Origin: Syntrophomonadaceae bacterium
GTDB taxonomy: Bacteria; Bacillota; Syntrophomonadia; Syntrophomonadales; Syntrophomonadaceae
Length of the DNA: 64,000 nucleotides
Direction: 5' to 3'
Assembly: GCA_012522955.1 (NCBI GenBank)
Contig: JAAYJK010000047.1
Span: forward strand, 1-64,000
Shown here piece by piece: positions 1 through 64,000 of the stretch. A program made the translations under genes and the position numbers. Position 1 is the first letter of the stretch. Each line of letters starts with the position of its first letter. The notes under the pieces were generated by a model. It had not been told where the DNA came from and searched no databases. It was given only the letters and a program-made list of their open reading frames with translations.

Positions 1-1229
1 AGCTTATTGATGCTGTGTATTTTGCTAGCACCACTGCACCTTATAAGGAAAAACAAAGTGCTGCTACTATAGCCGGGGTATTGGACACCCGGACAGATAT
101 CAGGTCAGCTGATTTTTGTGACTCATTAAGAGCCGGTTCTTCCGCTATACTGGCTGGAATAGATGCAGCTGGGCAGGGTTTAAATACCATAGTGGTAGCA
201 GGTGAATGCCGGCTGGGATATTCAGCCGGCCCTTATGAAAACCATTTTGGAGATGGGGCAGCGGCATTTATGATCGGCGACAAACAGGTTATAGCCGAGT
301 ATATAGATAGCTGTAGCATATCTGTGGATTTCCATGATCTGTGGCGGGCAGATGATGAAAGGTTTGTGCACAGTTGGGAAGAGAGATTTTGTATCAACCA
401 GGGCTATAACCAATTTGTCAGCCAGTCGGTAAAAGGAGTTTTGGAGAAAACCGGTTTAAGCACCGGCGATATCAGTAAAATTGTACTCTATGGAATAACT
501 CCTCGTTACCAGGGACAAATTGCGGCCAAACTAGGATTTACACCGGCCCAGGTTCAGGATAGCCTATATAACCAGGTAGGCAACGCCGGGGCGGCCAATG
601 TTCCCATGATGCTGGCTGGTGCATTAGAAGAAGCCAGTGCGGGAGATTATATACTCTTGGTCAGCTATGGAGAAGGAAGTGACGCCATAGTATTCAAGGT
701 AAGTGATGAAATCAGCGGTTTTTCGCCGGGCTTGGGCTTAAAGGGATACCTGGATAATAAGAAAGTCAGTATGAACTATGGAAAATACCTGCGTTGGAGA
801 GAATTGATCCAAACCGAGCCCGCTAAAAGACCGGTACAAAAAAGGTCATCGCTGCCGGATATGTATCGCAATCGCAAGAAAAACCTGGGGTTTTACGGAG
901 TGCGTTGCGAAAACTGTGGTACCGTGCAATTTCCTCCTTCCAGGATTTGTATTGAATGCCGGGCTATAGACCAAATGGAAGATTACCGTCTTTATGGTAA
1001 ACCAGCTCGAGTGGCTACCTTTACGGCGGATTACCTGGCTGAATCCCTGGATCCGCCTACCATAGTAGCAGTGGTAGACTTTGAAGGCGGAGGCCGTTTG
1101 ATCTGCTACCTGGTGGATTGTGATCCAGATGAAGTCAAGGTAGGTATGGAAGTTAATATGTCATTCCGACATATATTCACGGTTGACAGCATCCGCACCT
1201 ATTTCTGGAAAGCGGTACCAAAACTTTAA
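1..1229 (+). CDS. HMG-CoA-synthase/KAS III-like protein fused to a C-terminal DUF35 (zinc ribbon + OB fold), 5' end cut
   Basis: The reading frame is open from position 3, so the gene starts before the window and only about the last 409 residues are seen. The first ~235 residues carry the thiolase-fold C-terminal half: a GDGAAA motif, a GNAGAANVP motif and GEGSDAI, as in KAS III and HMG-CoA synthases. The last ~120 residues are a DUF35 module: a zinc ribbon (CENC, then CIEC 13 residues on) and an OB fold. DUF35 proteins partner with thiolases and HMG-CoA synthases and help place CoA substrates. The thiolase gene 17 bp downstream, behind a strong AGGAGG, fits such a pair. In archaeal HMG-CoA synthase a catalytic Cys lies two residues before AGT; here the matching string is SLRAGS, with the nearest Cys four residues before the R, so the ketosynthase half may be inactive. 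Substrate unknown. Confidence 0.8.
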   Translation, partial: LIDAVYFASTTAPYKEKQSAATIAGVLDTRTDIRSADFCDSLRAGSSAILAGIDAAGQGLNTIVVAGECRLGYSAGPYENHFGDGAAAFMIGDKQVIAEYIDSCSISVDFHDLWRADDERFVHSWEERFCINQGYNQFVSQSVKGVLEKTGLSTGDISKIVLYGITPRYQGQIAAKLGFTPAQVQDSLYNQVGNAGAANVPMMLAGALEEASAGDYILLVSYGEGSDAIVFKVSDEISGFSPGLGLKGYLDNKKVSMNYGKYLRWRELIQTEPAKRPVQKRSSLPDMYRNRKKNLGFYGVRCENCGTVQFPPSRICIECRAIDQMEDYRLYGKPARVATFTADYLAESLDPPTIVAVVDFEGGGRLICYLVDCDPDEVKVGMEVNMSFRHIFTVDSIRTYFWKAVPKL

Positions 1230-1246
1230 AGATAGGAGGTAATGAA

Positions 1247-2428
1247 ATGGCCATAGGAATTAAAGATAGAGCTGCGGTTATTGGAATGGGATGTACCAGA
1301 TTTGGTGAGCGTTATGACAGCAACCTGGAAGATTTGCTGATAGAAGCCATAGATGAGTGTTTAGAAGACGCTGGGATCGAATTTAATGATATAGATGCTT
1401 TCTGGTTCGGGACATTCACATCCGGTATGGCAGGATTAACATTTTCTAATAGAATGAAATCCCATTATAAGCCTGTAACTCGCCTGGAAAATATGTGCTG
1501 TACCGGATTGGACAGCTTTCGTAATGCCTGTTATGGAGTAGTTGCAGGGGCCTATGATGTAGTAATGGCCGTAGGAGCAGAAAAGTTGAAGGATGGGGGC
1601 TATAGCGGCCTGGAAGTGCCTACAGAAGACTCTGACCGTACCTTGCCGGACTTAACTGCCCCATCTCGCTTTGCCTTTGTGGCTCCAGCCTATGCTCACA
1701 AATACGGTTTGGATATGCAGCAGATGAAAGAGGTTATGGCGCGTATAGCCTGGAAAAACCACAAAAACGGCGCCCTGAATCCCAAAGCTCAATACCGGTC
1801 CGAGGTAGCCATGGAAAGTATACTGAAGTCTCCAATGATATGCAGCCCCATGGGAGTTATGGATTGTTCAGGAGTATCAGATGGTGCGGCTTGCGCTATT
1901 ATTACCCGCACTGAGGATGCTAAAAAATACCGGAAAGATCCGATGTATGTCAAGGGGATTCAGATTGCCGCCGGTCCCGGTCACAGTGAAAAGCACCAGA
2001 GTTATGATTTTACTACTGCCTTTGAAACCTATTATGCCGGGCAGGCTGCCTATCGGGAAGCAGGCATTACTAATCCCAGGGAACAGATCAGTCTGGCTGA
2101 AGTACATGATTGTTTTACCCCTACTGAATTGATCATATACGAGGATCTACAATTCAGTGAACGAGGTCAGGGCTGGAAAGATGCCATGAATGGTTTCTTT
2201 GACCTGGACGGAGGTCTTCCGGTTAATCCTGATGGTGGTTTAAAATCCTTCGGTCATCCCATTGGGGCCAGCGGGATCAGGATGCTATATGAATCCTGGC
2301 TTCAGTTCCAGGGCAAGGCCGGAAAACGGCAGCTGGAAAACCCCAAAATAGGTCTGGCCCAGAACCTGGGCGGGCAGCCTTATTCCTGTGTAGTAGGGGT
2401 GGGCATCGTAGGCAAAGAACTGGGCTAA
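1247..2428 (+). CDS. Thiolase family protein (SCP2-thiolase/acetyl-CoA acetyltransferase-like)
   Basis: 393 residues, full length for a thiolase. Start ATG has AGGAGG eight bases upstream. The acyl-accepting Cys is probably C84 in ENMCCTG; the second-half motifs are EVHDCFTPTE, GGLKSFGHPIGASG (catalytic His) and NLGGQPYSC near the end. The EVHDCF form is typical of the SCP2/archaeal-type branch that works with DUF35 proteins rather than of the classical fermentative thiolase. It lies directly after the HMGS-like/DUF35 fusion and 380 bp before an enoyl-CoA hydratase, so it probably belongs to an acyl-CoA condensation or cleavage route. It could run in either direction; the substrate chain is not decided by sequence. 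Confidence 0.88.
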   Translation: MAIGIKDRAAVIGMGCTRFGERYDSNLEDLLIEAIDECLEDAGIEFNDIDAFWFGTFTSGMAGLTFSNRMKSHYKPVTRLENMCCTGLDSFRNACYGVVAGAYDVVMAVGAEKLKDGGYSGLEVPTEDSDRTLPDLTAPSRFAFVAPAYAHKYGLDMQQMKEVMARIAWKNHKNGALNPKAQYRSEVAMESILKSPMICSPMGVMDCSGVSDGAACAIITRTEDAKKYRKDPMYVKGIQIAAGPGHSEKHQSYDFTTAFETYYAGQAAYREAGITNPREQISLAEVHDCFTPTELIIYEDLQFSERGQGWKDAMNGFFDLDGGLPVNPDGGLKSFGHPIGASGIRMLYESWLQFQGKAGKRQLENPKIGLAQNLGGQPYSCVVGVGIVGKELG

Positions 2429-2431
2429 ACC

Positions 2432-2653
2432 ATGACTGCTTTAGAACAAGTGCTGGATTGTTTTTGCCCTTTGGTGGAGCAGGAGGTACAGATCAGGATT
2501 ATTTATTATTGTTCCAATACCCGGACTTGCCAGATAAATTCAGAACCGGCCTTTTATGAATGCTTGCTCAGCGAGAATTGCGGGGCTTATCTTTCTAAAG
2601 AGCCAAACTGCCTGCTGTGCAAGTTTAATGCCGGTGAAAATAGTCAGGAATGA
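2432..2653 (+). CDS. Small cysteine-rich hypothetical protein (73 aa)
   Basis: Begins four bases after the thiolase stop, in the same direction, which suggests translational coupling because no good ribosome binding site is visible. It has eight cysteines in 73 residues, including CFC near residue 10 and CLLC near residue 60, a composition that suggests metal or Fe-S binding. I do not recognise the family. Codon use resembles the neighbours. It may be a real accessory subunit of the acyl-CoA genes or a chance frame. Confidence 0.45.
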   Translation: MTALEQVLDCFCPLVEQEVQIRIIYYCSNTRTCQINSEPAFYECLLSENCGAYLSKEPNCLLCKFNAGENSQE

Positions 2654-2662
2654 GTGAAAATG

Positions 2663-2786
2663 GTTTATCTCAATTGAACCAGTGTTTCAAAGCTCCTAAT
2701 ACTTGTAGGGGCGGTCTTTGACTGCCCGTCGGGTATAGCACAAATTTCATACTCGGTTGTGTTTGCTGATCATGGAGGTTGATTAG
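2663..2786 (+). repeat. Dispersed palindromic repeat, copy 1
   Basis: Contains TGTAGGGGCGGTCTTTGACTG, an imperfect palindrome (GGGCGGTC/GACTGCCC), then a conserved tail (ATTTCATACTCGGTTGTG, CATGGAGGTTGAT). The left flank TTTATCTCAATT and CTAATA is shared with the copy at 8540. It fills the gap in front of the enoyl-CoA hydratase gene, and its tail reaches 23 bp from that start codon. Confidence 0.85.
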
Positions 2787-2808
2787 CCTTTGCGAGGGAG
2801 GTGTTAAG

Positions 2809-3588
2809 ATGGATTTTAAAACCATAGCTTTAAGTATAGATCAAGGCATTGCCACTTTGCTTCTGAACAGTCCCCAGACCATGAACGCTCTCAGTAGTGA
2901 ATTAATGGGCGAACTTGGCACTGCCGTGAATATGGTGAAGAATAACAAGCAAGTGCGAGTACTGCTTATATCAGGCAGTCAAAAGGTTTTTGCGGCCGGA
3001 GGGGATATCAAAGCCATGGCAGAATGCAACCCGGAGCAAGCACGAGCTTATATTGAGCCAATTCACCAGGTGTTCGATGACATGGCAAGTTTACCCCAAG
3101 CAAGCATAGCTGCTATTTCGGGGTTTGCTTTTGGCGGAGGAGTGGAACTTAGTCTTGCCTGCGACTTTAGGATAGCAGCGGAAAATGCCAAGTTTGGTTT
3201 TCCTGAGATAAACTTGGGTATTTTCCCGGCGGCTGGAGGAAGCCAAAGGCTTCCCCGTTTGATAGGTGTTCAGGGCTGCAAAAGACTGATGTTTACCGGA
3301 GAAACCATAAACGCTGCTACAGCAATAGCCCTGGGACTGGTAGACCAGGTAGTGCCCACCGAACAGCTTATGGAAGAGGCAAAGCAATTGGCCTTAAAAC
3401 TGAGCCAAAAACCGCCCTTGGCTTTGATGAAGCTTAAAGAGTCCATTCAACAGGGGATAAATACTGATCTGGCTACGGCCATGAAAATGGAGATGGATAA
3501 ATGCTGCAGTCTTTTTGCTACCCGGGATCAGAAAGAAGGCATGCAGGCTTTTATGGAACGTCGAGAGGCAATCTTTAAGGGAGAATAA
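2809..3588 (+). CDS. Enoyl-CoA hydratase/isomerase family protein (crotonase fold)
   Basis: 259 residues, the normal length for crotonase. The ATG at 2809 is preferred over an upstream TTG at 2779 because GAGGGAGGTG lies just before it and the family begins with MDF-like strings here. Visible motifs: the oxyanion-hole strings around residue 65 (AAGGDIKAM) and residue 105 (SGFAFGGGVELSLACDFRIA), and the FPEINLGIFPAAGGSQRLPRL segment that carries one catalytic Glu (ending in LPRLIG). This is the pattern of a true hydratase of beta-oxidation or butyrate metabolism. It is separated from the thiolase by a repeat, so it may have its own promoter. Confidence 0.9.
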   Translation: MDFKTIALSIDQGIATLLLNSPQTMNALSSELMGELGTAVNMVKNNKQVRVLLISGSQKVFAAGGDIKAMAECNPEQARAYIEPIHQVFDDMASLPQASIAAISGFAFGGGVELSLACDFRIAAENAKFGFPEINLGIFPAAGGSQRLPRLIGVQGCKRLMFTGETINAATAIALGLVDQVVPTEQLMEEAKQLALKLSQKPPLALMKLKESIQQGINTDLATAMKMEMDKCCSLFATRDQKEGMQAFMERREAIFKGE

Positions 3589-3676
3589 AAATCTGATTTA
3601 GATGATTTGCGGAGGCGGCTGAGCCTCATGACCATATCTGGGACTCATACAATAATATAATCTATGAATTCCGGTG

Positions 3677-3716
3677 GAACTTCAAGAACATTGATAATCT
3701 TGAAGTTCTGCTTTTT
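3677..3716 (+). terminator. Rho-independent terminator after the enoyl-CoA hydratase
   Basis: Perfect 11-bp stem GAACTTCAAGA/TCTTGAAGTTC with an 8-10 base loop, followed by GCTTTTT. It lies 89 bp after the stop codon. Confidence 0.75.
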
Positions 3717-3761
3717 ATGAGTATTTGTTTGCCGGTTAATAGAGCCCGGAAATTCCAATAT

Positions 3762-3910
3762 AGGTCACACGAAAACGAATTATGCTGATTTGCCCAATGC
3801 TTTTGCTTGCCAAATATTTGTAGGGGCGGTCTTTGACCGTCCGTTTGGGCATAACCAAAAAAATTTAGCCTCGCTTGTGTTCCCTGATCAGCTTGAGGGT
3901 GATTGTTAAT
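3762..3910 (+). repeat. Dispersed palindromic repeat, copy 2 (longer form)
   Basis: Starts with a GGTCACACGAAAACGAATTA block that is shared with the outer ends of copies 4 and 5, then GTAGGGGCGGTCTTTGACCG and the conserved tail (TCGCTTGTGTTCCCTGATCA). The rest of the 3717-4068 gap shows no ORF or other structure. Confidence 0.8.
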
Positions 3911-4068
3911 CAGTCCATAGAAGGCCAGGGCTTGCAGCTGGAATCACATGTTTTAATGCGGCCCTAGCTGCTTGATTTCCACGTTGGGAAAAAATTAGCT
4001 CCGAAGATGTAAATATATAGGTTAAAATAGGAAGAGAAATTAATTAGAAGGAAGGTATTAGAAAAAAT

Positions 4069-6021
4069 ATGGAACATTTTCCAGCCCTGTTTGCTCCTGT
4101 CCAGATTGGCAGTTTAAAGCTAAAAAACCGTATAGCTATGGCTCCCATGTTGGTAGGTTATGCCCATCAGGACGGTAGGGTTAGCCAATCGGTCATAGAT
4201 TATTATGAGACCCGGGCTCAAGGGGGAGCAGGATTGATTTTTGTAGAAGCAGCCTGTGTTGATAGCCCGGCGGGATTAGAAGGTATGGGCCAGCTGCGGG
4301 TTGATGAAGACACTTGTGTTGAAGGTCTGGCCCGTCTGGCTCAGGCTATCAAGCAGCATGGAGCAGGAGCATTTATTCAATTGTTTCATGCTGGCCGTCA
4401 AACTAAAAAGAGTATAACCGGGGTACAGCCGGTGGCGCCTTCACCTATTTCCTGTCCTATGATTAATGAGGAGCCTCGGCAGCTGGATAGTAGGGAGATT
4501 AAGGTCATAGAAGAAAAGTTCATTAAGGCTGCTCACTATGCCCGGTCAGCTGGCTTTGATGGAGTAGAAATTCATGCAGCTCATGGTTATTTGATTAACC
4601 AGTTTCTGTCCCCCCATAGCAATCAACGCCATGATGAATATGGAGGAAGTCTGGAAAACAGGATGCGCATATTGATGAACATTGTAAAGGGGATCAGAAA
4701 CATAAATCCAGAACTGGCCATATCTGTAAGGATTAATATAGATGATTTTGTTCCCCAGGGCTTGAAGGAAGATGAAAGTATAGAGATATGCCGCCACCTA
4801 GAGCCAGCCGGGGCCAGCTTAATCCACTGCAGCTGCGGCACTTACGAATCAGGGCTTACCAGTATCGAGCCCGCTTCCTACCAGCAAGGGTGGAAAATAT
4901 ACCTGGCCGAGGCGGTTAAAAAAGCGGTGTCTATACCCGTGATTGGCGGAGGCATGGTCAGTAGCCCCCAATTTGCCAGCCAACTGCTGGAAGAAGGGCG
5001 TTGTGATCTAATTTTCTTGGGTCGGACTTTGCTGGCTGATCCACACTGGCCCAATAAGGCTAGACAGGGTGAGCTTGCTGATATAAGACCTTGTATAAGG
5101 TGTAACCAATGTATTAGCAGCAATTTTAAGGGCATGCCGGTTAGCTGTACGGTGAACCCGCATACCGGCAGGGAAAAGCAATTCCAGTGGACAACAAAAC
5201 CGGTTCCTAAATATCGCAGTGCTGTTATAGGCAGTGGACCCGCCGGACTCCAGGCCGCAATTTCACTGTCCCGCCTGGGCTTGGAAGTTACCCTATTCGA
5301 AAAAGAGATTCAGGGGGGAGGCCTGATGAATCTGGCCGGCATGCCTCCCCATAAACAGAGGATACTGGATCTGAGGGATTATATGCTAGGCCAGTTAAAG
5401 CAGAGTAAGGTGGAGCAGGTTTATTCCTACGAGTTTAGACCAGAAGATGTGGATCGGCTTAAGCCTGATTTTATAGTAATGGCTACCGGTTCGGTGCCGG
5501 TGATTCCAGATATTGAAGGCATTGAACCAAAGGGTCATCTAAGCTTGGAGGAGATTTTGACCGGAAAAGTTTGTCCCCGTTCTCAGCATCTCCTGGTCAT
5601 AGGTGGGGGCGAAAATGGTTGTGAAACTGCAGATTTCTTAGCTCAGGCCGGCAATAAGGTCACTATCATAGAAGCTGGCAGGATTCTGGCTCCCGGTATG
5701 GAAAAAAAGAACCGCCGGGATCTTATGAACCGTTTACAGACAAGGGGGGTAGTAAGAAAGACATCCAGCCAGGTCATTAAAATAGATAAGAACCGGGTTT
5801 GGATAGCCAGAGAGCAAGAGAGTCCGGAAATAATTGAGGCCGACGCTATAGTTCTTGCCGTGGGATATAAACCCTATCATCCCCTTTATAAAGACTTAAA
5901 GCAACTGGGTGACAATTTATATATAATAGGTGATGCCCTGAGGGTAAGAGGTTTTAAAAGTGCCATACTGGAGGCTGAACTCACGGTCAGCATGATTGCC
6001 CGGCAAAAGCTTGGTATTTAA
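4069..6021 (+). CDS. NADH:flavin oxidoreductase, FadH/2,4-dienoyl-CoA reductase-like (FMN, 4Fe-4S, FAD)
   Basis: 650 residues in three parts: an Old Yellow Enzyme TIM barrel (about 1-335; FIQLFHAGRQ, GVEIHAAHGYLINQFLSP), a 4Fe-4S cysteine cluster (about 343-365; CIRCNQC then a Cys 11 residues on), and an FAD/NAD(P) disulfide-oxidoreductase part (about 385-650; GSGPAGLQAA, a second GxGxxG at VIGGGENG). E. coli FadH has CxxCxxxC; here the spacing is CxxCxxC, as in several clostridial homologues. The family reduces unsaturated acyl-CoA, bile-acid, or other enone substrates with NAD(P)H. Nearby acyl-CoA genes favour a dienoyl- or enoyl-CoA role, which is inference. Ribosome binding site AGAAGGAAGG. 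Confidence 0.88.
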   Translation: MEHFPALFAPVQIGSLKLKNRIAMAPMLVGYAHQDGRVSQSVIDYYETRAQGGAGLIFVEAACVDSPAGLEGMGQLRVDEDTCVEGLARLAQAIKQHGAGAFIQLFHAGRQTKKSITGVQPVAPSPISCPMINEEPRQLDSREIKVIEEKFIKAAHYARSAGFDGVEIHAAHGYLINQFLSPHSNQRHDEYGGSLENRMRILMNIVKGIRNINPELAISVRINIDDFVPQGLKEDESIEICRHLEPAGASLIHCSCGTYESGLTSIEPASYQQGWKIYLAEAVKKAVSIPVIGGGMVSSPQFASQLLEEGRCDLIFLGRTLLADPHWPNKARQGELADIRPCIRCNQCISSNFKGMPVSCTVNPHTGREKQFQWTTKPVPKYRSAVIGSGPAGLQAAISLSRLGLEVTLFEKEIQGGGLMNLAGMPPHKQRILDLRDYMLGQLKQSKVEQVYSYEFRPEDVDRLKPDFIVMATGSVPVIPDIEGIEPKGHLSLEEILTGKVCPRSQHLLVIGGGENGCETADFLAQAGNKVTIIEAGRILAPGMEKKNRRDLMNRLQTRGVVRKTSSQVIKIDKNRVWIAREQESPEIIEADAIVLAVGYKPYHPLYKDLKQLGDNLYIIGDALRVRGFKSAILEAELTVSMIARQKLGI

Positions 6022-6041
6022 TCCTATTAAGGAGTTCTTGA

Positions 6042-6761
6042 ATGAGTAAAACAGAAGAAAGCAAGATAAGCCTGGAAGAAAGGCAGAGGCTGCAAAGTTT
6101 AAGTATTATGGAGGAACAGGCCTTTGGGGAAGGATATCTTTATATAGCAGGTCTGGACGAAGTGGGACGAGGACCTATAGCTGGTCCGGTAGTAGCCGCA
6201 GCGGTTATTCTGCCCCAGGGATTTCTTCTACCGGGAGTTAATGATTCCAAGAAATTGAGCGTTAATAAAAGGGAAAAACTTTCAGGGGAGATTAAAAAGC
6301 AGGCTCTGGCCTGGTCAATAGCAGCTATTAATCCTCCTTATCTGGACCGGATAAATATTTTAAATGCTACCCGGCAGGCTATGGGCTTGGCAGTCAAACA
6401 CCTTACCCTGGAGCCGGATTATTTGCTCATAGATGCCCTGGAACTTAAAGATATTCCTATCCCTCAAAGTGCTGTAATTAAAGGGGACAGTCTTAGCATT
6501 TCCATTGCCTGTGCCTCCATTATAGCCAAAGTGGAGCGGGATGAATTGATGCAGAATATGGATAGAGTATATCCCGGCTACAATTTCTCCCGCCATAAAG
6601 GTTATGCTACCCGGGAACATTTAGAGCATCTATTTGGGAAGGGTCCTTGTCCTCTGCACAGACAGAGCTTTGAGCCGGTTAAAAGCATACTGTCTGGAGG
6701 ACCAAGTACCCAGCAGGCTAGTCTCTTTGCCGATGATATTAAGCTATTACCTTCAAATTGA
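6042..6761 (+). CDS. rnhB: Ribonuclease HII
   Basis: 239 residues. The N-terminal extension of about 35 residues leads into YIAGLDEVGRGPIAGP, the signature with the first catalytic Asp-Glu pair; the remaining acidic residues lie in DYLLIDAL and IIAKVERD. The enzyme cuts the RNA strand of RNA-DNA hybrids and single ribonucleotides in DNA, needing Mg or Mn. Ribosome binding site AAGGAG. It is 20 bp after the flavoenzyme and 31 bp before yraN, the usual rnhB-yraN order in Firmicutes. Confidence 0.96.
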   Translation: MSKTEESKISLEERQRLQSLSIMEEQAFGEGYLYIAGLDEVGRGPIAGPVVAAAVILPQGFLLPGVNDSKKLSVNKREKLSGEIKKQALAWSIAAINPPYLDRINILNATRQAMGLAVKHLTLEPDYLLIDALELKDIPIPQSAVIKGDSLSISIACASIIAKVERDELMQNMDRVYPGYNFSRHKGYATREHLEHLFGKGPCPLHRQSFEPVKSILSGGPSTQQASLFADDIKLLPSN

Positions 6762-6792
6762 TGAGGGATGGACCAGGAAACTCGGGGTAAAT

Positions 6793-7143
6793 ATGAAAAA
6801 AGAACTGGGAAGGTATGGGGAACAACGTGCTGCCCAATACCTGGAAAGACATGGATATACAATTATCAGCAGGAATTATTATACCCGCTATGGAGAGCTG
6901 GACATTGTGTGCCAGAAACAAGGGGAAATAATATTTGTTGAGGTGAAAACCAGAAAAACCAAGCTCTTTGGAAGCCCAGAAGAATCCATAACCTATAAAA
7001 AAATGCAGAATATAAAGAAAGCCGCTCTGAAGTATTTGCATGACTATCCGGCAGCCTTTCGAGGCCTGCGTTTTGATGTGATCACCATATTTATAGATTA
7101 TCAGGGTAGGGAGAATATCAATCATATAGAAAATGCTTTCTAA
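6793..7143 (+). CDS. YraN/UPF0102 family endonuclease-like protein
   Basis: 116 residues from the ATG at 6793, the usual family length; the longer frame overlapping rnhB is not needed. It has the GRYGEQRAAQYLERHGY start, then NYYTRYGELDIV and EIIFVEVKTRK, which place the PD-(D/E)XK-type residues (E, D, E-x-K). The biochemical role of UPF0102 proteins is not settled; a Holliday-junction-resolvase-like fold is predicted. The ribosome binding site is weak, suggesting coupling to rnhB. Confidence 0.93.
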   Translation: MKKELGRYGEQRAAQYLERHGYTIISRNYYTRYGELDIVCQKQGEIIFVEVKTRKTKLFGSPEESITYKKMQNIKKAALKYLHDYPAAFRGLRFDVITIFIDYQGRENINHIENAF

Positions 7144-7417
7144 AATTTTAGTCTAGATGAGCCTGATATTGATTAGTTGGATAATAATACCTGGATAGCA
7201 ATGTCACTGATCTTTGAAAACCCAATATGTATGCAAGCTTATTACCAAAAGTAGCGCTAAGTATTTTCTTTCTTGGTTGTGCCTTGCGGGCATGAAGGGT
7301 TCCCGGTTGTGCTGGGGCTTTCGCAGAAGAATCATATTTGGATGCCGATGTCGGGGTGAGTATTATAGTCTTAAAATATAGAAATATTGGAACTGAGTTG
7401 TTAAGGGGGGGATATTG

Positions 7418-7585
7418 ATGATGAACGTGGGACCATGGGAGATCGTTTTTATACTACTGCTTATAGGATTGCTAGTCCTTCCTCTAGTGGTGGTACTTAA
7501 AATGCTGTCCATGGAAAAGAGGATGGCAATAATCGAAGAACAGCTGCAGAAAACAGAAGAAGAGGCTGATCCCGAATTATTTTAG
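7418..7585 (+). CDS. Small single-pass membrane protein (55 aa), TatA-like N terminus
   Basis: ATG at 7418 follows AAGGGGGGGAT. The protein begins MMNVGPWEIVFILLLIGLLV, one hydrophobic helix of about 20 residues, followed by a charged, coiled-coil-prone tail rich in Glu and Lys. The GPWE start closely resembles the TatA protein encoded at 22006 (GPWELIVILLIA), but the tail lacks the FG-x-x-KLP hinge and amphipathic helix of TatA, so I do not call it a translocase. It is below usual length cut-offs and easy to miss. Confidence 0.55.
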   Translation: MMNVGPWEIVFILLLIGLLVLPLVVVLKMLSMEKRMAIIEEQLQKTEEEADPELF

Positions 7586-7629
7586 AATCCTTTAACTCAG
7601 AAAGTTGTTTTGACACCGAGATTTCAGGG

Positions 7630-7653
7630 CGGGCACCAGCTTCCCGCCCGGTT
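7630..7653. terminator. Strong GC hairpin between convergent genes
   Basis: GGGCGGG and CCCGCCC flank a nine-base loop. There is no T-run on either side within a few bases, so it is a terminator-like or transcript-end hairpin rather than a classical intrinsic terminator. It lies between the small membrane protein gene (+) and the DUF364 gene (-). Confidence 0.45.
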
Positions 7654-7706
7654 GCTGGCATAACAGTTGTGCAGTTCAATTTCAGCTTTTATTAATTAAA
7701 ATGGTA

Positions 7707-8426
7707 TTAACTGCCCAGGTGGCACCAACGATCCAGTCCCATTAGTTCCGCTGCTGCAGCCCCGGTAGTGCCGTAGAATATAGCTGGTTTGAGATAGCAA
7801 TAATCTGTAATGGTGGCGTTGACTACCGTGCTGCCTGTAGCAACGATTAGGTCGCACCATTCCAGTACTTCCTGCATTTTATCCGGTCCTTCCACCAGCA
7901 CGCCGTATTTAATCTGAGCAAGATTATCTGCATCCAGATCCAAGACCCTGACTTTAAAATGCCTTTGCAGATTATCCAGCATTGCCGGCTGAAACCCCAC
8001 CAAGGCCACTCGGGGGTTGCCAAACCGCTGTTTGATATGCTGGGCTAGTTCTGCCGAGCAGAGCTCGGGATCTTCATTATGGCAGTGAATAGTCTTATCT
8101 ATCCGTCCCAGGTATCTTAACACCGCATTCATAGTAGATATTAAAACTGCCCGCTGGAAATTGTTTTCCGGTTTCATAGCCAGCACCTGCTGCAGGTTGC
8201 CTTGAAAATCACCGGGCATATCGGTAAAGGCCTGGCCTTTGGCTCCCTTGAATACCGCCTCCATAAGCTTCTCTTTGCCTTTTAGGATAGGAAAGTCTCT
8301 TCTCTCCGGACTTCCTATTGCTTCCTCGGCAGAAAGAGTTCGGCCCTTAATCAAGACCTCTTCCTCCTCCAGGCCGTTATCTTTTACAATTTGTCTAAAT
8401 TTATCCATTAGTTGCTGATAAAACAA
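7707..8426 (-). CDS. DUF364-family protein (putative heavy-metal chelation domain)
   Basis: 239 residues starting at a TTG at 8426, chosen because AGGAGG is eight bases upstream; a second TTG at 8432 is too close to it. The C-terminal half is the recognisable part: ALVGFQPAMLD, then a Rossmann-like strand set, CDLIVATGSTVVN and IFYGTTGAAAAELMGLDRWCHLG at the end. The N-terminal ~90 residues include ERRDFPILKGKEKL and FTDMPGDFQG, which match the domain often found in front of DUF364. These proteins have been linked by context to metal handling; no reaction is established. It stands alone between hairpins. Confidence 0.65.
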   Translation of the reverse strand: MFYQQLMDKFRQIVKDNGLEEEEVLIKGRTLSAEEAIGSPERRDFPILKGKEKLMEAVFKGAKGQAFTDMPGDFQGNLQQVLAMKPENNFQRAVLISTMNAVLRYLGRIDKTIHCHNEDPELCSAELAQHIKQRFGNPRVALVGFQPAMLDNLQRHFKVRVLDLDADNLAQIKYGVLVEGPDKMQEVLEWCDLIVATGSTVVNATITDYCYLKPAIFYGTTGAAAAELMGLDRWCHLGS

Positions 8427-8539
8427 AGCCAAAACCTCCTGTATTAATAATAGTCTTTTTATCGAGCCATAGCTTGCGAAATAGTTTACGGTATCGATAG
8501 ATAATAATCAATCCTTATTATCTATTCCCACAAAAATAC

Positions 8540-8662
8540 TTTATCTCAATTTTCCCAATCTTTCTAGTCGCCTAATATTTGTAGGGGCGGTCTTCGACCG
8601 CCCTTCCGGCATAACCCAATTTTCATACTTGGTTGTTTTCCCTAATCATAGGGGTTGATAAG
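8540..8662 (+). repeat. Dispersed palindromic repeat, copy 3
   Basis: TTTATCTCAATT and CCTAATATTTGTAGGGGCGG left part, palindrome GGGCGGTCTTCGACCGCCC, then the tail with TTTCATACTTGGTTG and ATAGGGGTTGATAAG. It is the cleanest single-palindrome copy. Confidence 0.88.
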
Positions 8663-8693
8663 AAAAAGCCCGCCGTTGCAGCGGGTAAAAAAA
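8663..8693 (-). terminator. Intrinsic terminator, minus strand
   Basis: On the minus strand CCCGC and GCGGG enclose a seven-base loop and are followed by CTTTTTC; the plus strand also shows an A-run on the left and A7 on the right, so it could work both ways. It separates the ncRNA region from the DUF364 gene. Confidence 0.6.
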
Positions 8694-8744
8694 GATTGGG
8701 ATTGTATGCAAAAGCTCCGAAAAGAGCCATTTACCAAATAAAAA

Positions 8745-8955
8745 ATCGTGCCTATGGATAGATAGACACGACAATAATTAACTAAACCAAGGGCAACAAA
8801 TGCAGCCGCATACCTGTTTTCACAAAAAACAACAGGCTCGGTTTGTTCAAGTCTGGTCTCCTTTCCACAATACGGGGAGGCACAGGCGTTTCCCCCTGCA
8901 CCCAGGTCAAGATACCTTAGCCTCTGCCTTAGGCATATTGACTCGGAGTTATATT
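8745..8955 (-). ncRNA. Probable structured non-coding RNA (about 200 nt), possibly 6S-like
   Basis: Read on the minus strand. It ends with a clear intrinsic terminator, TCGTG-x-CTAT paired with ATAG-x-CACGA, followed by TTTTTT (8747-8772). Upstream lie a GGTGCAGG/CCTGTGCC hairpin (8880-8903), a CCTGTT/AACAGG hairpin (8814-8837), and a long-range pairing between CCTAAGGCAGA (about 8924-8934) and TTGCCCTTGG (about 8786-8795) that would close the whole molecule. A weak promoter (TATAAC at about 8950) precedes it. No ORF on either strand fits. A closing stem with a central bubble recalls 6S RNA, but I could not recognise the family, and an unrecognised riboswitch-free sRNA is equally possible. 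Confidence 0.5.
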
Positions 8956-9469
8956 AAGATTAGGCTAAGTTTAACACAGCGTAATGGATTAATCAATAGA
9001 AAACCTAGCAATAAGTCGAATTTTACCAGCTTGATTCACTCTGGAGATCTGCAAAACGAGCTGAGATAACAGGTAGATTCTCCAATCCAGCCCTCGATAA
9101 ATCGGCTGGAAGGCTGATGCTCAAATTACATCGCGATTAGGGTATCTGCCGAGAGTTCTGCGCACCAAAAGTGCTCAATTATGGTGTGTGGTAGAGAGTT
9201 GAGCTCTTTAAACCAACTGCGTAAAATTTTTGATTGCCTATTAGGGGTTTCAAGTCGAATCCACCTTACATATGGTCACCGAATGGATATAATAATTACG
9301 CTGCTCTAATGACAGGGCCGAATCCAATTAGGGCCGATTGAATATTAATATTAAGAAAATACAATGAGTACCTAATCCAACTGGTTTTAAAACTTGATAA
9401 GGACACCTGGTAGTTCAGGTCGAGAGTATACCATTAAAGCTCATTAGTTTATAGGAGGCTAAAATAAAT
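8956..9469. other. Long intergenic stretch upstream of the LRAT-domain gene
   Basis: No convincing ORF. One small hairpin (CCAGCC/GGCTGG, about 9091-9113) and an AT-rich tract around 9345-9365. Nothing else recognised. Confidence 0.4.
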
Positions 9470-10051
9470 ATGGAATTCTTACGGAGCAGATTGGCTCGAA
9501 GAAAAACAAAGCGCTCCAGAAAAAATGCGGAGGAATACAGAGAAAAGACTGTTAAACGCCGGGAGAAGATGGATCGCATGCATGAATTAATAAAAATTAA
9601 TCGTCAGAATAGAAAAGAGATTCAAAAGATTAGCCATGATATGAATCCTAAACTGGGTCGAGCTGTCCATACTTATCATAAACTGCTGGACACATTGGAC
9701 AATTATATCGAAAGCAGCAATAATGGTTTGAACCGTATGTTGCTGGCTGACGATGTCGTGGATTTAAGCCCTGGAGATCATCTATATGTCCAGCGTCCAG
9801 GTTTTACTCACCATGGCTTATATATGAAAGAAAGCCTGATACTACACTACCATATGGGGCTGGTGAAAATAACCGGTTGGGAGGAATTTTCAGAGGGGTC
9901 CCCAATACATAAAAAAGCCGAGGAAGATAGTCCCAGTTCTTATCTCGGGGAAGAAATCATTAAACGGGCTTTAAGCAGATATGGAGAAAACCAGTATAAT
10001 TTAGTATTCAATAATTGTGAACATTTTGTGCGCTGGGCCAGAAACGGATGA
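9470..10051 (+). CDS. LRAT-domain (NlpC/P60-like) protein with basic coiled-coil N terminus
   Basis: 193 residues, good start (GGAGGCTAAAATAAAT before ATG). Residues 1-90 are very basic and helical (runs of Arg, Lys and Glu), with no signal peptide or membrane helix. Residues ~95-193 form a circularly permuted papain-like LRAT domain: LSPGDHLYVQRPGFTHHGLY supplies the catalytic His, and NNCEHFVRWAR near the end supplies the nucleophile Cys. LRAT-like enzymes move acyl groups between phospholipids, retinol or amines through a Cys thioester. The bacterial substrate is unknown; the basic N terminus could bind membrane or nucleic acid. It is monocistronic and flanked by the ncRNA region and a repeat. 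Confidence 0.8.
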   Translation: MEFLRSRLARRKTKRSRKNAEEYREKTVKRREKMDRMHELIKINRQNRKEIQKISHDMNPKLGRAVHTYHKLLDTLDNYIESSNNGLNRMLLADDVVDLSPGDHLYVQRPGFTHHGLYMKESLILHYHMGLVKITGWEEFSEGSPIHKKAEEDSPSSYLGEEIIKRALSRYGENQYNLVFNNCEHFVRWARNG

Positions 10052-10091
10052 TATGGGTAGATATCAATTTCAGCTCATTAGAAAAACGGAT

Positions 10092-10289
10092 AAGTTCACC
10101 CGAAAATGAATCCGAAAAGTTAGTAATTGGGGGCGACCACAGGTCGCCCCCACAGACTCGCACCGGTAATATGGATCTCATGCAGGCATATGTAGGGCCG
10201 GTCTTTGACCGCCAGCTAGGCATAGCTCAAAATTTTCATACTCGGTTGTGTTCCCTAATCATGGAGGTTGATAAGTTGGTGACAGCACC
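10092..10289 (+). repeat. Dispersed palindromic repeat, copy 4 (full double-palindrome form)
   Basis: Layout: AGTTCACCCGAAAATGAAT, palindrome GGGCGACCACAGGTCGCCC, CAGACTCGCA, palindrome core GGTCTTTGACCGCC, tail TTTCATACTCGGTTGTG, ATAAGTTGGTGACAGCACC. It ends 11 bp from the 3' end of comM. The copy at 11907-12114 is the same unit in opposite orientation on the other side of comM. Confidence 0.9.
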
Positions 10290-10299
10290 GGGGGCTGCA

Positions 10300-11832
10300 T
10301 TACACATTCCAGTATTTACGATCCAGGCTCCGGTAACGTAATGCTTCCGCCAAATGATTGAGACTAATTTTATCAGATCCCTCCAAATCAGCTATTGAAC
10401 GAGCTACCTTCAAGATCCGGTCATAAGTCCGAGCGCTCATATTCAAGGCATCAAATGCCTTTTTGAAAACCTCCTGAGCCTTTCGGTTCAACCCGCAAAA
10501 TAGTCTTATCTGGGATGGACCCATTTGGGCATTAAAACTTATATCAAGGTCCTTAAATCGCAAGGCCTGTATCTCTCGAGCTCTATTAACTCTTTCCCGC
10601 ATCAGCGAAGAGTTTTCTCCCGGCGCTTTATTCTGGAGTTGTTCAAATTTAACCCGGCCAATTTCTATATGCATGTCCATACGGTCCAGCAGAGGTCCGC
10701 TAATGCGATTAAGGTATCTGTTAATCTGGGTAGGAGTGCACAGGCATTCGTTATCAGAACCGTAATAACCACAGGGGCAGGGATTCATAGCAGCCACCAG
10801 ACTGAAATTGCAGGGATAAGTATAGGTGGCTTGAGCCCTGGCTATGGTTACCAACTTGTCTTCCAAGGGCTGGCGCAAGGATTCCAGTACGTCACGGTTG
10901 AACTCGGGGAACTCATCCATAAAGAGAACTCCATTGTGAGCCAAGCTGATTTCCCCAGGCCGAGGATCTCGGCCTCCCCCTATTATACTAACACTGGAAG
11001 CGTTTTTATGGGGAGCTCGAAAAGGCCTGTTATTAACTAGAGGCTGTTCTGAATGCAATAGATTGGCTACTGAATAGATGCGGGTAGTCTCCAATATTTC
11101 ACTACGCTTCATCTCTGGCAAGATGCTCGGTATGCGCCGGGCCAGCATGGTTTTCCCCGAACCGGGGGGACCGATCAACAATACATTATGGTGGCCGGCA
11201 GTGGCTACCTGCAGGGCTCGCTTGGCCGTATCCTGCCCCCTTACATCCGCAAAGTCATAGTACTGCACCTTGTTTTCCATCATTTCGGGGGCTCCCGCCT
11301 TTACCTCCGGTAACTCTCCGGTAGAGCTGACGAAGTCGATAGCTTGCTTTAGATTGTGCACAGTAAAAGTGCGCACTTCCTCCACCAAAGCTGCCTCTCC
11401 TACATTTTCGGCCGGCACCAGAAGGTCTATGGGGCCTTTATATCTAGCCAGTTCCAGAGCCATTGGCAGTACTCCGGCTATCTTTTGCAAATCACCGTAA
11501 AGGGATAGCTCTCCGGCCATATAGCAGGAGTCGGTAAGAGAGGTCTCAATCTGCCCCGATGCCAGGAGTATCCCCAGAGCAATAGGCAAATCGAAATGGG
11601 TCCCTTCCTTTTTCATGTCGGCAGGTGAAAGATTGACCACTATTCTGCGGTTGGGGAATTCATAACCGCTGTTCTTTATAGCCGAACGAACTCGTTCCCT
11701 AGCCTCTTTAACCGAGGTAGACGCTAATCCCACAATCTCAACCGCCGGTAAACCCCCTTGAACATCTATTTCCACCTTTACCGGGATGGCTTCGATCCCG
11801 GATAAGACCATGGAGTTTAATTTCGCCAGCAT
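10300..11832 (-). CDS. comM: YifB/ComM family Mg-chelatase-like AAA+ ATPase
   Basis: 510 residues, full length. N-terminal ~180 residues are the Lon-protease-S5-like domain; then a Mg-chelatase AAA+ module with Walker A GPPGSGKTMLAR (about residue 222) and Walker B GVLFMDEFPEF (about 305), and a C-terminal Mg_chelatase_C part. Between them a zinc-finger-like string CPCGYYGSDNECLC is seen, usual in this family. ComM is a hexameric helicase that widens branch migration during natural transformation in Gram-negatives; the Firmicutes role is less clear. Start ATG with GAAGGA nine bases upstream. It is single and framed by inverted repeats. Confidence 0.93.
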   Translation of the reverse strand: MLAKLNSMVLSGIEAIPVKVEIDVQGGLPAVEIVGLASTSVKEARERVRSAIKNSGYEFPNRRIVVNLSPADMKKEGTHFDLPIALGILLASGQIETSLTDSCYMAGELSLYGDLQKIAGVLPMALELARYKGPIDLLVPAENVGEAALVEEVRTFTVHNLKQAIDFVSSTGELPEVKAGAPEMMENKVQYYDFADVRGQDTAKRALQVATAGHHNVLLIGPPGSGKTMLARRIPSILPEMKRSEILETTRIYSVANLLHSEQPLVNNRPFRAPHKNASSVSIIGGGRDPRPGEISLAHNGVLFMDEFPEFNRDVLESLRQPLEDKLVTIARAQATYTYPCNFSLVAAMNPCPCGYYGSDNECLCTPTQINRYLNRISGPLLDRMDMHIEIGRVKFEQLQNKAPGENSSLMRERVNRAREIQALRFKDLDISFNAQMGPSQIRLFCGLNRKAQEVFKKAFDALNMSARTYDRILKVARSIADLEGSDKISLNHLAEALRYRSLDRKYWNV

Positions 11833-11906
11833 AGCATTACATCCTTCTATAATATATACATAAATTAACTCAAATGTAATTATAATACAAGGTTAAATTA
11901 TGTGCT

Positions 11907-12114
11907 GGTGTCTGACACCAACTTATCAACCCCCATGATCAGGGATCACAACCGAGCATGAAAATTTGTGGCTATGCCCGGCGGGCGGTCAAAGACCGCC
12001 CCTACACATAGGCCGGCTGAAATCCATACTTAACGATGCGAGTCTGTAGGGGCGACCTGTGGTCGCCCGCAACGATTGCTAATTTTTCGGCGGATAATTC
12101 ATTTTCGTGTGAAC
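11907..12114 (-). repeat. Dispersed palindromic repeat, copy 5 (full form, inverted relative to copy 4)
   Basis: On the minus strand it reads the same unit as copy 4, in order: AGTTCACACGAAAATGAAT, GGGCGACCACAGGTCGCCC, GACTCGCA, GGGCGGTCTTTGACCGCCC, TTTTCATGCTCGGTTGTG, TTGATAAGTTGGTGTC. It ends in a perfect GGTGTCtGACACC palindrome (11907-11919) that copy 4 keeps only in part. It fills the comM-PHP gene gap. Confidence 0.9.
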
Positions 12115-12201
12115 TAAATCAGCCTGAAGGGTGACTCTATTTCTTTGCCCGCTTAAGGTGCTATAATATGATTTAGATTGTTGCTGAAGGAGATCTATCT
12201 A

Positions 12202-13008
12202 ATGCGCTATTTTGCCGACTATCATACCCACACCGATTTCTCCGGGGATAGCCAGGCTCCTATGGAGTTAATGGTAAAGCGAGGAGTTGAACTGGGATTA
12301 AGTGAATTGGTTTTTACCGATCATGTTGATTATGATTATGCTGATCCGGTTTTTGAGAAAATTGATTTTCAGGATTATATTAATAGTTTCAAATACTGTA
12401 AAGAAAAGTACCGAAAAGATATCAAGCTCTTGATGGGAGTGGAAATCGGTTACCAAGCTCATGTGGAATCCAGGATTGAGGATTTACTGACTAAAGTGGA
12501 TTTCGATTTTGTTATTTACTCAACCCATATGGCTGATAAACTGGATTTTTATACCGGGGCCTTTTTCAATGGCAAAGAAAGGGAGCTGGCCTATAACCGG
12601 TACTTTGAAAATGTATTGCAGAGTATAAGAGCTCCGGCCAATTTTAATGTATATGGGCACCTGGATTTTATTGTACGCTATGGCCATTATGATTCCAAAT
12701 CCCTTTCTTATTTAGAACATGCAGCTATAATAGACAAAATACTAAGAGATATTATATACGGGGGGTGCGGAATAGAAATTAATACTTCCGGATATCGCTA
12801 CGGTCTGGGACAGATGCACCCGCAGGAAGATATAATAAGGCGTTACTATAAGATGGGAGGGGAAATAATAACGGTAGGCTCTGATGCCCATCATCCCCAA
12901 GAGTTGTGCTCAGACTTTAATGCGGCTTATACTTTGCTAAGAGAGATCGGGTATAAATATATTAATGCCTATGAGGAAAGAAAAGCCCGCTTTATAAAAA
13001 TACCCTGA
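12202..13008 (+). CDS. PHP-domain phosphatase, histidinol-phosphatase (HisJ) family
   Basis: 268 residues from the ATG at 12202, which follows AAGGAGATC; an upstream TTG is less good. PHP metal-binding motifs are visible: YHTHTDFSGD at residue 6 (H-x-H-x-x-S), FTDHVDY (about 41), MGVEIGY (about 82), STHMAD (about 112), GHLDF (about 153) and VGSDAHHP (about 226). This is the HisJ/YtvP pattern. Histidinol-phosphatase dephosphorylates L-histidinol phosphate in His synthesis, but there are no other his genes here and HisJ-like proteins may act on other phosphates. A TATAAT at 12163 is a likely -10. Confidence 0.82.
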   Translation: MRYFADYHTHTDFSGDSQAPMELMVKRGVELGLSELVFTDHVDYDYADPVFEKIDFQDYINSFKYCKEKYRKDIKLLMGVEIGYQAHVESRIEDLLTKVDFDFVIYSTHMADKLDFYTGAFFNGKERELAYNRYFENVLQSIRAPANFNVYGHLDFIVRYGHYDSKSLSYLEHAAIIDKILRDIIYGGCGIEINTSGYRYGLGQMHPQEDIIRRYYKMGGEIITVGSDAHHPQELCSDFNAAYTLLREIGYKYINAYEERKARFIKIP

Positions 13009-13099
13009 TGGGAACCCAAAGCTTTTCCTGGTATCCCCAATATAATAAGAATAGTTGATTAGGGTGGCCTTAGTATTGCAATTGGGCTGGGGACTTCAA

Positions 13100-13251
13100 A
13101 GACCACTCAAAAAGTACCTGTTTGGTATCCTAAAGGAGCCGAAGGCGACGAAGGATCTCATCAACAATAGCGTATTATTAGTGTTTATATAGTTACAAGA
13201 TGCTTCTCTTACGCTCAGCATGACACATTTAAGAGACTTTTTCAGTGGTCT
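13100..13251. repeat. 152-bp element with 16-bp inverted ends
   Basis: The ends AGACCACTCAAAAAGT and ACTTTTTCAGTGGTCT are inverted copies matching at 15 of 16 bases. Inside, a GAGCCGAAGGCGACGAAGGAT string and a GATGCTTCTCTTACGCTC string are imperfectly complementary, so the whole could fold as one long hairpin. No ORF. It looks like a small non-autonomous (MITE-like) element. Confidence 0.6.
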
Positions 13252-13342
13252 CGGACTTCCCTCTGTAAGCTCTTAAGCATTATAATAGTTGTAATAAACA
13301 GATAGTATTTGCCTAATAATCACTTTTATAGGAGAAATGCCA

Positions 13343-14749
13343 ATGAAGGAACAGCATTCAAAAAAGCAGGTTTCATTAATTATTGCCATCGCTTCGTTTC
13401 TAGCTCCCTTCATGATTTCCGCTACCAATATTGCTTTGCCTTCCATACAAGCTGAATTTGCTGCTAAAGCGGTAACCCTAAGCTGGGTTGCTACTTCATA
13501 TCTTTTGTCTACCGCGGTATTTCTGGTGCCGGCGGGAAAGATCGCTGACATTTATGGTCGTAAAAAACTGTTTATGCTGGGAATTATAATATTTACCCTG
13601 GCTTCACTGTTTTCTGCCTTTGTACCAGCCATCCATTGGCTGATTGGGATGCGGATCCTGCAAGGCATGGGTGGATCCATCGTTATGACTACTGCCGTTG
13701 CTATTCTTACTTCCGTATTTCCTCCTCAGGAAAGAGGAAAAGCATTAGGAATTAATGTATCCATGGTCTATATTGGTCTAGCCAGTGGCCCCACCTTGGG
13801 CGGACTACTAACTGCCCACCTGGGTTGGAGAAGTATTTTCTATATGCCGGTTCCCCTGGGAGTAATCATCATTCTGCTCACCCTCTATTGTCTGAAAGGG
13901 GAGTGGGCTGATGCCCAAGGGGAGAGCTTGGATATACCAGGCAGCTTGATTTATGCGGTGAGCGTTATCCTGGTGACCTATGGATTAACATTATTGCCTG
14001 CTTTATCTGGTTTGCTATACATTGTTTTAGGTTTACTGGGGGCAGTGGCTTTCGTGGCCAGTCAGCTAAAGGCCAGGTATCCGGTTTTTAATGTGCGGGT
14101 CTTTAAAAACAACCGGGTTTTCGCCTATTCCAATATGGCGGCCCTGATTAATTACGGAGCTACCGCTGGAGTAACCTTCTTGCTGAGGTTGTATCTGCAG
14201 TATATTAAAGGAATGCCCCCCCAGACTGCAGGATTGGTTTTAATTGTTCAGCCTATTGTGCAAGCCCTTTTGTCACCCACTGCGGGTAAATTGTCCGACC
14301 GTATTGAGCCGCGTCTGATTTCCTCCCTGGGTATGGGCAGTACTGCTCTGGGCTTGTTTTTGTTGATTTTCCTGACCTTTGAAACCTCTCTGCCCTATGT
14401 TATTACTGCTTTAATTGTGCTGGGCATAGGATTTGCTCTTTTTGGATCTCCTAACACCAACGCTATTATGGGTTCGGTGACCCGGCAGTATTATGGAATT
14501 GCCTCGGGAGCGGTGTCAACCATGCGCTTGCTGGGACAGAATTTCAGTATGGCTATGGCTACCCTGTTGATTACCATTAACCTGGGGGATGCACCCATTT
14601 CCCCGTCCAATTACCATCTATTTCTGAACAGCAGTAGGCTTAGTTTTGGTATTTTTGCCTTGCTCTGCCTCATAGGTATTTATTTTTCCTATTCCCGGGG
14701 CCGGATGCATACTCAATCAACAGAGGAGGCAACTGAACCTAAGCTTTGA
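13343..14749 (+). CDS. MFS multidrug transporter, DHA2 (EmrB/QacA) family
   Basis: 468 residues with about 14 hydrophobic helices, the DHA2 count. The ATG at 13343 is chosen over 13337 because TAGGAG is eight rather than two bases away. Visible motifs: NIALPSIQAEF and WVATSYLL in helix 1-2, GKIADIYGRKK (motif A) after helix 2, RILQGMGGS in helix 4, and GPTLGGLL (motif C, antiporter) in helix 5. The family exports drugs or organic ions by proton antiport across the cell membrane. No adjacent regulator or membrane-fusion protein, so the substrate cannot be guessed. Confidence 0.93.
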   Translation: MKEQHSKKQVSLIIAIASFLAPFMISATNIALPSIQAEFAAKAVTLSWVATSYLLSTAVFLVPAGKIADIYGRKKLFMLGIIIFTLASLFSAFVPAIHWLIGMRILQGMGGSIVMTTAVAILTSVFPPQERGKALGINVSMVYIGLASGPTLGGLLTAHLGWRSIFYMPVPLGVIIILLTLYCLKGEWADAQGESLDIPGSLIYAVSVILVTYGLTLLPALSGLLYIVLGLLGAVAFVASQLKARYPVFNVRVFKNNRVFAYSNMAALINYGATAGVTFLLRLYLQYIKGMPPQTAGLVLIVQPIVQALLSPTAGKLSDRIEPRLISSLGMGSTALGLFLLIFLTFETSLPYVITALIVLGIGFALFGSPNTNAIMGSVTRQYYGIASGAVSTMRLLGQNFSMAMATLLITINLGDAPISPSNYHLFLNSSRLSFGIFALLCLIGIYFSYSRGRMHTQSTEEATEPKL

Positions 14750-14837
14750 TAAATCTCAAGGGGCGTACTTGGATAGAATATTCTAATAATAATAGGTGAT
14801 ACAGAATTACCCAAGATCATGAAATGGAGGTTAAGCA

Positions 14838-15368
14838 ATGCTGGACGTTTTATTTAAACGCAGGAGTATCCGCAAATATCAAGACAAACCCATTGAATCG
14901 GGAAAAATCAAGGAATTGATAAAGGCCCTTTTGCTCTCCCCTTCATCCAGGGATAAAAAACCCTGGGAGTTTATTGTGGTAGATGATAGAGAACTGCTTA
15001 AGAAGTTGGCCACTAGTAAAACAGGCAGTGCTACCTTTCTTAGTGGAGCAGCATTGGGTATAGTTATTATTGCTGATTCCCAAAAAAGCGATGTATGGGT
15101 AGAAGACAGCTCTATTGCATCCATAATACTGCAGCTAATGGGAGAATCAATAGGCTTGGGATCATGTTGGATTCAAATTCGGGAGAGATGGCATGATTCT
15201 GGGCAGAGGGCAGGGGATTATATCAAAACTCTTTTAAATATTCCCGAACCATACCAGGTTGAGTCTATAATTGCTATGGGCTACCCGGCCGAAAATAAAC
15301 CTCCCCATAATGAGAGCCAACTTCCATATGACAAAGTTCATTTTAATACTTTTGGGAAGGATGCTTAG
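14838..15368 (+). CDS. Nitroreductase family protein (FMN)
   Basis: 176 residues. It begins LFKRRSIRKYQDKPI, the FMN-phosphate-binding start of the family, followed by LLSPSSRDKKPWEFIVVDD and a C-terminal ESIIAMGYPAENK string. These enzymes use FMN and NAD(P)H to reduce nitro groups, quinones or enones; the physiological substrate is not predictable. Ribosome binding site TGGAGG. Its stop overlaps the convergent small gene by four bases. Confidence 0.92.
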   Translation: MLDVLFKRRSIRKYQDKPIESGKIKELIKALLLSPSSRDKKPWEFIVVDDRELLKKLATSKTGSATFLSGAALGIVIIADSQKSDVWVEDSSIASIILQLMGESIGLGSCWIQIRERWHDSGQRAGDYIKTLLNIPEPYQVESIIAMGYPAENKPPHNESQLPYDKVHFNTFGKDA

Positions 15369-15574
15369 GAGCCAAATTTAATTATATAGGTTTGAATGAA
15401 GACTATGGCAAAAATGATAACTAGACCGATCCACCATATTTTCCAGAGAGTATTAATGGTTTTTCTGCGCCGGGTTCGCTTTTCTTCTAATTCCAGGGCC
15501 AAATCCTGATCTATTTCCAGCTGTTTTTGTTTTTCCAGTTTCCTATCCTTTTTGGTTTTCCTGGGTTCTTTCAT
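15365..15574 (-). CDS. Small basic protein with one C-terminal membrane helix (69 aa)
   Basis: ATG at 15574 with GGGAGGTGA seven bases upstream. Residues 1-40 are highly charged (Lys, Arg, Glu; helical), residues 45-62 form a single membrane helix (WWIGLVIIFAIVFIQ), giving a tail-anchored layout. I do not recognise it. The strong ribosome binding site supports a real gene. It is convergent with the nitroreductase. Confidence 0.65.
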   Translation of the reverse strand: MKEPRKTKKDRKLEKQKQLEIDQDLALELEEKRTRRRKTINTLWKIWWIGLVIIFAIVFIQTYIIKFGS

Positions 15575-15639
15575 AAACAATCACCTCCCATATATTAGTA
15601 TTCTTGCCAGCGGTGTAATATCCTCCATAATCCAGGAAA

Positions 15640-15772
15640 GGTGATATACAAAGGGGCAAGAGAAAGAATACAGACCTGGTTTAAGGAAGCCAAAGCAAGA
15701 GAAGCTCAGTGGAACATTGACCCAGAGAACCTAAGGTCTCCAACGGGTACTGACGGAAAGCATGGTGGATGA
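15640..15772 (+). other. Possible very short CDS (43 codons, GTG start), weak
   Basis: A GTG preceded by AGGAAAG opens a frame that begins VIYKGARERIQTWFKEAK and ends at TGA at about 15770. The composition is protein-like, but the start is uncertain and it has no partner gene. It may be a remnant. Confidence 0.2.
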
Positions 15773-15803
15773 TAAGATGAGGCGGATTCCCAATATGGAT
15801 TGC

Positions 15804-16043
15804 TTAAGTCATAATTGTGGAAAGATATTGCAGTAGGTGTTGAACCAGGTACTCGATGCCCTTCACCGGGTTGGGAACCCTAATATTTAAACTGAGCATG
15901 ATAGTGATGGCCATACCGGGAAGCAGCAAGGCCACAAAAGCTATCAACTCTCGCTTTTGATTTTTCCTGAGCAGTCCGGGCACTTCTATCAGGGCTATAA
16001 AAATAAAAATCACAATCGATAGCAGCACCATCATCATAAGCAC
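15804..16043 (-). CDS. Small membrane protein at the end of the ger operon (79 aa)
   Basis: Two predicted membrane helices (about residues 2-24 and 32-52), a short polar loop LLRKNQKRE between them, and a C-terminal stretch of mixed polarity. Start ATG has AAGGAAG upstream. It lies 67 bp after the second gerB in the same direction, so it is probably the fifth gene of the operon. Small two-helix proteins accompany ger operons in several spore formers, and one such class tunes receptor levels, but I cannot assign this one. Confidence 0.7.
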   Translation of the reverse strand: MLMMMVLLSIVIFIFIALIEVPGLLRKNQKRELIAFVALLLPGMAITIMLSLNIRVPNPVKGIEYLVQHLLQYLSTIMT

Positions 16044-16110
16044 TTCCTTTATCTTGCTCTAGTTCTAATTCTTAGGCTTTCCCGGTCATTTTATACCTGC
16101 ATAAGCAGGT

Positions 16111-17208
16111 TCAGGCTACAGACTTGCTTTTTTCGCTGGGCAGATGTTGCTTGAGCAGGTACATCAAAAGGGTGACGAGGGGCAGGAAAGCCTGGAAAAA
16201 GGGGGCATAATAGATATAGGTTTTTTCATGAAAAACCAGGTTGTGTATAACGCTGTCAAACTGTATCAAGCTCATCAGTATCATCAGAGTGCCGATTGGC
16301 AATACCAAGGGGGCAGAGGTGCGCAGTTTAAACATCTGGGCACATCCCAGGGAAACAGCATATAAGGTGACCGAGGTTTTAAGTATTCCCAGGGTAAGAT
16401 TGGCACTGGCTCCAATTATATCGACTCGGGTAATGATGCTGTAAATATCTATCCGCCGCACCATATTGTATCCTGGATAAATAGCTGATTCCATTAAATT
16501 ACCCAGGCCAGCAACAGCTATGGAATTGAAAAGGGTACCATAAATAGTACAGATAATGAGGGCAGTGACTATAGTGCTACTGGTTTTATTACGATCATTG
16601 ATGAATCCAATCAGCATGGTGAACACTATGATATCGCCAAAGGGAAAAACAGTTACTTCGTAACTGGCTTTAAGAAAGTCTCTTATACTTATGCTGCTTA
16701 TAGGGAGGAAATTAGCCAGGTCAATGTGGTTGAACATAAGAATTAATACAATAAGGATAAAGAGGAATGAATAGAAAACGATGACCGAGCTGCATCGGGC
16801 CATAACTTCAATCCCATTTCGGCTCAGGTATATTACTACTGCAGCGGTAACCACCAGGAAAACGGGATAGGGAGTGGTAGGCATGATGCTGCTGATGAAA
16901 TCGGCTATATCATTTAAAACCAGTGCACCCAGATGAAAGAAGTACCATAGATATAACAGGCTAAACAGTTTACCCCCGATAGGGCCCAGGACCAGGTCAT
17001 TAATCTCCACCAGGGTTTTTCCAGGGTAGACTGAGCTCAGCTTGATTATCACAGCTACTATAGGGGAAGCCAGGGCTACACCGGTGATTACGGTTAGCCA
17101 AGAAGCACTACCGGCATTTAAGCCCGGGGAGAGAATAACCGAAGATCCCAGTACGAATCCGATAATCAAAGCCCCTAATTGATTTGAAGATATTCTGGTG
17201 GAATCCAT
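16111..17208 (-). CDS. gerB: GerB-family spore germination permease (second copy)
   Basis: 365 residues, about ten membrane helices, amino-acid permease-like (GerAB/endospore germination permease family). It starts MDSTRISSNQLGALIIGFVLGSS, the usual family opening, and has PGKTLVEINDLVLGP after helix 2, as in GerAB proteins. The B subunit forms the germinant-binding part of the receptor in the inner spore membrane. It is a paralogue of the gene immediately upstream, separated by five bases, so the receptor could use two different B subunits. Ribosome binding site AAAGGAG. Confidence 0.92.
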   Translation of the reverse strand: MDSTRISSNQLGALIIGFVLGSSVILSPGLNAGSASWLTVITGVALASPIVAVIIKLSSVYPGKTLVEINDLVLGPIGGKLFSLLYLWYFFHLGALVLNDIADFISSIMPTTPYPVFLVVTAAVVIYLSRNGIEVMARCSSVIVFYSFLFILIVLILMFNHIDLANFLPISSISIRDFLKASYEVTVFPFGDIIVFTMLIGFINDRNKTSSTIVTALIICTIYGTLFNSIAVAGLGNLMESAIYPGYNMVRRIDIYSIITRVDIIGASANLTLGILKTSVTLYAVSLGCAQMFKLRTSAPLVLPIGTLMILMSLIQFDSVIHNLVFHEKTYIYYAPFFQAFLPLVTLLMYLLKQHLPSEKSKSVA

Positions 17209-17213
17209 AGTTC

Positions 17214-18332
17214 TTAAATCTCCTTTCCTCGATATATTTCAGCTGCTCTTCCTAGGATTTTCTTCCTGGCCAGGGCCAACAGCAAGGTCAAGGCCGGGAG
17301 AAAAACTTCAAACAGCATTGCATAGTAGGGATAAATTAAGGCATGAAAGTTGAAACTACTGGACGCATCAGGAAACTGCAGGATGCTGAGATCAAAGAGC
17401 AGTAATCCAATAGGCAGCACTATCGAGGTATAAGAAGGCAGCTTAAGCAGCTGGGCAGCCCCCAGAGTCGCGGCATAATAAAGAACCGTAATTTTAATTA
17501 TTCCCAACAATAAGCCGGCTGATGCCCCTAAGATATCCACCCGAGTTATGATGTCTGCAATATCGATCCGAATAATCATGGCATGGACGGGATAGGTGAA
17601 TATGCCGCCCAGAGCCTGCAATACAGTTATAGCCAAGAGAGTGAGAACTACAATATTGGCCATTCCCAAGCTCATACCCCATACTATGCTTGAACCCAAT
17701 TTATTTTGGTCCTTCAGAAAGGGGAAGAGCATGAGGAATATTATTATTTCTCCAAAAGGATAAATGAGAGTTTGAAAGCAGGCCCTGATAAAATCCCGGG
17801 CAGGAATATCCATAATGGGCAGCAAAGCCTCCAGCTCAATTTCATTACTGATAGTAGTTAGGATTAATAGGAAGGTGAGCAGTATCAAGGGTAGAAGATT
17901 GACTGCACACCGGCCCATGACTTCCGCACCATTGCGTACCATATAGGCGGACATAGCCAGGGTGCAGAGAATCAGTACATCTGAGGGAGTATAACGGAGC
18001 ATAACCGTTGATATATAGGCAGCATAATTGTGCAACATCATGGAAGCCAGATGAAAGAAATACCAGACGTATAAAAGGGATACTATTTTGCCCCATAGGG
18101 GTCCATAAATACATTGGTTTATCTCGATCAGATTTTTTCCCGGATAATAAGAATAAAGTTTAATGACTATCCAGACCAGAAACAAAGCGGCAGCAAAACC
18201 AGCTATGTAGGCCAGCCACATATTATTGCCAGCTATGCTGCCCGAGTAGAAAACACCTACTGAGCCGGACATGGAGAAGAATATTAGGGCCATTAGCTGA
18301 AGAGAGCTAATTTTTTCTTTTTCTATACTCAT
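17214..18332 (-). CDS. gerB: GerB-family spore germination permease (first copy)
   Basis: 372 residues, about ten membrane helices. The PGKNLIEINQCIYGPLWGK string and the spacing of helices match the paralogue at 16111. The family recognises germinants (amino acids, nucleosides, sugars) in the spore inner membrane and works with the A and C subunits. It follows gerC by 22 bp in the same operon. Good ribosome binding site (AAGGAAA). The germinant cannot be read from the sequence. Confidence 0.92.
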   Translation of the reverse strand: MSIEKEKISSLQLMALIFFSMSGSVGVFYSGSIAGNNMWLAYIAGFAAALFLVWIVIKLYSYYPGKNLIEINQCIYGPLWGKIVSLLYVWYFFHLASMMLHNYAAYISTVMLRYTPSDVLILCTLAMSAYMVRNGAEVMGRCAVNLLPLILLTFLLILTTISNEIELEALLPIMDIPARDFIRACFQTLIYPFGEIIIFLMLFPFLKDQNKLGSSIVWGMSLGMANIVVLTLLAITVLQALGGIFTYPVHAMIIRIDIADIITRVDILGASAGLLLGIIKITVLYYAATLGAAQLLKLPSYTSIVLPIGLLLFDLSILQFPDASSSFNFHALIYPYYAMLFEVFLPALTLLLALARKKILGRAAEIYRGKEI

Positions 18333-18354
18333 AGTTAATTGTTTCCTTCTTGGT

Positions 18355-19539
18355 CTATTTATTGATACTATGCAGTATCATGTTAGGCCGAACCAGGGCA
18401 GTCTGAACTTGGATTTCCACTTCCAGGGCTGGGAAGATATCTATCCAGTCTTCTTTGATTTCTTTCCATTCCCGGGGATATTTTTTATACACTGCATCAC
18501 CAAATCCAAAAATATCAGCTTTTAGCAGCCGGGCTTGCTCTAGAGATAATAAAATATCCTGGCGGATGACTGCAGCCTGTCCCTGGTTAATGCGGTTCCA
18601 TAACTCCTTGTCAAGTACATCCACAAAACCATCCGCATCCCCTAAGACACCTTTCTCCCTTACCAGTATTTTGATCTTCAATTCTCCGTTTATTATCTGA
18701 GGCTCAATCTTGGTCTTGGCGCTGATAACCTCAATGCTTATATTCACCTCATCTTGAGGGCTTGGCATTACCAGCAGTCCGTTATCCAAATGGTTGATTA
18801 CCCATAGCATGCCCCGGGTTTCCCGCTCATTCAGGGTGCCTATCATTTTAAAGTCCCGGTTGAACACAGCGGTCCCGGAAAGGAGAGGTGTTTTTTCCCC
18901 ATTAGCACTAAGCAGCTGTATATAGGACATAACCGGAGCGGTAGCTTGACTCAGCTGACGGTTGCTGAATTCATACAGGTCAACTGCAGAAGCCTTGGCG
19001 TTATTGCTGCGGTTTTCAATAAGGCTGCTGATATTCATAGCTGGAATAGGATCCAGTTTAGAGTCCATTTTCAGGATATCACTGGCCGAGCCTTTACTGA
19101 CCAGGAGCCAAATAGAAATACGTGGTTCAGCATCCCGGAAGAAAAAATCCAGGTATTCGCCCACCCCTTCTTGCCGGGCCAGGTCTTCGGAAAAGACTAT
19201 GATCTGGTTGTGGGCCCAGTACAGTTTCTTGGGTGACTGCATGGTAGCATTGCGAATACAATCGAATACAGTCTTACCCCTGGTCTTAAGGTTCCAATAG
19301 GGCGGATTTGCTATGCTGGATTGAACAGCAGCCGGGGCCAAGGTACCCAGGTTAATTATCTGGGCCGTCATCTGGATATCTTCTTCAGATTCTTCTGTAT
19401 CAAAGGCTACACCGGTGGTGATAGCCAGCGATGTAAGTTCATTTTTGTCCCAGCATCCGCTCAGAGCTATGCTCAGACACAGGAAGAGGGAAATTATTTT
19501 CAATAGCCTGTATTTAATACAATTCTGCAGTTTACTCAC
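18355..19539 (-). CDS. gerC: Ger(x)C family spore germination lipoprotein
   Basis: 394 residues. The N terminus is a lipoprotein signal: basic residues, a hydrophobic run (IISLFLCLSIALSGC) with lipobox LSGC, the Cys at about residue 29. After it, WDKNELTSLAITTGVAFD is the classic Ger(x)C opening. The mature protein would be anchored by diacylglycerol to the outer face of the inner spore membrane and form the C subunit of the receptor. The start is GTG at 19539 with AAGAGG close upstream; the choice is moderately sure. Lies 22 bp after gerA. Confidence 0.92.
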   Translation of the reverse strand: MSKLQNCIKYRLLKIISLFLCLSIALSGCWDKNELTSLAITTGVAFDTEESEEDIQMTAQIINLGTLAPAAVQSSIANPPYWNLKTRGKTVFDCIRNATMQSPKKLYWAHNQIIVFSEDLARQEGVGEYLDFFFRDAEPRISIWLLVSKGSASDILKMDSKLDPIPAMNISSLIENRSNNAKASAVDLYEFSNRQLSQATAPVMSYIQLLSANGEKTPLLSGTAVFNRDFKMIGTLNERETRGMLWVINHLDNGLLVMPSPQDEVNISIEVISAKTKIEPQIINGELKIKILVREKGVLGDADGFVDVLDKELWNRINQGQAAVIRQDILLSLEQARLLKADIFGFGDAVYKKYPREWKEIKEDWIDIFPALEVEIQVQTALVRPNMILHSINK

Positions 19540-19561
19540 CTCTTGTGTTTGATAGCTGGCT

Positions 19562-21175
19562 TTAATCGGCCTCGGTTTGATCTGGTTGCGGCGGTGATGG
19601 TCTTAAATTGTCCGATTGACGTGTAGGATTTTGGACTGCTATTAGGTGGGGGCGCTTTAGCATAGTCCACCAGGGGGCTCTTATATAACTGTCTTTAAGA
19701 TCTCCTATAACCAGGGGGGCTATGGGTTCCAGGTATGGTACCCCAAAAGAACGCAGAGCAGCCAAGTGGACCAGCAAGGCCAGCAATCCAATTACTATGC
19801 CAAAGGCTCCTAGGACTCCTGCCATTAGTACCAGCAAAAACCTAATCAAAGTACTGGCATCGGTATGGGTTACTACCAGGAATGATGATACTGCAGTAAA
19901 GGCGATTAAAATAATCATGGCCTGGTCCACCAGGCCCGCCTGAACTGCTGCCTGTCCGATAACCAGAGCTCCCACTATGCTTATTGCCTGTCCCACCTGC
20001 TGGGGCAGACGAATCCCACCTTCCCGTAGTATTTCGAATATCAAGCCCATAAGAATAGCTTCCACTAGGGCCGGGAAAGGGATACCCTGTACCGACAGGG
20101 CCATGGTTATCAACAAGGGAGTAGGGATGAATTCCTGGTGGTAGGTTAACAGGGCTACATAAACAGCCGGGGCCAGGATGCTCAGGAAAAAAGCGGCGAA
20201 GCGTAGTAATCTGATAAAGCTGGCGTAGTAAGGCCGGGAGTAATAGTCTTCCGCCGCCTGGAAGCCTTCAATAAAAAGCATGGGAACGGTGAGGGCAAAT
20301 GGAGTGCCATCTACCAGTATAGCTACCCGTCCCTCCAGGATACGGGCAGCGGCAATATCAGGCTTTTCCGTATTACCCACGGTGGAAAACAATGAATAGG
20401 GAGCATCCTCGATGAACTGCTCGATATAACCGGATTCCAGTATGGCGTCAGTCTTTATTCTACTTAAACGGGACCTTACTTCTGCTAGCAATTCCGGGCT
20501 GCTAACCCCCTTCAGATAGGCTATGGCTATATGGGTACGAGTCTGTTCTCCCACTATCATCTGTTCTATGATGAGATTGGGATTCAATATCTTTCTTCGT
20601 AAAAGGGCAGTATTATAGCGAAGGGTCTCTGTAAAACCTTCCCGGGGTCCTCTCACCACTTGTTCGATGGTTGGCTCTTGTACCGATCGGGCCTGCCAGC
20701 CCTTGGTATCAATATCCAGAGCCTTGCTGAAGCCATCCACTAGCAAAACAGTATTTCCATATAACGAGGCCTTTATTAACTCCTCGAAAGAGCTGACTTC
20801 TTTTACATCCCCTACCGACAGCAATATGCTCTGAAGCTGGCTGGCATCCTTCATAGGCCTAATCTGCTGGGTATCCAGCAGATGCATATCATACATGAGT
20901 GGTTTGATTATAGTTTCATTTATGATTTTCTTGTCCACCAATCCATCTACGAAAAAAAGAGCAGCCTTATAGCTGTAACGGGGACCAAAATTGAATTTCC
21001 GTACCACCATATCCGGACTACTGCCTATTATTTCACGGAGTCGGATCAGGTTTTCATCCAAATCGGTGTTTAACTGTTCCCCTGCTGTAGCAGAGTCAGG
21101 TGCTGGGGATTGTTTTTTTTCATTGATTCGATGCAATTGTGTCGCCCTGACCTTTTTCTTCAGGAATCCGAACAT
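19562..21175 (-). CDS. gerA: GerA-family spore germination protein (receptor A subunit)
   Basis: 537 residues from the ATG at 21175, chosen because AGGAGG lies nine to ten bases upstream; an earlier ATG at 21208 lacks one. Layout: a soluble N-terminal domain of about 300 residues (RLREIIGSSPDMVVRKF; VRGPREGFTETLRYNTALLR; PDIAAARILEGRVAILVDG, all family hallmarks) and a C-terminal membrane domain of about five helices (SILAPAVYVALLTYHQEFIP). GerA proteins assemble into channels in the spore inner membrane that open on germinant binding. Its order A-C-B-B differs from the B. subtilis A-B-C order. It is the first gene of the operon. Confidence 0.94.
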   Translation of the reverse strand: MFGFLKKKVRATQLHRINEKKQSPAPDSATAGEQLNTDLDENLIRLREIIGSSPDMVVRKFNFGPRYSYKAALFFVDGLVDKKIINETIIKPLMYDMHLLDTQQIRPMKDASQLQSILLSVGDVKEVSSFEELIKASLYGNTVLLVDGFSKALDIDTKGWQARSVQEPTIEQVVRGPREGFTETLRYNTALLRRKILNPNLIIEQMIVGEQTRTHIAIAYLKGVSSPELLAEVRSRLSRIKTDAILESGYIEQFIEDAPYSLFSTVGNTEKPDIAAARILEGRVAILVDGTPFALTVPMLFIEGFQAAEDYYSRPYYASFIRLLRFAAFFLSILAPAVYVALLTYHQEFIPTPLLITMALSVQGIPFPALVEAILMGLIFEILREGGIRLPQQVGQAISIVGALVIGQAAVQAGLVDQAMIILIAFTAVSSFLVVTHTDASTLIRFLLVLMAGVLGAFGIVIGLLALLVHLAALRSFGVPYLEPIAPLVIGDLKDSYIRAPWWTMLKRPHLIAVQNPTRQSDNLRPSPPQPDQTEAD

Positions 21176-21361
21176 AGGTCCCGTTCCTCCTCTTTTTCCA
21201 TACATCAATAATGTTTCATATTTAAGCCGGTTTTATGTAAAAGTTGACTTGGAAAGCCACATCTACCCGAAATCATTTAATGGTATAATTCTCTCATTTC
21301 TTTGGCATTATAAGATTGTCGGAAAAACATAATATTATCGAAAAAGGAAAGGGGTTTTTAT

Positions 21362-21703
21362 ATGAGTGGAAGCTGGATAGGAACAATTGTCCGCTTCGTG
21401 GTGTCAGCGATAGTATTAATGTTGGTAGCCTACCTGATTCCTGGTATAAGGGTATCGGGCTTTGTAGGGGCCCTAATAGCGGCCGTGGTAATTGCCGGTA
21501 TTGGTTACCTGATAGAAATGGCATTCGGTGATCGGATTTCCCCGCGATCTCGTGGAATTGTGGGTTTTGTTACAGCTGCAGTGGTTATCTATCTGGCCCA
21601 GTTTATCATTCCTAATTATCTGTCCGTTTCTTTGCTGGGAAGCCTTTTGGCAGCACTGGTTATAGGATTGATAGACGCTTTTGTGCCCACCGAGCTGAGG
21701 TGA
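21362..21703 (+). CDS. Small membrane protein, phage holin family IV-like (YvlD type)
   Basis: 113 residues, four hydrophobic helices (about 10-28, 30-50, 60-78, 84-105). The family is named after mycobacteriophage holins, but chromosomal members such as YvlD are not lytic and have no clear function; some belong to envelope-stress regulons. Ribosome binding site AAAGGAAAGGGG. It is single, divergent from gerA, and followed by a terminator. Confidence 0.78.
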   Translation: MSGSWIGTIVRFVVSAIVLMLVAYLIPGIRVSGFVGALIAAVVIAGIGYLIEMAFGDRISPRSRGIVGFVTAAVVIYLAQFIIPNYLSVSLLGSLLAALVIGLIDAFVPTELR

Positions 21704-21752
21704 GCCCAAAGCTGATGGCTTGAGAAATGTGCCAACCCTAGAAATAAGGAAT

Positions 21753-21796
21753 AGGTCCATGTAAGAAATCCCAATTATTTCTTTATGGACCTTTTC
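21753..21796 (+). terminator. Rho-independent terminator after the small membrane protein gene
   Basis: AGGTCCATG and ATGGACCT with an inner AGAAAT/ATTTCT stem, followed by TTTTC. Strong and long. Confidence 0.8.
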
Positions 21797-22005
21797 TTAT
21801 GTGGCATAATTATAGGATGGAATAGAGAGCATAGAAGGATTAGACACCGGTCATATGAGATAAGAAATGTAACGGAAGAGGCCCATATTGATTAATACTC
21901 TAGAAAAATTGACATTGCTAATATGGATAAATACCAGTAAAATTAATAGCGAAAATAGTAGGCAGTGATTTCATAAATAAGTTATTGCTATAAGGAGATA
22001 GTCTT

Positions 22006-22320
22006 ATGTTTGGATTTATAGGTAATATTGGGCCCTGGGAATTAATAGTCATATTATTAATTGCACTGATTGTGGTGGGACCAGGCAAGTTGCCGGAAGT
22101 TGCCAAAGGCATAGGAAAAGCTACCCGGGAATTCAAAAAGGCTACCAGCGGGGTTCAAAAAGAAATTAATGAAGTGATGAAATTCGATGATGATAAAGCC
22201 AGCCCGGGCAAAAATGGACACGAAGCCATCAAGAGTACAGGGAAGGAAAAGGTTCGGGATATTGAACCCGGGGGTGAGGAAACAAGTGAGGAACAGAGAG
22301 AAGACGGTAGTCAGGTGTAA
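22006..22320 (+). CDS. tatA: Twin-arginine translocase subunit TatA/TatE
   Basis: 104 residues. The short periplasm-facing start and single helix (GPWELIVILLIALIVVGPGKLP) are followed by an amphipathic helix (EVAKGIGKATREFKKA) and an acidic, Gly-rich tail. TatA oligomers form the pore for folded proteins exported by the Tat pathway. No tatC lies beside it. Ribosome binding site AAGGAGATAG. It ends 46 bp before the SAM riboswitch. A TTGACA at 21909 is a possible -35. Confidence 0.93.
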   Translation: MFGFIGNIGPWELIVILLIALIVVGPGKLPEVAKGIGKATREFKKATSGVQKEINEVMKFDDDKASPGKNGHEAIKSTGKEKVRDIEPGGEETSEEQREDGSQV

Positions 22321-22365
22321 TTAGTGCCCCTGGCCGCTGTATAAGCCAATATATACGCTTGAATG

Positions 22366-22508
22366 CTCTTATCCAGAGAGGTGGAGGGAAAGGCCCGATG
22401 AAGCCCGGCAACCGCCCGTTAAGGTAAGGTGCCAATTCCTGCAGGATTATCCTGAAAGATGAGAGAGGGCTAAGAGATTTGAACCCTCTAATAAGAGGGT
22501 TTTTATTG
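22366..22508 (+). promoter_or_regulatory. SAM-I (S-box) riboswitch with terminator
   Basis: Aptamer from CTTATCCAGAGAGG through GGCAACC, GGTGCCAATTC and the GATGAGAGA closing side (22366-22467). Downstream the expression platform has an anti-terminator segment (GAGGGC, 22464 on) that can pair with GAACCCTCT, and a terminator CCCTCTAATAAGAGGG plus TTTTTATT (22484-22508). S-boxes turn transcription off when S-adenosylmethionine is plentiful. It sits 34 bp in front of metH and so controls methionine and homocysteine synthesis. Confidence 0.97.
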
Positions 22509-22541
22509 TCAGTATTTGCCGGCTGTAGAAGGAGGGATAGA

Positions 22542-25055
22542 ATGAATAGAGACATTATTACAGAGTTGAAAGATAGAATTCTAATACTTGATGGAGCCAT
22601 GGGAACCATGTTGCAAAATCAAGGTATGCAGCCCGGTGAATGTCCAGAGTGGTTTGGAATCCAAAATCCGAGGCTATTGGAAGAAATACATTATCAGTAT
22701 GTACAAGCAGGTGCCCACATTATTCAGACCAATACCTTTGGAGGAAACCGTTGCAAGCTGAATGAATTTGGTCTGGCTGATAAAGTGCAGGAAATAAATG
22801 GGGAAGCAGTGAGAATAGCCCGGCAAGCAGCCAGGGAAAAGGCTTTGGTAGCTGCTTCCATTGGTCCTACTGGTAAACTGCTCCATCCCATAGGGGATAC
22901 GGATTTTGATTATCTTTACCAGGTTTTTGGGGAGCAGGCAGCAGCCTGTGAAAAGGCCGGAGCCCATCTTATTTCAATAGAAACCATGACCGATATAGGG
23001 GAGATGAGGGCGGCCCTAATTGCTGCCCGGCAACATACCCGTTTGCCCATAATAGCTCATATGACTTTTGAAAATGGGGGAAGGACTATGATGGGAACCG
23101 ATCCCCTTACAGCTCTTATCATCCTAGAGGCTTTGCAGCCTTTGGCTATCGGAGCCAATTGTTCGGGAGGAGCTAGAGAACTGCTGCCGGTTATTGAGGC
23201 CATGGGCCGTTATTCCAAGCTATTCCTATCGGTGGAACCCAATGCAGGTTTGCCCCAACTAATTAACGGTAATACGGTTTTCCCTGATTCACCTGAAGAA
23301 ATGGCAGAATATGCCCTTAAACTCCGGGAGGTCGGAGCCAATATTATAGGGGGCTGTTGTGGGACTACCCCAGAGCACATACAGGCTATGGCCAGAGCTC
23401 TCAAAGGAATTCCTCCCCTAAGCAGAAACAAGCAGGGCTTAAGGGGGCTTGCTTCCCGCAGCCATTGCACATTAATAGGAGAAGAATACCCTTTGGCCTT
23501 TATCGGGGAACGCATCAATCCCACCGCCAGAAAGAAACTAGCCCAGGACATTAAAGAAGGCAGTATGCAAATGGTAGTAGAAGAAGCCCGAAAGCAGCGG
23601 GAGGCAGGGGCTCCCATCCTAGACGTAAACATGGGCGTGCCTGGGATTGACGAGGCGGCTGCCATGAAAAAAGCTGTAATCCAGGTACAGGCAGCGGTGG
23701 ATGCTCCGCTATCAATTGATTCGGTCAACCTCGAAGCGGTTGAAAACGGCTTAAAATACTTTGTGGGCAGGGCTTTGATAAATTCCACTACTGGAGAAGA
23801 AAAACAGCTTAGCCTGGTGTTGCCTTTGGCCAAAAAATATGGAGCGGCTGTTTTGGGACTTTGTTTGGATGAAAATGGCATCCCGGATACCGCTCAAGGC
23901 CGATTGGAAATTGCCCGCCGCATTTATAATCGGGCTCTCGAATACGGTTTGCGGGATGAGGACATATATATTGACTGCCTGGTTAAAACTGCCAGTGCCG
24001 AACAGGGACAGGTAATGGAAACCCTGAAAACCTTACAGTTGGTAAAAAGAGAGCTTCCAGTCAGGACAGTATTGGGGATAAGCAATGTATCCCATGGTCT
24101 GCCGGCCCGAGACATTTTGACTTCGGCCTACCTGGCTATGGCTTGGGCCGCCGGCTTGGATCTGCCGATAATGAATCCCTTTGATGAAAAAGTAATGGAT
24201 ACTACCCAAGCTGCAGCGGTGCTATTAAACCGGGATCAGAATTGCAGCGGATATATTGAAAAATATAAGGATTATAAATCAGGAGGTACTAGTGATGCCG
24301 GGCTGCTCAGACACCCGGTATGTTCGATGTGCAACATACCGGAACTAATTAGCCCGGAAAAGGCTGCAGCGGTTTCGGATACTGTCAAGACTGTCAAGCC
24401 CGAAAACGTTGCAGGTGAATCCGGGATCGGACATCTTCTACAACAGGCCATTCTCAATGGGGATAAAGATGATATCGAATCCCTTCTGGAACGGGCCTTA
24501 AGGGAGGAGAAACTGGATCCTTTACAGCTGGTTAACCAGTATCTTATTCCCGGTATTGAAGAAGCTGGGCAATTATATGATAAAAAGAAATATTTTCTGC
24601 CTCAGTTGATGATGGCCGCCGAAACCATGAAAAAAGCCTTTGCTTTTATTAAACCCCATTTGCAGGAAGAGGAAGGAAAAAGTAGCGGTGTTATTGTAAT
24701 GGCTACGGTGGAGGGAGACATACATGACATAGGGAAAAATATTGTATGCGTGTTGCTGGAGAATTATGGCTTTAAGGTGCTGGATCTGGGCAAAGATGTA
24801 AAGGCTGCTGATATTCTGCAGGCAGCCCAGGAGCAGGAGGCGGAGATCATCGGATTAAGTGCTTTAATGACTACTACTATGCCTAGAATGAAGGAAGTTA
24901 TTGAGGGAGTCAAGGCTCAGGGCCTTAATTGCCGCGTGATGGTGGGAGGCGCAGTCTTGAACCAGGAGTATGCCGACAGCATTAGTGCTGACGCCTATGG
25001 AAAAGATGCCCGACAAGCGGTATTGGTAGCCCAGAGTTTATTGAGACTATATTGA
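22542..25055 (+). CDS. metH: Cobalamin-dependent methionine synthase, short form without reactivation domain
   Basis: 837 residues from the ATG at 22542 (AGGAGGGATAGA before it). Domains: homocysteine S-methyltransferase (~1-300; DGAMGTML, zinc ligands in GANCSGG and GGCCGTTP), pterin/methyltetrahydrofolate-binding (~320-600; FIGERINPTARKK, DVNMGVPG), B12-binding cap and Rossmann domains (~640-837; EGDIHDIGKNIV with the Dx HxxG lower ligand). The C-terminal AdoMet-binding reactivation domain of E. coli MetH is missing, as in many anaerobes. It moves methyl from methyl-THF through cobalamin to homocysteine. It is the first gene after the S-box, and the homocysteine-making genes follow. Confidence 0.95.
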   Translation: MNRDIITELKDRILILDGAMGTMLQNQGMQPGECPEWFGIQNPRLLEEIHYQYVQAGAHIIQTNTFGGNRCKLNEFGLADKVQEINGEAVRIARQAAREKALVAASIGPTGKLLHPIGDTDFDYLYQVFGEQAAACEKAGAHLISIETMTDIGEMRAALIAARQHTRLPIIAHMTFENGGRTMMGTDPLTALIILEALQPLAIGANCSGGARELLPVIEAMGRYSKLFLSVEPNAGLPQLINGNTVFPDSPEEMAEYALKLREVGANIIGGCCGTTPEHIQAMARALKGIPPLSRNKQGLRGLASRSHCTLIGEEYPLAFIGERINPTARKKLAQDIKEGSMQMVVEEARKQREAGAPILDVNMGVPGIDEAAAMKKAVIQVQAAVDAPLSIDSVNLEAVENGLKYFVGRALINSTTGEEKQLSLVLPLAKKYGAAVLGLCLDENGIPDTAQGRLEIARRIYNRALEYGLRDEDIYIDCLVKTASAEQGQVMETLKTLQLVKRELPVRTVLGISNVSHGLPARDILTSAYLAMAWAAGLDLPIMNPFDEKVMDTTQAAAVLLNRDQNCSGYIEKYKDYKSGGTSDAGLLRHPVCSMCNIPELISPEKAAAVSDTVKTVKPENVAGESGIGHLLQQAILNGDKDDIESLLERALREEKLDPLQLVNQYLIPGIEEAGQLYDKKKYFLPQLMMAAETMKKAFAFIKPHLQEEEGKSSGVIVMATVEGDIHDIGKNIVCVLLENYGFKVLDLGKDVKAADILQAAQEQEAEIIGLSALMTTTMPRMKEVIEGVKAQGLNCRVMVGGAVLNQEYADSISADAYGKDARQAVLVAQSLLRLY

Positions 25056-25131
25056 TCCTTGGTCTGCTCAAGCAGCGGCGGGGATAATATGATAAAACCA
25101 TAGATTAATTATGAAAATCAGGAGGACTATT

Positions 25132-26373
25132 ATGTCATACACTAAAACTTATGAAGAGATAAATGAGAAGATAAAAAAAGGCCAAGCGGTAGTAGTAACT
25201 GCAGAAGAAGTAATAGATATTGTGAAGGAAAAAGGCTACGCCCAAGCAGCCCGGGAAATTGATGTAGTTACCACCGGCACATTTGGTCCGATGTGCTCTT
25301 CAGGCGCATTTATAAATTTTGGTCATTCCAATCCTCGTATTAAAATGAAGAAAGTATGGCTGAATGGAGTAGAAGCATATACTGGTATAGCAGCAGTTGA
25401 TGTTTATCTGGGGGCAGGACAGCTGCCGGAATCAGATCCTGAAAACAAGGTTTATCCGGGCCGATTTAGCTATGGAGGCGGCCATGTAATACAAGATTTG
25501 GTAGCTGGGAAAGAAATCAGATTGGAAGCTGTGGCTTATGGCACCGACTGTTATCCCAACCGTAAGCTGGAGACTATAATTACCCTGGACGATGTGAATG
25601 AGGCCTTTATGTTTAACCCTCGCAATGCCTATCAAAATTATAATTGTGCGGTTAACCTGGGCGATCGTCCCCTTTATACCTATATGGGTATATTACGGCC
25701 CCGCCTGGGAAATGCCGCTTATTCCACCTCCGGGCAGTTGAGTCCCTTGTTGAATGACCCCCATTACAAGACCATTGGAATCGGTACTCGGATATTCTTG
25801 GGTGGTGGTATAGGTTATGTAGCCTGGAATGGGACCCAGCATCATCCCAATGTAAGCAGGGGCGAAAATGGGGTTCCCCAAACCCCAGCCGGCACTCTTT
25901 CCGTTATTGGCGATCTTAAACAGATGGATCCCAACTGGCTGGTAGGTTTGAGCTATATAGGTTATGGAGCGACTATGGCCGTTGGCATAGGAATACCCAT
26001 ACCCATATTGGATGAAGAAATTCTACACTATACGGCAGTTAAAGATGAAGATATTTACTGCCCCATAGTAGACTTTTTTGAGGGTTATCCCTATAAAAAA
26101 GATATAGATTTGGGCTTGGCCAATTTTAAAGAGCTAAAAAGCGGCCGGATAAATATTAACGGCAAGCAGGTAGTTACTACCCCCCAATCCAGTTATCCAA
26201 GAGCCAAGAAAATTGCCAGCATCTTAAAAGACTGGATCGCTAACGGTAAATTTGAAATAAGCCAACCAGTACAGATGCTGCCTGGAGCAGATGCTAATAT
26301 CGATTTTAAATCCATACCCGATAGACGGCCGGTTAATGGGATCATCTTCAATTCCAGGATGGGAGGTAAGTAA
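25132..26373 (+). CDS. L-aspartate semialdehyde sulfurtransferase, homocysteine biosynthesis (DUF39/COG1900)
   Basis: 413 residues; start ATG at 25132 with AGGAGG seven bases upstream. It shows the DUF39 pattern: EIDVVTTGTFGPMCSSGAF near residue 45 (conserved Cys), GVEAYTGIAAVDVYLGAGQ near 85, GGGHVIQDL, GTRIFLGGGIGYV and GAT near 215-280. DUF39 proteins, with a ferredoxin-like partner, turn aspartate semialdehyde and sulfide into homocysteine in methanogens and many anaerobes. The next gene is exactly that partner, and metH uses the product, so the assignment is well supported. The CBS domains of some archaeal forms are absent. Confidence 0.9.
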   Translation: MSYTKTYEEINEKIKKGQAVVVTAEEVIDIVKEKGYAQAAREIDVVTTGTFGPMCSSGAFINFGHSNPRIKMKKVWLNGVEAYTGIAAVDVYLGAGQLPESDPENKVYPGRFSYGGGHVIQDLVAGKEIRLEAVAYGTDCYPNRKLETIITLDDVNEAFMFNPRNAYQNYNCAVNLGDRPLYTYMGILRPRLGNAAYSTSGQLSPLLNDPHYKTIGIGTRIFLGGGIGYVAWNGTQHHPNVSRGENGVPQTPAGTLSVIGDLKQMDPNWLVGLSYIGYGATMAVGIGIPIPILDEEILHYTAVKDEDIYCPIVDFFEGYPYKKDIDLGLANFKELKSGRININGKQVVTTPQSSYPRAKKIASILKDWIANGKFEISQPVQMLPGADANIDFKSIPDRRPVNGIIFNSRMGGK

Positions 26374-26375
26374 AG

Positions 26376-26798
26376 GTGAAAAACAGGATTGTATTGTATT
26401 TTTCCGCTGCCCAATCAGAACAGCCTATCATATACCAGTTGGTTAAAGAATATGATCTGGTAGTAAATATTCTAAAGGCTAATATTAATCCACAAAAAGA
26501 AGGATTAATGGTTATGGAACTAACCGGAGATAAGGACAATTATGAGTCCGGAATTAATTATTTAAGCGGTTTAGGAGTATCCTGCGAACCCTTAAGTCAG
26601 ACCGTGATGTGGGATGAAGCTCTTTGTATCCAGTGCGGAGCCTGCGCCTCCTTCTGTCCTACCGAAGCCTTGTTTATGGATCGGGAAAGTATGGAGGTAT
26701 CATTTGATAATTCAAAATGCGTAGTTTGTGGTATGTGTCTGGAGTGCTGTCCCACCCGGGCCATAAACCTCCATTTTGACATCAGGGAGGCCATGTAG
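26376..26798 (+). CDS. NIL-domain 2[4Fe-4S] ferredoxin, sulfurtransferase partner
   Basis: 140 residues, start GTG right after GGAGGTAAG and two bases past the previous stop. Residues 1-75 form a NIL domain; residues 80-140 hold two ferredoxin clusters (CIQCGACASFCP and CVVCGMCLECCP). The same pair (DUF39 plus NIL-ferredoxin) is required together for homocysteine synthesis in Methanosarcina. It probably delivers sulfur or electrons to the DUF39 enzyme. Confidence 0.9.
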   Translation: MKNRIVLYFSAAQSEQPIIYQLVKEYDLVVNILKANINPQKEGLMVMELTGDKDNYESGINYLSGLGVSCEPLSQTVMWDEALCIQCGACASFCPTEALFMDRESMEVSFDNSKCVVCGMCLECCPTRAINLHFDIREAM

Positions 26799-26806
26799 GG
26801 TTCTAT

Positions 26807-27592
26807 ATGAACAAGAGGGAAGAGTATGACTATGTTAACCGGCATTATCGCTCCTTACATGAGGGAACCAACCTCAAGTATTACAAGATAAGCATCCGAG
26901 AAAGTGACCTGGCTATCGGAGTAGATAAAGAGAGCTATACCGATAGCCTGGTATCCTGGTCTTATGAGATTCTTCTGGGTTTAAGAATGGATTTGGAAGA
27001 CTATATTAAAAGGCAGCCAGAATTTAAGACTTCGCTGGCTCCAATTTATCTATTAGCTGGAGCTCCAGAAATTGTTCGGCGTATGAATGGAGCCGCCTGG
27101 GCCGCCGGGGTAGGACCAATGGCTGCGGTGGCTGGTGCCATTGCTCAGGCGTTGGGGGAGCAACTGCTGACCCGATGTGGTCAAGTGGTAGTGGAAAACG
27201 GCGGTGATATATTTCTCAGTTCAGAGTCGGACCGGATCATTGCGGTCTTTGCTGGTCCCTCCAAATTTACCTACAAGATAGGGATTAAGATTAAAGCTGG
27301 GGAGACTCCCCTGGGAATCTGCACTTCTTCCGGCACTGTTGGTCCCAGCTTGAGTTGGGGTAGGGCTGATGCGGTAGTAATAACGGGTTTTCCCACCGCT
27401 CTCAGCGATGCAGTGGCTACAGCAGCAGCTAACCGGGTCAAGACTTCCGCTGATCTGATGAAAGCAATAGAAATGGCACAGAAGATCAGTGGGATTACTG
27501 GAATTTTGGCCATAAAAGAGGATACTATGGCAGCTTGGGGTAAAATAGAAGTAGTACCCATAAACAGGAGGAAATCGAATGAAAGTGGTTAA
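26807..27592 (+). CDS. UPF0280/COG2122 family protein, sulfide-assimilation associated
   Basis: 261 residues. The central part reads AGVGPMAAVAGAIAQALGE, GQVVVENGGDIFL and GICTSSGTVGPSLSWGRADAVV, the UPF0280/COG2122 pattern related to ApbE FAD:protein transferases. In Methanosarcina acetivorans a COG2122 protein is needed for growth at low sulfide with the homocysteine pair. Here it lies between that pair and cysK, which fits a sulfide-handling role. Reaction unknown. It overlaps cysK by 14 bases. Start ATG; the ribosome binding site (AGGGTTC) is weak. Confidence 0.85.
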   Translation: MNKREEYDYVNRHYRSLHEGTNLKYYKISIRESDLAIGVDKESYTDSLVSWSYEILLGLRMDLEDYIKRQPEFKTSLAPIYLLAGAPEIVRRMNGAAWAAGVGPMAAVAGAIAQALGEQLLTRCGQVVVENGGDIFLSSESDRIIAVFAGPSKFTYKIGIKIKAGETPLGICTSSGTVGPSLSWGRADAVVITGFPTALSDAVATAAANRVKTSADLMKAIEMAQKISGITGILAIKEDTMAAWGKIEVVPINRRKSNESG

Positions 27593-28496
27593 TAGTATTT
27601 TGGAGCTAATTGGAGAAACTCCAGTGATTAGACTGAGTTCTGCCCATAATACCGGTGCAGCCCAGGTATATTTGAAATTGGAGGGCTTTAATCCAGGTGG
27701 CAGCATTAAGGATCGTCCAGGTCTGTATATGATTGAGAAGGCGGAAGAGGAAGGCAAACTTAAGCCGGACTCAATTATTCTGGAAGCTACCAGTGGCAAT
27801 ACCGGTATTGGATTGGCCATGGCAGCATCTATAAAGTCTTATCCCCTGGTAATCGTAATGCCGGAAAACATGAGTGAGGAACGCAAGAAAATATTAAGGG
27901 CTTATGGAGCACAACTGGTACTGACTCCAGCTGAGGATGGAGTTCCGGGAGCAGTGAGAAAAGCCGAACAGCTGTCTCAGGAAGACAGTAGATACTTTCC
28001 TATCAAGCAATTTGAAAATCCGGCCAATGCTGAAAGCCATCAAGTATCAACGGCCCTGGAAATCTATCAACAGATGGAAGGGAAACTTGATGCTCTGGTT
28101 TGTGGGGTAGGAAGCGGGGGCACTATTAGCGGTATTGCTAAAACCCTGAAGGAGAAAATACCAAGAGTTCAGATAGTGGCGGTTGAACCGGCGGAATCAG
28201 CAGTTCTGAGTGGTGGCAGTGCCGGGCCTCATAAAATTCAAGGGATTGGGGCAGGATTTGTCCCTTTGGCGTTGAATTTAGAATTAATTGACAAAATTTT
28301 TCCCGTAGAGAGTGACCTGGCTATACAAACCTGTCGAGAACTGGCGGCCAAGGATGCAGTTCTGGTGGGAATATCTTCGGGAGCAGCTGTCTATGCTGCC
28401 TTACACGTGGCAAGGCGAATGGGTAAAGGGGCAAAAGTTCTAGCCATTGCAGCGGATGGGGCAGACAAATACATGTCAACCGAATTGTTTGAATAA
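27579..28496 (+). CDS. cysK: Cysteine synthase A (O-acetylserine sulfhydrylase)
   Basis: 305 residues; AGGAGGAAATCGA before ATG. The PLP lysine is in NPGGSIKDRPG (about residue 44), the substrate loop is TSGNTG (about 70), and the PLP phosphate loop GVGSGGTISG lies about residue 175. It makes cysteine from O-acetylserine and sulfide. It is in the S-box operon with two other sulfide users, so the cell seems to draw both cysteine and homocysteine directly from sulfide. A CysM-like specificity is possible but less likely. Confidence 0.95.
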   Translation: MKVVNSILELIGETPVIRLSSAHNTGAAQVYLKLEGFNPGGSIKDRPGLYMIEKAEEEGKLKPDSIILEATSGNTGIGLAMAASIKSYPLVIVMPENMSEERKKILRAYGAQLVLTPAEDGVPGAVRKAEQLSQEDSRYFPIKQFENPANAESHQVSTALEIYQQMEGKLDALVCGVGSGGTISGIAKTLKEKIPRVQIVAVEPAESAVLSGGSAGPHKIQGIGAGFVPLALNLELIDKIFPVESDLAIQTCRELAAKDAVLVGISSGAAVYAALHVARRMGKGAKVLAIAADGADKYMSTELFE

Positions 28497-28509
28497 GGGG
28501 GATTATGAG

Positions 28510-29262
28510 ATGAACGCTGAGGCTAAGGTCAATTATCTGGTTGACTGGCTCCGGCAGAAAGTAAGGGAAGCCGGCTTTTCTGGTGCAGTTCTTGGTTTAA
28601 GCGGAGGAGTAGATTCAGCGGTGGCAGCAGTTATTGTTCGTAAAGCTTTTGGCGATAACTGTATGGCCCTTATTTTACCTTGTGAGAGTCAGGTTTCAGA
28701 TTTGGTACACGGGCAAATGTTAGCTGAGGAATTGGGAATACCTCACCACATCGTGGATTTAGACAACGCCTACCAGCTGTTGGTAACCCAATTTGAATCT
28801 TATATACGGCTGGAGGGTGAAGCGGGCAGGATGCTCAGGGCTAATTTGAAACCTCGCTTGAGGATGATTGCTCTCTACTATTCAGCCCAGGCTCGCAACT
28901 ATCTGGTGGTTGGAACCAGTAACAAGAGCGAACTCTGTACCGGCTATTGTACCAAGCATGGGGACAGTGCTGTGGACCTTCAATTATTGGGAGATCTAAC
29001 TAAAACTGAAGTATACCAAATCGCCCGTTTTTTACAGATACCTCAGGTAATAATTGATAAAGCTCCATCGGGAGGACTGTGGGAGGGTCAGACCGATGAA
29101 GAGGAAATGGGGGTCACCTACCAGGAACTGGATCGTTACCTGGAGGGAGAGCGTACGGGCATTCAAAGCCTGGAGCGAATCGAAGCCATGATCAGGGCTA
29201 GTGAGCATAAGCGGAGGCTGCCGGTCATAGCCCGCATACCCAGGTCCAGCACCTTTGAATAA
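28510..29262 (+). CDS. nadE: NAD synthetase (ammonia-dependent, NAD+ synthase)
   Basis: 250 residues from the ATG at 28510 (GGGGGATTATGAG before it). P-loop pyrophosphatase motif LGLSGGVDSAV (about residue 27), and TSNKSELCTGYCTKHGD (about 140) for deamido-NAD binding; the C-terminal RIPRSSTFE is unusual but acceptable. No nitrilase domain, so ammonia is the direct donor. It follows cysK by 13 bp and may be cotranscribed, though it is not a sulfur gene. Confidence 0.95.
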   Translation: MNAEAKVNYLVDWLRQKVREAGFSGAVLGLSGGVDSAVAAVIVRKAFGDNCMALILPCESQVSDLVHGQMLAEELGIPHHIVDLDNAYQLLVTQFESYIRLEGEAGRMLRANLKPRLRMIALYYSAQARNYLVVGTSNKSELCTGYCTKHGDSAVDLQLLGDLTKTEVYQIARFLQIPQVIIDKAPSGGLWEGQTDEEEMGVTYQELDRYLEGERTGIQSLERIEAMIRASEHKRRLPVIARIPRSSTFE

Positions 29263-29283
29263 ACAGTAACGGAGGGATAGAGG

Positions 29284-29958
29284 TTGGAACCAAGGCAACG
29301 GAGAGTTATTATACGGATTTTTATTTTCCTCTTAGTCTTTGTATATATCGGTTATTTGGCTTATGCATTGCTTCCCCCCTTTGATTTCCGGGTTATTATG
29401 TTGTTCTTTGCCATTTTTCTTAGCTGGACCTTATTATCAGAAACCATGGTATACCAGGCTCCAGACGTATATGTTATTGAAGATGAAGACCATCATACTT
29501 TTTTATGGCTGCAATTATCCTTTTTCCTGGCCCTTTTATATTCATCCATAGATTTTGCCGGTTCTCATTATACACGCATGTATTTTATAGAACCCTGGGT
29601 CATTGTAAGTGGATTTATTTTGTTTTTAATATCCTGCCCCATAAGATGGCAAGGATTTAAGAGCATAGGAAAATTCTTCAACCATCGGGTAGCCTTATAT
29701 CAGGATCATCGCCTGGTTAAGAGCGGCATCTATAGCCGCATTCGCCACCCCATTTATTTAGGTAATTTGCTGAGCTTTCTAGCCATACCCCTTATTTTTA
29801 GTTCCTGGGGAGGACTATTGATAATTGTTTTTTTAACCATCCCCGCATTAATATATCGGATTAAGATTGAAGAAGCGTTTTTACTTAGGCATTTTGGAAA
29901 GGAATACAAAGAGTACATGGACCAAAGCAATGGAATCCTGCCAGGATTTATCAAATAA
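29284..29958 (+). CDS. Isoprenylcysteine carboxyl methyltransferase (ICMT)-like membrane protein
   Basis: 224 residues, about five or six hydrophobic helices. The C-terminal half carries VKSGIYSRIRHPIYLGNLL, the ICMT/PEMT signature of the AdoMet-binding membrane methyltransferases, and a KEYKEYM tail motif. Bacteria have no prenylated proteins of the eukaryotic kind, so the substrate is probably a lipid or small molecule. Start TTG at 29284 (GGAGGGATAGAGG upstream). Confidence 0.82.
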   Translation: MEPRQRRVIIRIFIFLLVFVYIGYLAYALLPPFDFRVIMLFFAIFLSWTLLSETMVYQAPDVYVIEDEDHHTFLWLQLSFFLALLYSSIDFAGSHYTRMYFIEPWVIVSGFILFLISCPIRWQGFKSIGKFFNHRVALYQDHRLVKSGIYSRIRHPIYLGNLLSFLAIPLIFSSWGGLLIIVFLTIPALIYRIKIEEAFLLRHFGKEYKEYMDQSNGILPGFIK

Positions 29959-29974
29959 CAGGGAGGCTGCAAAA

Positions 29975-30733
29975 ATGTCTGGACATTCTAAATGGTCGAC
30001 AATTAAACATAAGAAAGCCCGCTCCGATGAAAAAAAGGGAAAAGAGTTTACTAAAGTAGCCAAGGAAATTACTATTGCGGTAAAAACTGGAGGCGGGGGA
30101 GATCCGGAAGCCAATTCCAAACTAAAACTGGCTATCCAAAGAGCCAAGGCTATCAATATGCCTAATGATAATATTAGCCGGGCTGTAAAAAAGGGAACCG
30201 GAGAATTGGATAGTGAAATACTGGAAGAAATCATATATGAAGGATATGCTACAGCCGGAGTAGCGGTTATGTTGGAAATTGCCACCGATAATCGCAATCG
30301 CACTGCTCCCGATATCAGGCATCTTTTTTCCAAACACAATGGAAATATGGGGGAGACAGGCTGCGTTAGCTGGATGTTTAGACGGGTAGGCTATTTGAGC
30401 ATTAGCAAGGAAGAATTAAAAATGGATGAAGATGAGTTGATGATGCTGGTTCTGGAATCCGGTGCTGATGATTTTAAGGATGAAGAAGATAATTTTGAAG
30501 TAATAACCAGTCCCGACAACTTCATGGAAATCAAAGAAGCCTTGGAAGGGTCAGGTATTAGCTTTGAAGAGGCTGACCTGATTATGATGCCGGTGAATAC
30601 TGTGGATATCAATGATGTGGAAACTGCGGCTAAAATCATCAGGCTTATCGATTTATTTGAAGATCATGAAGACATACAGCGGGTTTATACCAATATGAAC
30701 ATACCCGATGAAATTTTGGAGCAACTGAGCTAG
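29975..30733 (+). CDS. yebC: YebC/PmpR family transcriptional or translation-related regulator
   Basis: 252 residues from the ATG at 29975 (AGGGAGGCT upstream), giving the classic MSGHSKWSTIKHKKARSDEKKGK start. The usual three-domain YebC layout is complete (NMPNDNISRAVKKGTGE; GNMGETGCVSWMF; ELIDLFEDHEDIQ-like end RLIDLFEDHEDIQRVYTN). Family members bind DNA as regulators or help ribosomes pass proline-rich stretches. It ends in a strong terminator. Confidence 0.96.
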   Translation: MSGHSKWSTIKHKKARSDEKKGKEFTKVAKEITIAVKTGGGGDPEANSKLKLAIQRAKAINMPNDNISRAVKKGTGELDSEILEEIIYEGYATAGVAVMLEIATDNRNRTAPDIRHLFSKHNGNMGETGCVSWMFRRVGYLSISKEELKMDEDELMMLVLESGADDFKDEEDNFEVITSPDNFMEIKEALEGSGISFEEADLIMMPVNTVDINDVETAAKIIRLIDLFEDHEDIQRVYTNMNIPDEILEQLS

Positions 30734-30759
30734 AAAAATTAAACCATATCTATTCAGAA

Positions 30760-30802
30760 CCCTGCGTGAAGCAAAGCTTAAGCCACGCAGGGCTTATTTT
30801 TT
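30760..30802 (+). terminator. Rho-independent terminator after yebC
   Basis: CCCTGCGTG and CACGCAGGG, nine base pairs, 15-base loop, then CTTATTTTTT. Confidence 0.88.
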
Positions 30803-30896
30803 AGCTCATCATTGACGTTCCCTGCATCAACCAGTTGTGCTAGTTTTCCGCAGGAGAGTCAAGCTCGGATTTTGATAAAACCACAATAAAAATTCA

Positions 30897-30925
30897 TTGC
30901 CAGTGGATCAGAATGATGGTATAAT
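30897..30925 (+). promoter_or_regulatory. Sigma-A promoter of the threonine operon
   Basis: TTGCCA, 17-bp spacer, perfect TATAAT; the start would lie near 30932, some 43 bases before the first gene. No attenuator or T-box is visible between them. Confidence 0.75.
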
Positions 30926-30974
30926 GTCCGAGTGTGAAAGAACAAAATCCGCCAGGAACGGACGGAGGTATCTT

Positions 30975-31421
30975 ATGCCGGGACCGGACAAGAAATTTTA
31001 CATGGTTAGGGAAGATATTCTGCCCGAGTCTATTCTGAAGACGGCAGAAGCCAAGGAGAAGCTGGCCCGAGGAGACGCCCTGAATATTCAGCAAGCAGTT
31101 GATGGGGTAGGCATTGCCAGAAGTACCTTTTATAAATATAAAGATGGTGTTTTTGCCCTGTTTAATGCGGAGAATTTTGAAATCGTTAATATTTCCCTAC
31201 TATTAAAGCATATGCCAGGTATATTATCGGCCGTATTAAACCATATTGCCAAGCTGAACGGCAACATTCTAACCATTAACCAGAACCTGCCCATGCATGG
31301 AGTTGCTTATTTAACCATCTCTATAAGTGTTCAAGAAATGACCGTGTCGGTGGATAAGCTTTTGGCTAATCTGGCAGAACTCGATGGGGTACTTGAAGTG
31401 GAAGTAGTTGGAAAGAGCTAA
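30975..31421 (+). CDS. pheB: UPF0735 ACT-domain protein (PheB-like)
   Basis: 148 residues from the ATG at 30975, preceded by GGACGGAGG. An N-terminal helix-turn-helix-like part (NIQQAVDGVGIARSTFYKYKDG) is followed by an ACT domain (HMPGILSAVLNHIAKLNGNILTI). ACT domains sense amino acids. UPF0735 proteins usually sit at the head of thr or phe operons and are called PheB, but their function is not proven. Here it is the first gene of a hom-thrB-lysC operon, so a role as an amino-acid-sensing regulator is likely. Confidence 0.88.
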   Translation: MPGPDKKFYMVREDILPESILKTAEAKEKLARGDALNIQQAVDGVGIARSTFYKYKDGVFALFNAENFEIVNISLLLKHMPGILSAVLNHIAKLNGNILTINQNLPMHGVAYLTISISVQEMTVSVDKLLANLAELDGVLEVEVVGKS

Positions 31422-31437
31422 TGCAGGAGGAGATACT

Positions 31438-32730
31438 ATGATCAATGTTGGGTTACTGGGCTGTGGGACTGTAGGTTCAGGAGTAGTTGAACTACTGGAT
31501 AAGAACCTGGGGATCATATCCAGGCGGACCGGAGATGTAATTGAACTAAAAAGGGTCGTGGACCAGGACCTGGATAAATGCCGTGCCTTGGGAATAAAAG
31601 AATCCAAACTAAGCAGAAATTTTGATGATATATTGTATGATGATGAAATAGATATTGTAGTTGAATTGATAGGTGGAATTGAACCGGCCTTGACTTTTAT
31701 TATGAAGGCCATGGAGCATGGCAAGCATGTTGTAACTGCCAATAAGGATTTGATTGCCGAAAAAGGGAAAGAGCTGTTTGATATGGCCCAAACCCATAAG
31801 GTGGACTTCTATTTTGAAGCTAGCGTAGCAGGGGGTATACCCATTATCTATCCTCTCAAGCAGTCTCTGGCTGGCAACCAGATTCAGGAAGTAATAGGGA
31901 TACTAAATGGTACTACCAACTATATTCTAAGCAAAATGAGTGAAGAAGGTCGTGCTTTTGCAGATGTATTAAGAGAAGCCCAGGAACTGGGGTATGCAGA
32001 AGCTGATCCTACTGCTGATATAGAGGGATTGGATGCGGGCAGGAAAATAGCTATCCTGGCCTCAATAGCTTTTAACAGCCGAGTGACGGTAGATGATGTC
32101 TATGTGGAAGGTATCAGCAAAATAACCCTCAATGATATTAAATTTGCCCGGGAACTAGGTTATGTAATAAAACTGCTGGCAGTTGCTAAACAGGGAGAGG
32201 ATGGATCCATCCAGGCCCGGGTTCATCCGGCCTTTTTACCCCGTAAACATCCCCTGGCGGCAGTCAATGATGTCTATAATGCGGTATTCGTTCGCGGAGA
32301 CGCAGTTGGGGAAATAATGCATTACGGACAGGGAGCCGGCAAACTGCCCACCGCCAGTTCGGTGCTGGGAGATATTATAGATATTGGTAGAAATATACTA
32401 TATAAAGCTAATGGCCGTATCAGCTGTACCTGTTATGAGGATAAAAAAATACTGGATGTGAGTCAGTTAAGAGCACAGTTCTATATCAGGATGACGGTTA
32501 AAGATCAGCCCGGAGTCCTAGCCGGGATCGCCGGTGTCTTTGGCAGCAATAATGTCAGCCTGGCCACTGTATTGCAGACCACCTATGGAGGTGAGATGGC
32601 AGAATTGATTTTAATCACCCACCAGGTAGAAGAGCGGGATCTAAATGATTCACTGGTGGTATTAAGGGGTATGCCTTTAGTTGGAAACATAGATAATGTT
32701 ATCCGCCTGGAGGGTATGGATAAAATATAA
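31438..32730 (+). CDS. hom: Homoserine dehydrogenase
   Basis: 430 residues; ATG at 31438 with AGGAGGAGATACT. NAD(P)-binding GLLGCGTVGSGV at the start, catalytic strings NGTTNYILSKMSEEG (about 160) and a C-terminal ACT domain (DQPGVLAGIAGVFGSNNVS, about 355) for threonine feedback. It reduces aspartate semialdehyde to homoserine. Operon with lysC and thrB. Confidence 0.96.
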   Translation: MINVGLLGCGTVGSGVVELLDKNLGIISRRTGDVIELKRVVDQDLDKCRALGIKESKLSRNFDDILYDDEIDIVVELIGGIEPALTFIMKAMEHGKHVVTANKDLIAEKGKELFDMAQTHKVDFYFEASVAGGIPIIYPLKQSLAGNQIQEVIGILNGTTNYILSKMSEEGRAFADVLREAQELGYAEADPTADIEGLDAGRKIAILASIAFNSRVTVDDVYVEGISKITLNDIKFARELGYVIKLLAVAKQGEDGSIQARVHPAFLPRKHPLAAVNDVYNAVFVRGDAVGEIMHYGQGAGKLPTASSVLGDIIDIGRNILYKANGRISCTCYEDKKILDVSQLRAQFYIRMTVKDQPGVLAGIAGVFGSNNVSLATVLQTTYGGEMAELILITHQVEERDLNDSLVVLRGMPLVGNIDNVIRLEGMDKI

Positions 32731-32747
32731 GCATTTGTGGAGGCAAG

Positions 32748-33647
32748 ATGGTTAAAGCAAGAGCACCAGCTACAACGGCTAACCTAGGACCGGGATTTGA
32801 CACCCTGGGTATGGCCTTGAATCTGTACCTACAGGTAGAAGTTGAATTGTTGGGCAGTGGCATAGAAATCGTATTTAGTGGGGTGCGGGATAGATCTATA
32901 ATGGAAAGCCCCCAGGAAAATTTGATTTATAAAGCCATGAATTTTGTGTTTAAACAGGCCCTTTATCGACCTACGGGTTTATATATAGAAATTGATAATG
33001 ATATTCCTATTGGTAAGGGGCTGGGCAGCAGTGCAGCGGCCATAGTGGCAGGCATGTTTACTGCCAATCGTTTAATCGGAGACTGTTTTTCGCCGGAGGA
33101 ATTGTTGCGCTGGGCCGTAACTATGGAAGGACATGCCGATAATATAGTGCCCTGCACTACCGGAGGACTGACGGTAGCCATGGTTTGCCAAGGAGAAGTA
33201 TTTTATCAACAGGTCAAACCCGGTAAAGAACTGCAAGTAGTAGTAGCAGTTCCTGAATTTATACTATCTACCGAGCGCTCTCGTTCGGTACTGCCGGCTC
33301 AAATTGCCTTGCCGGCGGTAATATCAAATTTGCAGCAAGCCTGTTTTCTATTGGCTAGCCTACAAAATGGGGATTTTACCCATATAAACAAAGCCATGCA
33401 GGATATGATTTATCAGCCTTTACGTAAGCAGTTTATTCCAGGTTTTCAGCAGGTTTTACAGTCGGCCCTGGAAGCAGGAGCTCTAGGGGCCGCCCTAAGT
33501 GGAGCTGGTCCCTCCATAATGGCTTTCACCACTTCCGGGCAGGAAACAGTGGTAGGCCAGGCTATGGAAGAAGCCTTTGATGGGGCAGGAGTAAAGGTCC
33601 AGGTCTTATATCTTAAGCCAGACATGCAGGGCGTGCATTATTATTAA
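32748..33647 (+). CDS. thrB: Homoserine kinase (GHMP family)
   Basis: 299 residues. GHMP ATP loop PIGKGLGSSAAAIVAG (about residue 85), N-terminal ATTANLGPGFDTLGMAL typical of ThrB. It phosphorylates homoserine for threonine synthesis; thrC is not in the window. Start ATG, GTGGAGGCAAG upstream. Confidence 0.95.
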   Translation: MVKARAPATTANLGPGFDTLGMALNLYLQVEVELLGSGIEIVFSGVRDRSIMESPQENLIYKAMNFVFKQALYRPTGLYIEIDNDIPIGKGLGSSAAAIVAGMFTANRLIGDCFSPEELLRWAVTMEGHADNIVPCTTGGLTVAMVCQGEVFYQQVKPGKELQVVVAVPEFILSTERSRSVLPAQIALPAVISNLQQACFLLASLQNGDFTHINKAMQDMIYQPLRKQFIPGFQQVLQSALEAGALGAALSGAGPSIMAFTTSGQETVVGQAMEEAFDGAGVKVQVLYLKPDMQGVHYY

Positions 33648-33682
33648 GCGGATGATGTGAAATTATCCAGGGAGTGAGTAGT

Positions 33683-34903
33683 TTGTCATTAGTAGTAGCA
33701 AAATTTGGAGGAAGTTCAGTAGCCTCAATAGAAAAAATCAAGGATATTGCCTGCCGGGTACGGGAAATGAAAATGGAAGGACAGCAGGTGGTGATAGTAG
33801 TATCAGCAATGGGAGATACCACAGATGACCTTATTCAACTGGCCGGGGCTACTGGGGAGGATCTTAATTGTCGAGAAATGGATATGCTGCTGGCTACGGG
33901 AGAACAGCAGTCTGCAGCCCTCTTGGCTTTAACCCTTAACAGTATGGGATGTCCGGCTATATCTCTGACCGGATGGCAGGCAGGCATTAAAAGTGATTCA
34001 ACTCATAATAAAGCCAAAATCAATGGAATTGAGAACTGTCGTATCAAAAAGGAGATTGAGGCCGGTAATATAGTAGTCATTGCTGGTTTTCAGGGTATAT
34101 CTCCCCAGGGAGATATTACTACCCTGGGACGGGGAGGGTCTGATACCACTGCAGTAGCTTTAGCAGCCAGTCTAAAAGCTGACCGCTGTCTGATATTTAC
34201 CGATGTGGATGGAGTATATACAGCAGATCCTCGTATCGTGTCTGAAGCCCGTAAGCTGAACCGGATTTCTTACGATGAGATGCTGGAACTGGCTGTACTG
34301 GGAGCGGTAGTAATGCAGCCCCGGGCTGTGGAAGTAGCTCTCATTTACCAGGTAGATGTGGAAGTTAGGTGCAGCTTCAATAATCATCCGGGAACGATAA
34401 TTACCAAGGAGGATATGATGGAAAAAGAAGTAATGGTCAGTGGAATTGCTCACGATGTAAATTGCGCCCGCTTTGCCATATTTGATGTACCTGATCAGCC
34501 AGGGATTGCCAAGACTTTGTTTAAGGCTCTGGCAGTAGAGGGGATAAATGTTGACATGGTAATACAGGCTGCTATGCGCAACGGCCGCAATGATATTGCC
34601 TTTACCATAGGAAGAGATGACCTGGAGAAGGCAGTGCAAGTGATAGGAAAACTGGTGGAAGAAATTGGGGCTTCTGGAATGACTTATGGAGATGATGTAG
34701 CCAAGGTATCTATTGTAGGAGCCGGCATGCAGACTAACCCAGGAGTAGCTGCAGATATGTTTGAGGCTCTGGCCGATGAGGATATAAATATTCATATGAT
34801 CAGTACTTCCGAAATCAAGGTATCCTGTCTGATTGACAAGGAGTGCATCGAAACAGCGGTAAGAGCTCTGCACAGGAAGTTTGATTTGGATAAGGTTGAT
34901 TAG
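33683..34903 (+). CDS. lysC: Aspartate kinase
   Basis: 406 residues. Starting at the TTG at 33683 gives MSLVVAKFGGSSVAS, exactly the usual opening; AGGGAGTG lies upstream. Catalytic domain to about residue 250 (GRGGSDTTAVALAASL), then two ACT domains for Lys/Thr feedback (ARFAIFDVPDQPGIAK and MSKVSIVG-like VAKVSIVGAGM). It opens the aspartate family pathway. Because aspartate semialdehyde feeds both this threonine branch and the homocysteine enzyme at 25132, the two operons compete for one intermediate. Confidence 0.96.
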   Translation: MSLVVAKFGGSSVASIEKIKDIACRVREMKMEGQQVVIVVSAMGDTTDDLIQLAGATGEDLNCREMDMLLATGEQQSAALLALTLNSMGCPAISLTGWQAGIKSDSTHNKAKINGIENCRIKKEIEAGNIVVIAGFQGISPQGDITTLGRGGSDTTAVALAASLKADRCLIFTDVDGVYTADPRIVSEARKLNRISYDEMLELAVLGAVVMQPRAVEVALIYQVDVEVRCSFNNHPGTIITKEDMMEKEVMVSGIAHDVNCARFAIFDVPDQPGIAKTLFKALAVEGINVDMVIQAAMRNGRNDIAFTIGRDDLEKAVQVIGKLVEEIGASGMTYGDDVAKVSIVGAGMQTNPGVAADMFEALADEDINIHMISTSEIKVSCLIDKECIETAVRALHRKFDLDKVD

Positions 34904-34923
34904 CCAAGAATTCATGACAAACC

Positions 34924-34952
34924 TTGACGAATAAGCTTATGTGTTATAAAAT
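34924..34952 (+). promoter_or_regulatory. Promoter of tRNA-Pro
   Basis: TTGACG, 17 bp, TAAAAT, immediately upstream of the tRNA; transcription would begin near 34959. Confidence 0.65.
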
Positions 34953-34963
34953 ATTCTTTGCGT

Positions 34964-35041
34964 CGGGGTGTAGCTCAGTTTGGTATGAGCGCTACGTTGG
35001 GGACGTAGAGGCCGCTGGTTCAAATCCAGTCACTCCGACCA
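34964..35041 (+). tRNA. tRNA-Pro (anticodon GGG), CCA encoded
   Basis: Acceptor CGGGGTG pairs with CACTCCG (one G-U), D arm GCTCAG..., anticodon stem CTACG/CGTAG around loop TTGGGGA, so the anticodon is GGG (Pro, CCC/CCU). T arm CTGGTTCAAATCCAG, then A-CCA. A terminator follows at 35063. Confidence 0.96.
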
Positions 35042-35062
35042 TTTGATAATGTATTATTGGGA

Positions 35063-35086
35063 AGCCCAGCTTTGCTGGGCTTTTTG
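35063..35086 (+). terminator. Terminator of tRNA-Pro
   Basis: AGCCCAGC TTT GCTGGGCT followed by TTTT. Confidence 0.88.
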
Positions 35087-35209
35087 GCTTTTATAGTGAA
35101 TTGCTGTTTGGCTTATGGACATTACTTCTGTCCTCTTTGAGATCTCGTTTGCATTGTGTTAATTGTCAGAATATTCAATAAGGTGACAAGCTGGTGAGTG
35201 GCACGAAGA

Positions 35210-35401
35210 TTATAAAGTGATAAAGTTCACTTTGTTTTCCATTTTGAGATATTTGGCTTTGGATCTGTTCAAATTCTTAAGTTCTTTACCATCGCCTTGG
35301 TAGCGTTTGATCCGTCTTTGCACAGCCGCCTCAGTACCATAGAAGTACCGTATCTTCTTCCCAAAATCACTTAAGTACTCAAATTGCCAGTATTGCCTCA
35401 T
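35210..35401 (-). CDS. Small basic hypothetical protein (63 aa)
   Basis: Start ATG with GAGAGGA about ten bases upstream, on the minus strand and divergent from the regulator at 35607. Rich in Lys, Arg, Tyr and Asn; no membrane helix, no recognised motif. It shares the divergent control region holding the 18-bp direct repeats, so it may be controlled by that regulator. Real gene is plausible but not certain. Confidence 0.5.
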   Translation of the reverse strand: MRQYWQFEYLSDFGKKIRYFYGTEAAVQRRIKRYQGDGKELKNLNRSKAKYLKMENKVNFITL

Positions 35402-35461
35402 TCTACACCATCCTCTCTTAAAAGGATCCTTTTCCCAAAGCTCCCCTCAAACGAAACAATG

Positions 35462-35521
35462 CTATTTGTTACTAAATGAAATATAATATTATCTCAATAT
35501 GTACTATTTGATACTAAATGA
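35462..35521 (+). promoter_or_regulatory. Paired 18-bp direct repeats, likely operators
   Basis: CTATTTGTTACTAAATGA (35462-35479) and CTATTTGATACTAAATGA (35504-35521) agree at 17 of 18 bases and are 42 bp apart, four helical turns. The second abuts the -35 position of a promoter whose -10 is TATAAT at 35547-35552. They lie in a divergent intergenic region beside a HTH regulator gene. Confidence 0.6.
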
Positions 35522-35606
35522 TACTTAAGCTAATTTTACAAAATGTTATAATAATTAACAAGTGTTTTTAAAACAACTGCCCATTATATTGGTAGGAAGT
35601 GATAAG

Positions 35607-36542
35607 ATGAAGGATCCGTTATCCTATTCACCGGAAGAAATAGCCAAGCTCTTAAAAATTTCCAAGGGAACAGTTTATGAATTATTAAAACGTGGGGATA
35701 TTCCCTCCTATCGTGTGGGGAAGCAAATCCGTATTAGTCAGGCAGACCTGCAAGTATACATGCACGTTGCAGATACACCCACCAAGTCCACCCCGGCAAA
35801 CATACAAGTCTCATTGGAAAAAATGATTATAGAAAACCAGGGCCTTATTATCTGCGGTCAGGACATTGTCTTGGATATATTGACCCGCTATTTGGAAAAG
35901 CAGAATCCCATGCTCCGTTCATTGCGCTCCTATGTAGGAAGCATTGACGGTTTGCTGGCCCTCTATAAGGGAACCGCCAATATAACCGCCACTCATCTCT
36001 GGGATGGTGAAACAGGAGAATACAATATACCCTATGTCCGTAGATTGCTACCAGGACAACGGACCACAATTATTAATCTGGTTTATCGGACTTTGGGGTT
36101 TTATGTGGCTCCTGGCAATCCGCAAGGCATTTATGATTGGCCTGACTTGCTAGGGCCCGATGTGACCATTATCAACCGGGATAAAGGGTCAGGAACCCGG
36201 GTAATGCTTGATGAACATTTACGCAATCTCAATATTGATTCACGGGATATCAAAGGTTATGAAAATGAAGAAATGAGCCACATAGCAGTTGCCAGTGCCG
36301 TGGCCAGGGGGATGGCTGATGTTGGATTGGGTACAGAAAAAGCTGCTTTGCAAGTAGATGAGGTGGAATTTGTACCCCTAAGCAAGGAACGCTATGACCT
36401 GGTTTTATATAGGAATGATTTAGAAAAATCCAATTTTCAAACCTTGCTTTCGATCTTAAAATCCATTGAGTTCAAGGAAGAGGTTAATGGATTGGGAGGT
36501 TACGATACTTCCCAGATGGGCGAGATTATGGCTGAATTATAA
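35607..36542 (+). CDS. Transcriptional regulator, excisionase-type HTH plus PBP-like ligand domain
   Basis: 311 residues; ATG at 35607 with TAGGAAG upstream. Residues 4-52 are a MerR/excisionase-type HTH (YSPEEIAKLLKISKGTVYEL...IPSYRVGKQIRISQADL). Residues ~85-305 form a periplasmic-binding-protein-like domain (PF12727 type), with NRDKGSGTRVMLDEHL and VASAVARGMADVGLGTE, as found in molybdate-related proteins, so an oxyanion or small ligand is likely. No signal peptide, so it acts in the cytoplasm. It is convergent with the MaoC end of the RuBisCO-like cluster and is the best candidate regulator for it, which is inference. Confidence 0.85.
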   Translation: MKDPLSYSPEEIAKLLKISKGTVYELLKRGDIPSYRVGKQIRISQADLQVYMHVADTPTKSTPANIQVSLEKMIIENQGLIICGQDIVLDILTRYLEKQNPMLRSLRSYVGSIDGLLALYKGTANITATHLWDGETGEYNIPYVRRLLPGQRTTIINLVYRTLGFYVAPGNPQGIYDWPDLLGPDVTIINRDKGSGTRVMLDEHLRNLNIDSRDIKGYENEEMSHIAVASAVARGMADVGLGTEKAALQVDEVEFVPLSKERYDLVLYRNDLEKSNFQTLLSILKSIEFKEEVNGLGGYDTSQMGEIMAEL

Positions 36543-36570
36543 ATAACAGAACCTGGACCATCACTGGTAA

Positions 36571-36606
36571 AAACCACCCTATCGGTAAAGGATAAGGTGG
36601 TTTTTT
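36571..36606. terminator. Terminator after the HTH-PBP regulator
   Basis: AAACCACC and GGTGGTTT with a T-run (TTTTTT) on the plus strand; loop of about 17 bases with an inner TATC/GATA. Lies between the convergent regulator and MaoC gene. Confidence 0.8.
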
Positions 36607-36661
36607 AAGTCTATTTATTTTTCCCCTTAATCATCTAACTAGATGGTTTGCCAGGGAACAT

Positions 36662-37069
36662 TCAAGTATTCTGTCCCTGGGCCACCAGCTGGTCATTTTG
36701 ATTTGATATCTTCCACTGATAGCTTACCAGGCCACCACCGCGCTTTATTTCTTTGGTGCTTAATACTTCACAATCAACATGAATTTTGTCATTTGGATGC
36801 ACCGGGTTTTTCCATGAAATAGCATCAGCGGAGGTCCATACCGCATCGGCCAGGAAACCATGTTTGGCCATTAATCCCATCATACATAAAATAAGATAGG
36901 CACCAGGAGCTACTCGGGCCTTAAAACCCCAGCCTTGAGCAAATTCGTTGTCAAGAAAGCCGGGCAAGTCGGCTCCGGAAAGCTGGGCCACCATATCGAT
37001 TTCAGTGCCGGTAATGGGTTTGCTGCCAGTTGTAAAGGTATAACCCTGTTCAACATCTTCGAAGAACAA
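36662..37069 (-). CDS. MaoC-like dehydratase domain protein (hotdog fold)
   Basis: 135 residues from a TTG at 37069 (GGGAGGTGA, five bases); the protein starts MFFEDVEQGYTFTTG, a typical MaoC opening, whereas the earlier GTG overlaps the ribosome binding site. Single hotdog fold with a hydratase-2-like segment (about residues 45-60, AQGWGFKARVAPGAYL). MaoC proteins hydrate enoyl-CoA or act on related acyl compounds; the Asp/His pair of the strict R-hydratase motif is not obvious, so activity is uncertain. Last gene of the minus-strand cluster. Confidence 0.8.
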   Translation of the reverse strand: MFFEDVEQGYTFTTGSKPITGTEIDMVAQLSGADLPGFLDNEFAQGWGFKARVAPGAYLILCMMGLMAKHGFLADAVWTSADAISWKNPVHPNDKIHVDCEVLSTKEIKRGGGLVSYQWKISNQNDQLVAQGQNT

Positions 37070-37306
37070 TCTGTTCACCTCCCTCTTGGCTTGAGAACAT
37101 ATAAAGCACAGCAGATTAAATATTCAATTCGATAATAATTAAATCATAGCACAAGCAGAAGGCAGAAAAGCAGGCATTTGTCCAAAATTAACATATATTC
37201 CATATGGCTTGATTTTTTATAAATTCTGGTAATAAATAGAGCTATCTGCCTGGCAGGCCACATAAGTCGGCTATCCCAAAGGGACTAATGTTTGGGTTAG
37301 TAGAAT

Positions 37307-37963
37307 TCAGGAGATTTGCTTGATGAGATTTTTTATCTCATGGGGAGATTCTATTAGATAATCAGCGCCGTTTTGCCGTAGTTCTTCTCGACCTCTAAAG
37401 CCCCAGGCCGCTCCGGCTATTTTGATCCCGGCATTGTGAGCAGTCAAAACATCCACATTGGTGTCACCTATATATAGAGCTTGTTCCGGAGCAAGCTGCA
37501 GTTCTTCCAAAATACTATTCAAAGAAGCAGGGTCCGGCTTGGTGGGATAATGCTCTGATTTCCCTTTAATCCTAGCGAAAGTGATGTCAGGAAACATTTC
37601 CTCTACTATGATTTTGGTAAATCGATCAGGTTTGTTAGACAGAACCGCAAGCTGTAAACCCTCCTCTTGCAGATCTCTTAACAATTCTACGCAACCGGCA
37701 TAAGGACGGGTAAGATCTGCGTAATGGCCGTTGTAGTAATAATCAAAATCCTCCAGTAGCTGTTGTACCTGTTCTTCTTGGTAAATTTCTCCCATGGCGC
37801 GCTGCAAAAGAATCAATACCCCATCTCCGATCAAATAGGGGAATTCGTGGATTTGGCGAGGGGGAAAACCATTTTTTATCAAAGCATAGTTGGTACTAGC
37901 GGCTAGATCTTCCAGAGAATTGACCAGGGTTCCATCCAAATCAAAAACACAGAGCTTGATCAT
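37307..37963 (-). CDS. HAD-superfamily phosphatase, phosphoglycolate-phosphatase-like
   Basis: 218 residues. HAD motif I VFDLDGTLVNS at residue 5, motif II VLSNKP about 107, motif III K (about 140), motif IV YIGDTNVDVLTA about 163. The helical cap places it in the Gph/PpaX/BPGM-like group. Such enzymes dephosphorylate sugar phosphates, phosphoglycolate or pyrophosphate. In a cluster with a RuBisCO-like protein it could remove phosphate from a pathway intermediate. Ribosome binding site AAAGGATTG. Confidence 0.9.
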   Translation of the reverse strand: MIKLCVFDLDGTLVNSLEDLAASTNYALIKNGFPPRQIHEFPYLIGDGVLILLQRAMGEIYQEEQVQQLLEDFDYYYNGHYADLTRPYAGCVELLRDLQEEGLQLAVLSNKPDRFTKIIVEEMFPDITFARIKGKSEHYPTKPDPASLNSILEELQLAPEQALYIGDTNVDVLTAHNAGIKIAGAAWGFRGREELRQNGADYLIESPHEIKNLIKQIS

Positions 37964-38002
37964 GATAACAATCCTTTCTCATGTTAAACTGTGGATCACA
38001 AG

Positions 38003-38096
38003 GAGGCGACCACAGGTGGCCCCTACAGGCCGTTTATCGTATTGTTGATGAAATTGCCTGATAAACGAATTGTAGGGGCGGTCTGTGACCGCCAGT
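38003..38096 (+). repeat. Dispersed palindromic repeat, copy 6 (divergent, with inner hairpin)
   Basis: Contains GGCGACCACAGGTGGCC, then CGTTTATC...GATAAACG as an inner inverted repeat, then TGTAGGGGCGGTCTGTGACCG. Same double-palindrome plan as copies 4 and 5 but a different spacer. Fills the gap before the TIM-barrel gene's 3' end. Confidence 0.7.
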
Positions 38097-38106
38097 TATT
38101 GTATAT

Positions 38107-38940
38107 TTACTTTAACTTGATCCCTTTATATTGCCTGGTAATTTCTATTACCGCATTTTCCGTTGGCATCCTTTCGCCGCTGGAACCGGAGGCATAACCA
38201 TGGGCAGCAGAATATTGAACAGAATAGGCTGCGGTCTGAACATCCTTGAATGGACCTCCATGAGTCAAGATCAAAATCTTGGAATTCACCGCCTGGGCAG
38301 CCTCCATGATTTGCTGCACAGTTTCTACTGCTTGCTCCATGGTCATAAGCTCCTGGGCTCCGGTCAAACCGCCGCTGGTAACTCCCACAATGGCTCCAAT
38401 TACATCGGCTCCAGCCTGGGCCATTATCCGGGCTTCCTGAGCATTAAAAGCCCAGGCTACAGTAAAGATATCCTTGGCGTGAGCAGTTTGAATCAGCTCA
38501 ACTTCCCGGGAGAAGCCGATACCGGCTGCCTCCAGCTGCTGGGCAAAGAAGTCTCCATACAAACCGGCAAAAGGCTCGTTGGTTATTCCGGAAAAGCCGA
38601 GTTCCATCATTTCATCAATGATACGAGACAGATTCACAGCCGGGTTGTGAGCGCCAATGCCAGCTATGCAGGGAGCTCGTTTGATTACCGGGATAATTTC
38701 CCGAGCCATTTCTTTTACACAGGCATTACAGTCTTCATAAGGCATCCAGGCCAAGAGAGTAGGCTGACCGATCATACGAAATTTGGCGGTGGAATATACT
38801 GCGATCAGGTCGGCTCCTCCAATGTCGGCACATTTGGCGGTTAATCCAGTTCCTGCTCCAAACATCAAAAGGGCATGCTGTTGTTTAAGCTGTTCCTGGA
38901 GGCCTTTTATTATTTCCTCGCGGCCATACTTGGCTACCAT
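38107..38940 (-). CDS. TIM-barrel protein, PEP-hydrolase-like family (PF09370), paralogue 2
   Basis: 277 residues; ATG behind CTGGAGGTGG. The family is a TIM barrel related to phosphoenolpyruvate-using enzymes and to the C-terminal half of the plant Tm-1 protein. Shared strings with the paralogue at 40440: GAGTG near residue 29, GG-x-DLI-x-VY, MPY-x-D, PVIK-x-x-P-x-IAGI, LGFS, EARI/EARL, GG-x-TG or GGS, and THGGP/SHGGP. It follows the Tm-1-like gene by 17 bp. Reaction unknown. Confidence 0.86.
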   Translation of the reverse strand: MVAKYGREEIIKGLQEQLKQQHALLMFGAGTGLTAKCADIGGADLIAVYSTAKFRMIGQPTLLAWMPYEDCNACVKEMAREIIPVIKRAPCIAGIGAHNPAVNLSRIIDEMMELGFSGITNEPFAGLYGDFFAQQLEAAGIGFSREVELIQTAHAKDIFTVAWAFNAQEARIMAQAGADVIGAIVGVTSGGLTGAQELMTMEQAVETVQQIMEAAQAVNSKILILTHGGPFKDVQTAAYSVQYSAAHGYASGSSGERMPTENAVIEITRQYKGIKLK

Positions 38941-38957
38941 TTACTCCACCTCCAGTT

Positions 38958-40304
38958 TTAAAAAGGAATAATATCGGGACGGTGGGAATGACTTCCTTTT
39001 TTCCAACGGCCCTCCAGCATTTCGGAAAGTAGTTCGGCCATAAACACTGCAAACTCAGGTTGGTTCATATGCTTGTCTACCAGAATAACTTCCAGGTTTT
39101 CCTTGTTTCTATCTATGCTATTACGTAATGCCTCCACATAGCGAACCGATCTCAAGGACCACTGGGGTTGACCAGGATCAGCTACCCAAACCGGCCCAGA
39201 TCCCGGCCCGGCCCAGCCCAGCTCAATATCGGCCTCAGCCAGGTCACAAGCTCCCCAGCCTCGCATGGGTATAGCCAGCACACTTGGTCCCTGGGCCCGG
39301 TTCAATTTGACTGCCATGTGTTCACCAATGCGATAAATCTCTTCCAAGGATACACCAACACAGGTTACCGTTGGATTGTGTACGTATAAACCACGGCCCG
39401 GCTGGTCGGTTTCTTGGATAAATTTTTCGGGCACGGTATTTCGAGGACCAAAATTAATCAGATCCAATCCTCCCGGAGCTACCACTTGAGGAATTCCCAT
39501 ATCGCCCGCTGCAGTCATCCGGTCTTCTCCAGCTCCCAGTACACCACCCAGCATTTCATCCCCTATTTCATGAGTGGTGATATCCAGGACTCCGGCAATA
39601 AACCCATCCCGAATCAGTTCCTCCATAGATCTTCCACCGCTGCCTACCGCGTGGTTAATGATGACATCGTATCCTTTGTCTTCCATATATTGAGAGGCTT
39701 TCAAAACACAGGGGGTAGTAACTCCAAACATCATACAACCTATCAAAGGTTTTTCTTCAATGTTTTCCATCTTGGGGGCGGTAGCCATACCTATGATTGC
39801 TCCTGCCGCATTATTAAGCACTTGCCGGGTAACCTTGTTTAACCCCGCTTCCGCTATTGGATACATCAGACAGATGTCCCGGGTACCCACATAAGGAGAA
39901 ACGTCTCCCGAGGCCATGGTAGTAAGCATAAATTTTGGTACCCCAATGGGGAGGGACTGCATTATCCGAGTGGCGATGCTGGCCCCCATGGAACCGCCAT
40001 AGGCAATTATTCCATCCAGTTGGCCGGCACTTAATAACTCATCGGCTAGTTTAATGGCCCCGGCCGCTATCATATCTGAAGCCTGGCCTCGATCTAGAGC
40101 AAAAATTTCTTCCTTGGTTTTTCCCATCTTGGCTACTACCTGGCTAACACCGATATCAGCCCAGCCTACTTCATGTCCTACGCTTAGTTCCAAAATGGTT
40201 GCTTTGCCACCGGCAGCTGTAACTCGTTCAGCCAGAAACTTTATTTCATCACCTTTAGTATCCAAAATACCTGCTACTAGAATTTGCGGTTGATTGGTCA
40301 TCAT
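38958..40304 (-). CDS. Tm-1-like ATP-binding protein (UPF0261)
   Basis: 448 residues from the ATG at 40304 (AAAGGAGGG, six bases). Motifs: AGILDTKGDEIKFLAERV at the start, GGSMGASIATRIMQSLPIG about 100-118, and LTTMASGDVSPYVGTRDICL about 125-144. UPF0261 is the N-terminal half of the tomato Tm-1 protein, which binds ATP; the C-terminal half of Tm-1 is the TIM barrel encoded by its neighbours. Here the halves are separate genes, an arrangement also seen in other bacteria. Cellular role unknown. It is 135 bp downstream of the other TIM-barrel gene. Confidence 0.87.
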   Translation of the reverse strand: MMTNQPQILVAGILDTKGDEIKFLAERVTAAGGKATILELSVGHEVGWADIGVSQVVAKMGKTKEEIFALDRGQASDMIAAGAIKLADELLSAGQLDGIIAYGGSMGASIATRIMQSLPIGVPKFMLTTMASGDVSPYVGTRDICLMYPIAEAGLNKVTRQVLNNAAGAIIGMATAPKMENIEEKPLIGCMMFGVTTPCVLKASQYMEDKGYDVIINHAVGSGGRSMEELIRDGFIAGVLDITTHEIGDEMLGGVLGAGEDRMTAAGDMGIPQVVAPGGLDLINFGPRNTVPEKFIQETDQPGRGLYVHNPTVTCVGVSLEEIYRIGEHMAVKLNRAQGPSVLAIPMRGWGACDLAEADIELGWAGPGSGPVWVADPGQPQWSLRSVRYVEALRNSIDRNKENLEVILVDKHMNQPEFAVFMAELLSEMLEGRWKKGSHSHRPDIIPF

Positions 40305-40398
40305 TAACACCCTCCTTTATTATTCACCATACTGGTGAACCGTTTATTTCCGTTTCGGCTTAAATTAGGGACCGTATTATTCAGGCCATAGGCCTGTT

Positions 40399-40428
40399 CG
40401 GACCTGGTCCTGAGTGGGCCCAGGTCCG
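40399..40428 (-). promoter_or_regulatory. Strong GC hairpin between the two halves of the cluster
   Basis: CGGACCTGG and CCAGGTCCG pair perfectly around an 11-12 base loop. On the minus strand it lies between the RLP/TIM-barrel pair and the Tm-1/TIM-barrel pair. A second small palindrome (AGGCCTATGGCCT) follows. No T-run, so it may stabilise or pause the transcript rather than end it. Confidence 0.55.
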
Positions 40429-40439
40429 GGTTAGACCCC

Positions 40440-41285
40440 CTATTTTTTCAAAGGGATATTCTTAAACTGTTGGCAAGCCTCCTTAAGAGGCACTTCGATA
40501 GGTATACGTTCGATACTGGAAGCGCCCAGGAAACCTACTGATTCAGTCTTCTCATAGATGTAGCGGGTATCTTCCGGATAAGCTATAGGACCACCGTGGG
40601 AGAAGATCATTATATCTTTGTATCCTTCCTTGGCCGCAGCTGTCATTTCATTAATCAAATCTGCCGATTTTTCCAGAGTCAGTTTATTCTCGGCGTATTT
40701 GGAACCAATAGATCCTCCGGCGGTGAGACCCATGTGGCAAATCAATACATCCAACTGGGCTTGCCCCACCAGTCTGGCTTCTTCAACATTAAAGGCATAG
40801 CCCAGAGTAAACATACCCAGTGATTTAGCGATTTTCAGAGTTTCAATTTCTACCCCGTAGCCCATACCGGTGTCCTCCAGTTCCTGCCGGAATCTGCCGT
40901 CGATAAGGCCTACGGTTGGGAAGTTCATAACCGCTGAAAAGCCCAAATTAATCAGGGATTTAAAATAGGGAGCCATTTCCCGGGTTGGGTCGGTTCCGCA
41001 TATACCGGCTATCATAGGGGTTTCCTTGATTACTGGGAAAACCCGGTTAGCCAGGTCGATGACAATCTGATTGGCATCCCCGTATGGCATCAGCCCAGCC
41101 AGGGAACCTTTACCATCCATGCGGTACAGGCCAGAATTGTATACTCCAATTAAATCAACTCCGCCTTGCTCGGAGAATTTGCCCGAAATACCGGTACCTG
41201 CTCCGGCAATTATGATGGGTTTTCCAGCCGCAATACTGTTTTTCAGTCTGTTTAATACTTCTTCCCGCGTATATTGTTTAGCCAA
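40440..41285 (-). CDS. TIM-barrel protein, PEP-hydrolase-like family (PF09370), paralogue 1
   Basis: 281 residues; TTG start behind AAGGAGGT. Same family as 38107 with more divergence in the N-terminal and middle parts (for instance GGVDLIGVYNSGLYRMDGKG against GGADLIAVYSTAKFRMIG in the paralogue). It is 20 bp after the RuBisCO-like gene, in the same direction. Two paralogues in one cluster suggests two related substrates or a heteromer. Confidence 0.86.
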   Translation of the reverse strand: MAKQYTREEVLNRLKNSIAAGKPIIIAGAGTGISGKFSEQGGVDLIGVYNSGLYRMDGKGSLAGLMPYGDANQIVIDLANRVFPVIKETPMIAGICGTDPTREMAPYFKSLINLGFSAVMNFPTVGLIDGRFRQELEDTGMGYGVEIETLKIAKSLGMFTLGYAFNVEEARLVGQAQLDVLICHMGLTAGGSIGSKYAENKLTLEKSADLINEMTAAAKEGYKDIMIFSHGGPIAYPEDTRYIYEKTESVGFLGASSIERIPIEVPLKEACQQFKNIPLKK

Positions 41286-41305
41286 ACTTAAAACCTCCTT
41301 AACAA

Positions 41306-42622
41306 TTAACCTTTAATATCAAAAAGCATTGTTTCTTCTTCTTCCATCACTCCCCAAGCATCATAAGCCGCTTTCACTTCAGGGTTTTCTTTAGCTGCAT
41401 CGTGGAATGAAACACCTTTTACCGCTGCATCTATTACATAGCGCATGGATCTGGCACCTGCCACCGGTCCCATAGGATGGCCGTGAATGGCACCGCCTAC
41501 TCCCAGTATGCTGTCAATGCCCAGATCTCGAATAATGGCATGAACGCAATTATGCATAACACCTCCACCCGGCATGGGAAGTGCCCGCTTAATGTTGCAC
41601 CAGGGGCTGTTCAAATGATGACCTATTTGCAGATATCGTTCTCTTAATAGGGGGAATTTTCCAAAAGGACTGGGGTATACTACCATATCGGCTCCAGCTA
41701 AACGCACCAGTTTGCCCAGGATAAGATGTGAACTCAAGCCGGAAATGGGAGATTCATACATGGTTCCGGCAAAATCCAGGTGGGCCATGATAGGCACATT
41801 GATATTGGGGTCTTCGGCCAGAGCCTGCAAATTAGATATGCCCACAGTCAAGTAGTTGATCAAAAGAGCATTGGCCCCGGCGTCAATAGACCGTTTGGCA
41901 TTATCAATTATTTTGCCGGCTGAATCGGTGATATTGGGACAATAGAGTACTTTGTGGCCGGTTTCTTCGTAATGACGATTAATGGCCTGCATATAGAGCT
42001 TAATTCTATCATCTCGGGGACAGAAAGGAGGATCAGCGATCAATTCATCGTCTTTTACTATATCTACTCCTCCCTCAATGGCCAGGGAGAAAAGCTTGCA
42101 GCCCACCTCAGGGGTATAACCGGTGCAAGGTTTAACCATATTGTTCAAGAGGGGACGATCATGGACCCCCAGTAAATCCCGTATACCCTTCACACCGAAC
42201 TTGGGACCCTGAAAGCCATTCATATATTCTGGAGGAAACTTAATATCCAGCAGCTTAAGCCTTCCGGCCATGGAAATATTACCAATAATGGTACTCAGCA
42301 TCATAGGGATTTGAGCTCCGAAGTTAATTACTGGATAAGCCAGTTGAAACACAAATCGGCGGGTTTTCTGATCTGGCGGAACTTCAAACTCATGGGCTGG
42401 AACTTCATAGATTCCCACTACCCGGGCCACATGTTTGGCTCTAACTTCGGAGGTTTCCTCGGGAACAGCTACCCAGGTTCCGGTAGTTTGTTCTATTCCT
42501 ATGGAAGCGATCTTTTTTACAATGTCAGTGTTAATGCCAGTTTCAATGAAATAGGTAGCAATGACATATCCACCCTCGGCCTCGACCTGCTCAGGAATTA
42601 CCAACATGTCTAATTCTGACAA
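41306..42622 (-). CDS. RuBisCO-like protein (form IV-type), not a CO2-fixing RuBisCO
   Basis: 438 residues; TTG start with AAGGAGG eight bases upstream. The RuBisCO fold is clear: N-terminal TGTWVAV (E44, E60 of spinach), N115 (N123), VKPCTGYTPE (K164 for K175), GGVDIVKDDE (K190 for K201, D192 for D203, E193 for E204), AHLDFAG (H281 for H294), SSHLILGKL (H299 for H327, K304 for K334). Changed: K177 is Cys, R295 is Leu, S379 is Gly (PGGG). So carbamylation and Mg binding look intact, but not the full carboxylase set. Known RLPs act in methionine salvage and acid-sugar breakdown. First gene of the cluster. Confidence 0.93.
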   Translation of the reverse strand: MSELDMLVIPEQVEAEGGYVIATYFIETGINTDIVKKIASIGIEQTTGTWVAVPEETSEVRAKHVARVVGIYEVPAHEFEVPPDQKTRRFVFQLAYPVINFGAQIPMMLSTIIGNISMAGRLKLLDIKFPPEYMNGFQGPKFGVKGIRDLLGVHDRPLLNNMVKPCTGYTPEVGCKLFSLAIEGGVDIVKDDELIADPPFCPRDDRIKLYMQAINRHYEETGHKVLYCPNITDSAGKIIDNAKRSIDAGANALLINYLTVGISNLQALAEDPNINVPIMAHLDFAGTMYESPISGLSSHLILGKLVRLAGADMVVYPSPFGKFPLLRERYLQIGHHLNSPWCNIKRALPMPGGGVMHNCVHAIIRDLGIDSILGVGGAIHGHPMGPVAGARSMRYVIDAAVKGVSFHDAAKENPEVKAAYDAWGVMEEEETMLFDIKG

Positions 42623-43176
42623 TACAATAACCTCCTTCGTATTTCGTTTTTCAAAAACTTATACCCACATAGTAATCATCCTTTCCCTCTAATCCTGGGA
42701 ACGAACTCCCTTTACTTCCTGGTTCAACATTTTGAAAACCATATTTTGCAAGCATATGGAAAACTATTTCTTCTATAGACTCCGGCGGAATAAAACAATG
42801 AGTTTATGATAATATTTTAACTTTAATTATCCATTTTGTGAGCTATAAAAATATAGCTTGTTAGCCATAAATGTATTTTATTGAATTTATAGCCAAGGAA
42901 GCTTATTGACCTAATGAAAAGGCCCTAATGGCACTAAGATTATTATTATACTAATCAGCCTGCTTATACCTGAAAATCAACAGGTATTTGTTGATAAGGA
43001 GACTAGTCTTGGCTACAGCAATATTGGAATTGTATCCTATTTTTACCTTTGCAATTAACTTAACGCTATAGATAGAATTGAATGTATAATTGGCAAAGTA
43101 AATACAGTTATGACATTTGAAGATTAATACGACAATTCCTTTCAATAAAGGAATTCAATGGATGAGGAGAATCTTT
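42623..43176. other. Intergenic control region between the RLP cluster and the M15 peptidase gene
   Basis: Holds CCATAT/ATATGG (42739-42759, nine-base spacer) and a perfect AGCTATA/TATAGCT (42840-42860), both in the 5' region of the RLP gene. These are candidate operators or small hairpins. A weak minus-strand ORF at 42951-43145 is not convincing. The rest is AT-rich. Confidence 0.4.
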
Positions 43177-44445
43177 ATGAAGAAAATGTATTATGGGAGG
43201 GTGGCCATTATCAGCTTGGCAGCCCTATTTCTGACTCTGTTTCTCTATGGGTCACTTTATGCAGGGGACAAGCCGGTAGTTTCTACTGTGAATGCCAAGT
43301 CCCAGGAGGATGGTGCAGCTCTTATCCATGGTTTGATCAATGATGAAGGAGGAAAAGAAGTAAGCAAATATGGCTTCCAATGGGGAGAAAGTAACGAGTT
43401 AGGAAAGGATCTCATCTGTACGGAAGCAATTGCTAAGGACAAGTCATTTTCCTTCCAGCTAAAAGATCTGGAGCCTGGTCATACCTATTACTATCAGGCT
43501 TTTGCTGTAAATGTTAAGGGGAGCAGCTATGGAGAGTTGAAAAGTTTCACCGTACCAGTCAATGAAGCGCCCATGGTTAGTATAAGTGTTCCCGGAGATA
43601 AATCCCGTATTATTCGAGGGGACAAGCTCAGCATAAAGGCCGCAGCCAAGGACGATGGAAAAATAGAGTTAATCAGCCTCTTTATCAACGAGGAGCTAAT
43701 TCATAGCTTAAAAGGGGATGCCTTGAATTATGTTTGGGATACCGCCAGTTTAAGCCCAGGTGAATATCAAATCAAGATTACAGCTCAGGATGGAAGACAG
43801 GAAGGATATGAACAACTAGTGGTAAAGCTGGAGGCCAAGCCGGAAACTAAAACAGTTGCGGAGCTTCAGCCAGCGCCGCAGCCCCCATCCCAACAGCAGG
43901 CCAGCAAACCGGCTACCCAGAATGTTTCCAGATCAGTGGGGACTAGCAATACATATAAATATCCTAAATTAAGCAAAGTCCAGGGGGCATTTGGACAGTT
44001 CTATTACCGGGATATCAGCGGGGGAAGGATAGAAATTGATCCTAAATGGGTAGAGGCTAATATAGTCACCATAACCTTACCCGGCTTAAATCAGAAGGTA
44101 CAGGTACATAAAGATGCGGCAGATAATTTTATCCAGGCCTTCACTTACATAAAAAACGGCAAGGCCAAAATAAATGGCCAAGAAGTACCTTTATTAAGTT
44201 TAATCAAAACTATGGATGGAACCTGGGTCAGCCGTCATGTAAATTGGAGTTCTTCCCGGGGCTTAAGTAATCATTCCTGGGGTATAGCCATCGATATTAA
44301 CGCCAGTGATCATTTTAGATATGTTAATCCTTCTCGGGAGCCCTATGATCCTAATTTTATACTATGGGAAAAAGCCTTTAAGCCGGCGGGATTTAGCTGG
44401 GGCAATTCCTATTCCGATTCCATGCATTTTGAGATTTTAGATTAA
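43177..44445 (+). CDS. Secreted M15-family D-Ala-D-Ala/L-Ala-D-Glu peptidase with Ig-like domains
   Basis: 422 residues; ATG at 43177 (GAGGAGA). Signal peptide at residues 1-30, cleavage near LYAGDK. Then a fibronectin-like domain (~35-130), an Ig-like domain (~135-225; DDGKIELISLFINEELI), a Pro/Gln-rich linker (~235-260), and a C-terminal M15_4/VanY-like catalytic domain (~300-422). Zinc ligands: H in SNHSWGIAIDIN (H and D) and SMHFE at the very end. It should cut peptide crosslinks in the cell wall. Confidence 0.88.
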   Translation: MKKMYYGRVAIISLAALFLTLFLYGSLYAGDKPVVSTVNAKSQEDGAALIHGLINDEGGKEVSKYGFQWGESNELGKDLICTEAIAKDKSFSFQLKDLEPGHTYYYQAFAVNVKGSSYGELKSFTVPVNEAPMVSISVPGDKSRIIRGDKLSIKAAAKDDGKIELISLFINEELIHSLKGDALNYVWDTASLSPGEYQIKITAQDGRQEGYEQLVVKLEAKPETKTVAELQPAPQPPSQQQASKPATQNVSRSVGTSNTYKYPKLSKVQGAFGQFYYRDISGGRIEIDPKWVEANIVTITLPGLNQKVQVHKDAADNFIQAFTYIKNGKAKINGQEVPLLSLIKTMDGTWVSRHVNWSSSRGLSNHSWGIAIDINASDHFRYVNPSREPYDPNFILWEKAFKPAGFSWGNSYSDSMHFEILD

Positions 44446-44463
44446 AGCATTGTTAAGAACAGC

Positions 44464-44495
44464 AAAATCGTCCCTTCCCTAATGGGGCGATTTTT
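44464..44495 (+). terminator. Terminator after the M15 peptidase
   Basis: AAAATCG-TCCC paired with GGGGCGATTTTT, about ten base pairs, ends in T5. Confidence 0.8.
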
Positions 44496-44664
44496 CTGCC
44501 CTGGAAGAAAGAGAAACAATAGAAAGAATAAGAATATAGTCCAGAGAAGCAAGATTTACAATAAATACTGGGATGGATAAGTCAAACTCGTCCCCTATGG
44601 AGTATAATTTATAAGTGAAATAATAAGGCTCCCGGCTTGGAGCTTTTTAAGCAGGAGGTTGAAT

Positions 44665-45057
44665 ATGCTGGAAAAAATTAATCAAACAGCGGCAGGTACT
44701 TTTCAGGATGATATTGGAATCAAGATAGTGGAGTTGGAACCAGGCTGGGCAGTGGGTGAACTGCTGGTTGGAAAGCGGCATTTAAGCCAGGGTAATCACC
44801 TGCATGCGGGAGTAATTCCAGCCATTTCATCGACTACGGTTACAGCTGGAATGGTGGCCAGTTATCCAGGTCAAGCCATGGTAGCCGTAAGCATGTCAGT
44901 TAATTACATGCGGGCAGTAAATGAAGGAGAAACAGTCCGGGCTGAAGCCAAGGCTAGATCCAGAGGCAGGACATCTTCAGTCTGGCAGCTTGACTTTTAC
45001 AATGAACAACGCAAACTGCTAGCGGTAGTTGCTACCGAGTTCAGGTTACTATCTTAA
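44665..45057 (+). CDS. PaaI-like hotdog-fold thioesterase
   Basis: 130 residues; ATG at 44665 with CAGGAGG eight bases upstream. Hotdog pattern: GNHLHAGVIPAISSTTVT (active-site helix region, HAG) and a strand-rich C terminus MAVSMSVNYMRAV. It probably hydrolyses an acyl- or aryl-CoA. Single gene between a terminator and a repeat. Confidence 0.8.
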   Translation: MLEKINQTAAGTFQDDIGIKIVELEPGWAVGELLVGKRHLSQGNHLHAGVIPAISSTTVTAGMVASYPGQAMVAVSMSVNYMRAVNEGETVRAEAKARSRGRTSSVWQLDFYNEQRKLLAVVATEFRLLS

Positions 45058-45061
45058 CCAG

Positions 45062-45139
45062 CCCCATGATCGGCAAAACCAAGTTAATATGAAAATTTGT
45101 GCTAGGCCGGAAACGGGCGGTCAAAGACCGCCCCTACAA
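45062..45139 (-). repeat. Dispersed palindromic repeat, copy 7
   Basis: On the minus strand it begins with TGTAGGGGCGGTCTTTGACC and ends with a degraded tail (AATTTTCATATTAACTTGG, then GATCATGGGGC). The remainder of 45140-45401 has one TTGACAG/CTGTCAA inverted repeat (45264-45293) followed by TATTTT and no ORF. Confidence 0.75.
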
Positions 45140-45401
45140 GTTTGACCAGCATCTTTGCTGAGCCTATGGGTTCAAGGAAACCCTAGCACTCAAACAGGGG
45201 GAAAATAACCCGAGGGCCAGGGCCTAACAGGTAATGGTGGGGTCTGAAGGGAGCCGCAGGGGGTTGACAGCGGGGAAGGTTCTCAACTGTCAATATTTTA
45301 GTAATGATTTGGCTGCTGGCTGCCTTTATTCATAAATAGGGTTAATATGCCTGCAAATGCAGATATTAAAGATAGATTTATGATTAGGGGTGGAGACTGT
45401 T

Positions 45402-45998
45402 ATGAACCTTAGTTTAACTGGCCTGCTGTTAATAGGTATAGCAATTGCATTTTATTATTCCTTCAAGTACCGTCAAAAGTACCAGCAGTTAAAAAGAATC
45501 AGACTTGATATTTTACAAACCAGTCAGGATATGTATGGAACCATGGCGGTTGGACTGTATGAACGCTTTAAGCAGGAGGAAGGCCGAGGAGAAGGGAAAA
45601 AAGAAAACCCCCTGGAATTTGAAAATTTTGTGGCTCGGGTGATGGTAAGCTATTACGGTGGCCAAGCTTTCGTTACTGGCGGTACTGGAGATTATGGGGT
45701 TGATATTGAACATGATCATCAGAGCGGTAAGCATCTGGGCCAGGTGAAGTGTTATGCTCCAGAACACTTGGTCCCGTATGAACCGATAGCAATTATTCAC
45801 TCCCAAATGAACAGGCAGCAAGCTAAAGGGGGATATGTAGTAACCACCAGCGATTTTACAGCTCATGCCCGAAAATATGCAGAAGACCTTAATATAATGC
45901 TTATTAACGGTAGCCAGCTGGTGGCTTTGTGGTTGCAGGGACTGGAAAAGGCCGCTAAACCATATCATTATCAGAAAAGCAAATCTGAATCAGCTTGA
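45402..45998 (+). CDS. Membrane-anchored Mrr-type restriction endonuclease-like protein
   Basis: 198 residues; ATG at 45402 (GGGGTGGAG upstream). One N-terminal membrane helix (MNLSLTGLLLIGIAIAFYYS), a basic helix, then an Mrr_cat PD-(D/E)xK domain (~75-185): FENFVARVMVSYYGG, GGTGDYGVDIEH (catalytic Asp) and GQVKCYA (catalytic Gln and Lys). This family cuts modified DNA or acts in house-keeping DNA processing, and membrane-anchored members are widespread. No methylase nearby. Confidence 0.82.
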   Translation: MNLSLTGLLLIGIAIAFYYSFKYRQKYQQLKRIRLDILQTSQDMYGTMAVGLYERFKQEEGRGEGKKENPLEFENFVARVMVSYYGGQAFVTGGTGDYGVDIEHDHQSGKHLGQVKCYAPEHLVPYEPIAIIHSQMNRQQAKGGYVVTTSDFTAHARKYAEDLNIMLINGSQLVALWLQGLEKAAKPYHYQKSKSESA

Positions 45999-46103
45999 TT
46001 AGATTTTGTATCAATCTGGTTATTAATTGCCTGATTCATAGACAAGCTTACCAAAGACCTTAATCCTTTGGGGGAAAGGCCCAACCTTTTATGTGGGTAA
46101 AAA

Positions 46104-47219
46104 ATGAAGAAGACAAGGAAAAAGCAAATTATAATACTGTTCCTGTTGCCGAGTGCATTGATATTGACCTGGCTTGTCTCTATGTGCCCGGATCTAGTTG
46201 AAAAATGCTATTCTCAAGGCTTATATCCCCTGCTAGGTCAGGCTTTAGGCTATCTTAGTCACTGGATGCCCTTCTCCCTGGCAGAATTATTGGTATTACT
46301 GGTAATACTGGGCTTGCTTTTGGGGCTAATAAAGCAAGGTATAAATATTAAGGTAGGAACCCTATCTTTGCAATCTGCGCTAAAAAAGGGAGCATTGCTG
46401 CTTCTAATGTCATTTAGTCTGGGGTATTTTTTATTTTTACTGGTATGGGGATTTAATTACTATCGACTTCCGCTTTCTGAATTGATGGGCTTGGATACTA
46501 CACAGATAAGAGCCGAGGAACTTGAATCCTTATGTCTACAATTAATACAGGAGAGTAATGAAATGCGTATGGTTTTGCCTGAGGATAGTGAGGGAGTAGT
46601 GATGGGGGATAAAGCAGAAGTACTGGGCAGGGCCGGTGAAGGTTATACTGAACTGGCCGGTATTTACGAACAGCTGGGTGGGAATTATGCTAAACCCAAG
46701 GCTCTGATTATGTCTGAGCTCTTATCCTATCTAGCCATATCTGGTATCTATTTTCCTTTTACTGGTGAGGCTAATCTTAATATGGGTATACCCGATCCAC
46801 TCTTTCCAGCTACGGTAGCTCATGAAATGGCTCATCAGAGAGGATTCGCCAGAGAAGATGAAGCGAATTATATTGCCTACCTGAGCTGCAGGCAGCACCC
46901 GGATCCATACCATCAGTATTCAGGGACCCTGCTGGCTCTGCTTAACGCCATGAATGCTCTGGCCAGATTAGATTATGAACAATACCAGGATTTGCATTCG
47001 GGATATGCAGCTGGGGTGCAAAGGGACTTTGTTGCCATAAGCGAGTATTGGCAGCAATATCAGGGGCCGGTGTCCAGAACCTCAGCCCGGGTGAATGATG
47101 CTTATCTTCAGTTTAATGGACAAGAGGAGGGTATAAATAGTTATGGCCGGATGCTAGACCTACTGATTGGGGAAAGAAGATTATCCGGGCAATCCGCCTT
47201 ATTGGAGGACGAGGAATAA
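46104..47219 (+). CDS. DUF3810 membrane zinc metallopeptidase-like protein
   Basis: 371 residues. Two to three membrane helices in the first 120 residues (about 8-26, 58-76, 95-115), then a large extracellular domain. The zinc motif is VAHEMAHQRGF (about residue 238) with a downstream EDEANY that can supply the third ligand Glu, as in gluzincins. DUF3810 proteins are predicted peptidases with no known substrate. Start ATG at 46104; the ribosome binding site is weak. Confidence 0.85.
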   Translation: MKKTRKKQIIILFLLPSALILTWLVSMCPDLVEKCYSQGLYPLLGQALGYLSHWMPFSLAELLVLLVILGLLLGLIKQGINIKVGTLSLQSALKKGALLLLMSFSLGYFLFLLVWGFNYYRLPLSELMGLDTTQIRAEELESLCLQLIQESNEMRMVLPEDSEGVVMGDKAEVLGRAGEGYTELAGIYEQLGGNYAKPKALIMSELLSYLAISGIYFPFTGEANLNMGIPDPLFPATVAHEMAHQRGFAREDEANYIAYLSCRQHPDPYHQYSGTLLALLNAMNALARLDYEQYQDLHSGYAAGVQRDFVAISEYWQQYQGPVSRTSARVNDAYLQFNGQEEGINSYGRMLDLLIGERRLSGQSALLEDEE

Positions 47220-47273
47220 GATGGCTGGAAATAAAAAATGAATAAAATTTTGTTCAGGGTTAACAATATAAGC

Positions 47274-47432
47274 AGGGTGTAAAATTACCGAGCTTGGAAT
47301 CAGATATGTTGAAATATATCGGATTCCACTTGAAGTCAATGCTGATAGAGATTCAGCACTGACTGATGAGAAGATCCAACTATCAGGAGCAGAATCCTGA
47401 TGGGCGGTTCAGCTCAGCTGATTTTACACCCT
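47274..47432. other. Three-hairpin structured element in a convergent gap
   Basis: An outer inverted repeat GGGTGTAAAAT/ATTTTACACCC plus an inner GAGCT/AGCTC closes three hairpins: TGGAATC-A-GATAT paired with ATATC-G-GATTCCA (47295-47328), AGTCA-A-TGCTGA paired with TCAGCA-C-TGACT (47334-47364), and ATCAGGA/TCCTGAT (47382-47401). This is a four-way, tRNA-like branched layout. No U-run follows. Could be a structured RNA or a cruciform-forming mobile element. Confidence 0.65.
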
Positions 47433-47500
47433 TTGTTTATGGATTTGTCGGAGGTTAAATATAAGCTGGATCAAGGGCTGAAAAACCACCAACATAATGG

Positions 47501-47893
47501 CTATTTTCTGGTAGTGAGCAGCAATATAACGATAATCACACCCAGCAAAAGGATTAATATAGCTCCTTTTTTTAGCCACTTGCCCAGGACTTGCTCTTTT
47601 TCATTCTGCTGCTGGTCCGAATGCTTCTTTTCCCATCTGCTGCCCATAGCACTGCCCAAGCCGGCACCTAGAGCCGGTCCCAGAGCTACACCTATGGGAA
47701 TATTATCCATAAAGAGCCCTAATAACACACCCAGGGGCATGCATATGCCGATTCCGGCTCCCAGGCCTACACCCATCCAATATCCTTCCGGATATTTATC
47801 TCTTTTAACCCATGGTTTTTCTTTAGCCAGCAATACTATAGCCAAGAGCATCATAACTAAAAACAATATCCAAGAAATAGTATGAAGATACAT
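47501..47893 (-). CDS. Small glycine-rich membrane protein (130 aa)
   Basis: Three hydrophobic helices (about 5-22, 40-85 glycine-zipper-like, 108-128), with a KEKPWVKRDKYPEG loop and a charged RWEKKHSDQQQNEKE segment. Start ATG with GAGAGGAAG upstream. No recognised family; the G-rich central part resembles glycine-zipper membrane proteins. A plus-strand frame covers the same bases but looks like its shadow. Confidence 0.65.
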   Translation of the reverse strand: MYLHTISWILFLVMMLLAIVLLAKEKPWVKRDKYPEGYWMGVGLGAGIGICMPLGVLLGLFMDNIPIGVALGPALGAGLGSAMGSRWEKKHSDQQQNEKEQVLGKWLKKGAILILLLGVIIVILLLTTRK

Positions 47894-47964
47894 GTGACGG
47901 CTTCCTCTCTCTTTTTAGTAATTTTATCCTATAAGTTAACTGGGGGCCAGGCCTCTTGTTAAGT

Positions 47965-49440
47965 TTAGAGCAGGGGGGAGTAGAGGGGTTTAGAATCCTG
48001 TTCTTGATAGGCAGTATTGATAGCTAAAATGCCTTTTTCTATGTCATCTGGATATAGTCCGGCAAAGCTCAAGCGGAAACATTCGCTGTCCCGCTCCTCA
48101 GAAGCAGAAAAGAGGCTGCCTGGGCTGATAATGACCTGGTTTTCAAGACAGCGGGTATATAAATAGTTGGCTGAACTGCCGGGTGGCAGCCTTAACCAGA
48201 AACTCAGGCCTCCCCCTGGCTTAGTGTAGCTTATCTCTTGGGGAAGGTGAGCTTCCATGGCTTTTAGCATAGTATGGTAACGTTCTTGATAACTGTCTCT
48301 CATATACTTCAGGTGTTTTGACCATAGGCCTTTTCTTAAATAGAGATCAAAGGTCCGTTGTATCAAACCCGGGGTGGATATATCGGAAGAGTGCTTGGCT
48401 GTGAGCAGACCAGGAATGATCTTTTCCGGAGCTGATAGAAAGGCCAGTCTTAAGCCTGGCATCAGTATTTTGGAAAAGCTTTTGATGTATATTACCTGCC
48501 CATATTGATCTAGCACCTTAATAGGTTGACGGGGGTAATCATAAGATAAATCGGTAAACGAATCATCCTCAATAATATTCACCTTATAGGCCTGGCATAA
48601 GTCCAGCAGAGCTAGCTTTTTTTCTTCACTATAAGAAATACCGGTGGGAGTTTGGAAATTAGGTATTACATAGATCAAGGAGGGATGATATTTTGCCAGT
48701 GCCTTTTTCAAAGATGAGATGGAAACCCCATCTTCCTCCAAGGGCACCGGTATAATACGGGCTCCGCGGGATTTAAAAGCTGCCAAAGCGCCGGTATAAG
48801 TAGGATTTTCGGTAATAACAAAATCTCCTGCTTTAAGCAATGACTTGGCAATAATATCTATACCCTGCTGGGCCCCAGAGATAATCTGGATACAGTTTTC
48901 ATAGGCCTCAATTGCATTTTCTCTCAGGTATTCAACTAGGCTTTCCCGCAGAGGTAAATACCCTTGGCCCTCCTGATAACCAAAGGCCTTACCCCCATCT
49001 CGATCCAGCACCTCATTGAGAATAACCTTGAAGTCGGCAACTGGAAAAAGTTCCGGGGTGGGGATGGCGCTGGCAAAATTATAGGCTCCCATGGGTATCT
49101 GCAGGCGACCTTGATCCATGACCTTCAGACCTGGAGGGTAATAATCCTGGCCCTCAGGGGTGGACTTGAGTAAAGGCTCTGGCTGGTGGAGCCGGGCTTT
49201 CACAAAAGTTCCTCTACCTACCTGGGAATAAAGCAATCCTTCCTGTTCCAGCTCTTGATAGGCATGGACAACAGTGATATTGTTGACCGACAATTCTCGA
49301 GCCAGTTTTCTTATGGGGGGAAGTTTTTCCCATTCCTTAAGCTGGCCGGAGTTTATCAGGTTTCTGATCTCTCCAGCCAATTGCTGGTAGAGAGGGGTAC
49401 TCTGGCTTCTGTCTAATTGTAACGATACAAATAACGACAT
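47965..49440 (-). CDS. pdxR: MocR-family regulator of pyridoxal phosphate synthesis (PdxR-like)
   Basis: 491 residues. N-terminal GntR winged helix (~10-75; STPLYQQLAGEIRNLI, PPIRKLARELSVNNITVVHAY) fused to a fold-type I aminotransferase-like domain (~110-485; IISGAQQGIDI, NPTYTG, FSKILMPGLRL with the PLP lysine). MocR proteins sense PLP or aminated ligands. It is divergent from pdxST with 129 bp between, the usual PdxR arrangement. It carries a candidate operator in its own first codons. Confidence 0.92.
   Translation of the reverse strand: MSLFVSLQLDRSQSTPLYQQLAGEIRNLINSGQLKEWEKLPPIRKLARELSVNNITVVHAYQELEQEGLLYSQVGRGTFVKARLHQPEPLLKSTPEGQDYYPPGLKVMDQGRLQIPMGAYNFASAIPTPELFPVADFKVILNEVLDRDGGKAFGYQEGQGYLPLRESLVEYLRENAIEAYENCIQIISGAQQGIDIIAKSLLKAGDFVITENPTYTGALAAFKSRGARIIPVPLEEDGVSISSLKKALAKYHPSLIYVIPNFQTPTGISYSEEKKLALLDLCQAYKVNIIEDDSFTDLSYDYPRQPIKVLDQYGQVIYIKSFSKILMPGLRLAFLSAPEKIIPGLLTAKHSSDISTPGLIQRTFDLYLRKGLWSKHLKYMRDSYQERYHTMLKAMEAHLPQEISYTKPGGGLSFWLRLPPGSSANYLYTRCLENQVIISPGSLFSASEERDSECFRLSFAGLYPDDIEKGILAINTAYQEQDSKPLYSPLL
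49416..49433. promoter_or_regulatory. Candidate PdxR operator, distal copy
   Basis: ATTGTAACGATACAAATA, 16 of 18 identical to the copy at 49520-49537. It falls inside the first codons of pdxR. Confidence 0.45.
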
Positions 49441-49461
49441 ATAACTATTCTCCTTCAGCTA

Positions 49462-49490
49462 TTGACAGGGGACCAATGCTATGTGATACT
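49462..49490 (+). promoter_or_regulatory. Promoter of pdxST
   Basis: Perfect TTGACA, 17-bp spacer, GATACT. It lies about 80 bp before pdxS. Confidence 0.6.
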
Positions 49491-49519
49491 AATTTCTATC
49501 AATTTGGATGGTAGTGAAA

Positions 49520-49537
49520 ATTGTTGCGATACAAATA
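49520..49537. promoter_or_regulatory. Candidate PdxR operator, proximal copy
   Basis: ATTGTTGCGATACAAATA, a direct repeat of 49416-49433, 104 bp apart, about ten helical turns. It lies between the pdxST promoter and pdxS. Confidence 0.45.
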
Positions 49538-49569
49538 TTATAGCGTATAGGTGAAGGAGGAGGCAATAA

Positions 49570-50439
49570 ATGGATCGTTATACCCTTAACAAGAACCTGG
49601 CCCAGATGTTAAAGGGCGGAGTAATTATGGATGTAACCAATGTAGAGCAGGCGCTGATTGCCGAAAGGGCAGGAGCAGTTGCAGTTATGGCTTTGGAAAG
49701 AGTGCCGGCCGATATCAGGAAACAGGGTGGAGTAGCACGCATGTCTGATCCTAAAATGATCAAAGAGATCAAAAGAGCGGTTAGTATTCCGGTCATGGCC
49801 AAAGTTAGAATAGGGCATTTTGTAGAGGCCCAAATACTTCAGGCTATTGGCATTGACTTCATTGATGAAAGCGAAGTGCTGACGCCGGCAGATGAGCTCT
49901 TCCATATTGATAAAAAGAGCTTTGACATTCCTTTTGTGTGTGGAGCCAGGGATTTGGGAGAGGCTTTGCGCAGGATTGGTGAAGGGGCGGCCATGATTCG
50001 TACCAAAGGTGAAGCTGGCACTGGTAATGTGGTAGAGGCGGTCAGGCATATGCGCTCCATTAGCTCTGAGATGCGTCGGGTACAACTTATGCCCCGGGAG
50101 GAACGGATGACTTATGCCAAAGAGATTGGCGCTCCATTTGAAATGCTAGACTATATTGCAGAAAACAAGAAATTGCCGGTGGTCAATTTTGCTGCAGGGG
50201 GAATAGCTACTCCCGCTGATGCTGCTTTGATGATGCAGCTGGGCTGTGATGGAATATTTGTTGGTTCCGGTATCTTTAAATCGTCAGATCCGGAAGGGAG
50301 AGCCCGGGCTATAGTCAAGGCCACTACTCACTACCAGGATCCCCAGATCATAATGGAAGTTTCGGGAGGATTGGGTGAAGCTATGGCCGGTTTGGAGATT
50401 GATAAACTGGAGGACCAATATGCCCGGCGAGGTTGGTAA
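49570..50439 (+). CDS. pdxS: Pyridoxal 5'-phosphate synthase, synthase subunit
   Basis: 289 residues; GAAGGAGGAGG upstream. GGVIMDVTN at residue 20 (Asp), [13 protein letters not shown] (about 80, first Lys), and [22 protein letters not shown] (about 210). Makes PLP from ribose 5-phosphate, glyceraldehyde 3-phosphate and ammonia from PdxT. Confidence 0.97.
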
Positions 50440-51037
50440 AGGTTTGCAGGTGGGGGTGCTGGCCCTGCAGGGATCGGTTATGGAACATGTTCAATGCCTG
50501 CAAAAGATTCCAGGAATAGATATTATTCAGGTGAGGAAACCCCAGCAATTGTCTGGAATAGACGGTATTATTCTGCCGGGAGGGGAGAGCACCACTATGG
50601 GTAAACTGGCCCGGGAATTAGGAATCTTGGAACCCTTACGGGAGCTGATCCAGGACGGCTTACCGGTTTGGGGTACCTGTGCCGGCATGATACTGCTGGC
50701 CCGGAATATAGTTCAACAAGATGATGTGCATCTGGGTCTTTTGGATGTTACTCTTAGGCGCAATGCCTATGGCGGCCAGCTGGACAGCTTTAGCAGAACC
50801 GCTGTTATAGAGAAAATAGCTCCTCATGAAATACCCCTAATCTTTATTCGGGCTCCCTATATAGAGCAGTGGGGCAGGGAAGTGGAAGTTCTGCTGGAAT
50901 TGGAGGGGAAGGCGGTAGCGGTGAAACAGGGGAATATTTTGGCTACCTCCTTTCATCCCGAACTTACCGATGATTTGAGTACCCATAGGTATTTTATTCG
51001 TAAGATCGAGCAGAGTTTACTAAGGCTTTATCTTTAG
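50420..51037 (+). CDS. pdxT: Pyridoxal 5'-phosphate synthase, glutaminase subunit
   Basis: 205 residues from the ATG at 50420 (TGGAGGACC upstream), overlapping pdxS by 20 bases. [26 protein letters not shown] (nucleophile Cys) and SFHPELTDD (His and Glu). Supplies ammonia to PdxS. Its stop overlaps the convergent ku gene by four bases. Confidence 0.97.
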
Positions 51038-51861
51038 CTGCCGGTTTTTTTACGACGGCCCGGCTTCTTAGCCCCGCTGGCCTTTCTTTTGCTCTCAGCC
51101 AGTTCCACACTGGCTTTCAAGGCTTCCATCAGGTCTACCACATTACCTGCGGCTGGGGCTTCCGGGGATACCACCACTTCCTGACCTGAAACCTTGGCCT
51201 GTATCATCTCCCAGAGCGCCTCCCGGTATTCATCCTGGTATTTGGCGGGATCAAAATCGGTAGAAAGGTTTTGGATCAGATTAACTGCCATTTTCATTTC
51301 ATTATCATGTAGCTTGACTGACTCTATTCCTACATTTAGAGAGGCGGGAGAACGGATTTCATCAGGATAGAAGATGGTTTCCATTACCAAGATCCTATCC
51401 TTTATACGCAGGGCGGCCAGGCTCTGCTTGCTGCGAATTAGTACCTTGGCTACTGCTACTTTGCCGGTTTGCTCCATAGCTTGAGTCAAGAGGGTGTAAG
51501 CTTTCTCACCCCCTACAGAAGCTTCCAGATAATAGCTTTTATCAAAATAGATGGGGTCCAGTTGATTCAGATCTACGAAGTCCAGTATATCAATGGTTTT
51601 GGTATTATTAATGGGGATACGTTCCATATCTTCCTCGTTGATTATTACATATTGGTCTTTCTGATACTCATAGCCCCGGACGATTTCCTCACTGCTTAGC
51701 TCCCGGTCGCAGTTGGGGCAGTATTTACGATATTTAACCGGCGACATGCACTCTTTATGCAGATAATTAAACTTTATATCTTTTTTTTCAGTAGCCACGT
51801 ACATTTTCACTGGAATATTGACCAGGCCAAAACTGACTGCTCCCTTCCAAAGAGTTCTCAA
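51034..51861 (-). CDS. ku: Ku protein, non-homologous end joining
   Basis: 275 residues from a TTG at 51861, which gives MRTLWKGAVSFGLVNIPVKMY exactly as in the family and has AAGGAAG six bases upstream; an ATG at 51879 would add six residues but lacks a ribosome binding site. Typical Ku core with a Lys-rich C-terminal tail. It binds DNA ends and recruits LigD. No LigD gene in the window. Spore formers use Ku for repair of dry or germinating spores. Confidence 0.95.
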   Translation of the reverse strand: MRTLWKGAVSFGLVNIPVKMYVATEKKDIKFNYLHKECMSPVKYRKYCPNCDRELSSEEIVRGYEYQKDQYVIINEEDMERIPINNTKTIDILDFVDLNQLDPIYFDKSYYLEASVGGEKAYTLLTQAMEQTGKVAVAKVLIRSKQSLAALRIKDRILVMETIFYPDEIRSPASLNVGIESVKLHDNEMKMAVNLIQNLSTDFDPAKYQDEYREALWEMIQAKVSGQEVVVSPEAPAAGNVVDLMEALKASVELAESKRKASGAKKPGRRKKTGS

Positions 51862-52023
51862 ATCTATCTTCCTTCCCATTGATTTGGATTTGTACTTAGC
51901 TTTTATTATAAGAGCGGCTTTTATGCTTTAACTTTATTGGAATCTATTTTGTTTGGGAGTAGGGCTAAGTTCAGAAGGTTAATTGGAAGTAAATAATCAT
52001 CCGGGTAAAGCGATAGTATAGTG

Positions 52024-52539
52024 TTAGGTCTTAACCGGGTACAATTTTCCGTGGACATAATAAAAAATCCCTGCCAATATAGCAAAGGCAGAGTTTAAAA
52101 CCGCTTCCTCCAAAAAGCTCCTTTCAAAAGCTAGACGTGCATCGGCACAATTTATTCGGCTCAGATTGCTTTCATTATAGTCGCATGGATAAAGATCATA
52201 ATTGACTGCTATCTGGCCTAGTTGTAAGAGAGCCTGGGATGATTTGAGATCAAGCAAGTCGAGAAAATGCTCGTACTCAGCTTCGGGAGTTCTTGCTAAT
52301 TGATATATATCCAGGGTCATTCGCCCGATGAACCAGTCCATCAGGGTAGCTTGTTTAATAATCCGCTTATTGATTCCGGCATATTCGGGTCTTACTCCTC
52401 TGGCATAAATGTAAGAGGCCAGAGGAGTACTTATTTCCACAGGATAAGCTTGCATCAATTCTTCCAGCCAGGTTCTTATTTGTAATGGGTTTTGCAGTGT
52501 TGCTGTAGTTACATTGGAAAAAACCGGCGAGAACATCAC
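52024..52539 (-). CDS. Hypothetical protein (171 aa)
   Basis: Start GTG (or the ATG next to it) behind AAAGGAG. Mostly helical, one hydrophobic C-terminal stretch (about 152-165, AFAILAGIFYYV), a YIYARGVRPEYAGIN string and a CDYNESNLSRINCADA string. Not recognised. It lies between ku and coaD, both minus strand, with 134 and 144 bp gaps, so it may have its own promoter. Confidence 0.7.
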   Translation of the reverse strand: MMFSPVFSNVTTATLQNPLQIRTWLEELMQAYPVEISTPLASYIYARGVRPEYAGINKRIIKQATLMDWFIGRMTLDIYQLARTPEAEYEHFLDLLDLKSSQALLQLGQIAVNYDLYPCDYNESNLSRINCADARLAFERSFLEEAVLNSAFAILAGIFYYVHGKLYPVKT

Positions 52540-52672
52540 TTTAGAGATCTCCTTTTACTGGGGGGTCAACTGCTAATGCCGTTAAAGCAAAAACTAATTT
52601 GCCTATACAGAAAAAGCAATGACTCAATATGGGCGTGGGAATTATATCATCCTTCACTAAGCATCTTCTTTA

Positions 52673-53161
52673 TCAGCTTCGGGTAGATAAATACTTATCT
52701 TTTAAGGCCTGGTATACTATTGGGGGTACCATTTGTTCAACTTTGCCCCCTACCATGGCCGCCTCCTTTACTGCGCTGGAAGAGATAAAGATATAATTTT
52801 TATCTGAGGTTATAAATATGGTATCAATTTCTGGTATAAGTTCCCGGTTAATCATGGCCATGTGCATTTCATACTCAAAGTCGGTTACTGTCCTTAAACC
52901 TCTTATTATGGCACAGGCTTTCTTTTCCGCCAGATAATGGGCTAGTAACCCGCTGAAGCAATCAATTTCCACATTTGGTATATGAGCAACACTTTGTCTT
53001 ATCATCTCTACTCTTTCATCCAGAGAAAACATGGCTTTTTTGGTTAAGTTGTGTACAACTGCAATAATAATCCGGTCAAATAGTTTACTACTTCTCTCCA
53101 GTACGTCGATATGGCCGTTGGTAATTGGATCGAAGCTTCCCGGGTAAACTGCTAAACGCAA
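52673..53161 (-). CDS. coaD: Phosphopantetheine adenylyltransferase
   Basis: 162 residues, normal length. YPGSFDPITNGH at residue 6 (nucleotidyltransferase T/HxGH-like) and ISSSAVKE near residue 127. Catalyses the fourth step of coenzyme A synthesis. TTG start with GGGGGC. Elsewhere in Firmicutes it stands beside rsmD; here the two are 9.5 kb apart. Confidence 0.96.
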   Translation of the reverse strand: MRLAVYPGSFDPITNGHIDVLERSSKLFDRIIIAVVHNLTKKAMFSLDERVEMIRQSVAHIPNVEIDCFSGLLAHYLAEKKACAIIRGLRTVTDFEYEMHMAMINRELIPEIDTIFITSDKNYIFISSSAVKEAAMVGGKVEQMVPPIVYQALKDKYLSTRS

Positions 53162-53369
53162 TCTAATGCCCCCTTTAATCCTACAATCACAAAATAAGAA
53201 ATTCTACTTCTTATTTATATTTCCCTGCCTGAGCCTATTTTTTTCTTTTGTTAATAGTATAAAAATACTTTATTTTAGGAAAATTTTATCATGATATGAT
53301 AAAAAGTTTCAAAATAATCTAAGTGAGGAACAAGAAAAGGCCCGGTTAAGGGCCATGAACATGATGCCT

Positions 53370-53993
53370 TTATAATATGATGACTTTTACAGTCTTCATT
53401 CCCCAATTAAGGGCTTGCTGATGACTACTGAAACATAGATCCAGACGATTACCCTTAATGGCTCCTCCCTGATCAGCCGCTATACCTTCACCATAACCTG
53501 GAACATATAATTTGGTTCCCATGGGAATTACCTTGGGATCAGTGGCAATGATTCCTTTTCTAAGCGGATATCCAAGATAAGAAGGCTGGCCGTAGAAAGG
53601 ATAGTTGCACTTGGCGCAGGTACAGTAGCCGGTGGCAACCATAGTAACAGTCCGGCTGCTTCCTGATCGGGATACCTGGGTATTGGTGTTCTTAGACTGT
53701 TCCAATCCTAAATACTTTAAAGTAACTGGTCCAGCAACACCATCTGCCTTAATCCCTACTGCCTTTTGAAAACTTAAGACCCCGTTGTAGGTTTTAGAAC
53801 CGAATATGCCGTCTGCACTACCACACCAGTATCCATACTTATTGAGAGTTTGCTGCAGCTGGCTTACCTGGCTGCCGCTGTCTCCCCAGGATAGTACATT
53901 GTCTGCCGCTATTGCGCTACCTGTCATTAAACCTGAGAAAATCCCTACCATGGCTAATAAACATATGGAGATTAACACTTTTTTATTTAACAT
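53370..53993 (-). CDS. Secreted protein with peptidoglycan-binding and 3D domains
   Basis: 207 residues; GAAAGGAATGATATT before ATG. Signal peptide 1-29 (cut near AIAAD). PG_binding_1 domain (~33-95; WGDSGSQVSQLQQTLNKYGYW), then a short linker and a 3D domain (~115-207; ATGYCTCAKC, IIATDPKVIPMGTKLYVPGYG, AADQGGAIKGNRLDL) with the three Asp signature, as in SleB partners, YabE and YuiC. It probably cuts or remodels cell wall. Confidence 0.9.
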   Translation of the reverse strand: MLNKKVLISICLLAMVGIFSGLMTGSAIAADNVLSWGDSGSQVSQLQQTLNKYGYWCGSADGIFGSKTYNGVLSFQKAVGIKADGVAGPVTLKYLGLEQSKNTNTQVSRSGSSRTVTMVATGYCTCAKCNYPFYGQPSYLGYPLRKGIIATDPKVIPMGTKLYVPGYGEGIAADQGGAIKGNRLDLCFSSHQQALNWGMKTVKVIIL

Positions 53994-54126
53994 AATATCA
54001 TTCCTTTCTAAACTGTTGGGTCGTTATAGTTAATCATTTTCTAACGGCTTATCAGTTTAGTCAGGCAGCAACGACTGGCCTTATTCTATATGGATTTCCC
54101 CCACCATGGCAAACAGTTGAAAGGGG

Positions 54127-54291
54127 GTGTGGAATAGATGTGCATTTTTTAGAGGCTCTGTCCCGCTGTCAGTTCAAAAATACATAAAGATCATCGGCTT
54201 CTTAGTGGGATGGGAAATCATTGCAAGCAAGGATTATATAGCCTGGATGGGCGGCGAGTTATATTTTGAGGATATGGGTCAAGATAGCTGA
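54127..54291 (+). CDS. Possible small CDS (54 aa), weak
   Basis: GTG start after AAAGGGG. Translation is protein-like in its second half (KIIGFLVGWEIIASKDYIAW, MGGELYFEDMG). No known match. It is the only coding-like signal in the 53994-54349 gap and is convergent to the carbonic anhydrase gene. Low confidence. Confidence 0.28.
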   Translation: MWNRCAFFRGSVPLSVQKYIKIIGFLVGWEIIASKDYIAWMGGELYFEDMGQDS

Positions 54292-54349
54292 TGGTGCAGA
54301 CCAAAGCTGGGCAGGCAAGGGCAGATTGGCTACCCCTGCCCGGTATGGT

Positions 54350-54880
54350 TTAAGGGGTTAATAATTTAATGCCTTTTAAATAGCGCTCAGAGAGTTGCCG
54401 ATATAGAGCAGGAGCCTTTTCGCAATAAAACAATAATTTTTCATCTACTTCTTTTTTGGGTGTGGCCGGGTTACCTGCAACCATGGTTCTAGCTGGAATA
54501 TGTTGTCCCTGCAGCAATAGGCTGCCTGCAGCCACAAAACCATAGGCCCCTATTTCACAGCCAGTTGAAATAATGGATCCCATGCCGATTATGGAATTGT
54601 TCTTTATCAAACATGGACCATGCACTATGGCACCATGGCCAATAATGATGTCATTTTCCATTAATACTATGGTGTCAGGTTCCGCATGTATAATACAATT
54701 GTCTTCGATTGCACAACCAGAGCCCAAACATACTTTGCCATAGTCAGCCCTAATAACTGCTCCCGGCCCGATGAAACACTGATCACCTATTATGACATTA
54801 CCTATTATCGAAGCACTAGGGTGGATATAAGCCAGATTACTTATTTCCGGTCGATTACCTTCAAATTCATATACTGCCAT
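54350..54880 (-). CDS. Gamma carbonic anhydrase-like protein (left-handed beta helix)
   Basis: 176 residues from the ATG at 54880; GGAGGA sits seven bases before it, whereas the two earlier ATGs lie within or too near the ribosome binding site. Hexapeptide repeats such as IHPSASIIGNVIIGDQCFIGPGAVIRADYG and IIGHGAIVHGPCL with His ligands. The gamma-CA/PaaY/CaiE family includes zinc or iron carbonic anhydrases and thioesterases. Confidence 0.88.
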   Translation of the reverse strand: MAVYEFEGNRPEISNLAYIHPSASIIGNVIIGDQCFIGPGAVIRADYGKVCLGSGCAIEDNCIIHAEPDTIVLMENDIIIGHGAIVHGPCLIKNNSIIGMGSIISTGCEIGAYGFVAAGSLLLQGQHIPARTMVAGNPATPKKEVDEKLLFYCEKAPALYRQLSERYLKGIKLLTP

Positions 54881-55109
54881 GTACATTTCCTCCATTTAGT
54901 ATTATGTTAAAAAAAATAAAGCTCTTATTTAAAGTACTACATTTTGCCCTGGATTTAAACTGTCATTTAAAATAGAACCAAGGACGATAATCAGATCTAG
55001 CTGCTGTGGTATGGCAGGTACAAGTAGGAAAGTTTATTCTATAATTTTAAATTGGAGATGTTTGTGGTTATAATTACTAGTGAAGTATTATTTAAAAAGG
55101 AATGTTAAG

Positions 55110-56003
55110 GTGATAAAAAAAGATTATTTAATAAAAGCGGTTGACGCTAGTAAACAGATTAGAATTATTTTGGCCAGTACTACCGGGGTGGTGGAAGAGG
55201 CCCATCATCGCCATCAGACTTCTGCCACTGCCTCTGCGGCTTTAGGCCGGGTCTTAACTGCCGCCCTGATGATGGGCAGTGACTTGAAGGGGGAAGCCGA
55301 TGCCCTTACCCTAAGGGTTAATGGCAATGGCCCAGCCGGTTCTATTGTAGCTACCGTTGATGCAGCAGGCAATGGAAGAGCATTAATTTCGGCGCCACAG
55401 GCAGATTTGCCTCCCAAAGCTCCAGGAAAATTAGATGTGGGAGGACTGGTAGGCCCAACCGGGTATTTGGAAGTCATCAGGGATATGGGCCTTAAGCAAC
55501 CCTTTAAGGGACAGGTTAATCTGCTGAGCGGTGAGATCGCAGAAGATTTGGCTCAGTATTATATGCAATCTGAACAGATACCTTCACTAGTGGCTCTGGG
55601 AGTTTTGGTTGACACCGATTTGAGCATCAAAGCCGCTGGCGGTTTAATTATCCAAGCCATGCCCGGTGCTCAGGATGACCTTCTGTCAAGGCTGGAAGAA
55701 AACGTGAGTAGATTAGGTCCTATAAGTGATGTAATATACCGGCATGAAACCCTGGAAGGGGTATTGGCGGAACTCATGGCAGGCATAGCTTATCAGCAAC
55801 TGGACTCTCGTCCACTGGCTTTCAAATGTAAATGCAGCCGGGAGCGACTGGGGATTGTAATATCTAGTCTTTCTGATGAAGAGCTGGCTGATATTTATGA
55901 GGCCGAGGGGGGATTGGAAATTACCTGCAACTTCTGCAACCAGGCTTATAGTTTTAATAAAGAAGAAATCGATGCTTATAAAAACAAGCAACCCGGGGAA
56001 TAG
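55110..56003 (+). CDS. hslO: Hsp33 redox-regulated chaperonin
   Basis: 297 residues from a GTG at 55110 (AAAAAGGAAT upstream), giving MIKKDYLIKAVDAS. Zinc/redox centre in the C-terminal domain: CKCS at about 240 and CNFC at about 272. Holds unfolded proteins under oxidative stress. Its stop lies at the left arm of a CCCGGGG/CCCCGGG hairpin (55992-56013). Confidence 0.95.
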   Translation: MIKKDYLIKAVDASKQIRIILASTTGVVEEAHHRHQTSATASAALGRVLTAALMMGSDLKGEADALTLRVNGNGPAGSIVATVDAAGNGRALISAPQADLPPKAPGKLDVGGLVGPTGYLEVIRDMGLKQPFKGQVNLLSGEIAEDLAQYYMQSEQIPSLVALGVLVDTDLSIKAAGGLIIQAMPGAQDDLLSRLEENVSRLGPISDVIYRHETLEGVLAELMAGIAYQQLDSRPLAFKCKCSRERLGIVISSLSDEELADIYEAEGGLEITCNFCNQAYSFNKEEIDAYKNKQPGE

Positions 56004-56034
56004 AATCCCCCGGGCTCCGATGGTTGAATGACTT

Positions 56035-56223
56035 TTAAATAGCTCTTTGAACTTTTCCTGAACGCAGGCAGCGGGTACAAACATAAACTCTTTTAGGAGT
56101 GCCATCTACTATCGCTTTTACCCGTTGAATATTTGGTTTCCATTGCCGGTTAGTTCTTATATGGGAGTGGCTGTACTTTTTACCAAAACCAATGCCTTTC
56201 CCGCAAATTTCACATTTAGCCAC
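56035..56223 (-). CDS. rpmB: 50S ribosomal protein L28
   Basis: 62 residues; GTG start at 56223 (GAGAGGGGG), [21 protein letters not shown], then [12 protein letters not shown]. The two CxxC pairs mark the zinc-binding form. A longer upstream frame is spurious. Confidence 0.96.
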
Positions 56224-56344
56224 GTTTCTTGCCCCCTCTCTTTCAAGTGCACTTACATATTTTATCAAATGCAACCATAAAGGGCAAGAAAAAGGAATAA
56301 ATATTCTCTTGTAGAATATTCAATAAAGGATAGGAGGTAGTTTC

Positions 56345-56707
56345 ATGTACACTATTAAGACCAATGACCTGGGAGCTGTTAATGTAGCCAAAGAAGTAGT
56401 ACAAACCATTGCCGGTCTGGCAGCCATGGATTGTTATGGCCTGGTAGGGATGGTGGCCCAAGATTTTCAATCGGGGTTAACCAGTATTTTAGGCAGAGAA
56501 TCTGTCCGTAAGGGCGTTTTAGTAAAAAAAGGGGAAGATGGACTGGAAGTAGATTTACATGTTATAGTGGGCTATGGTATTAAGATAAAAGAAGTCGGCA
56601 ACAATGTTATGCAAAAAGTCAGATACGAACTGGAAAATAATGCCGGCATACCGGTGTCCACTGTTAATATCAATGTAAGAGGCGTTAAGGTTCTTACAGA
56701 GAAATAG
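56345..56707 (+). CDS. Asp23/Gls24 family protein (YloU)
   Basis: 120 residues, full length. GAVNVAKEVVQTIAGLAAMDCYGLVGM and VGYGIKIKEVGNNVMQKVRYELE are the family strings. Found with DAK2 proteins in the yloU-yloV pair; membrane-associated envelope-stress-type proteins. AATATTCT/AGAATATT (56300-56320) lies upstream and may be an operator. AGGAGGTAG. Confidence 0.92.
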   Translation: MYTIKTNDLGAVNVAKEVVQTIAGLAAMDCYGLVGMVAQDFQSGLTSILGRESVRKGVLVKKGEDGLEVDLHVIVGYGIKIKEVGNNVMQKVRYELENNAGIPVSTVNINVRGVKVLTEK

Positions 56708-56722
56708 GGGAGGATAAACAAG

Positions 56723-58348
56723 TTGAGTCTCGAGTTTGTTGAAGGAATCGATCTGGTAAGAAGCATAAAGGCGGGTTGCATTAAACTAGAACACAATAAA
56801 GATAGGGTTGACCGACTCAATGTATTTCCAGTACCTGACGGGGATACAGGGACCAATATGTATCTTACCCTGATGTCAGCAGTTAAAGAAGGCGAAAAAA
56901 ACCAGGAGCAAGTTCTGGGTAAGGTGGCTAAAGCCATATCCAAAGGGGCTTTGATGGGGGCCAGGGGCAATTCGGGAGTTATACTGTCTCAGATCTTCAG
57001 GGGCATAGCCCGGGAACTGGAAGGAAAAGAAAAAGCTGGTTCCGTGGATTTGGCCCGGGCTTTCAAAACCGGCTCCGATACCGCTTATGAAGCGGTTATG
57101 AAACCGGTGGAAGGAACAATTCTTACGGTTATTAGAGAGGTAGCCCGAGCATGTGAAAAGGAAGCTGCCCGTAATAAAGATATTATTGCTATGCTTTTGG
57201 CCGGGATCAATGCCGGAGTAATAACTCTGAAAAAGACCCCGGATATGCTGCCGGTGCTTAAGGAGGCAGGAGTGGTAGACTCTGGCGGGCAGGGATTGGT
57301 CTATTTTCTGGAAGGCTTTATGGAAGGTTTTGCCTTTGACAATGAAATTCCTCTGGAGAACTATCGCCAAGGCCTAGTTCCTGAAGCAGTGGAAGGAATG
57401 GCGGTCAGTCCGGAACACCTGGAATTCCAGTATTGCACTGAATTATTGATAAAAGGCAATGACCTGGATCCCGAAGAGATCAAGCAGCATTTAAACCCAC
57501 TGGGCGACTCCATGCTGGTGGTAGGAGGAGATGACCTGGTTAAGGTTCATATACATGTAAACCATCCGGGTAAGGTTTTGGAATCTTGCCTGCAATGGGG
57601 TCAATTAAGTGATATTAAAATCAATAATATGCTGGAAGAAATGCATGAACACCGTCTTAACCTGGACGAAGAGCGGAAGCAGAAACCGGATAAGAAAATT
57701 GGCCTGGTAGCCGTGGCTTCCGGAGCCGGGGTAATAGAGATTCTAAAGAGCTTGGGAGTGGATGAAGTAGTTGAGGGAGGACAGACTATGAATCCCAGTA
57801 CCGAAGACCTTTTATCCGCAGCGGAAAAGGTTAAGGCTCCAGCAGTGATAATATTCCCCAACAACAGCAATATAATTATGGCCGCTCAGCAGGTGGATAG
57901 TTTGAGTGACAAGAAGGTAGTAGTAGTACCAACCTTATCTGTTATGCAAGCCATAACTGCTCTGGTAGCTTATGATCCCGAAGGTGATATTGATAGCGTT
58001 TTGAGTGAAATGACGGAAGAGATCAAGCAGGTTAAATTCGCTGAGATAACATATGCGGTAAGGGATTCATTAATGAACGGCCTGGATATCAAAGAAGGAG
58101 ATAAAATAGGTATTGTGGCCGGAGAGATTACCGTTACCGGGGATGGAGAAAAGGATATTGCTCAAAAGCTGTTGGAACAGATGGTAGATGATGATAGTGA
58201 ATTAATCACCCTTTTCTATGGCAATGGTCTTCTGGAAGAAGATGCCAGTGCCTTAAAGGATATAATTGAAGAGTCATTTCCTGAACACGAGGTGGAAATG
58301 CACTGGGGTGGACAGCCTCATTACAGCTATTTCATTTCAGTGGAGTAA
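56723..58348 (+). CDS. DAK2-domain protein YloV, fatty-acid-kinase-like (FakA family)
   Basis: 541 residues; TTG start with GGGAGG nine bases upstream. N-terminal DhaL/DAK2 nucleotide-binding domain (~1-200; PVPDGDTGTNMYLTL, MGARGNSGVILSQIF), a middle domain, and a C-terminal DegV-like DUF1949 part. FakA works with DegV FakB to phosphorylate fatty acids. FakB is not in the window, so the substrate here is inferred only. Confidence 0.92.
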   Translation: MSLEFVEGIDLVRSIKAGCIKLEHNKDRVDRLNVFPVPDGDTGTNMYLTLMSAVKEGEKNQEQVLGKVAKAISKGALMGARGNSGVILSQIFRGIARELEGKEKAGSVDLARAFKTGSDTAYEAVMKPVEGTILTVIREVARACEKEAARNKDIIAMLLAGINAGVITLKKTPDMLPVLKEAGVVDSGGQGLVYFLEGFMEGFAFDNEIPLENYRQGLVPEAVEGMAVSPEHLEFQYCTELLIKGNDLDPEEIKQHLNPLGDSMLVVGGDDLVKVHIHVNHPGKVLESCLQWGQLSDIKINNMLEEMHEHRLNLDEERKQKPDKKIGLVAVASGAGVIEILKSLGVDEVVEGGQTMNPSTEDLLSAAEKVKAPAVIIFPNNSNIIMAAQQVDSLSDKKVVVVPTLSVMQAITALVAYDPEGDIDSVLSEMTEEIKQVKFAEITYAVRDSLMNGLDIKEGDKIGIVAGEITVTGDGEKDIAQKLLEQMVDDDSELITLFYGNGLLEEDASALKDIIEESFPEHEVEMHWGGQPHYSYFISVE

Positions 58349-58372
58349 GGATTTTTAAAATTATGTTTAAGA

Positions 58373-58412
58373 GCAACCCGGGGATAAATAAAATTATTTG
58401 CTCCGGGTTGTT
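58373..58412 (+). terminator. Terminator after yloV
   Basis: AACCCGG and CCGGGTT around a ~20-base loop, then GTTTTTT. Confidence 0.78.
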
Positions 58413-58556
58413 TTTTCCAGTGCTACTCAGCGGCAGCCCAATATTATGCTGTTCGGGGAAAAGATGGTGCCTTCATTAAGGGTTTTAGTCCAAGCTATTG
58501 GAGGTGATTTACCTGCTGCTTGATGATTCTTGTCGATAGCATCCCTATTGCGGGAT

Positions 58557-58682
58557 ATGATTAGACGTGGAGCACGGAATAAAAAGAACCGGAGTCAACT
58601 TTCTATTGCAGTAGCTAATGAAAATGACTGTATTATTGGCGCTCTGATCCAATGGATAGCAGGGAGGATAAACCAGGAATAA
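58557..58682 (+). CDS. Small CDS (41 aa) overlapping the recG start
   Basis: Its TAA shares an A with the recG ATG (TAATG), a classic coupling layout. Protein begins MIRRGARNKKNRSQLSIAVANE and then has a hydrophobic stretch (CIIGALIQWIAG). Upstream, GGAGGTGATTT at 58499 sits in front of frames that stop early, suggesting a broken longer gene. No recognised family; could be a leader or a remnant. Confidence 0.32.
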   Translation: MIRRGARNKKNRSQLSIAVANENDCIIGALIQWIAGRINQE

Positions 58683-60718
58683 TGGAAGCTCTATTTCAGG
58701 ATATTCAATATTTGAAAGGAATTGGGCCCAAAAGAAGTAGACAGTTTAAACGGCTGGGAGTAGATAATGTCTTCGACCTGCTCTGGTATGTGCCCCGGGC
58801 TTACTTTAACCGGGGTCACCCAGACCCCATCAAGTCTCTGAAGCCTGGAGAACCAGCAGCGGTGCGCGCTATAGTGAAGGGTACTCATGCTTCCCGCAGC
58901 CGACGTGGCCTGCACATTTTTAAAGCCCTTATACAGGATGAGACCGGACTGTTGACTGCAGTATGGTTCAATCAGCCCTTTTTGAACAGCATGATTAACA
59001 CCGGACAAGAGCTTTTTATCAGCGGCAAGGTCAGAGCTGCTCAGGGTTTGATGGAGTTAAATGTCAGTGAGTACGAGATACTGGATGCCAGCAGCCAGCA
59101 TATAGATGTGCTGCCGGTATATGGACTGACTGAAGGGTTAAGCCAGAAGACCATAAGAGGGCTAATCCTAAATACACTAAATGAATACCTGCATCATTAT
59201 CCGGATATATTAAGCCCGGAGCTTAAGCAAGAGTATGATCTTTGCGATATTGGTTTTGCTTTCCATAATTTGCACTTTCCCCAGGATGGAACCGCTTATC
59301 TGCGAGCTCGTAAAAGATTGGCATTGGAAGAGTTGCTGCTCTTTCAATTCAGTCTGCGCCAGGAACAAAATAAGCTGCAGGTGGATTCCTATGTAATGCA
59401 CCTGCCTCAAAACAATTTGCTTCAGAGGCTAAGGGACAAGCTGCCTTTTGTTCTGACTTCGGCACAGGCCCGGGTATTAGAGGAAATATATGAGGATATG
59501 AGAGCTCCCCGGCAAATGAACCGGCTTCTACAGGGGGATGTAGGTTCAGGCAAGACTGTGGTAGCGGCTTTATCCATGGCTGGGGCAGTAGCCAGCGGTT
59601 ATCAGGCCGCCATAATGGCTCCCACCGAGATTCTGGCTGAACAGCATTATCAGTCCTTGCAACAAATGTTTCAGGCTCATGGGACAGAAGTGGCCCGCTT
59701 AACTGGTTCTACTTCAGCCGGCGAACGCCGCAGCATTCTGGAGGCTCTGGCCTCCGGTGAAATAGATATACTGGCAGGAACCCATGCTCTTATCCAGGAT
59801 GAAGTTCAATTCAAACGTTTGGGCTTGGCAGTTATTGATGAGCAGCATCGTTTTGGGGTAAAACAAAGAGCCGCGTTGGGCTTTAAAGGTGAGGCTCCCG
59901 ATCTGCTGGTAATGACTGCCACCCCCATACCCCGAACCCTAGCTTTAACGCTTTATGGGGATTTATCAGTATCCATTATTGACCAAATGCCACCCGGACG
60001 AAAAAAAGTGGAGACCAGGTTTGTCCAAAATAGGAATGCTGACCGGGTTTACCGTTTTATTGCCCGCAAGATCAAAGAAGAAGCAGCCCAGGCTTATATC
60101 GTATGTCCTTTGGTAGAAGAATCAGAAAAACAAGATCTGGTGGCTGCCATTAACCTTTATGAGGAATTAAGGCAGGGGATTTTTTCCCATCTGGAAGTGG
60201 GCTTAATACATGGAAGGTTGAAAGCTTTGGAAAAAGAACAGATCATGCATAGTTTTAAAGCCGGAAAAATAAAGGTCTTGGTATCAACTACCGTTATTGA
60301 GGTAGGAGTTGATGTTCGGGCTGCTTCCATCATGGTGGTAATGCATGCTGAACGATTTGGTTTATCTCAGTTGCACCAACTGCGAGGTCGGGTGGGGAGA
60401 GGGGAAAAGCAGTCTTATTGCTTTTTGCTGGGTGATCCCCACACTGAAGATGGCTGCAAAAGACTAATGATCATGGAAAACACTGACGATGGCTTTAAAC
60501 TGGCTCAACATGATTTGCTCCTGCGAGGGGCCGGTGAATTCTGGGGGGTTAAGCAGCATGGATTAAACCAGCTCAAGGTTGCAGATTTGTTAAAAGACCT
60601 TAAATTAATGGAATTAAGCCAGATATTAGTGCAAGAGTTGGGGAAGGTCAAGGCTGATTGGATGAAGGTATATATAGAAAGGAAATTCAAAAAAAGTCAG
60701 GATATCGTAAACAACTAG
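58682..60718 (+). CDS. recG: ATP-dependent DNA helicase RecG
   Basis: 678 residues from the ATG at 58682, overlapping the preceding stop. OB-fold wedge domain in the first ~230 residues (YLKGIGPKRSRQF), Walker A LLQGDVGSGKTVVA (about 290), DEQHRFG (about 395; DEQH box), MTATPIPRTLAL, and the RGRVGRGEKQSYC motif VI. Unwinds stalled replication forks and branched DNA. An upstream ATG at 58652 lacks a ribosome binding site. Confidence 0.95.
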   Translation: MEALFQDIQYLKGIGPKRSRQFKRLGVDNVFDLLWYVPRAYFNRGHPDPIKSLKPGEPAAVRAIVKGTHASRSRRGLHIFKALIQDETGLLTAVWFNQPFLNSMINTGQELFISGKVRAAQGLMELNVSEYEILDASSQHIDVLPVYGLTEGLSQKTIRGLILNTLNEYLHHYPDILSPELKQEYDLCDIGFAFHNLHFPQDGTAYLRARKRLALEELLLFQFSLRQEQNKLQVDSYVMHLPQNNLLQRLRDKLPFVLTSAQARVLEEIYEDMRAPRQMNRLLQGDVGSGKTVVAALSMAGAVASGYQAAIMAPTEILAEQHYQSLQQMFQAHGTEVARLTGSTSAGERRSILEALASGEIDILAGTHALIQDEVQFKRLGLAVIDEQHRFGVKQRAALGFKGEAPDLLVMTATPIPRTLALTLYGDLSVSIIDQMPPGRKKVETRFVQNRNADRVYRFIARKIKEEAAQAYIVCPLVEESEKQDLVAAINLYEELRQGIFSHLEVGLIHGRLKALEKEQIMHSFKAGKIKVLVSTTVIEVGVDVRAASIMVVMHAERFGLSQLHQLRGRVGRGEKQSYCFLLGDPHTEDGCKRLMIMENTDDGFKLAQHDLLLRGAGEFWGVKQHGLNQLKVADLLKDLKLMELSQILVQELGKVKADWMKVYIERKFKKSQDIVNN

Positions 60719-60818
60719 TGTTGGCAATAAATTCTTAAATAAAATAAGGAAATAAGAAAAAGATAATAGTGCAGGCGGCAGCCAGCAGTATTATTTTTTT
60801 ATTTTGGGAGGTGAAAAA

Positions 60819-60938
60819 ATGGCTAAGAAAAAGAAGCAGGTAGCCCAGGAAAGGTCAGCTGCATCAGGGACTTTTGAGGAAGTGTCAACGACTAAGGAGG
60901 ATGCCAGACCTAAGCAGAAAAAAAATAAAAAGTCTTGA
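60819..60938 (+). CDS. Small Lys-rich protein (39 aa)
   Basis: ATG with GGGAGGTGA upstream. Begins MAKKKKQVAQERSAA and ends in KQKKNKKS; no hydrophobic part. The strong ribosome binding site, and the spore genes downstream, suggest a small spore or nucleic-acid-binding protein. Not recognised. Confidence 0.55.
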   Translation: MAKKKKQVAQERSAASGTFEEVSTTKEDARPKQKKNKKS

Positions 60939-61007
60939 AAATACTTCTAGCATATAAGTTTTTGCACGGGAAACAATAAGACTACAAACGAAGGAGGTGA
61001 ATAAAAG

Positions 61008-61208
61008 ATGGCAAGAAGCAATAAACTTTTAATTCCTCAGGCCAGACAGGCCATGGATCAGTTCAAAATGGAAGCAGCTCAGGAAGTGGGAGTTAACCTT
61101 AAACAGGGTTACAACGGCGACCTGACCTCTCAACAGGCAGGCAGCATAGGTGGTCAGATGGTTAAAAAGATGATTTATTCTTATCAGCAGAACCAGACTA
61201 TGAAGTAA
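61008..61208 (+). CDS. Alpha/beta-type small acid-soluble spore protein
   Basis: 66 residues; GAAGGAGG. MARSNKLLIPQARQAMDQFK, then EVGVNLKQGYNGDLTSQQAGSIGGQMVKKMI, the alpha/beta SASP signature. It would bind and protect spore DNA, and be cut by GPR at germination. GCATA at 60950 may be a sigma-G -35, but the -10 is not clear. Confidence 0.95.
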   Translation: MARSNKLLIPQARQAMDQFKMEAAQEVGVNLKQGYNGDLTSQQAGSIGGQMVKKMIYSYQQNQTMK

Positions 61209-61242
61209 TAATATAAGTTGATTGACTAATTATACTACTCTT

Positions 61243-61279
61243 AACAAGCGGATTATTTAACCAAATATCCGCTTGTTTT
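61243..61279. terminator. Bidirectional terminator between SASP and gpr
   Basis: AACAAGCGGAT/ATCCGCTTGTT, perfect 11-bp stem; T-rich on both strands. Confidence 0.85.
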
Positions 61280-61376
61280 CATTCCCGTCGGCACAAGAGG
61301 GGATTCTTGTTTGTGTGAACCAAACTGGTCGGGTTTCAATGGATGAACCGTCCTCACTATCATATAAGGAGTATTT

Positions 61377-62336
61377 TTATGTGGTGTAGAGTTCCAATTG
61401 TTCCCGGGATATATTGGGAAATAATGATTGGGCCACTCCCATAGCCATAGTCCGGGAAGTGTTTTCGATAATATCATCAATCTCCTTGGGAGTAACAGCC
61501 AAACTGCCTCCAAAACGGGAGAGAATGAAATTGATGCTCTCACTGGCCACTGAATCATTATACATAGCTCCGCTTTGAGCACAAAATTGCTTGATAGACT
61601 GTACTGCTATGATGGATGCACTCACTATGGTCGGACAACCGATTGCGATAACTGGAACTCCTAGCTCTTCCTCGGTTAAAGCATGTCGAGCATTGCCTAC
61701 CCCGGCCCCGGGTTGGATACCGGTATTGGACATTTGAATGGTAGTGCCAATGCGATCAACGTTTTGCGCGGCTAGGGCATCAACTACTATCAATAAGGCA
61801 GGTTTAACATTATCCACGGTTCCCTTTATGACCTCAAAGGTTTCCAAACCGGTAATACCCAATACCCCTGGGGCAATGCCACAAACCGGTCGCATTCCCT
61901 CCACCAGAGCATCGGGAGCAAAGCGGTGATACTGCCTGGTTATGGGACTATATTGGATGAATTTGGGCCCCAAGGCGTCTGGGGTAGCTCTCCAATTGCC
62001 TAGGCCTACCATTAATACCAGATCTCCCGGATTTAGTTTGCCGGCGGTAAGGGTAGTCATTGATTGGGCTACTGCTAGAATTAGCTCATCATTAACATAA
62101 GGATCGTTAATTTTAAGGGGTGGAGATTCAATGGTAATATAAGTACCGATAGGTTTACCTACTTTACTGGCACCTTTTGCATCCAGGATATTAATGGTAG
62201 TAATTTTCAGATGTTCCAGTTCTTCAACCTTTTCCTGCACTCCCTCTACATCGATATCTCGAGTTCCCCGAACCAGATCTCGAGCCTCAACTGCCAGGTC
62301 TATGTGGAGCTTGAATTCATTAATAATCTTTTCCAT
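61377..62336 (-). CDS. gpr: GPR endopeptidase, spore protease
   Basis: 319 residues, full length, GAGGAGG. Motifs LDAKGASKVGKPIGTY, VGLGNWRATPDALGPK, GIAPGVLGITGLET, GIQPGAGVGNARHAL. The protease is made as a zymogen in the forespore and degrades SASPs at germination. It faces the SASP gene across one terminator. A CATTGTA at 62368-62374 on the minus strand resembles a sigma-G -10. Confidence 0.95.
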   Translation of the reverse strand: MEKIINEFKLHIDLAVEARDLVRGTRDIDVEGVQEKVEELEHLKITTINILDAKGASKVGKPIGTYITIESPPLKINDPYVNDELILAVAQSMTTLTAGKLNPGDLVLMVGLGNWRATPDALGPKFIQYSPITRQYHRFAPDALVEGMRPVCGIAPGVLGITGLETFEVIKGTVDNVKPALLIVVDALAAQNVDRIGTTIQMSNTGIQPGAGVGNARHALTEEELGVPVIAIGCPTIVSASIIAVQSIKQFCAQSGAMYNDSVASESINFILSRFGGSLAVTPKEIDDIIENTSRTMAMGVAQSLFPNISREQLELYTT

Positions 62337-62508
62337 ATTTTTAATACCTCCTCGTCTCTATTTTTTGTACAATGCTTACTATTATGCAAAAGATATTATT
62401 TATAATGGGCACACTTCCAATTACAAAAATTTATTTAGCAATTTAAACGGTTCAAGTTGTCAAATCTGATGTGACATTAACAAACGGAACCTTCCCCACT
62501 GTCAAAAT

Positions 62509-62536
62509 AAAATGGCGATCATAAGACCGCCATTTT
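62509..62536. terminator. Hairpin in the gpr-rsmD divergent region
   Basis: AAATGGCG and CGCCATTTT pair around a ten-base loop. It stands between divergent genes, so it may be a leader hairpin for rsmD. The rest of 62337-62708 is AT-rich with no ORF. Confidence 0.45.
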
Positions 62537-62708
62537 GGGGAGAGGAGAATTTTGTAAAGTTGTTGGGGAGGGTTTGTTTACCAGAATATCTATCTGGTAC
62601 TTATATGATTGCCTCGGAATGCAGATTATATACAATAAATTAAAAAAAATTTATGATAAAATATTAGAAATAAGTGACAGATGTAAAGATAGTGAAGGTG
62701 AGGTTTAT

Positions 62709-63287
62709 TTGAGGGTAATTGCTGGTAAGGCTAAAGGCAAAAGATTAAAGGCTCCACCTGGTTTGACTACCAGGCCGGTAACTGATATGGTCAAAGAAGC
62801 TCTTTTTAATGTTTTGGGAAGGGATGTAGCAGGATCTCGTTTATTGGATTTATTTGCTGGCAGCGGCAGTATAGGAATTGAAGCTTTGAGTCGGGGAGCG
62901 GATCAGGTGGTATTCATAGATCGAGATGCCAAGGCTACCCAAGTTATTAAGGAAAATTTGGATAATTGCAAATTCGATCTCCATTGCTATGAAATATATC
63001 GCAATGATGTATTCAGAGCACTGGATATACTGGAAAGGAAAAATAATCGCTTCGATTATGTATATATAGACCCCCCGTTTAATCATGAGGAAATATTTGC
63101 TCAGATATTATACAGGCTGGATAAAGGGCAGGTAATAGATAAGGATGGTAGGATGATAATTCGTACCCGGTGCAAAAAGAAGCTGCCTTTAGACTTAGGT
63201 TGTCTAAAAGAATATCGGGCTGATAAATATGGCGAGTCCACCTTGCATTATTATAAGCATATAAATGAGGAGGATATAAACTTATGA
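62709..63287 (+). CDS. rsmD: 16S rRNA (guanine966-N2)-methyltransferase RsmD
   Basis: 192 residues from a TTG at 62709 (GGTGAGG, five bases). LRVIAGKAKGKRL opening, DLFAGSGSIGIEALSRGA (AdoMet loop), YIDPPFN (catalytic DPPF). Normal length. The upstream frame of 58 residues is not needed. Confidence 0.94.
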   Translation: MRVIAGKAKGKRLKAPPGLTTRPVTDMVKEALFNVLGRDVAGSRLLDLFAGSGSIGIEALSRGADQVVFIDRDAKATQVIKENLDNCKFDLHCYEIYRNDVFRALDILERKNNRFDYVYIDPPFNHEEIFAQILYRLDKGQVIDKDGRMIIRTRCKKKLPLDLGCLKEYRADKYGESTLHYYKHINEEDINL

Positions 63288-63751
63288 TGGAAATATTCAG
63301 AGTATTGGATGATATGGAATCGATGTTAAAGGATGGCAAAAAGCTGCCTCTATCCAGTGGGAAGAATATTATTGACAGCAACGATTTTCTGGAACGCATA
63401 GACCGGCTTCGGGCCATTCTGCCGGAAGAAATTGAAACCGCCCGTTTGGTTATTTCGGAAAAGGAAAGGATTATTAAGGAGGCTTATGGTCAGGCAGATC
63501 AGTATGTGCATGAATCCCGGCACAAGGTAGCCCGTATGGTAGATGATAATGAAATTACCCGCAATGCAGTAAAGATGGCAGAAGAGATTGTACAAAGAGC
63601 AGAAGAAGTAGCGGCGGACTTGCGCCGGGATGCCAACCAGTATGCTGAGCAGATTTTAGCCCATATAGAGATGGTGTTGAATCGCAGTCTGGATACTATT
63701 GTTTCAGGTCAGGAGGAGCTACGCCAAGAAATCGATAAAGCTTCTATTTAA
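63284..63751 (+). CDS. Coiled-coil protein, V-ATPase subunit H/E-like
   Basis: 155 residues; ATG overlaps the rsmD stop (ATGA), GAGGAGG upstream. Long helices rich in Glu, Arg, Ala (about 40-150) with no catalytic motif, resembling ATPase peripheral-stalk or DivIVA-like coiled coils. Such genes often sit between rsmD and coaD in Clostridia. Function unknown. Confidence 0.78.
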   Translation: MMEIFRVLDDMESMLKDGKKLPLSSGKNIIDSNDFLERIDRLRAILPEEIETARLVISEKERIIKEAYGQADQYVHESRHKVARMVDDNEITRNAVKMAEEIVQRAEEVAADLRRDANQYAEQILAHIEMVLNRSLDTIVSGQEELRQEIDKASI

Positions 63752-64000
63752 CACTTCGATACAAACTGAATATCATCATTATGGCTATGATTAACAGACT
63801 GGCTGCCATACAGTAAAGGGACATGTGCCAGGCATTCAATGAGTACAAGACCTTTTCTATAGGTATTCCTATAGTGAACACTACCCCTTGACTACAAAAT
63901 AAGCGATAAGCGGTCCAGGTAGTCAGCATGGAAAAACCTATCTGCAAGAGGCGAGATTTCAGGTAAAAGGATAGGCGAACCGGCATTCCTGCTAAAACCC
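63744..64000 (-). CDS. ylbJ: Sporulation integral membrane protein YlbJ, C-terminal part (cut by window)
   Basis: The frame is open to the window end. About 84 residues are seen; the stretch AGMPVRLSFYLKSRLLQIGFSMLTTWTAYRL resembles the last membrane segment of YlbJ, where DIRFKPFFFARVLHG lies. Two more helices follow. YlbJ is a nucleoside-recognition-domain protein needed for spore cortex formation. Its 3' end overlaps the coiled-coil gene by 8 bases. Confidence 0.62.
   Translation of the reverse strand, partial: VLAGMPVRLSFYLKSRLLQIGFSMLTTWTAYRLFCSQGVVFTIGIPIEKVLYSLNAWHMSLYCMAASLLIIAIMMIFSLYRSVK

What the first reader, a model, noticed from the sequence alone, without database searches (positions are those of the whole stretch)
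36662..42622. RuBisCO-like protein clustered with two PEP-hydrolase-like TIM barrels and a Tm-1-like protein
Seen: six minus-strand genes in order RLP, TIM barrel, Tm-1-like, TIM barrel, HAD phosphatase, MaoC. Known: the TIM-barrel and UPF0261 families are the two halves of the plant Tm-1 protein and have no settled reaction; RLPs act in methionine salvage and acid-sugar pathways. Inference: a new pathway in which an RLP handles an enediol or beta-keto intermediate, with ATP-dependent (Tm-1) and phosphate-removing (HAD) steps. Nothing in the cluster matches methionine salvage.
Basis: partly seen in the sequence, partly recalled or inferred. Interest (0 to 1): 0.88.

Follow-up and report, generated by a model that had tools for sequence, protein, structure and literature searches.

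The report
Conserved RuBisCO-like and Tm-1-like operon
A four-gene operon, kept together in about 25 anaerobic bacterial genomes, links a RuBisCO relative to a bacterial cousin of a plant virus-resistance protein; it is probably an undescribed sugar-acid degradation route in which the Tm-1-like protein is the kinase.

Summary
The same order, on one strand and tightly spaced, occurs in about 25 Bacillota genomes. Most of the others carry a fifth gene, a ComB-type phosphatase, between barrel 1 and UPF0261; the window's lineage has deleted it. HAD and MaoC are not conserved neighbours. Across 63 genomes of the class, all 15 with this RLP also have UPF0261, against 2 of 48 without. The RLP belongs to an uncharacterised clade: it keeps the metal and enolisation residues, lacks RuBisCO's R295 and H327, and lacks the MtnW catalytic lysine. 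UPF0261 is no longer without a reaction: a solved relative binds acetovanillone and very probably is the kinase MarK. Elsewhere UPF0261 genes sit beside aldolases in sugar operons, in places where acid-sugar kinases sit in OiaX operons. Best reading: kinase (UPF0261), enolising RLP, C-C lyase (PF09370) and phosphatase (ComB) acting on a sugar-acid-like substrate. The substrate is unknown. Methionine salvage is unlikely.

The parts
41306..42622 (-). RuBisCO-like protein (RLP), 438 aa, TTG start, first gene of the operon
   Evidence: Pfam RuBisCO_large/RuBisCO_large_N; 68-92% identical orthologues in about 23 genomes; active-site map
40440..41285 (-). PF09370 TIM barrel 1 (canonical type, keeps GTDP / NFPTVGL / CHMGLT / SHGGP motifs shared with PDB 2p10)
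   Evidence: Pfam, PDB match 2p10, alignment A2, model pTM 0.87 and Foldseek: 2p10 then PEP-mutase/isocitrate-lyase fold
40311..40439 (-). Deletion scar of the ComB-type phosphatase gene present at this place in relatives; last 22 nt identical to the ComB end plus UPF0261 ribosome-binding site of the nearest relative
   Evidence: no PF04029 anywhere in the genome
38958..40310 (-). UPF0261 / Tm-1-like protein, 450 aa, proposed ATP-dependent kinase
   Evidence: Pfam, PDB 9mpy E=7e-65 and tomato Tm-1 3wry E=1e-58, model and Foldseek
38107..38940 (-). PF09370 TIM barrel 2 (divergent paralogue, 35% to barrel 1; conserved barrel 1 motifs GTDP, NFP and CHMG altered to AHNP, NEP and AIVG)
   Evidence: Pfam, PDB match 2p10, alignment A2
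37985..38100 (.). Dispersed genomic repeat separating the operon from the HAD gene
   Evidence: 50 listed matches in the window's genome
37307..37963 (-). HAD-family phosphatase (phosphoglycolate-phosphatase-like, below the equivalog cut-off); not conserved with the operon, possible stand-in for the lost ComB
36662..37078 (-). MaoC-like hot-dog protein; probably not part of the unit

Best explanation
The operon encodes an undescribed catabolic route for a sugar-acid-like (polyhydroxy or oxo acid) substrate. The UPF0261 protein uses ATP to phosphorylate a hydroxyl group of the substrate. The RLP, with a carbamylated lysine and Mg2+, enolises the phosphorylated intermediate and isomerises or decarboxylates it. 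The canonical PF09370 barrel (barrel 1) breaks a C-C bond of the intermediate as a PEP-mutase/isocitrate-lyase-like lyase; the divergent barrel 2 has a second specificity or is a partner subunit. A ComB-type phosphatase removes the phosphate in most lineages; this genome has lost ComB and may use the adjacent HAD phosphatase or a general one. Shown: the operon, its conservation, the retained RLP residues, the ComB deletion, the family and fold assignments. Inferred: each catalytic role, their order, and the substrate class.
For: Conserved operon and co-occurrence. UPF0261 as kinase: Foldseek and sequence match to 9mpy, a UPF0261 protein with acetovanillone bound; acetovanillone catabolism in that organism is started by the single-component kinase MarK (PMC13101465). 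UPF0261 loci from across Bacillota lie in sugar operons next to a C-C lyase: class II aldolase (L180, L196, L198-L201, L203-L205), DHDPS-type aldolase (L206, and by the same neighbour sequence L209) or PF09370; in L180, L196 and L200 the order MBL hydrolase-UPF0261-RLP-class II aldolase with TPI and RpiB resembles OiaX-DUF1537 kinase-TPI-RpiB of Rhizobium. Most RLP groups seen are paired with a phosphorylating system: UPF0261; FGGY kinase in Dehalococcoidia and Solincola; PTS in L067; DUF1537 kinase for OiaX-type. RLP keeps N123, K175, K201, D203, E204, H294, K334 and G381/G403. Regulators: a G3P_antiterm gene near 10 of 11 main-clade operons outside the window's class, and a SorC sugar-binding regulator in L031, point to a phosphorylated inducer.
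Against: No operon of the main type carries a transporter, dehydrogenase or TPI/RpiB gene that would name the substrate. ComB is absent in 5 of about 25 core operons, so it is dispensable or replaceable. Lokiarchaeota RLPs of the same clade have no kinase neighbour that I could recognise. That 9mpy (Saro_1862) is MarK is inferred from organism, ligand and authorship; the MarK paper itself was not held. MarK's substrate is a phenol, not a sugar acid. The PF09370 lyase role rests on fold and on swapping with aldolases, not on a tested residue.
Confidence: 0.45

Rival explanations
1. The RLP belongs to an anaerobic salvage pathway for methylthioadenosine or 5'-deoxyadenosine: it isomerises 5-methylthioribulose-1-phosphate (DeepYkr type) or 5-deoxyribulose-1-phosphate, and the other genes process the product.
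For: MtnW is the nearest characterised family and MtnW solved structures are the best PDB matches. The genome has MtnP and MtnA homologues, so the substrate is probably made. The RLP keeps features compatible with 1,3-proton transfer.
Against: MtnP, MtnA, a class II aldolase and a deaminase-like amidohydrolase form their own cluster elsewhere, an apparent aldolase shunt that needs no RLP (named there by sequence inspection, MtnA family). The MtnW catalytic lysine is Asn here. No cupin or mtnX lies nearby, and the neighbours UPF0261, PF09370 and ComB are unknown in any salvage pathway.
Confidence: 0.12
2. UPF0261 and PF09370 proteins form a ligand-sensing or regulatory complex (the older view of PF09370 as a signal-transduction barrel) that controls or chaperones the RLP rather than forming successive pathway steps.
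For: Co-evolution of the two families is reported (PMC5028733); plant Tm-1 is a fusion of both that acts as a binding protein; barrel 2 has lost motifs conserved in barrel 1.
Against: UPF0261 occurs without PF09370 in operons with true aldolases, and a UPF0261 relative is solved with a metabolite bound and is probably a kinase. Barrel 1 keeps the family motifs.
Confidence: 0.12
3. The operon runs an OiaX-like apionate-type pathway: UPF0261 phosphorylates 3-oxo-isoapionate or a close tetronate, and the RLP decarboxylates it to a tetrulose phosphate.
For: Divergent UPF0261-RLP operons carry TPI- and RpiB-like isomerases plus class II aldolase, and in L192 also transketolase and fructose-6-phosphate aldolase, as expected for a tetrulose-phosphate product; OiaX operons have the same isomerase pair.
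Against: The RLP is far below the OiaX cut-off (198 against 700 bits) and lacks R295; main-type operons have no TPI or RpiB neighbours; the divergent RLPs also lack K334.
Confidence: 0.2

Closest known systems
OiaX / OiaK-type RLP operons (D-apionate and related acid-sugar catabolism)
   Same: RLP next to a kinase, within a sugar-type operon; in divergent members also TPI- and RpiB-like isomerases
   Different: Kinase is UPF0261 instead of DUF1537; RLP only about 28% identical and below the OiaX cut-off; PF09370 barrels and ComB are extra
MtnW-MtnX of Bacillus methionine salvage (DK-MTP-1-P enolase plus phosphatase)
   Same: Nearest RLP family by score, and the same logic of an enolising RLP plus a separate phosphatase
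   Different: Catalytic lysine of MtnW is Asn, phosphatase is ComB rather than MtnX, no other salvage gene; scores below the MtnW cut-offs
MarK / Saro_1862, UPF0261 protein of Novosphingobium aromaticivorans (acetovanillone catabolism)
   Same: Same protein family, E=7e-65, family motifs kept
   Different: Phenolic substrate and a carboxylase step there; here RLP, PF09370 and ComB partners
Plant Tm-1 (tomato mosaic virus resistance)
   Same: Its two halves are the UPF0261 and PF09370 families found here as separate genes
   Different: Plant protein is a fusion that inhibits viral RNA replication; the bacterial genes are probably metabolic
ComB, 2-phosphosulfolactate phosphatase (coenzyme M biosynthesis)
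   Same: The operon phosphatase of relatives is PF04029, E=3e-63, PDB 1vr0 matched
   Different: No other coenzyme M gene was recognised in the operon; the gene is absent in this genome

Membership tests
MtnW (DK-MTP-1-P enolase) | Score above curated cut-off | tested here: not met
   386.6 against 409 bits and 340.5 against 513.6 bits
MtnW (DK-MTP-1-P enolase) | General-base lysine (K98 of Geobacillus enzyme, from own knowledge) | tested here: not met
   Asn at that column in every member of the clade, Lys in Bacillus MtnW
MtnW (DK-MTP-1-P enolase) | Methionine-salvage neighbours such as mtnX, mtnB, mtnK | tested here: not met
   Neighbourhoods of about 25 operons; compare Bacillus locus
True RuBisCO (forms I-III) | K175, K177, K201, D203, E204, H294, R295, H327, K334, S379 all present | tested here: not met
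   K177 to C, R295 to L, H327 to V, S379 to G
RuBisCO-like protein (form IV) | RuBisCO family with carbamate lysine and metal ligands but substituted active-site residues | tested here: met
DeepYkr RLP (MTRu-1-P 1,3-isomerase) | Isomerase activity and cupin partner | tested here: inconclusive
   No cupin neighbour seen; activity and clade placement against R. rubrum RLP not tested
OiaX | NCBIfam equivalog cut-off | tested here: not met
   197.9 against 700 bits
UPF0261 (Tm-1-like) | Both Pfam domains above gathering score and match to solved Tm-1/UPF0261 structures | tested here: met
UPF0261 kinase of MarK type | ATP-dependent phosphorylation of a substrate hydroxyl | not testable with these tools
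   Homology only
PF09370 (PEP hydrolase-like) | Pfam gathering score and fold of 2p10 | tested here: met
   Both barrels pass by score and by sequence match to 2p10; the fold was checked by model and Foldseek for barrel 1 only
Phosphoglycolate phosphatase (HAD gene) | NCBIfam equivalog cut-off | tested here: not met
   152 against 225 bits and 135.7 against 180 bits

The most novel reading that the evidence does not exclude
An undescribed RLP clade (signature KPC[TA]G, without R295 and H327) catalyses a new reaction on a substrate phosphorylated by a UPF0261 kinase, and PF09370 is the C-C lyase of that pathway; this would give a first reaction to PF09370 and explain why the two halves of plant Tm-1 travel together: they are a kinase-lyase pair.
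Probability: 0.4. Interest if true: 0.78.

Novelty: new variant of a known kind. Interest (0 to 1): 0.64.

Why it matters
RuBisCO-like proteins are a model for how one fold acquires new reactions, and most clades have no known function. UPF0261 and PF09370 are widespread in bacteria, archaea, fungi and plants, and are fused in the tomato virus-resistance protein Tm-1, yet PF09370 has no reaction I could find in the held literature. A compact conserved operon, with a kinase lead for one gene, fold and residue evidence for others and regulators hinting at a phosphorylated inducer, makes the chemistry directly testable with a small set of proteins.

Tried and rejected
Six-gene operon: rejected, HAD and MaoC are not conserved with the rest. 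HAD as the ancestral phosphatase: rejected in favour of ComB. Methionine salvage: judged unlikely because a separate MtnP-MtnA-aldolase cluster exists and the MtnW lysine is missing. OiaX identity: rejected on score. Known RNA element near the operon: none found. Promoter and terminator scans: no more sites than shuffles give. Literature for UPF0261, PF09370 or 'Tm-1-like' with RLP: nothing on this operon, but only open-licence papers were searchable. MarK paper: not held. G3P_antiterm in the window's genome: absent.
Full report
Observation. The six ORFs are real and correctly named. Within the window the RLP, PF09370 barrel 1, UPF0261 and PF09370 barrel 2 run in one direction; RLP-barrel 1 and UPF0261-barrel 2 are 20 and 17 nt apart. 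A dispersed repeat and gaps of 143 and 228 nt separate the HAD and MaoC genes from them.

Conservation. I took the RLP to 61 related genomes, to the GTDP... that is, GTDB contig collection (70 loci) and to 63 genomes of the class, and the UPF0261 family to 63 class genomes and 398 phylum genomes. Neighbourhoods were fetched and mapped by tblastn. In the class, 15 of 15 RLP genomes have UPF0261 and 2 of 48 others do (Fisher p about 1e-12, relatedness not corrected). Four further operons with much more divergent RLPs (about 38-43% identical) also hold UPF0261: L180, L196 and L200 side by side, L192 with one gene between.

The missing gene. In 20 of about 25 core operons a PF04029 (ComB-type) phosphatase lies between barrel 1 and UPF0261, including the nearest relative (L020, RLP 92% identical). 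In the window that place holds 129 nt whose end is identical to the relative's ComB end and ribosome-binding site, and the genome, 99.85% complete, has no PF04029 at all. In L137 ComB and UPF0261 are one open frame of 617 aa, a natural fusion if the assembly is right.

The RLP. It is nearest to MtnW by score but below its cut-offs. Aligned with a true RuBisCO, MtnW, OiaX and others it keeps N123, K175, the carbamate lysine K201, D203, E204, H294, K334 and P1-site glycines, but has lost K177, R295, H327 and S379. MtnW's catalytic lysine position is Asn. The whole clade, including Lokiarchaeota, Dehalococcoidia and Solincola members, shares KPC[TA]G. The expected outcome is enolisation of a substrate with one phosphate near C1 (inference from the RuBisCO mechanism).

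UPF0261. The AlphaFold model (pLDDT 82, pTM 0.68) and sequence search match 9mpy, Saro_1862 from Novosphingobium with acetovanillone bound, and tomato Tm-1. [quoted passage not shown] Saro_1862 being MarK is my inference. Context agrees: UPF0261 genes in Bacillota sit with class II aldolases and creatininase-family proteins, a DHDPS-type aldolase, or PF09370, and with sugar ABC transporters, TPI and RpiB in the divergent RLP operons. In OiaX operons a DUF1537 kinase holds the corresponding place.

PF09370. Barrel 1 keeps the motifs of 2p10; its model matches 2p10 and then 2-methylisocitrate lyase and PEP mutase, among other TIM barrels. Since PF09370 and true aldolases replace one another next to UPF0261, a lyase role is the simplest reading. 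Barrel 2 changes several of the conserved motifs, so it may differ in reaction or be a partner.

Regulation. Ten of eleven main-type operons outside the window's class have a G3P_antiterm gene nearby (just upstream in nine, downstream in L046; L047 has none), and the divergent L031 operon has a SorC-type regulator. Known members of these families respond to glycerol phosphate or sugar phosphates (own knowledge), which fits a phosphorylated intermediate. The window's genome has no G3P_antiterm gene.

Alternatives. Salvage of methylthioadenosine is apparently served by a separate MtnP-MtnA-aldolase-amidohydrolase cluster. A purely regulatory role for UPF0261/PF09370 does not fit the aldolase-swapping pattern. 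An apionate-like pathway remains open for the divergent operons and less so for the main type.

Verdict. A real, conserved, apparently undescribed operon; a new variant of the known kinase-RLP theme.

Noticed in passing
L032 (G000:C25:28892-30178): Second RLP, 51% identical to the first, behind a SorC regulator and a PHP-domain gene but without UPF0261 or PF09370 neighbours; in L031 (G013) the same SorC-PHP-RLP set is followed by the full barrel-UPF0261-barrel set.
   Followed up: partly
L146:7063-10897 (G000:C72): MtnP, MtnA, class II aldolase and amidohydrolase in a row: apparent aldolase-type methylthioadenosine/5'-deoxyadenosine salvage.
   Followed up: partly
window 37985-38100: Dispersed inverted repeat, at least 50 related copies in the genome, also elsewhere in the window.
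   Followed up: partly
L137:3-1856 (G031:C407): ComB and UPF0261 in one open reading frame of 617 aa, a possible natural fusion.
   Followed up: no
L030 and L029: RLP reading frame broken by stops or frameshift in two genomes (G028, G043); pseudogene or assembly error not resolved.
   Followed up: no
L055, L058-L061, L063-L066, L103: Cousin RLPs of Dehalococcoidia and Solincola lie next to an FGGY-type kinase; Lokiarchaeota cousins lie in other contexts.
   Followed up: partly
L067:547-8843: Eubacteriaceae cousin RLP in a PTS operon with a 2-hydroxyacid dehydrogenase and a PHP-domain gene.
   Followed up: partly
L147:6395-11561 (G000:C59): A second MtnA-like gene a few kilobases from methylmalonyl-CoA-mutase-like subunits and a G-protein chaperone.
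   Followed up: no
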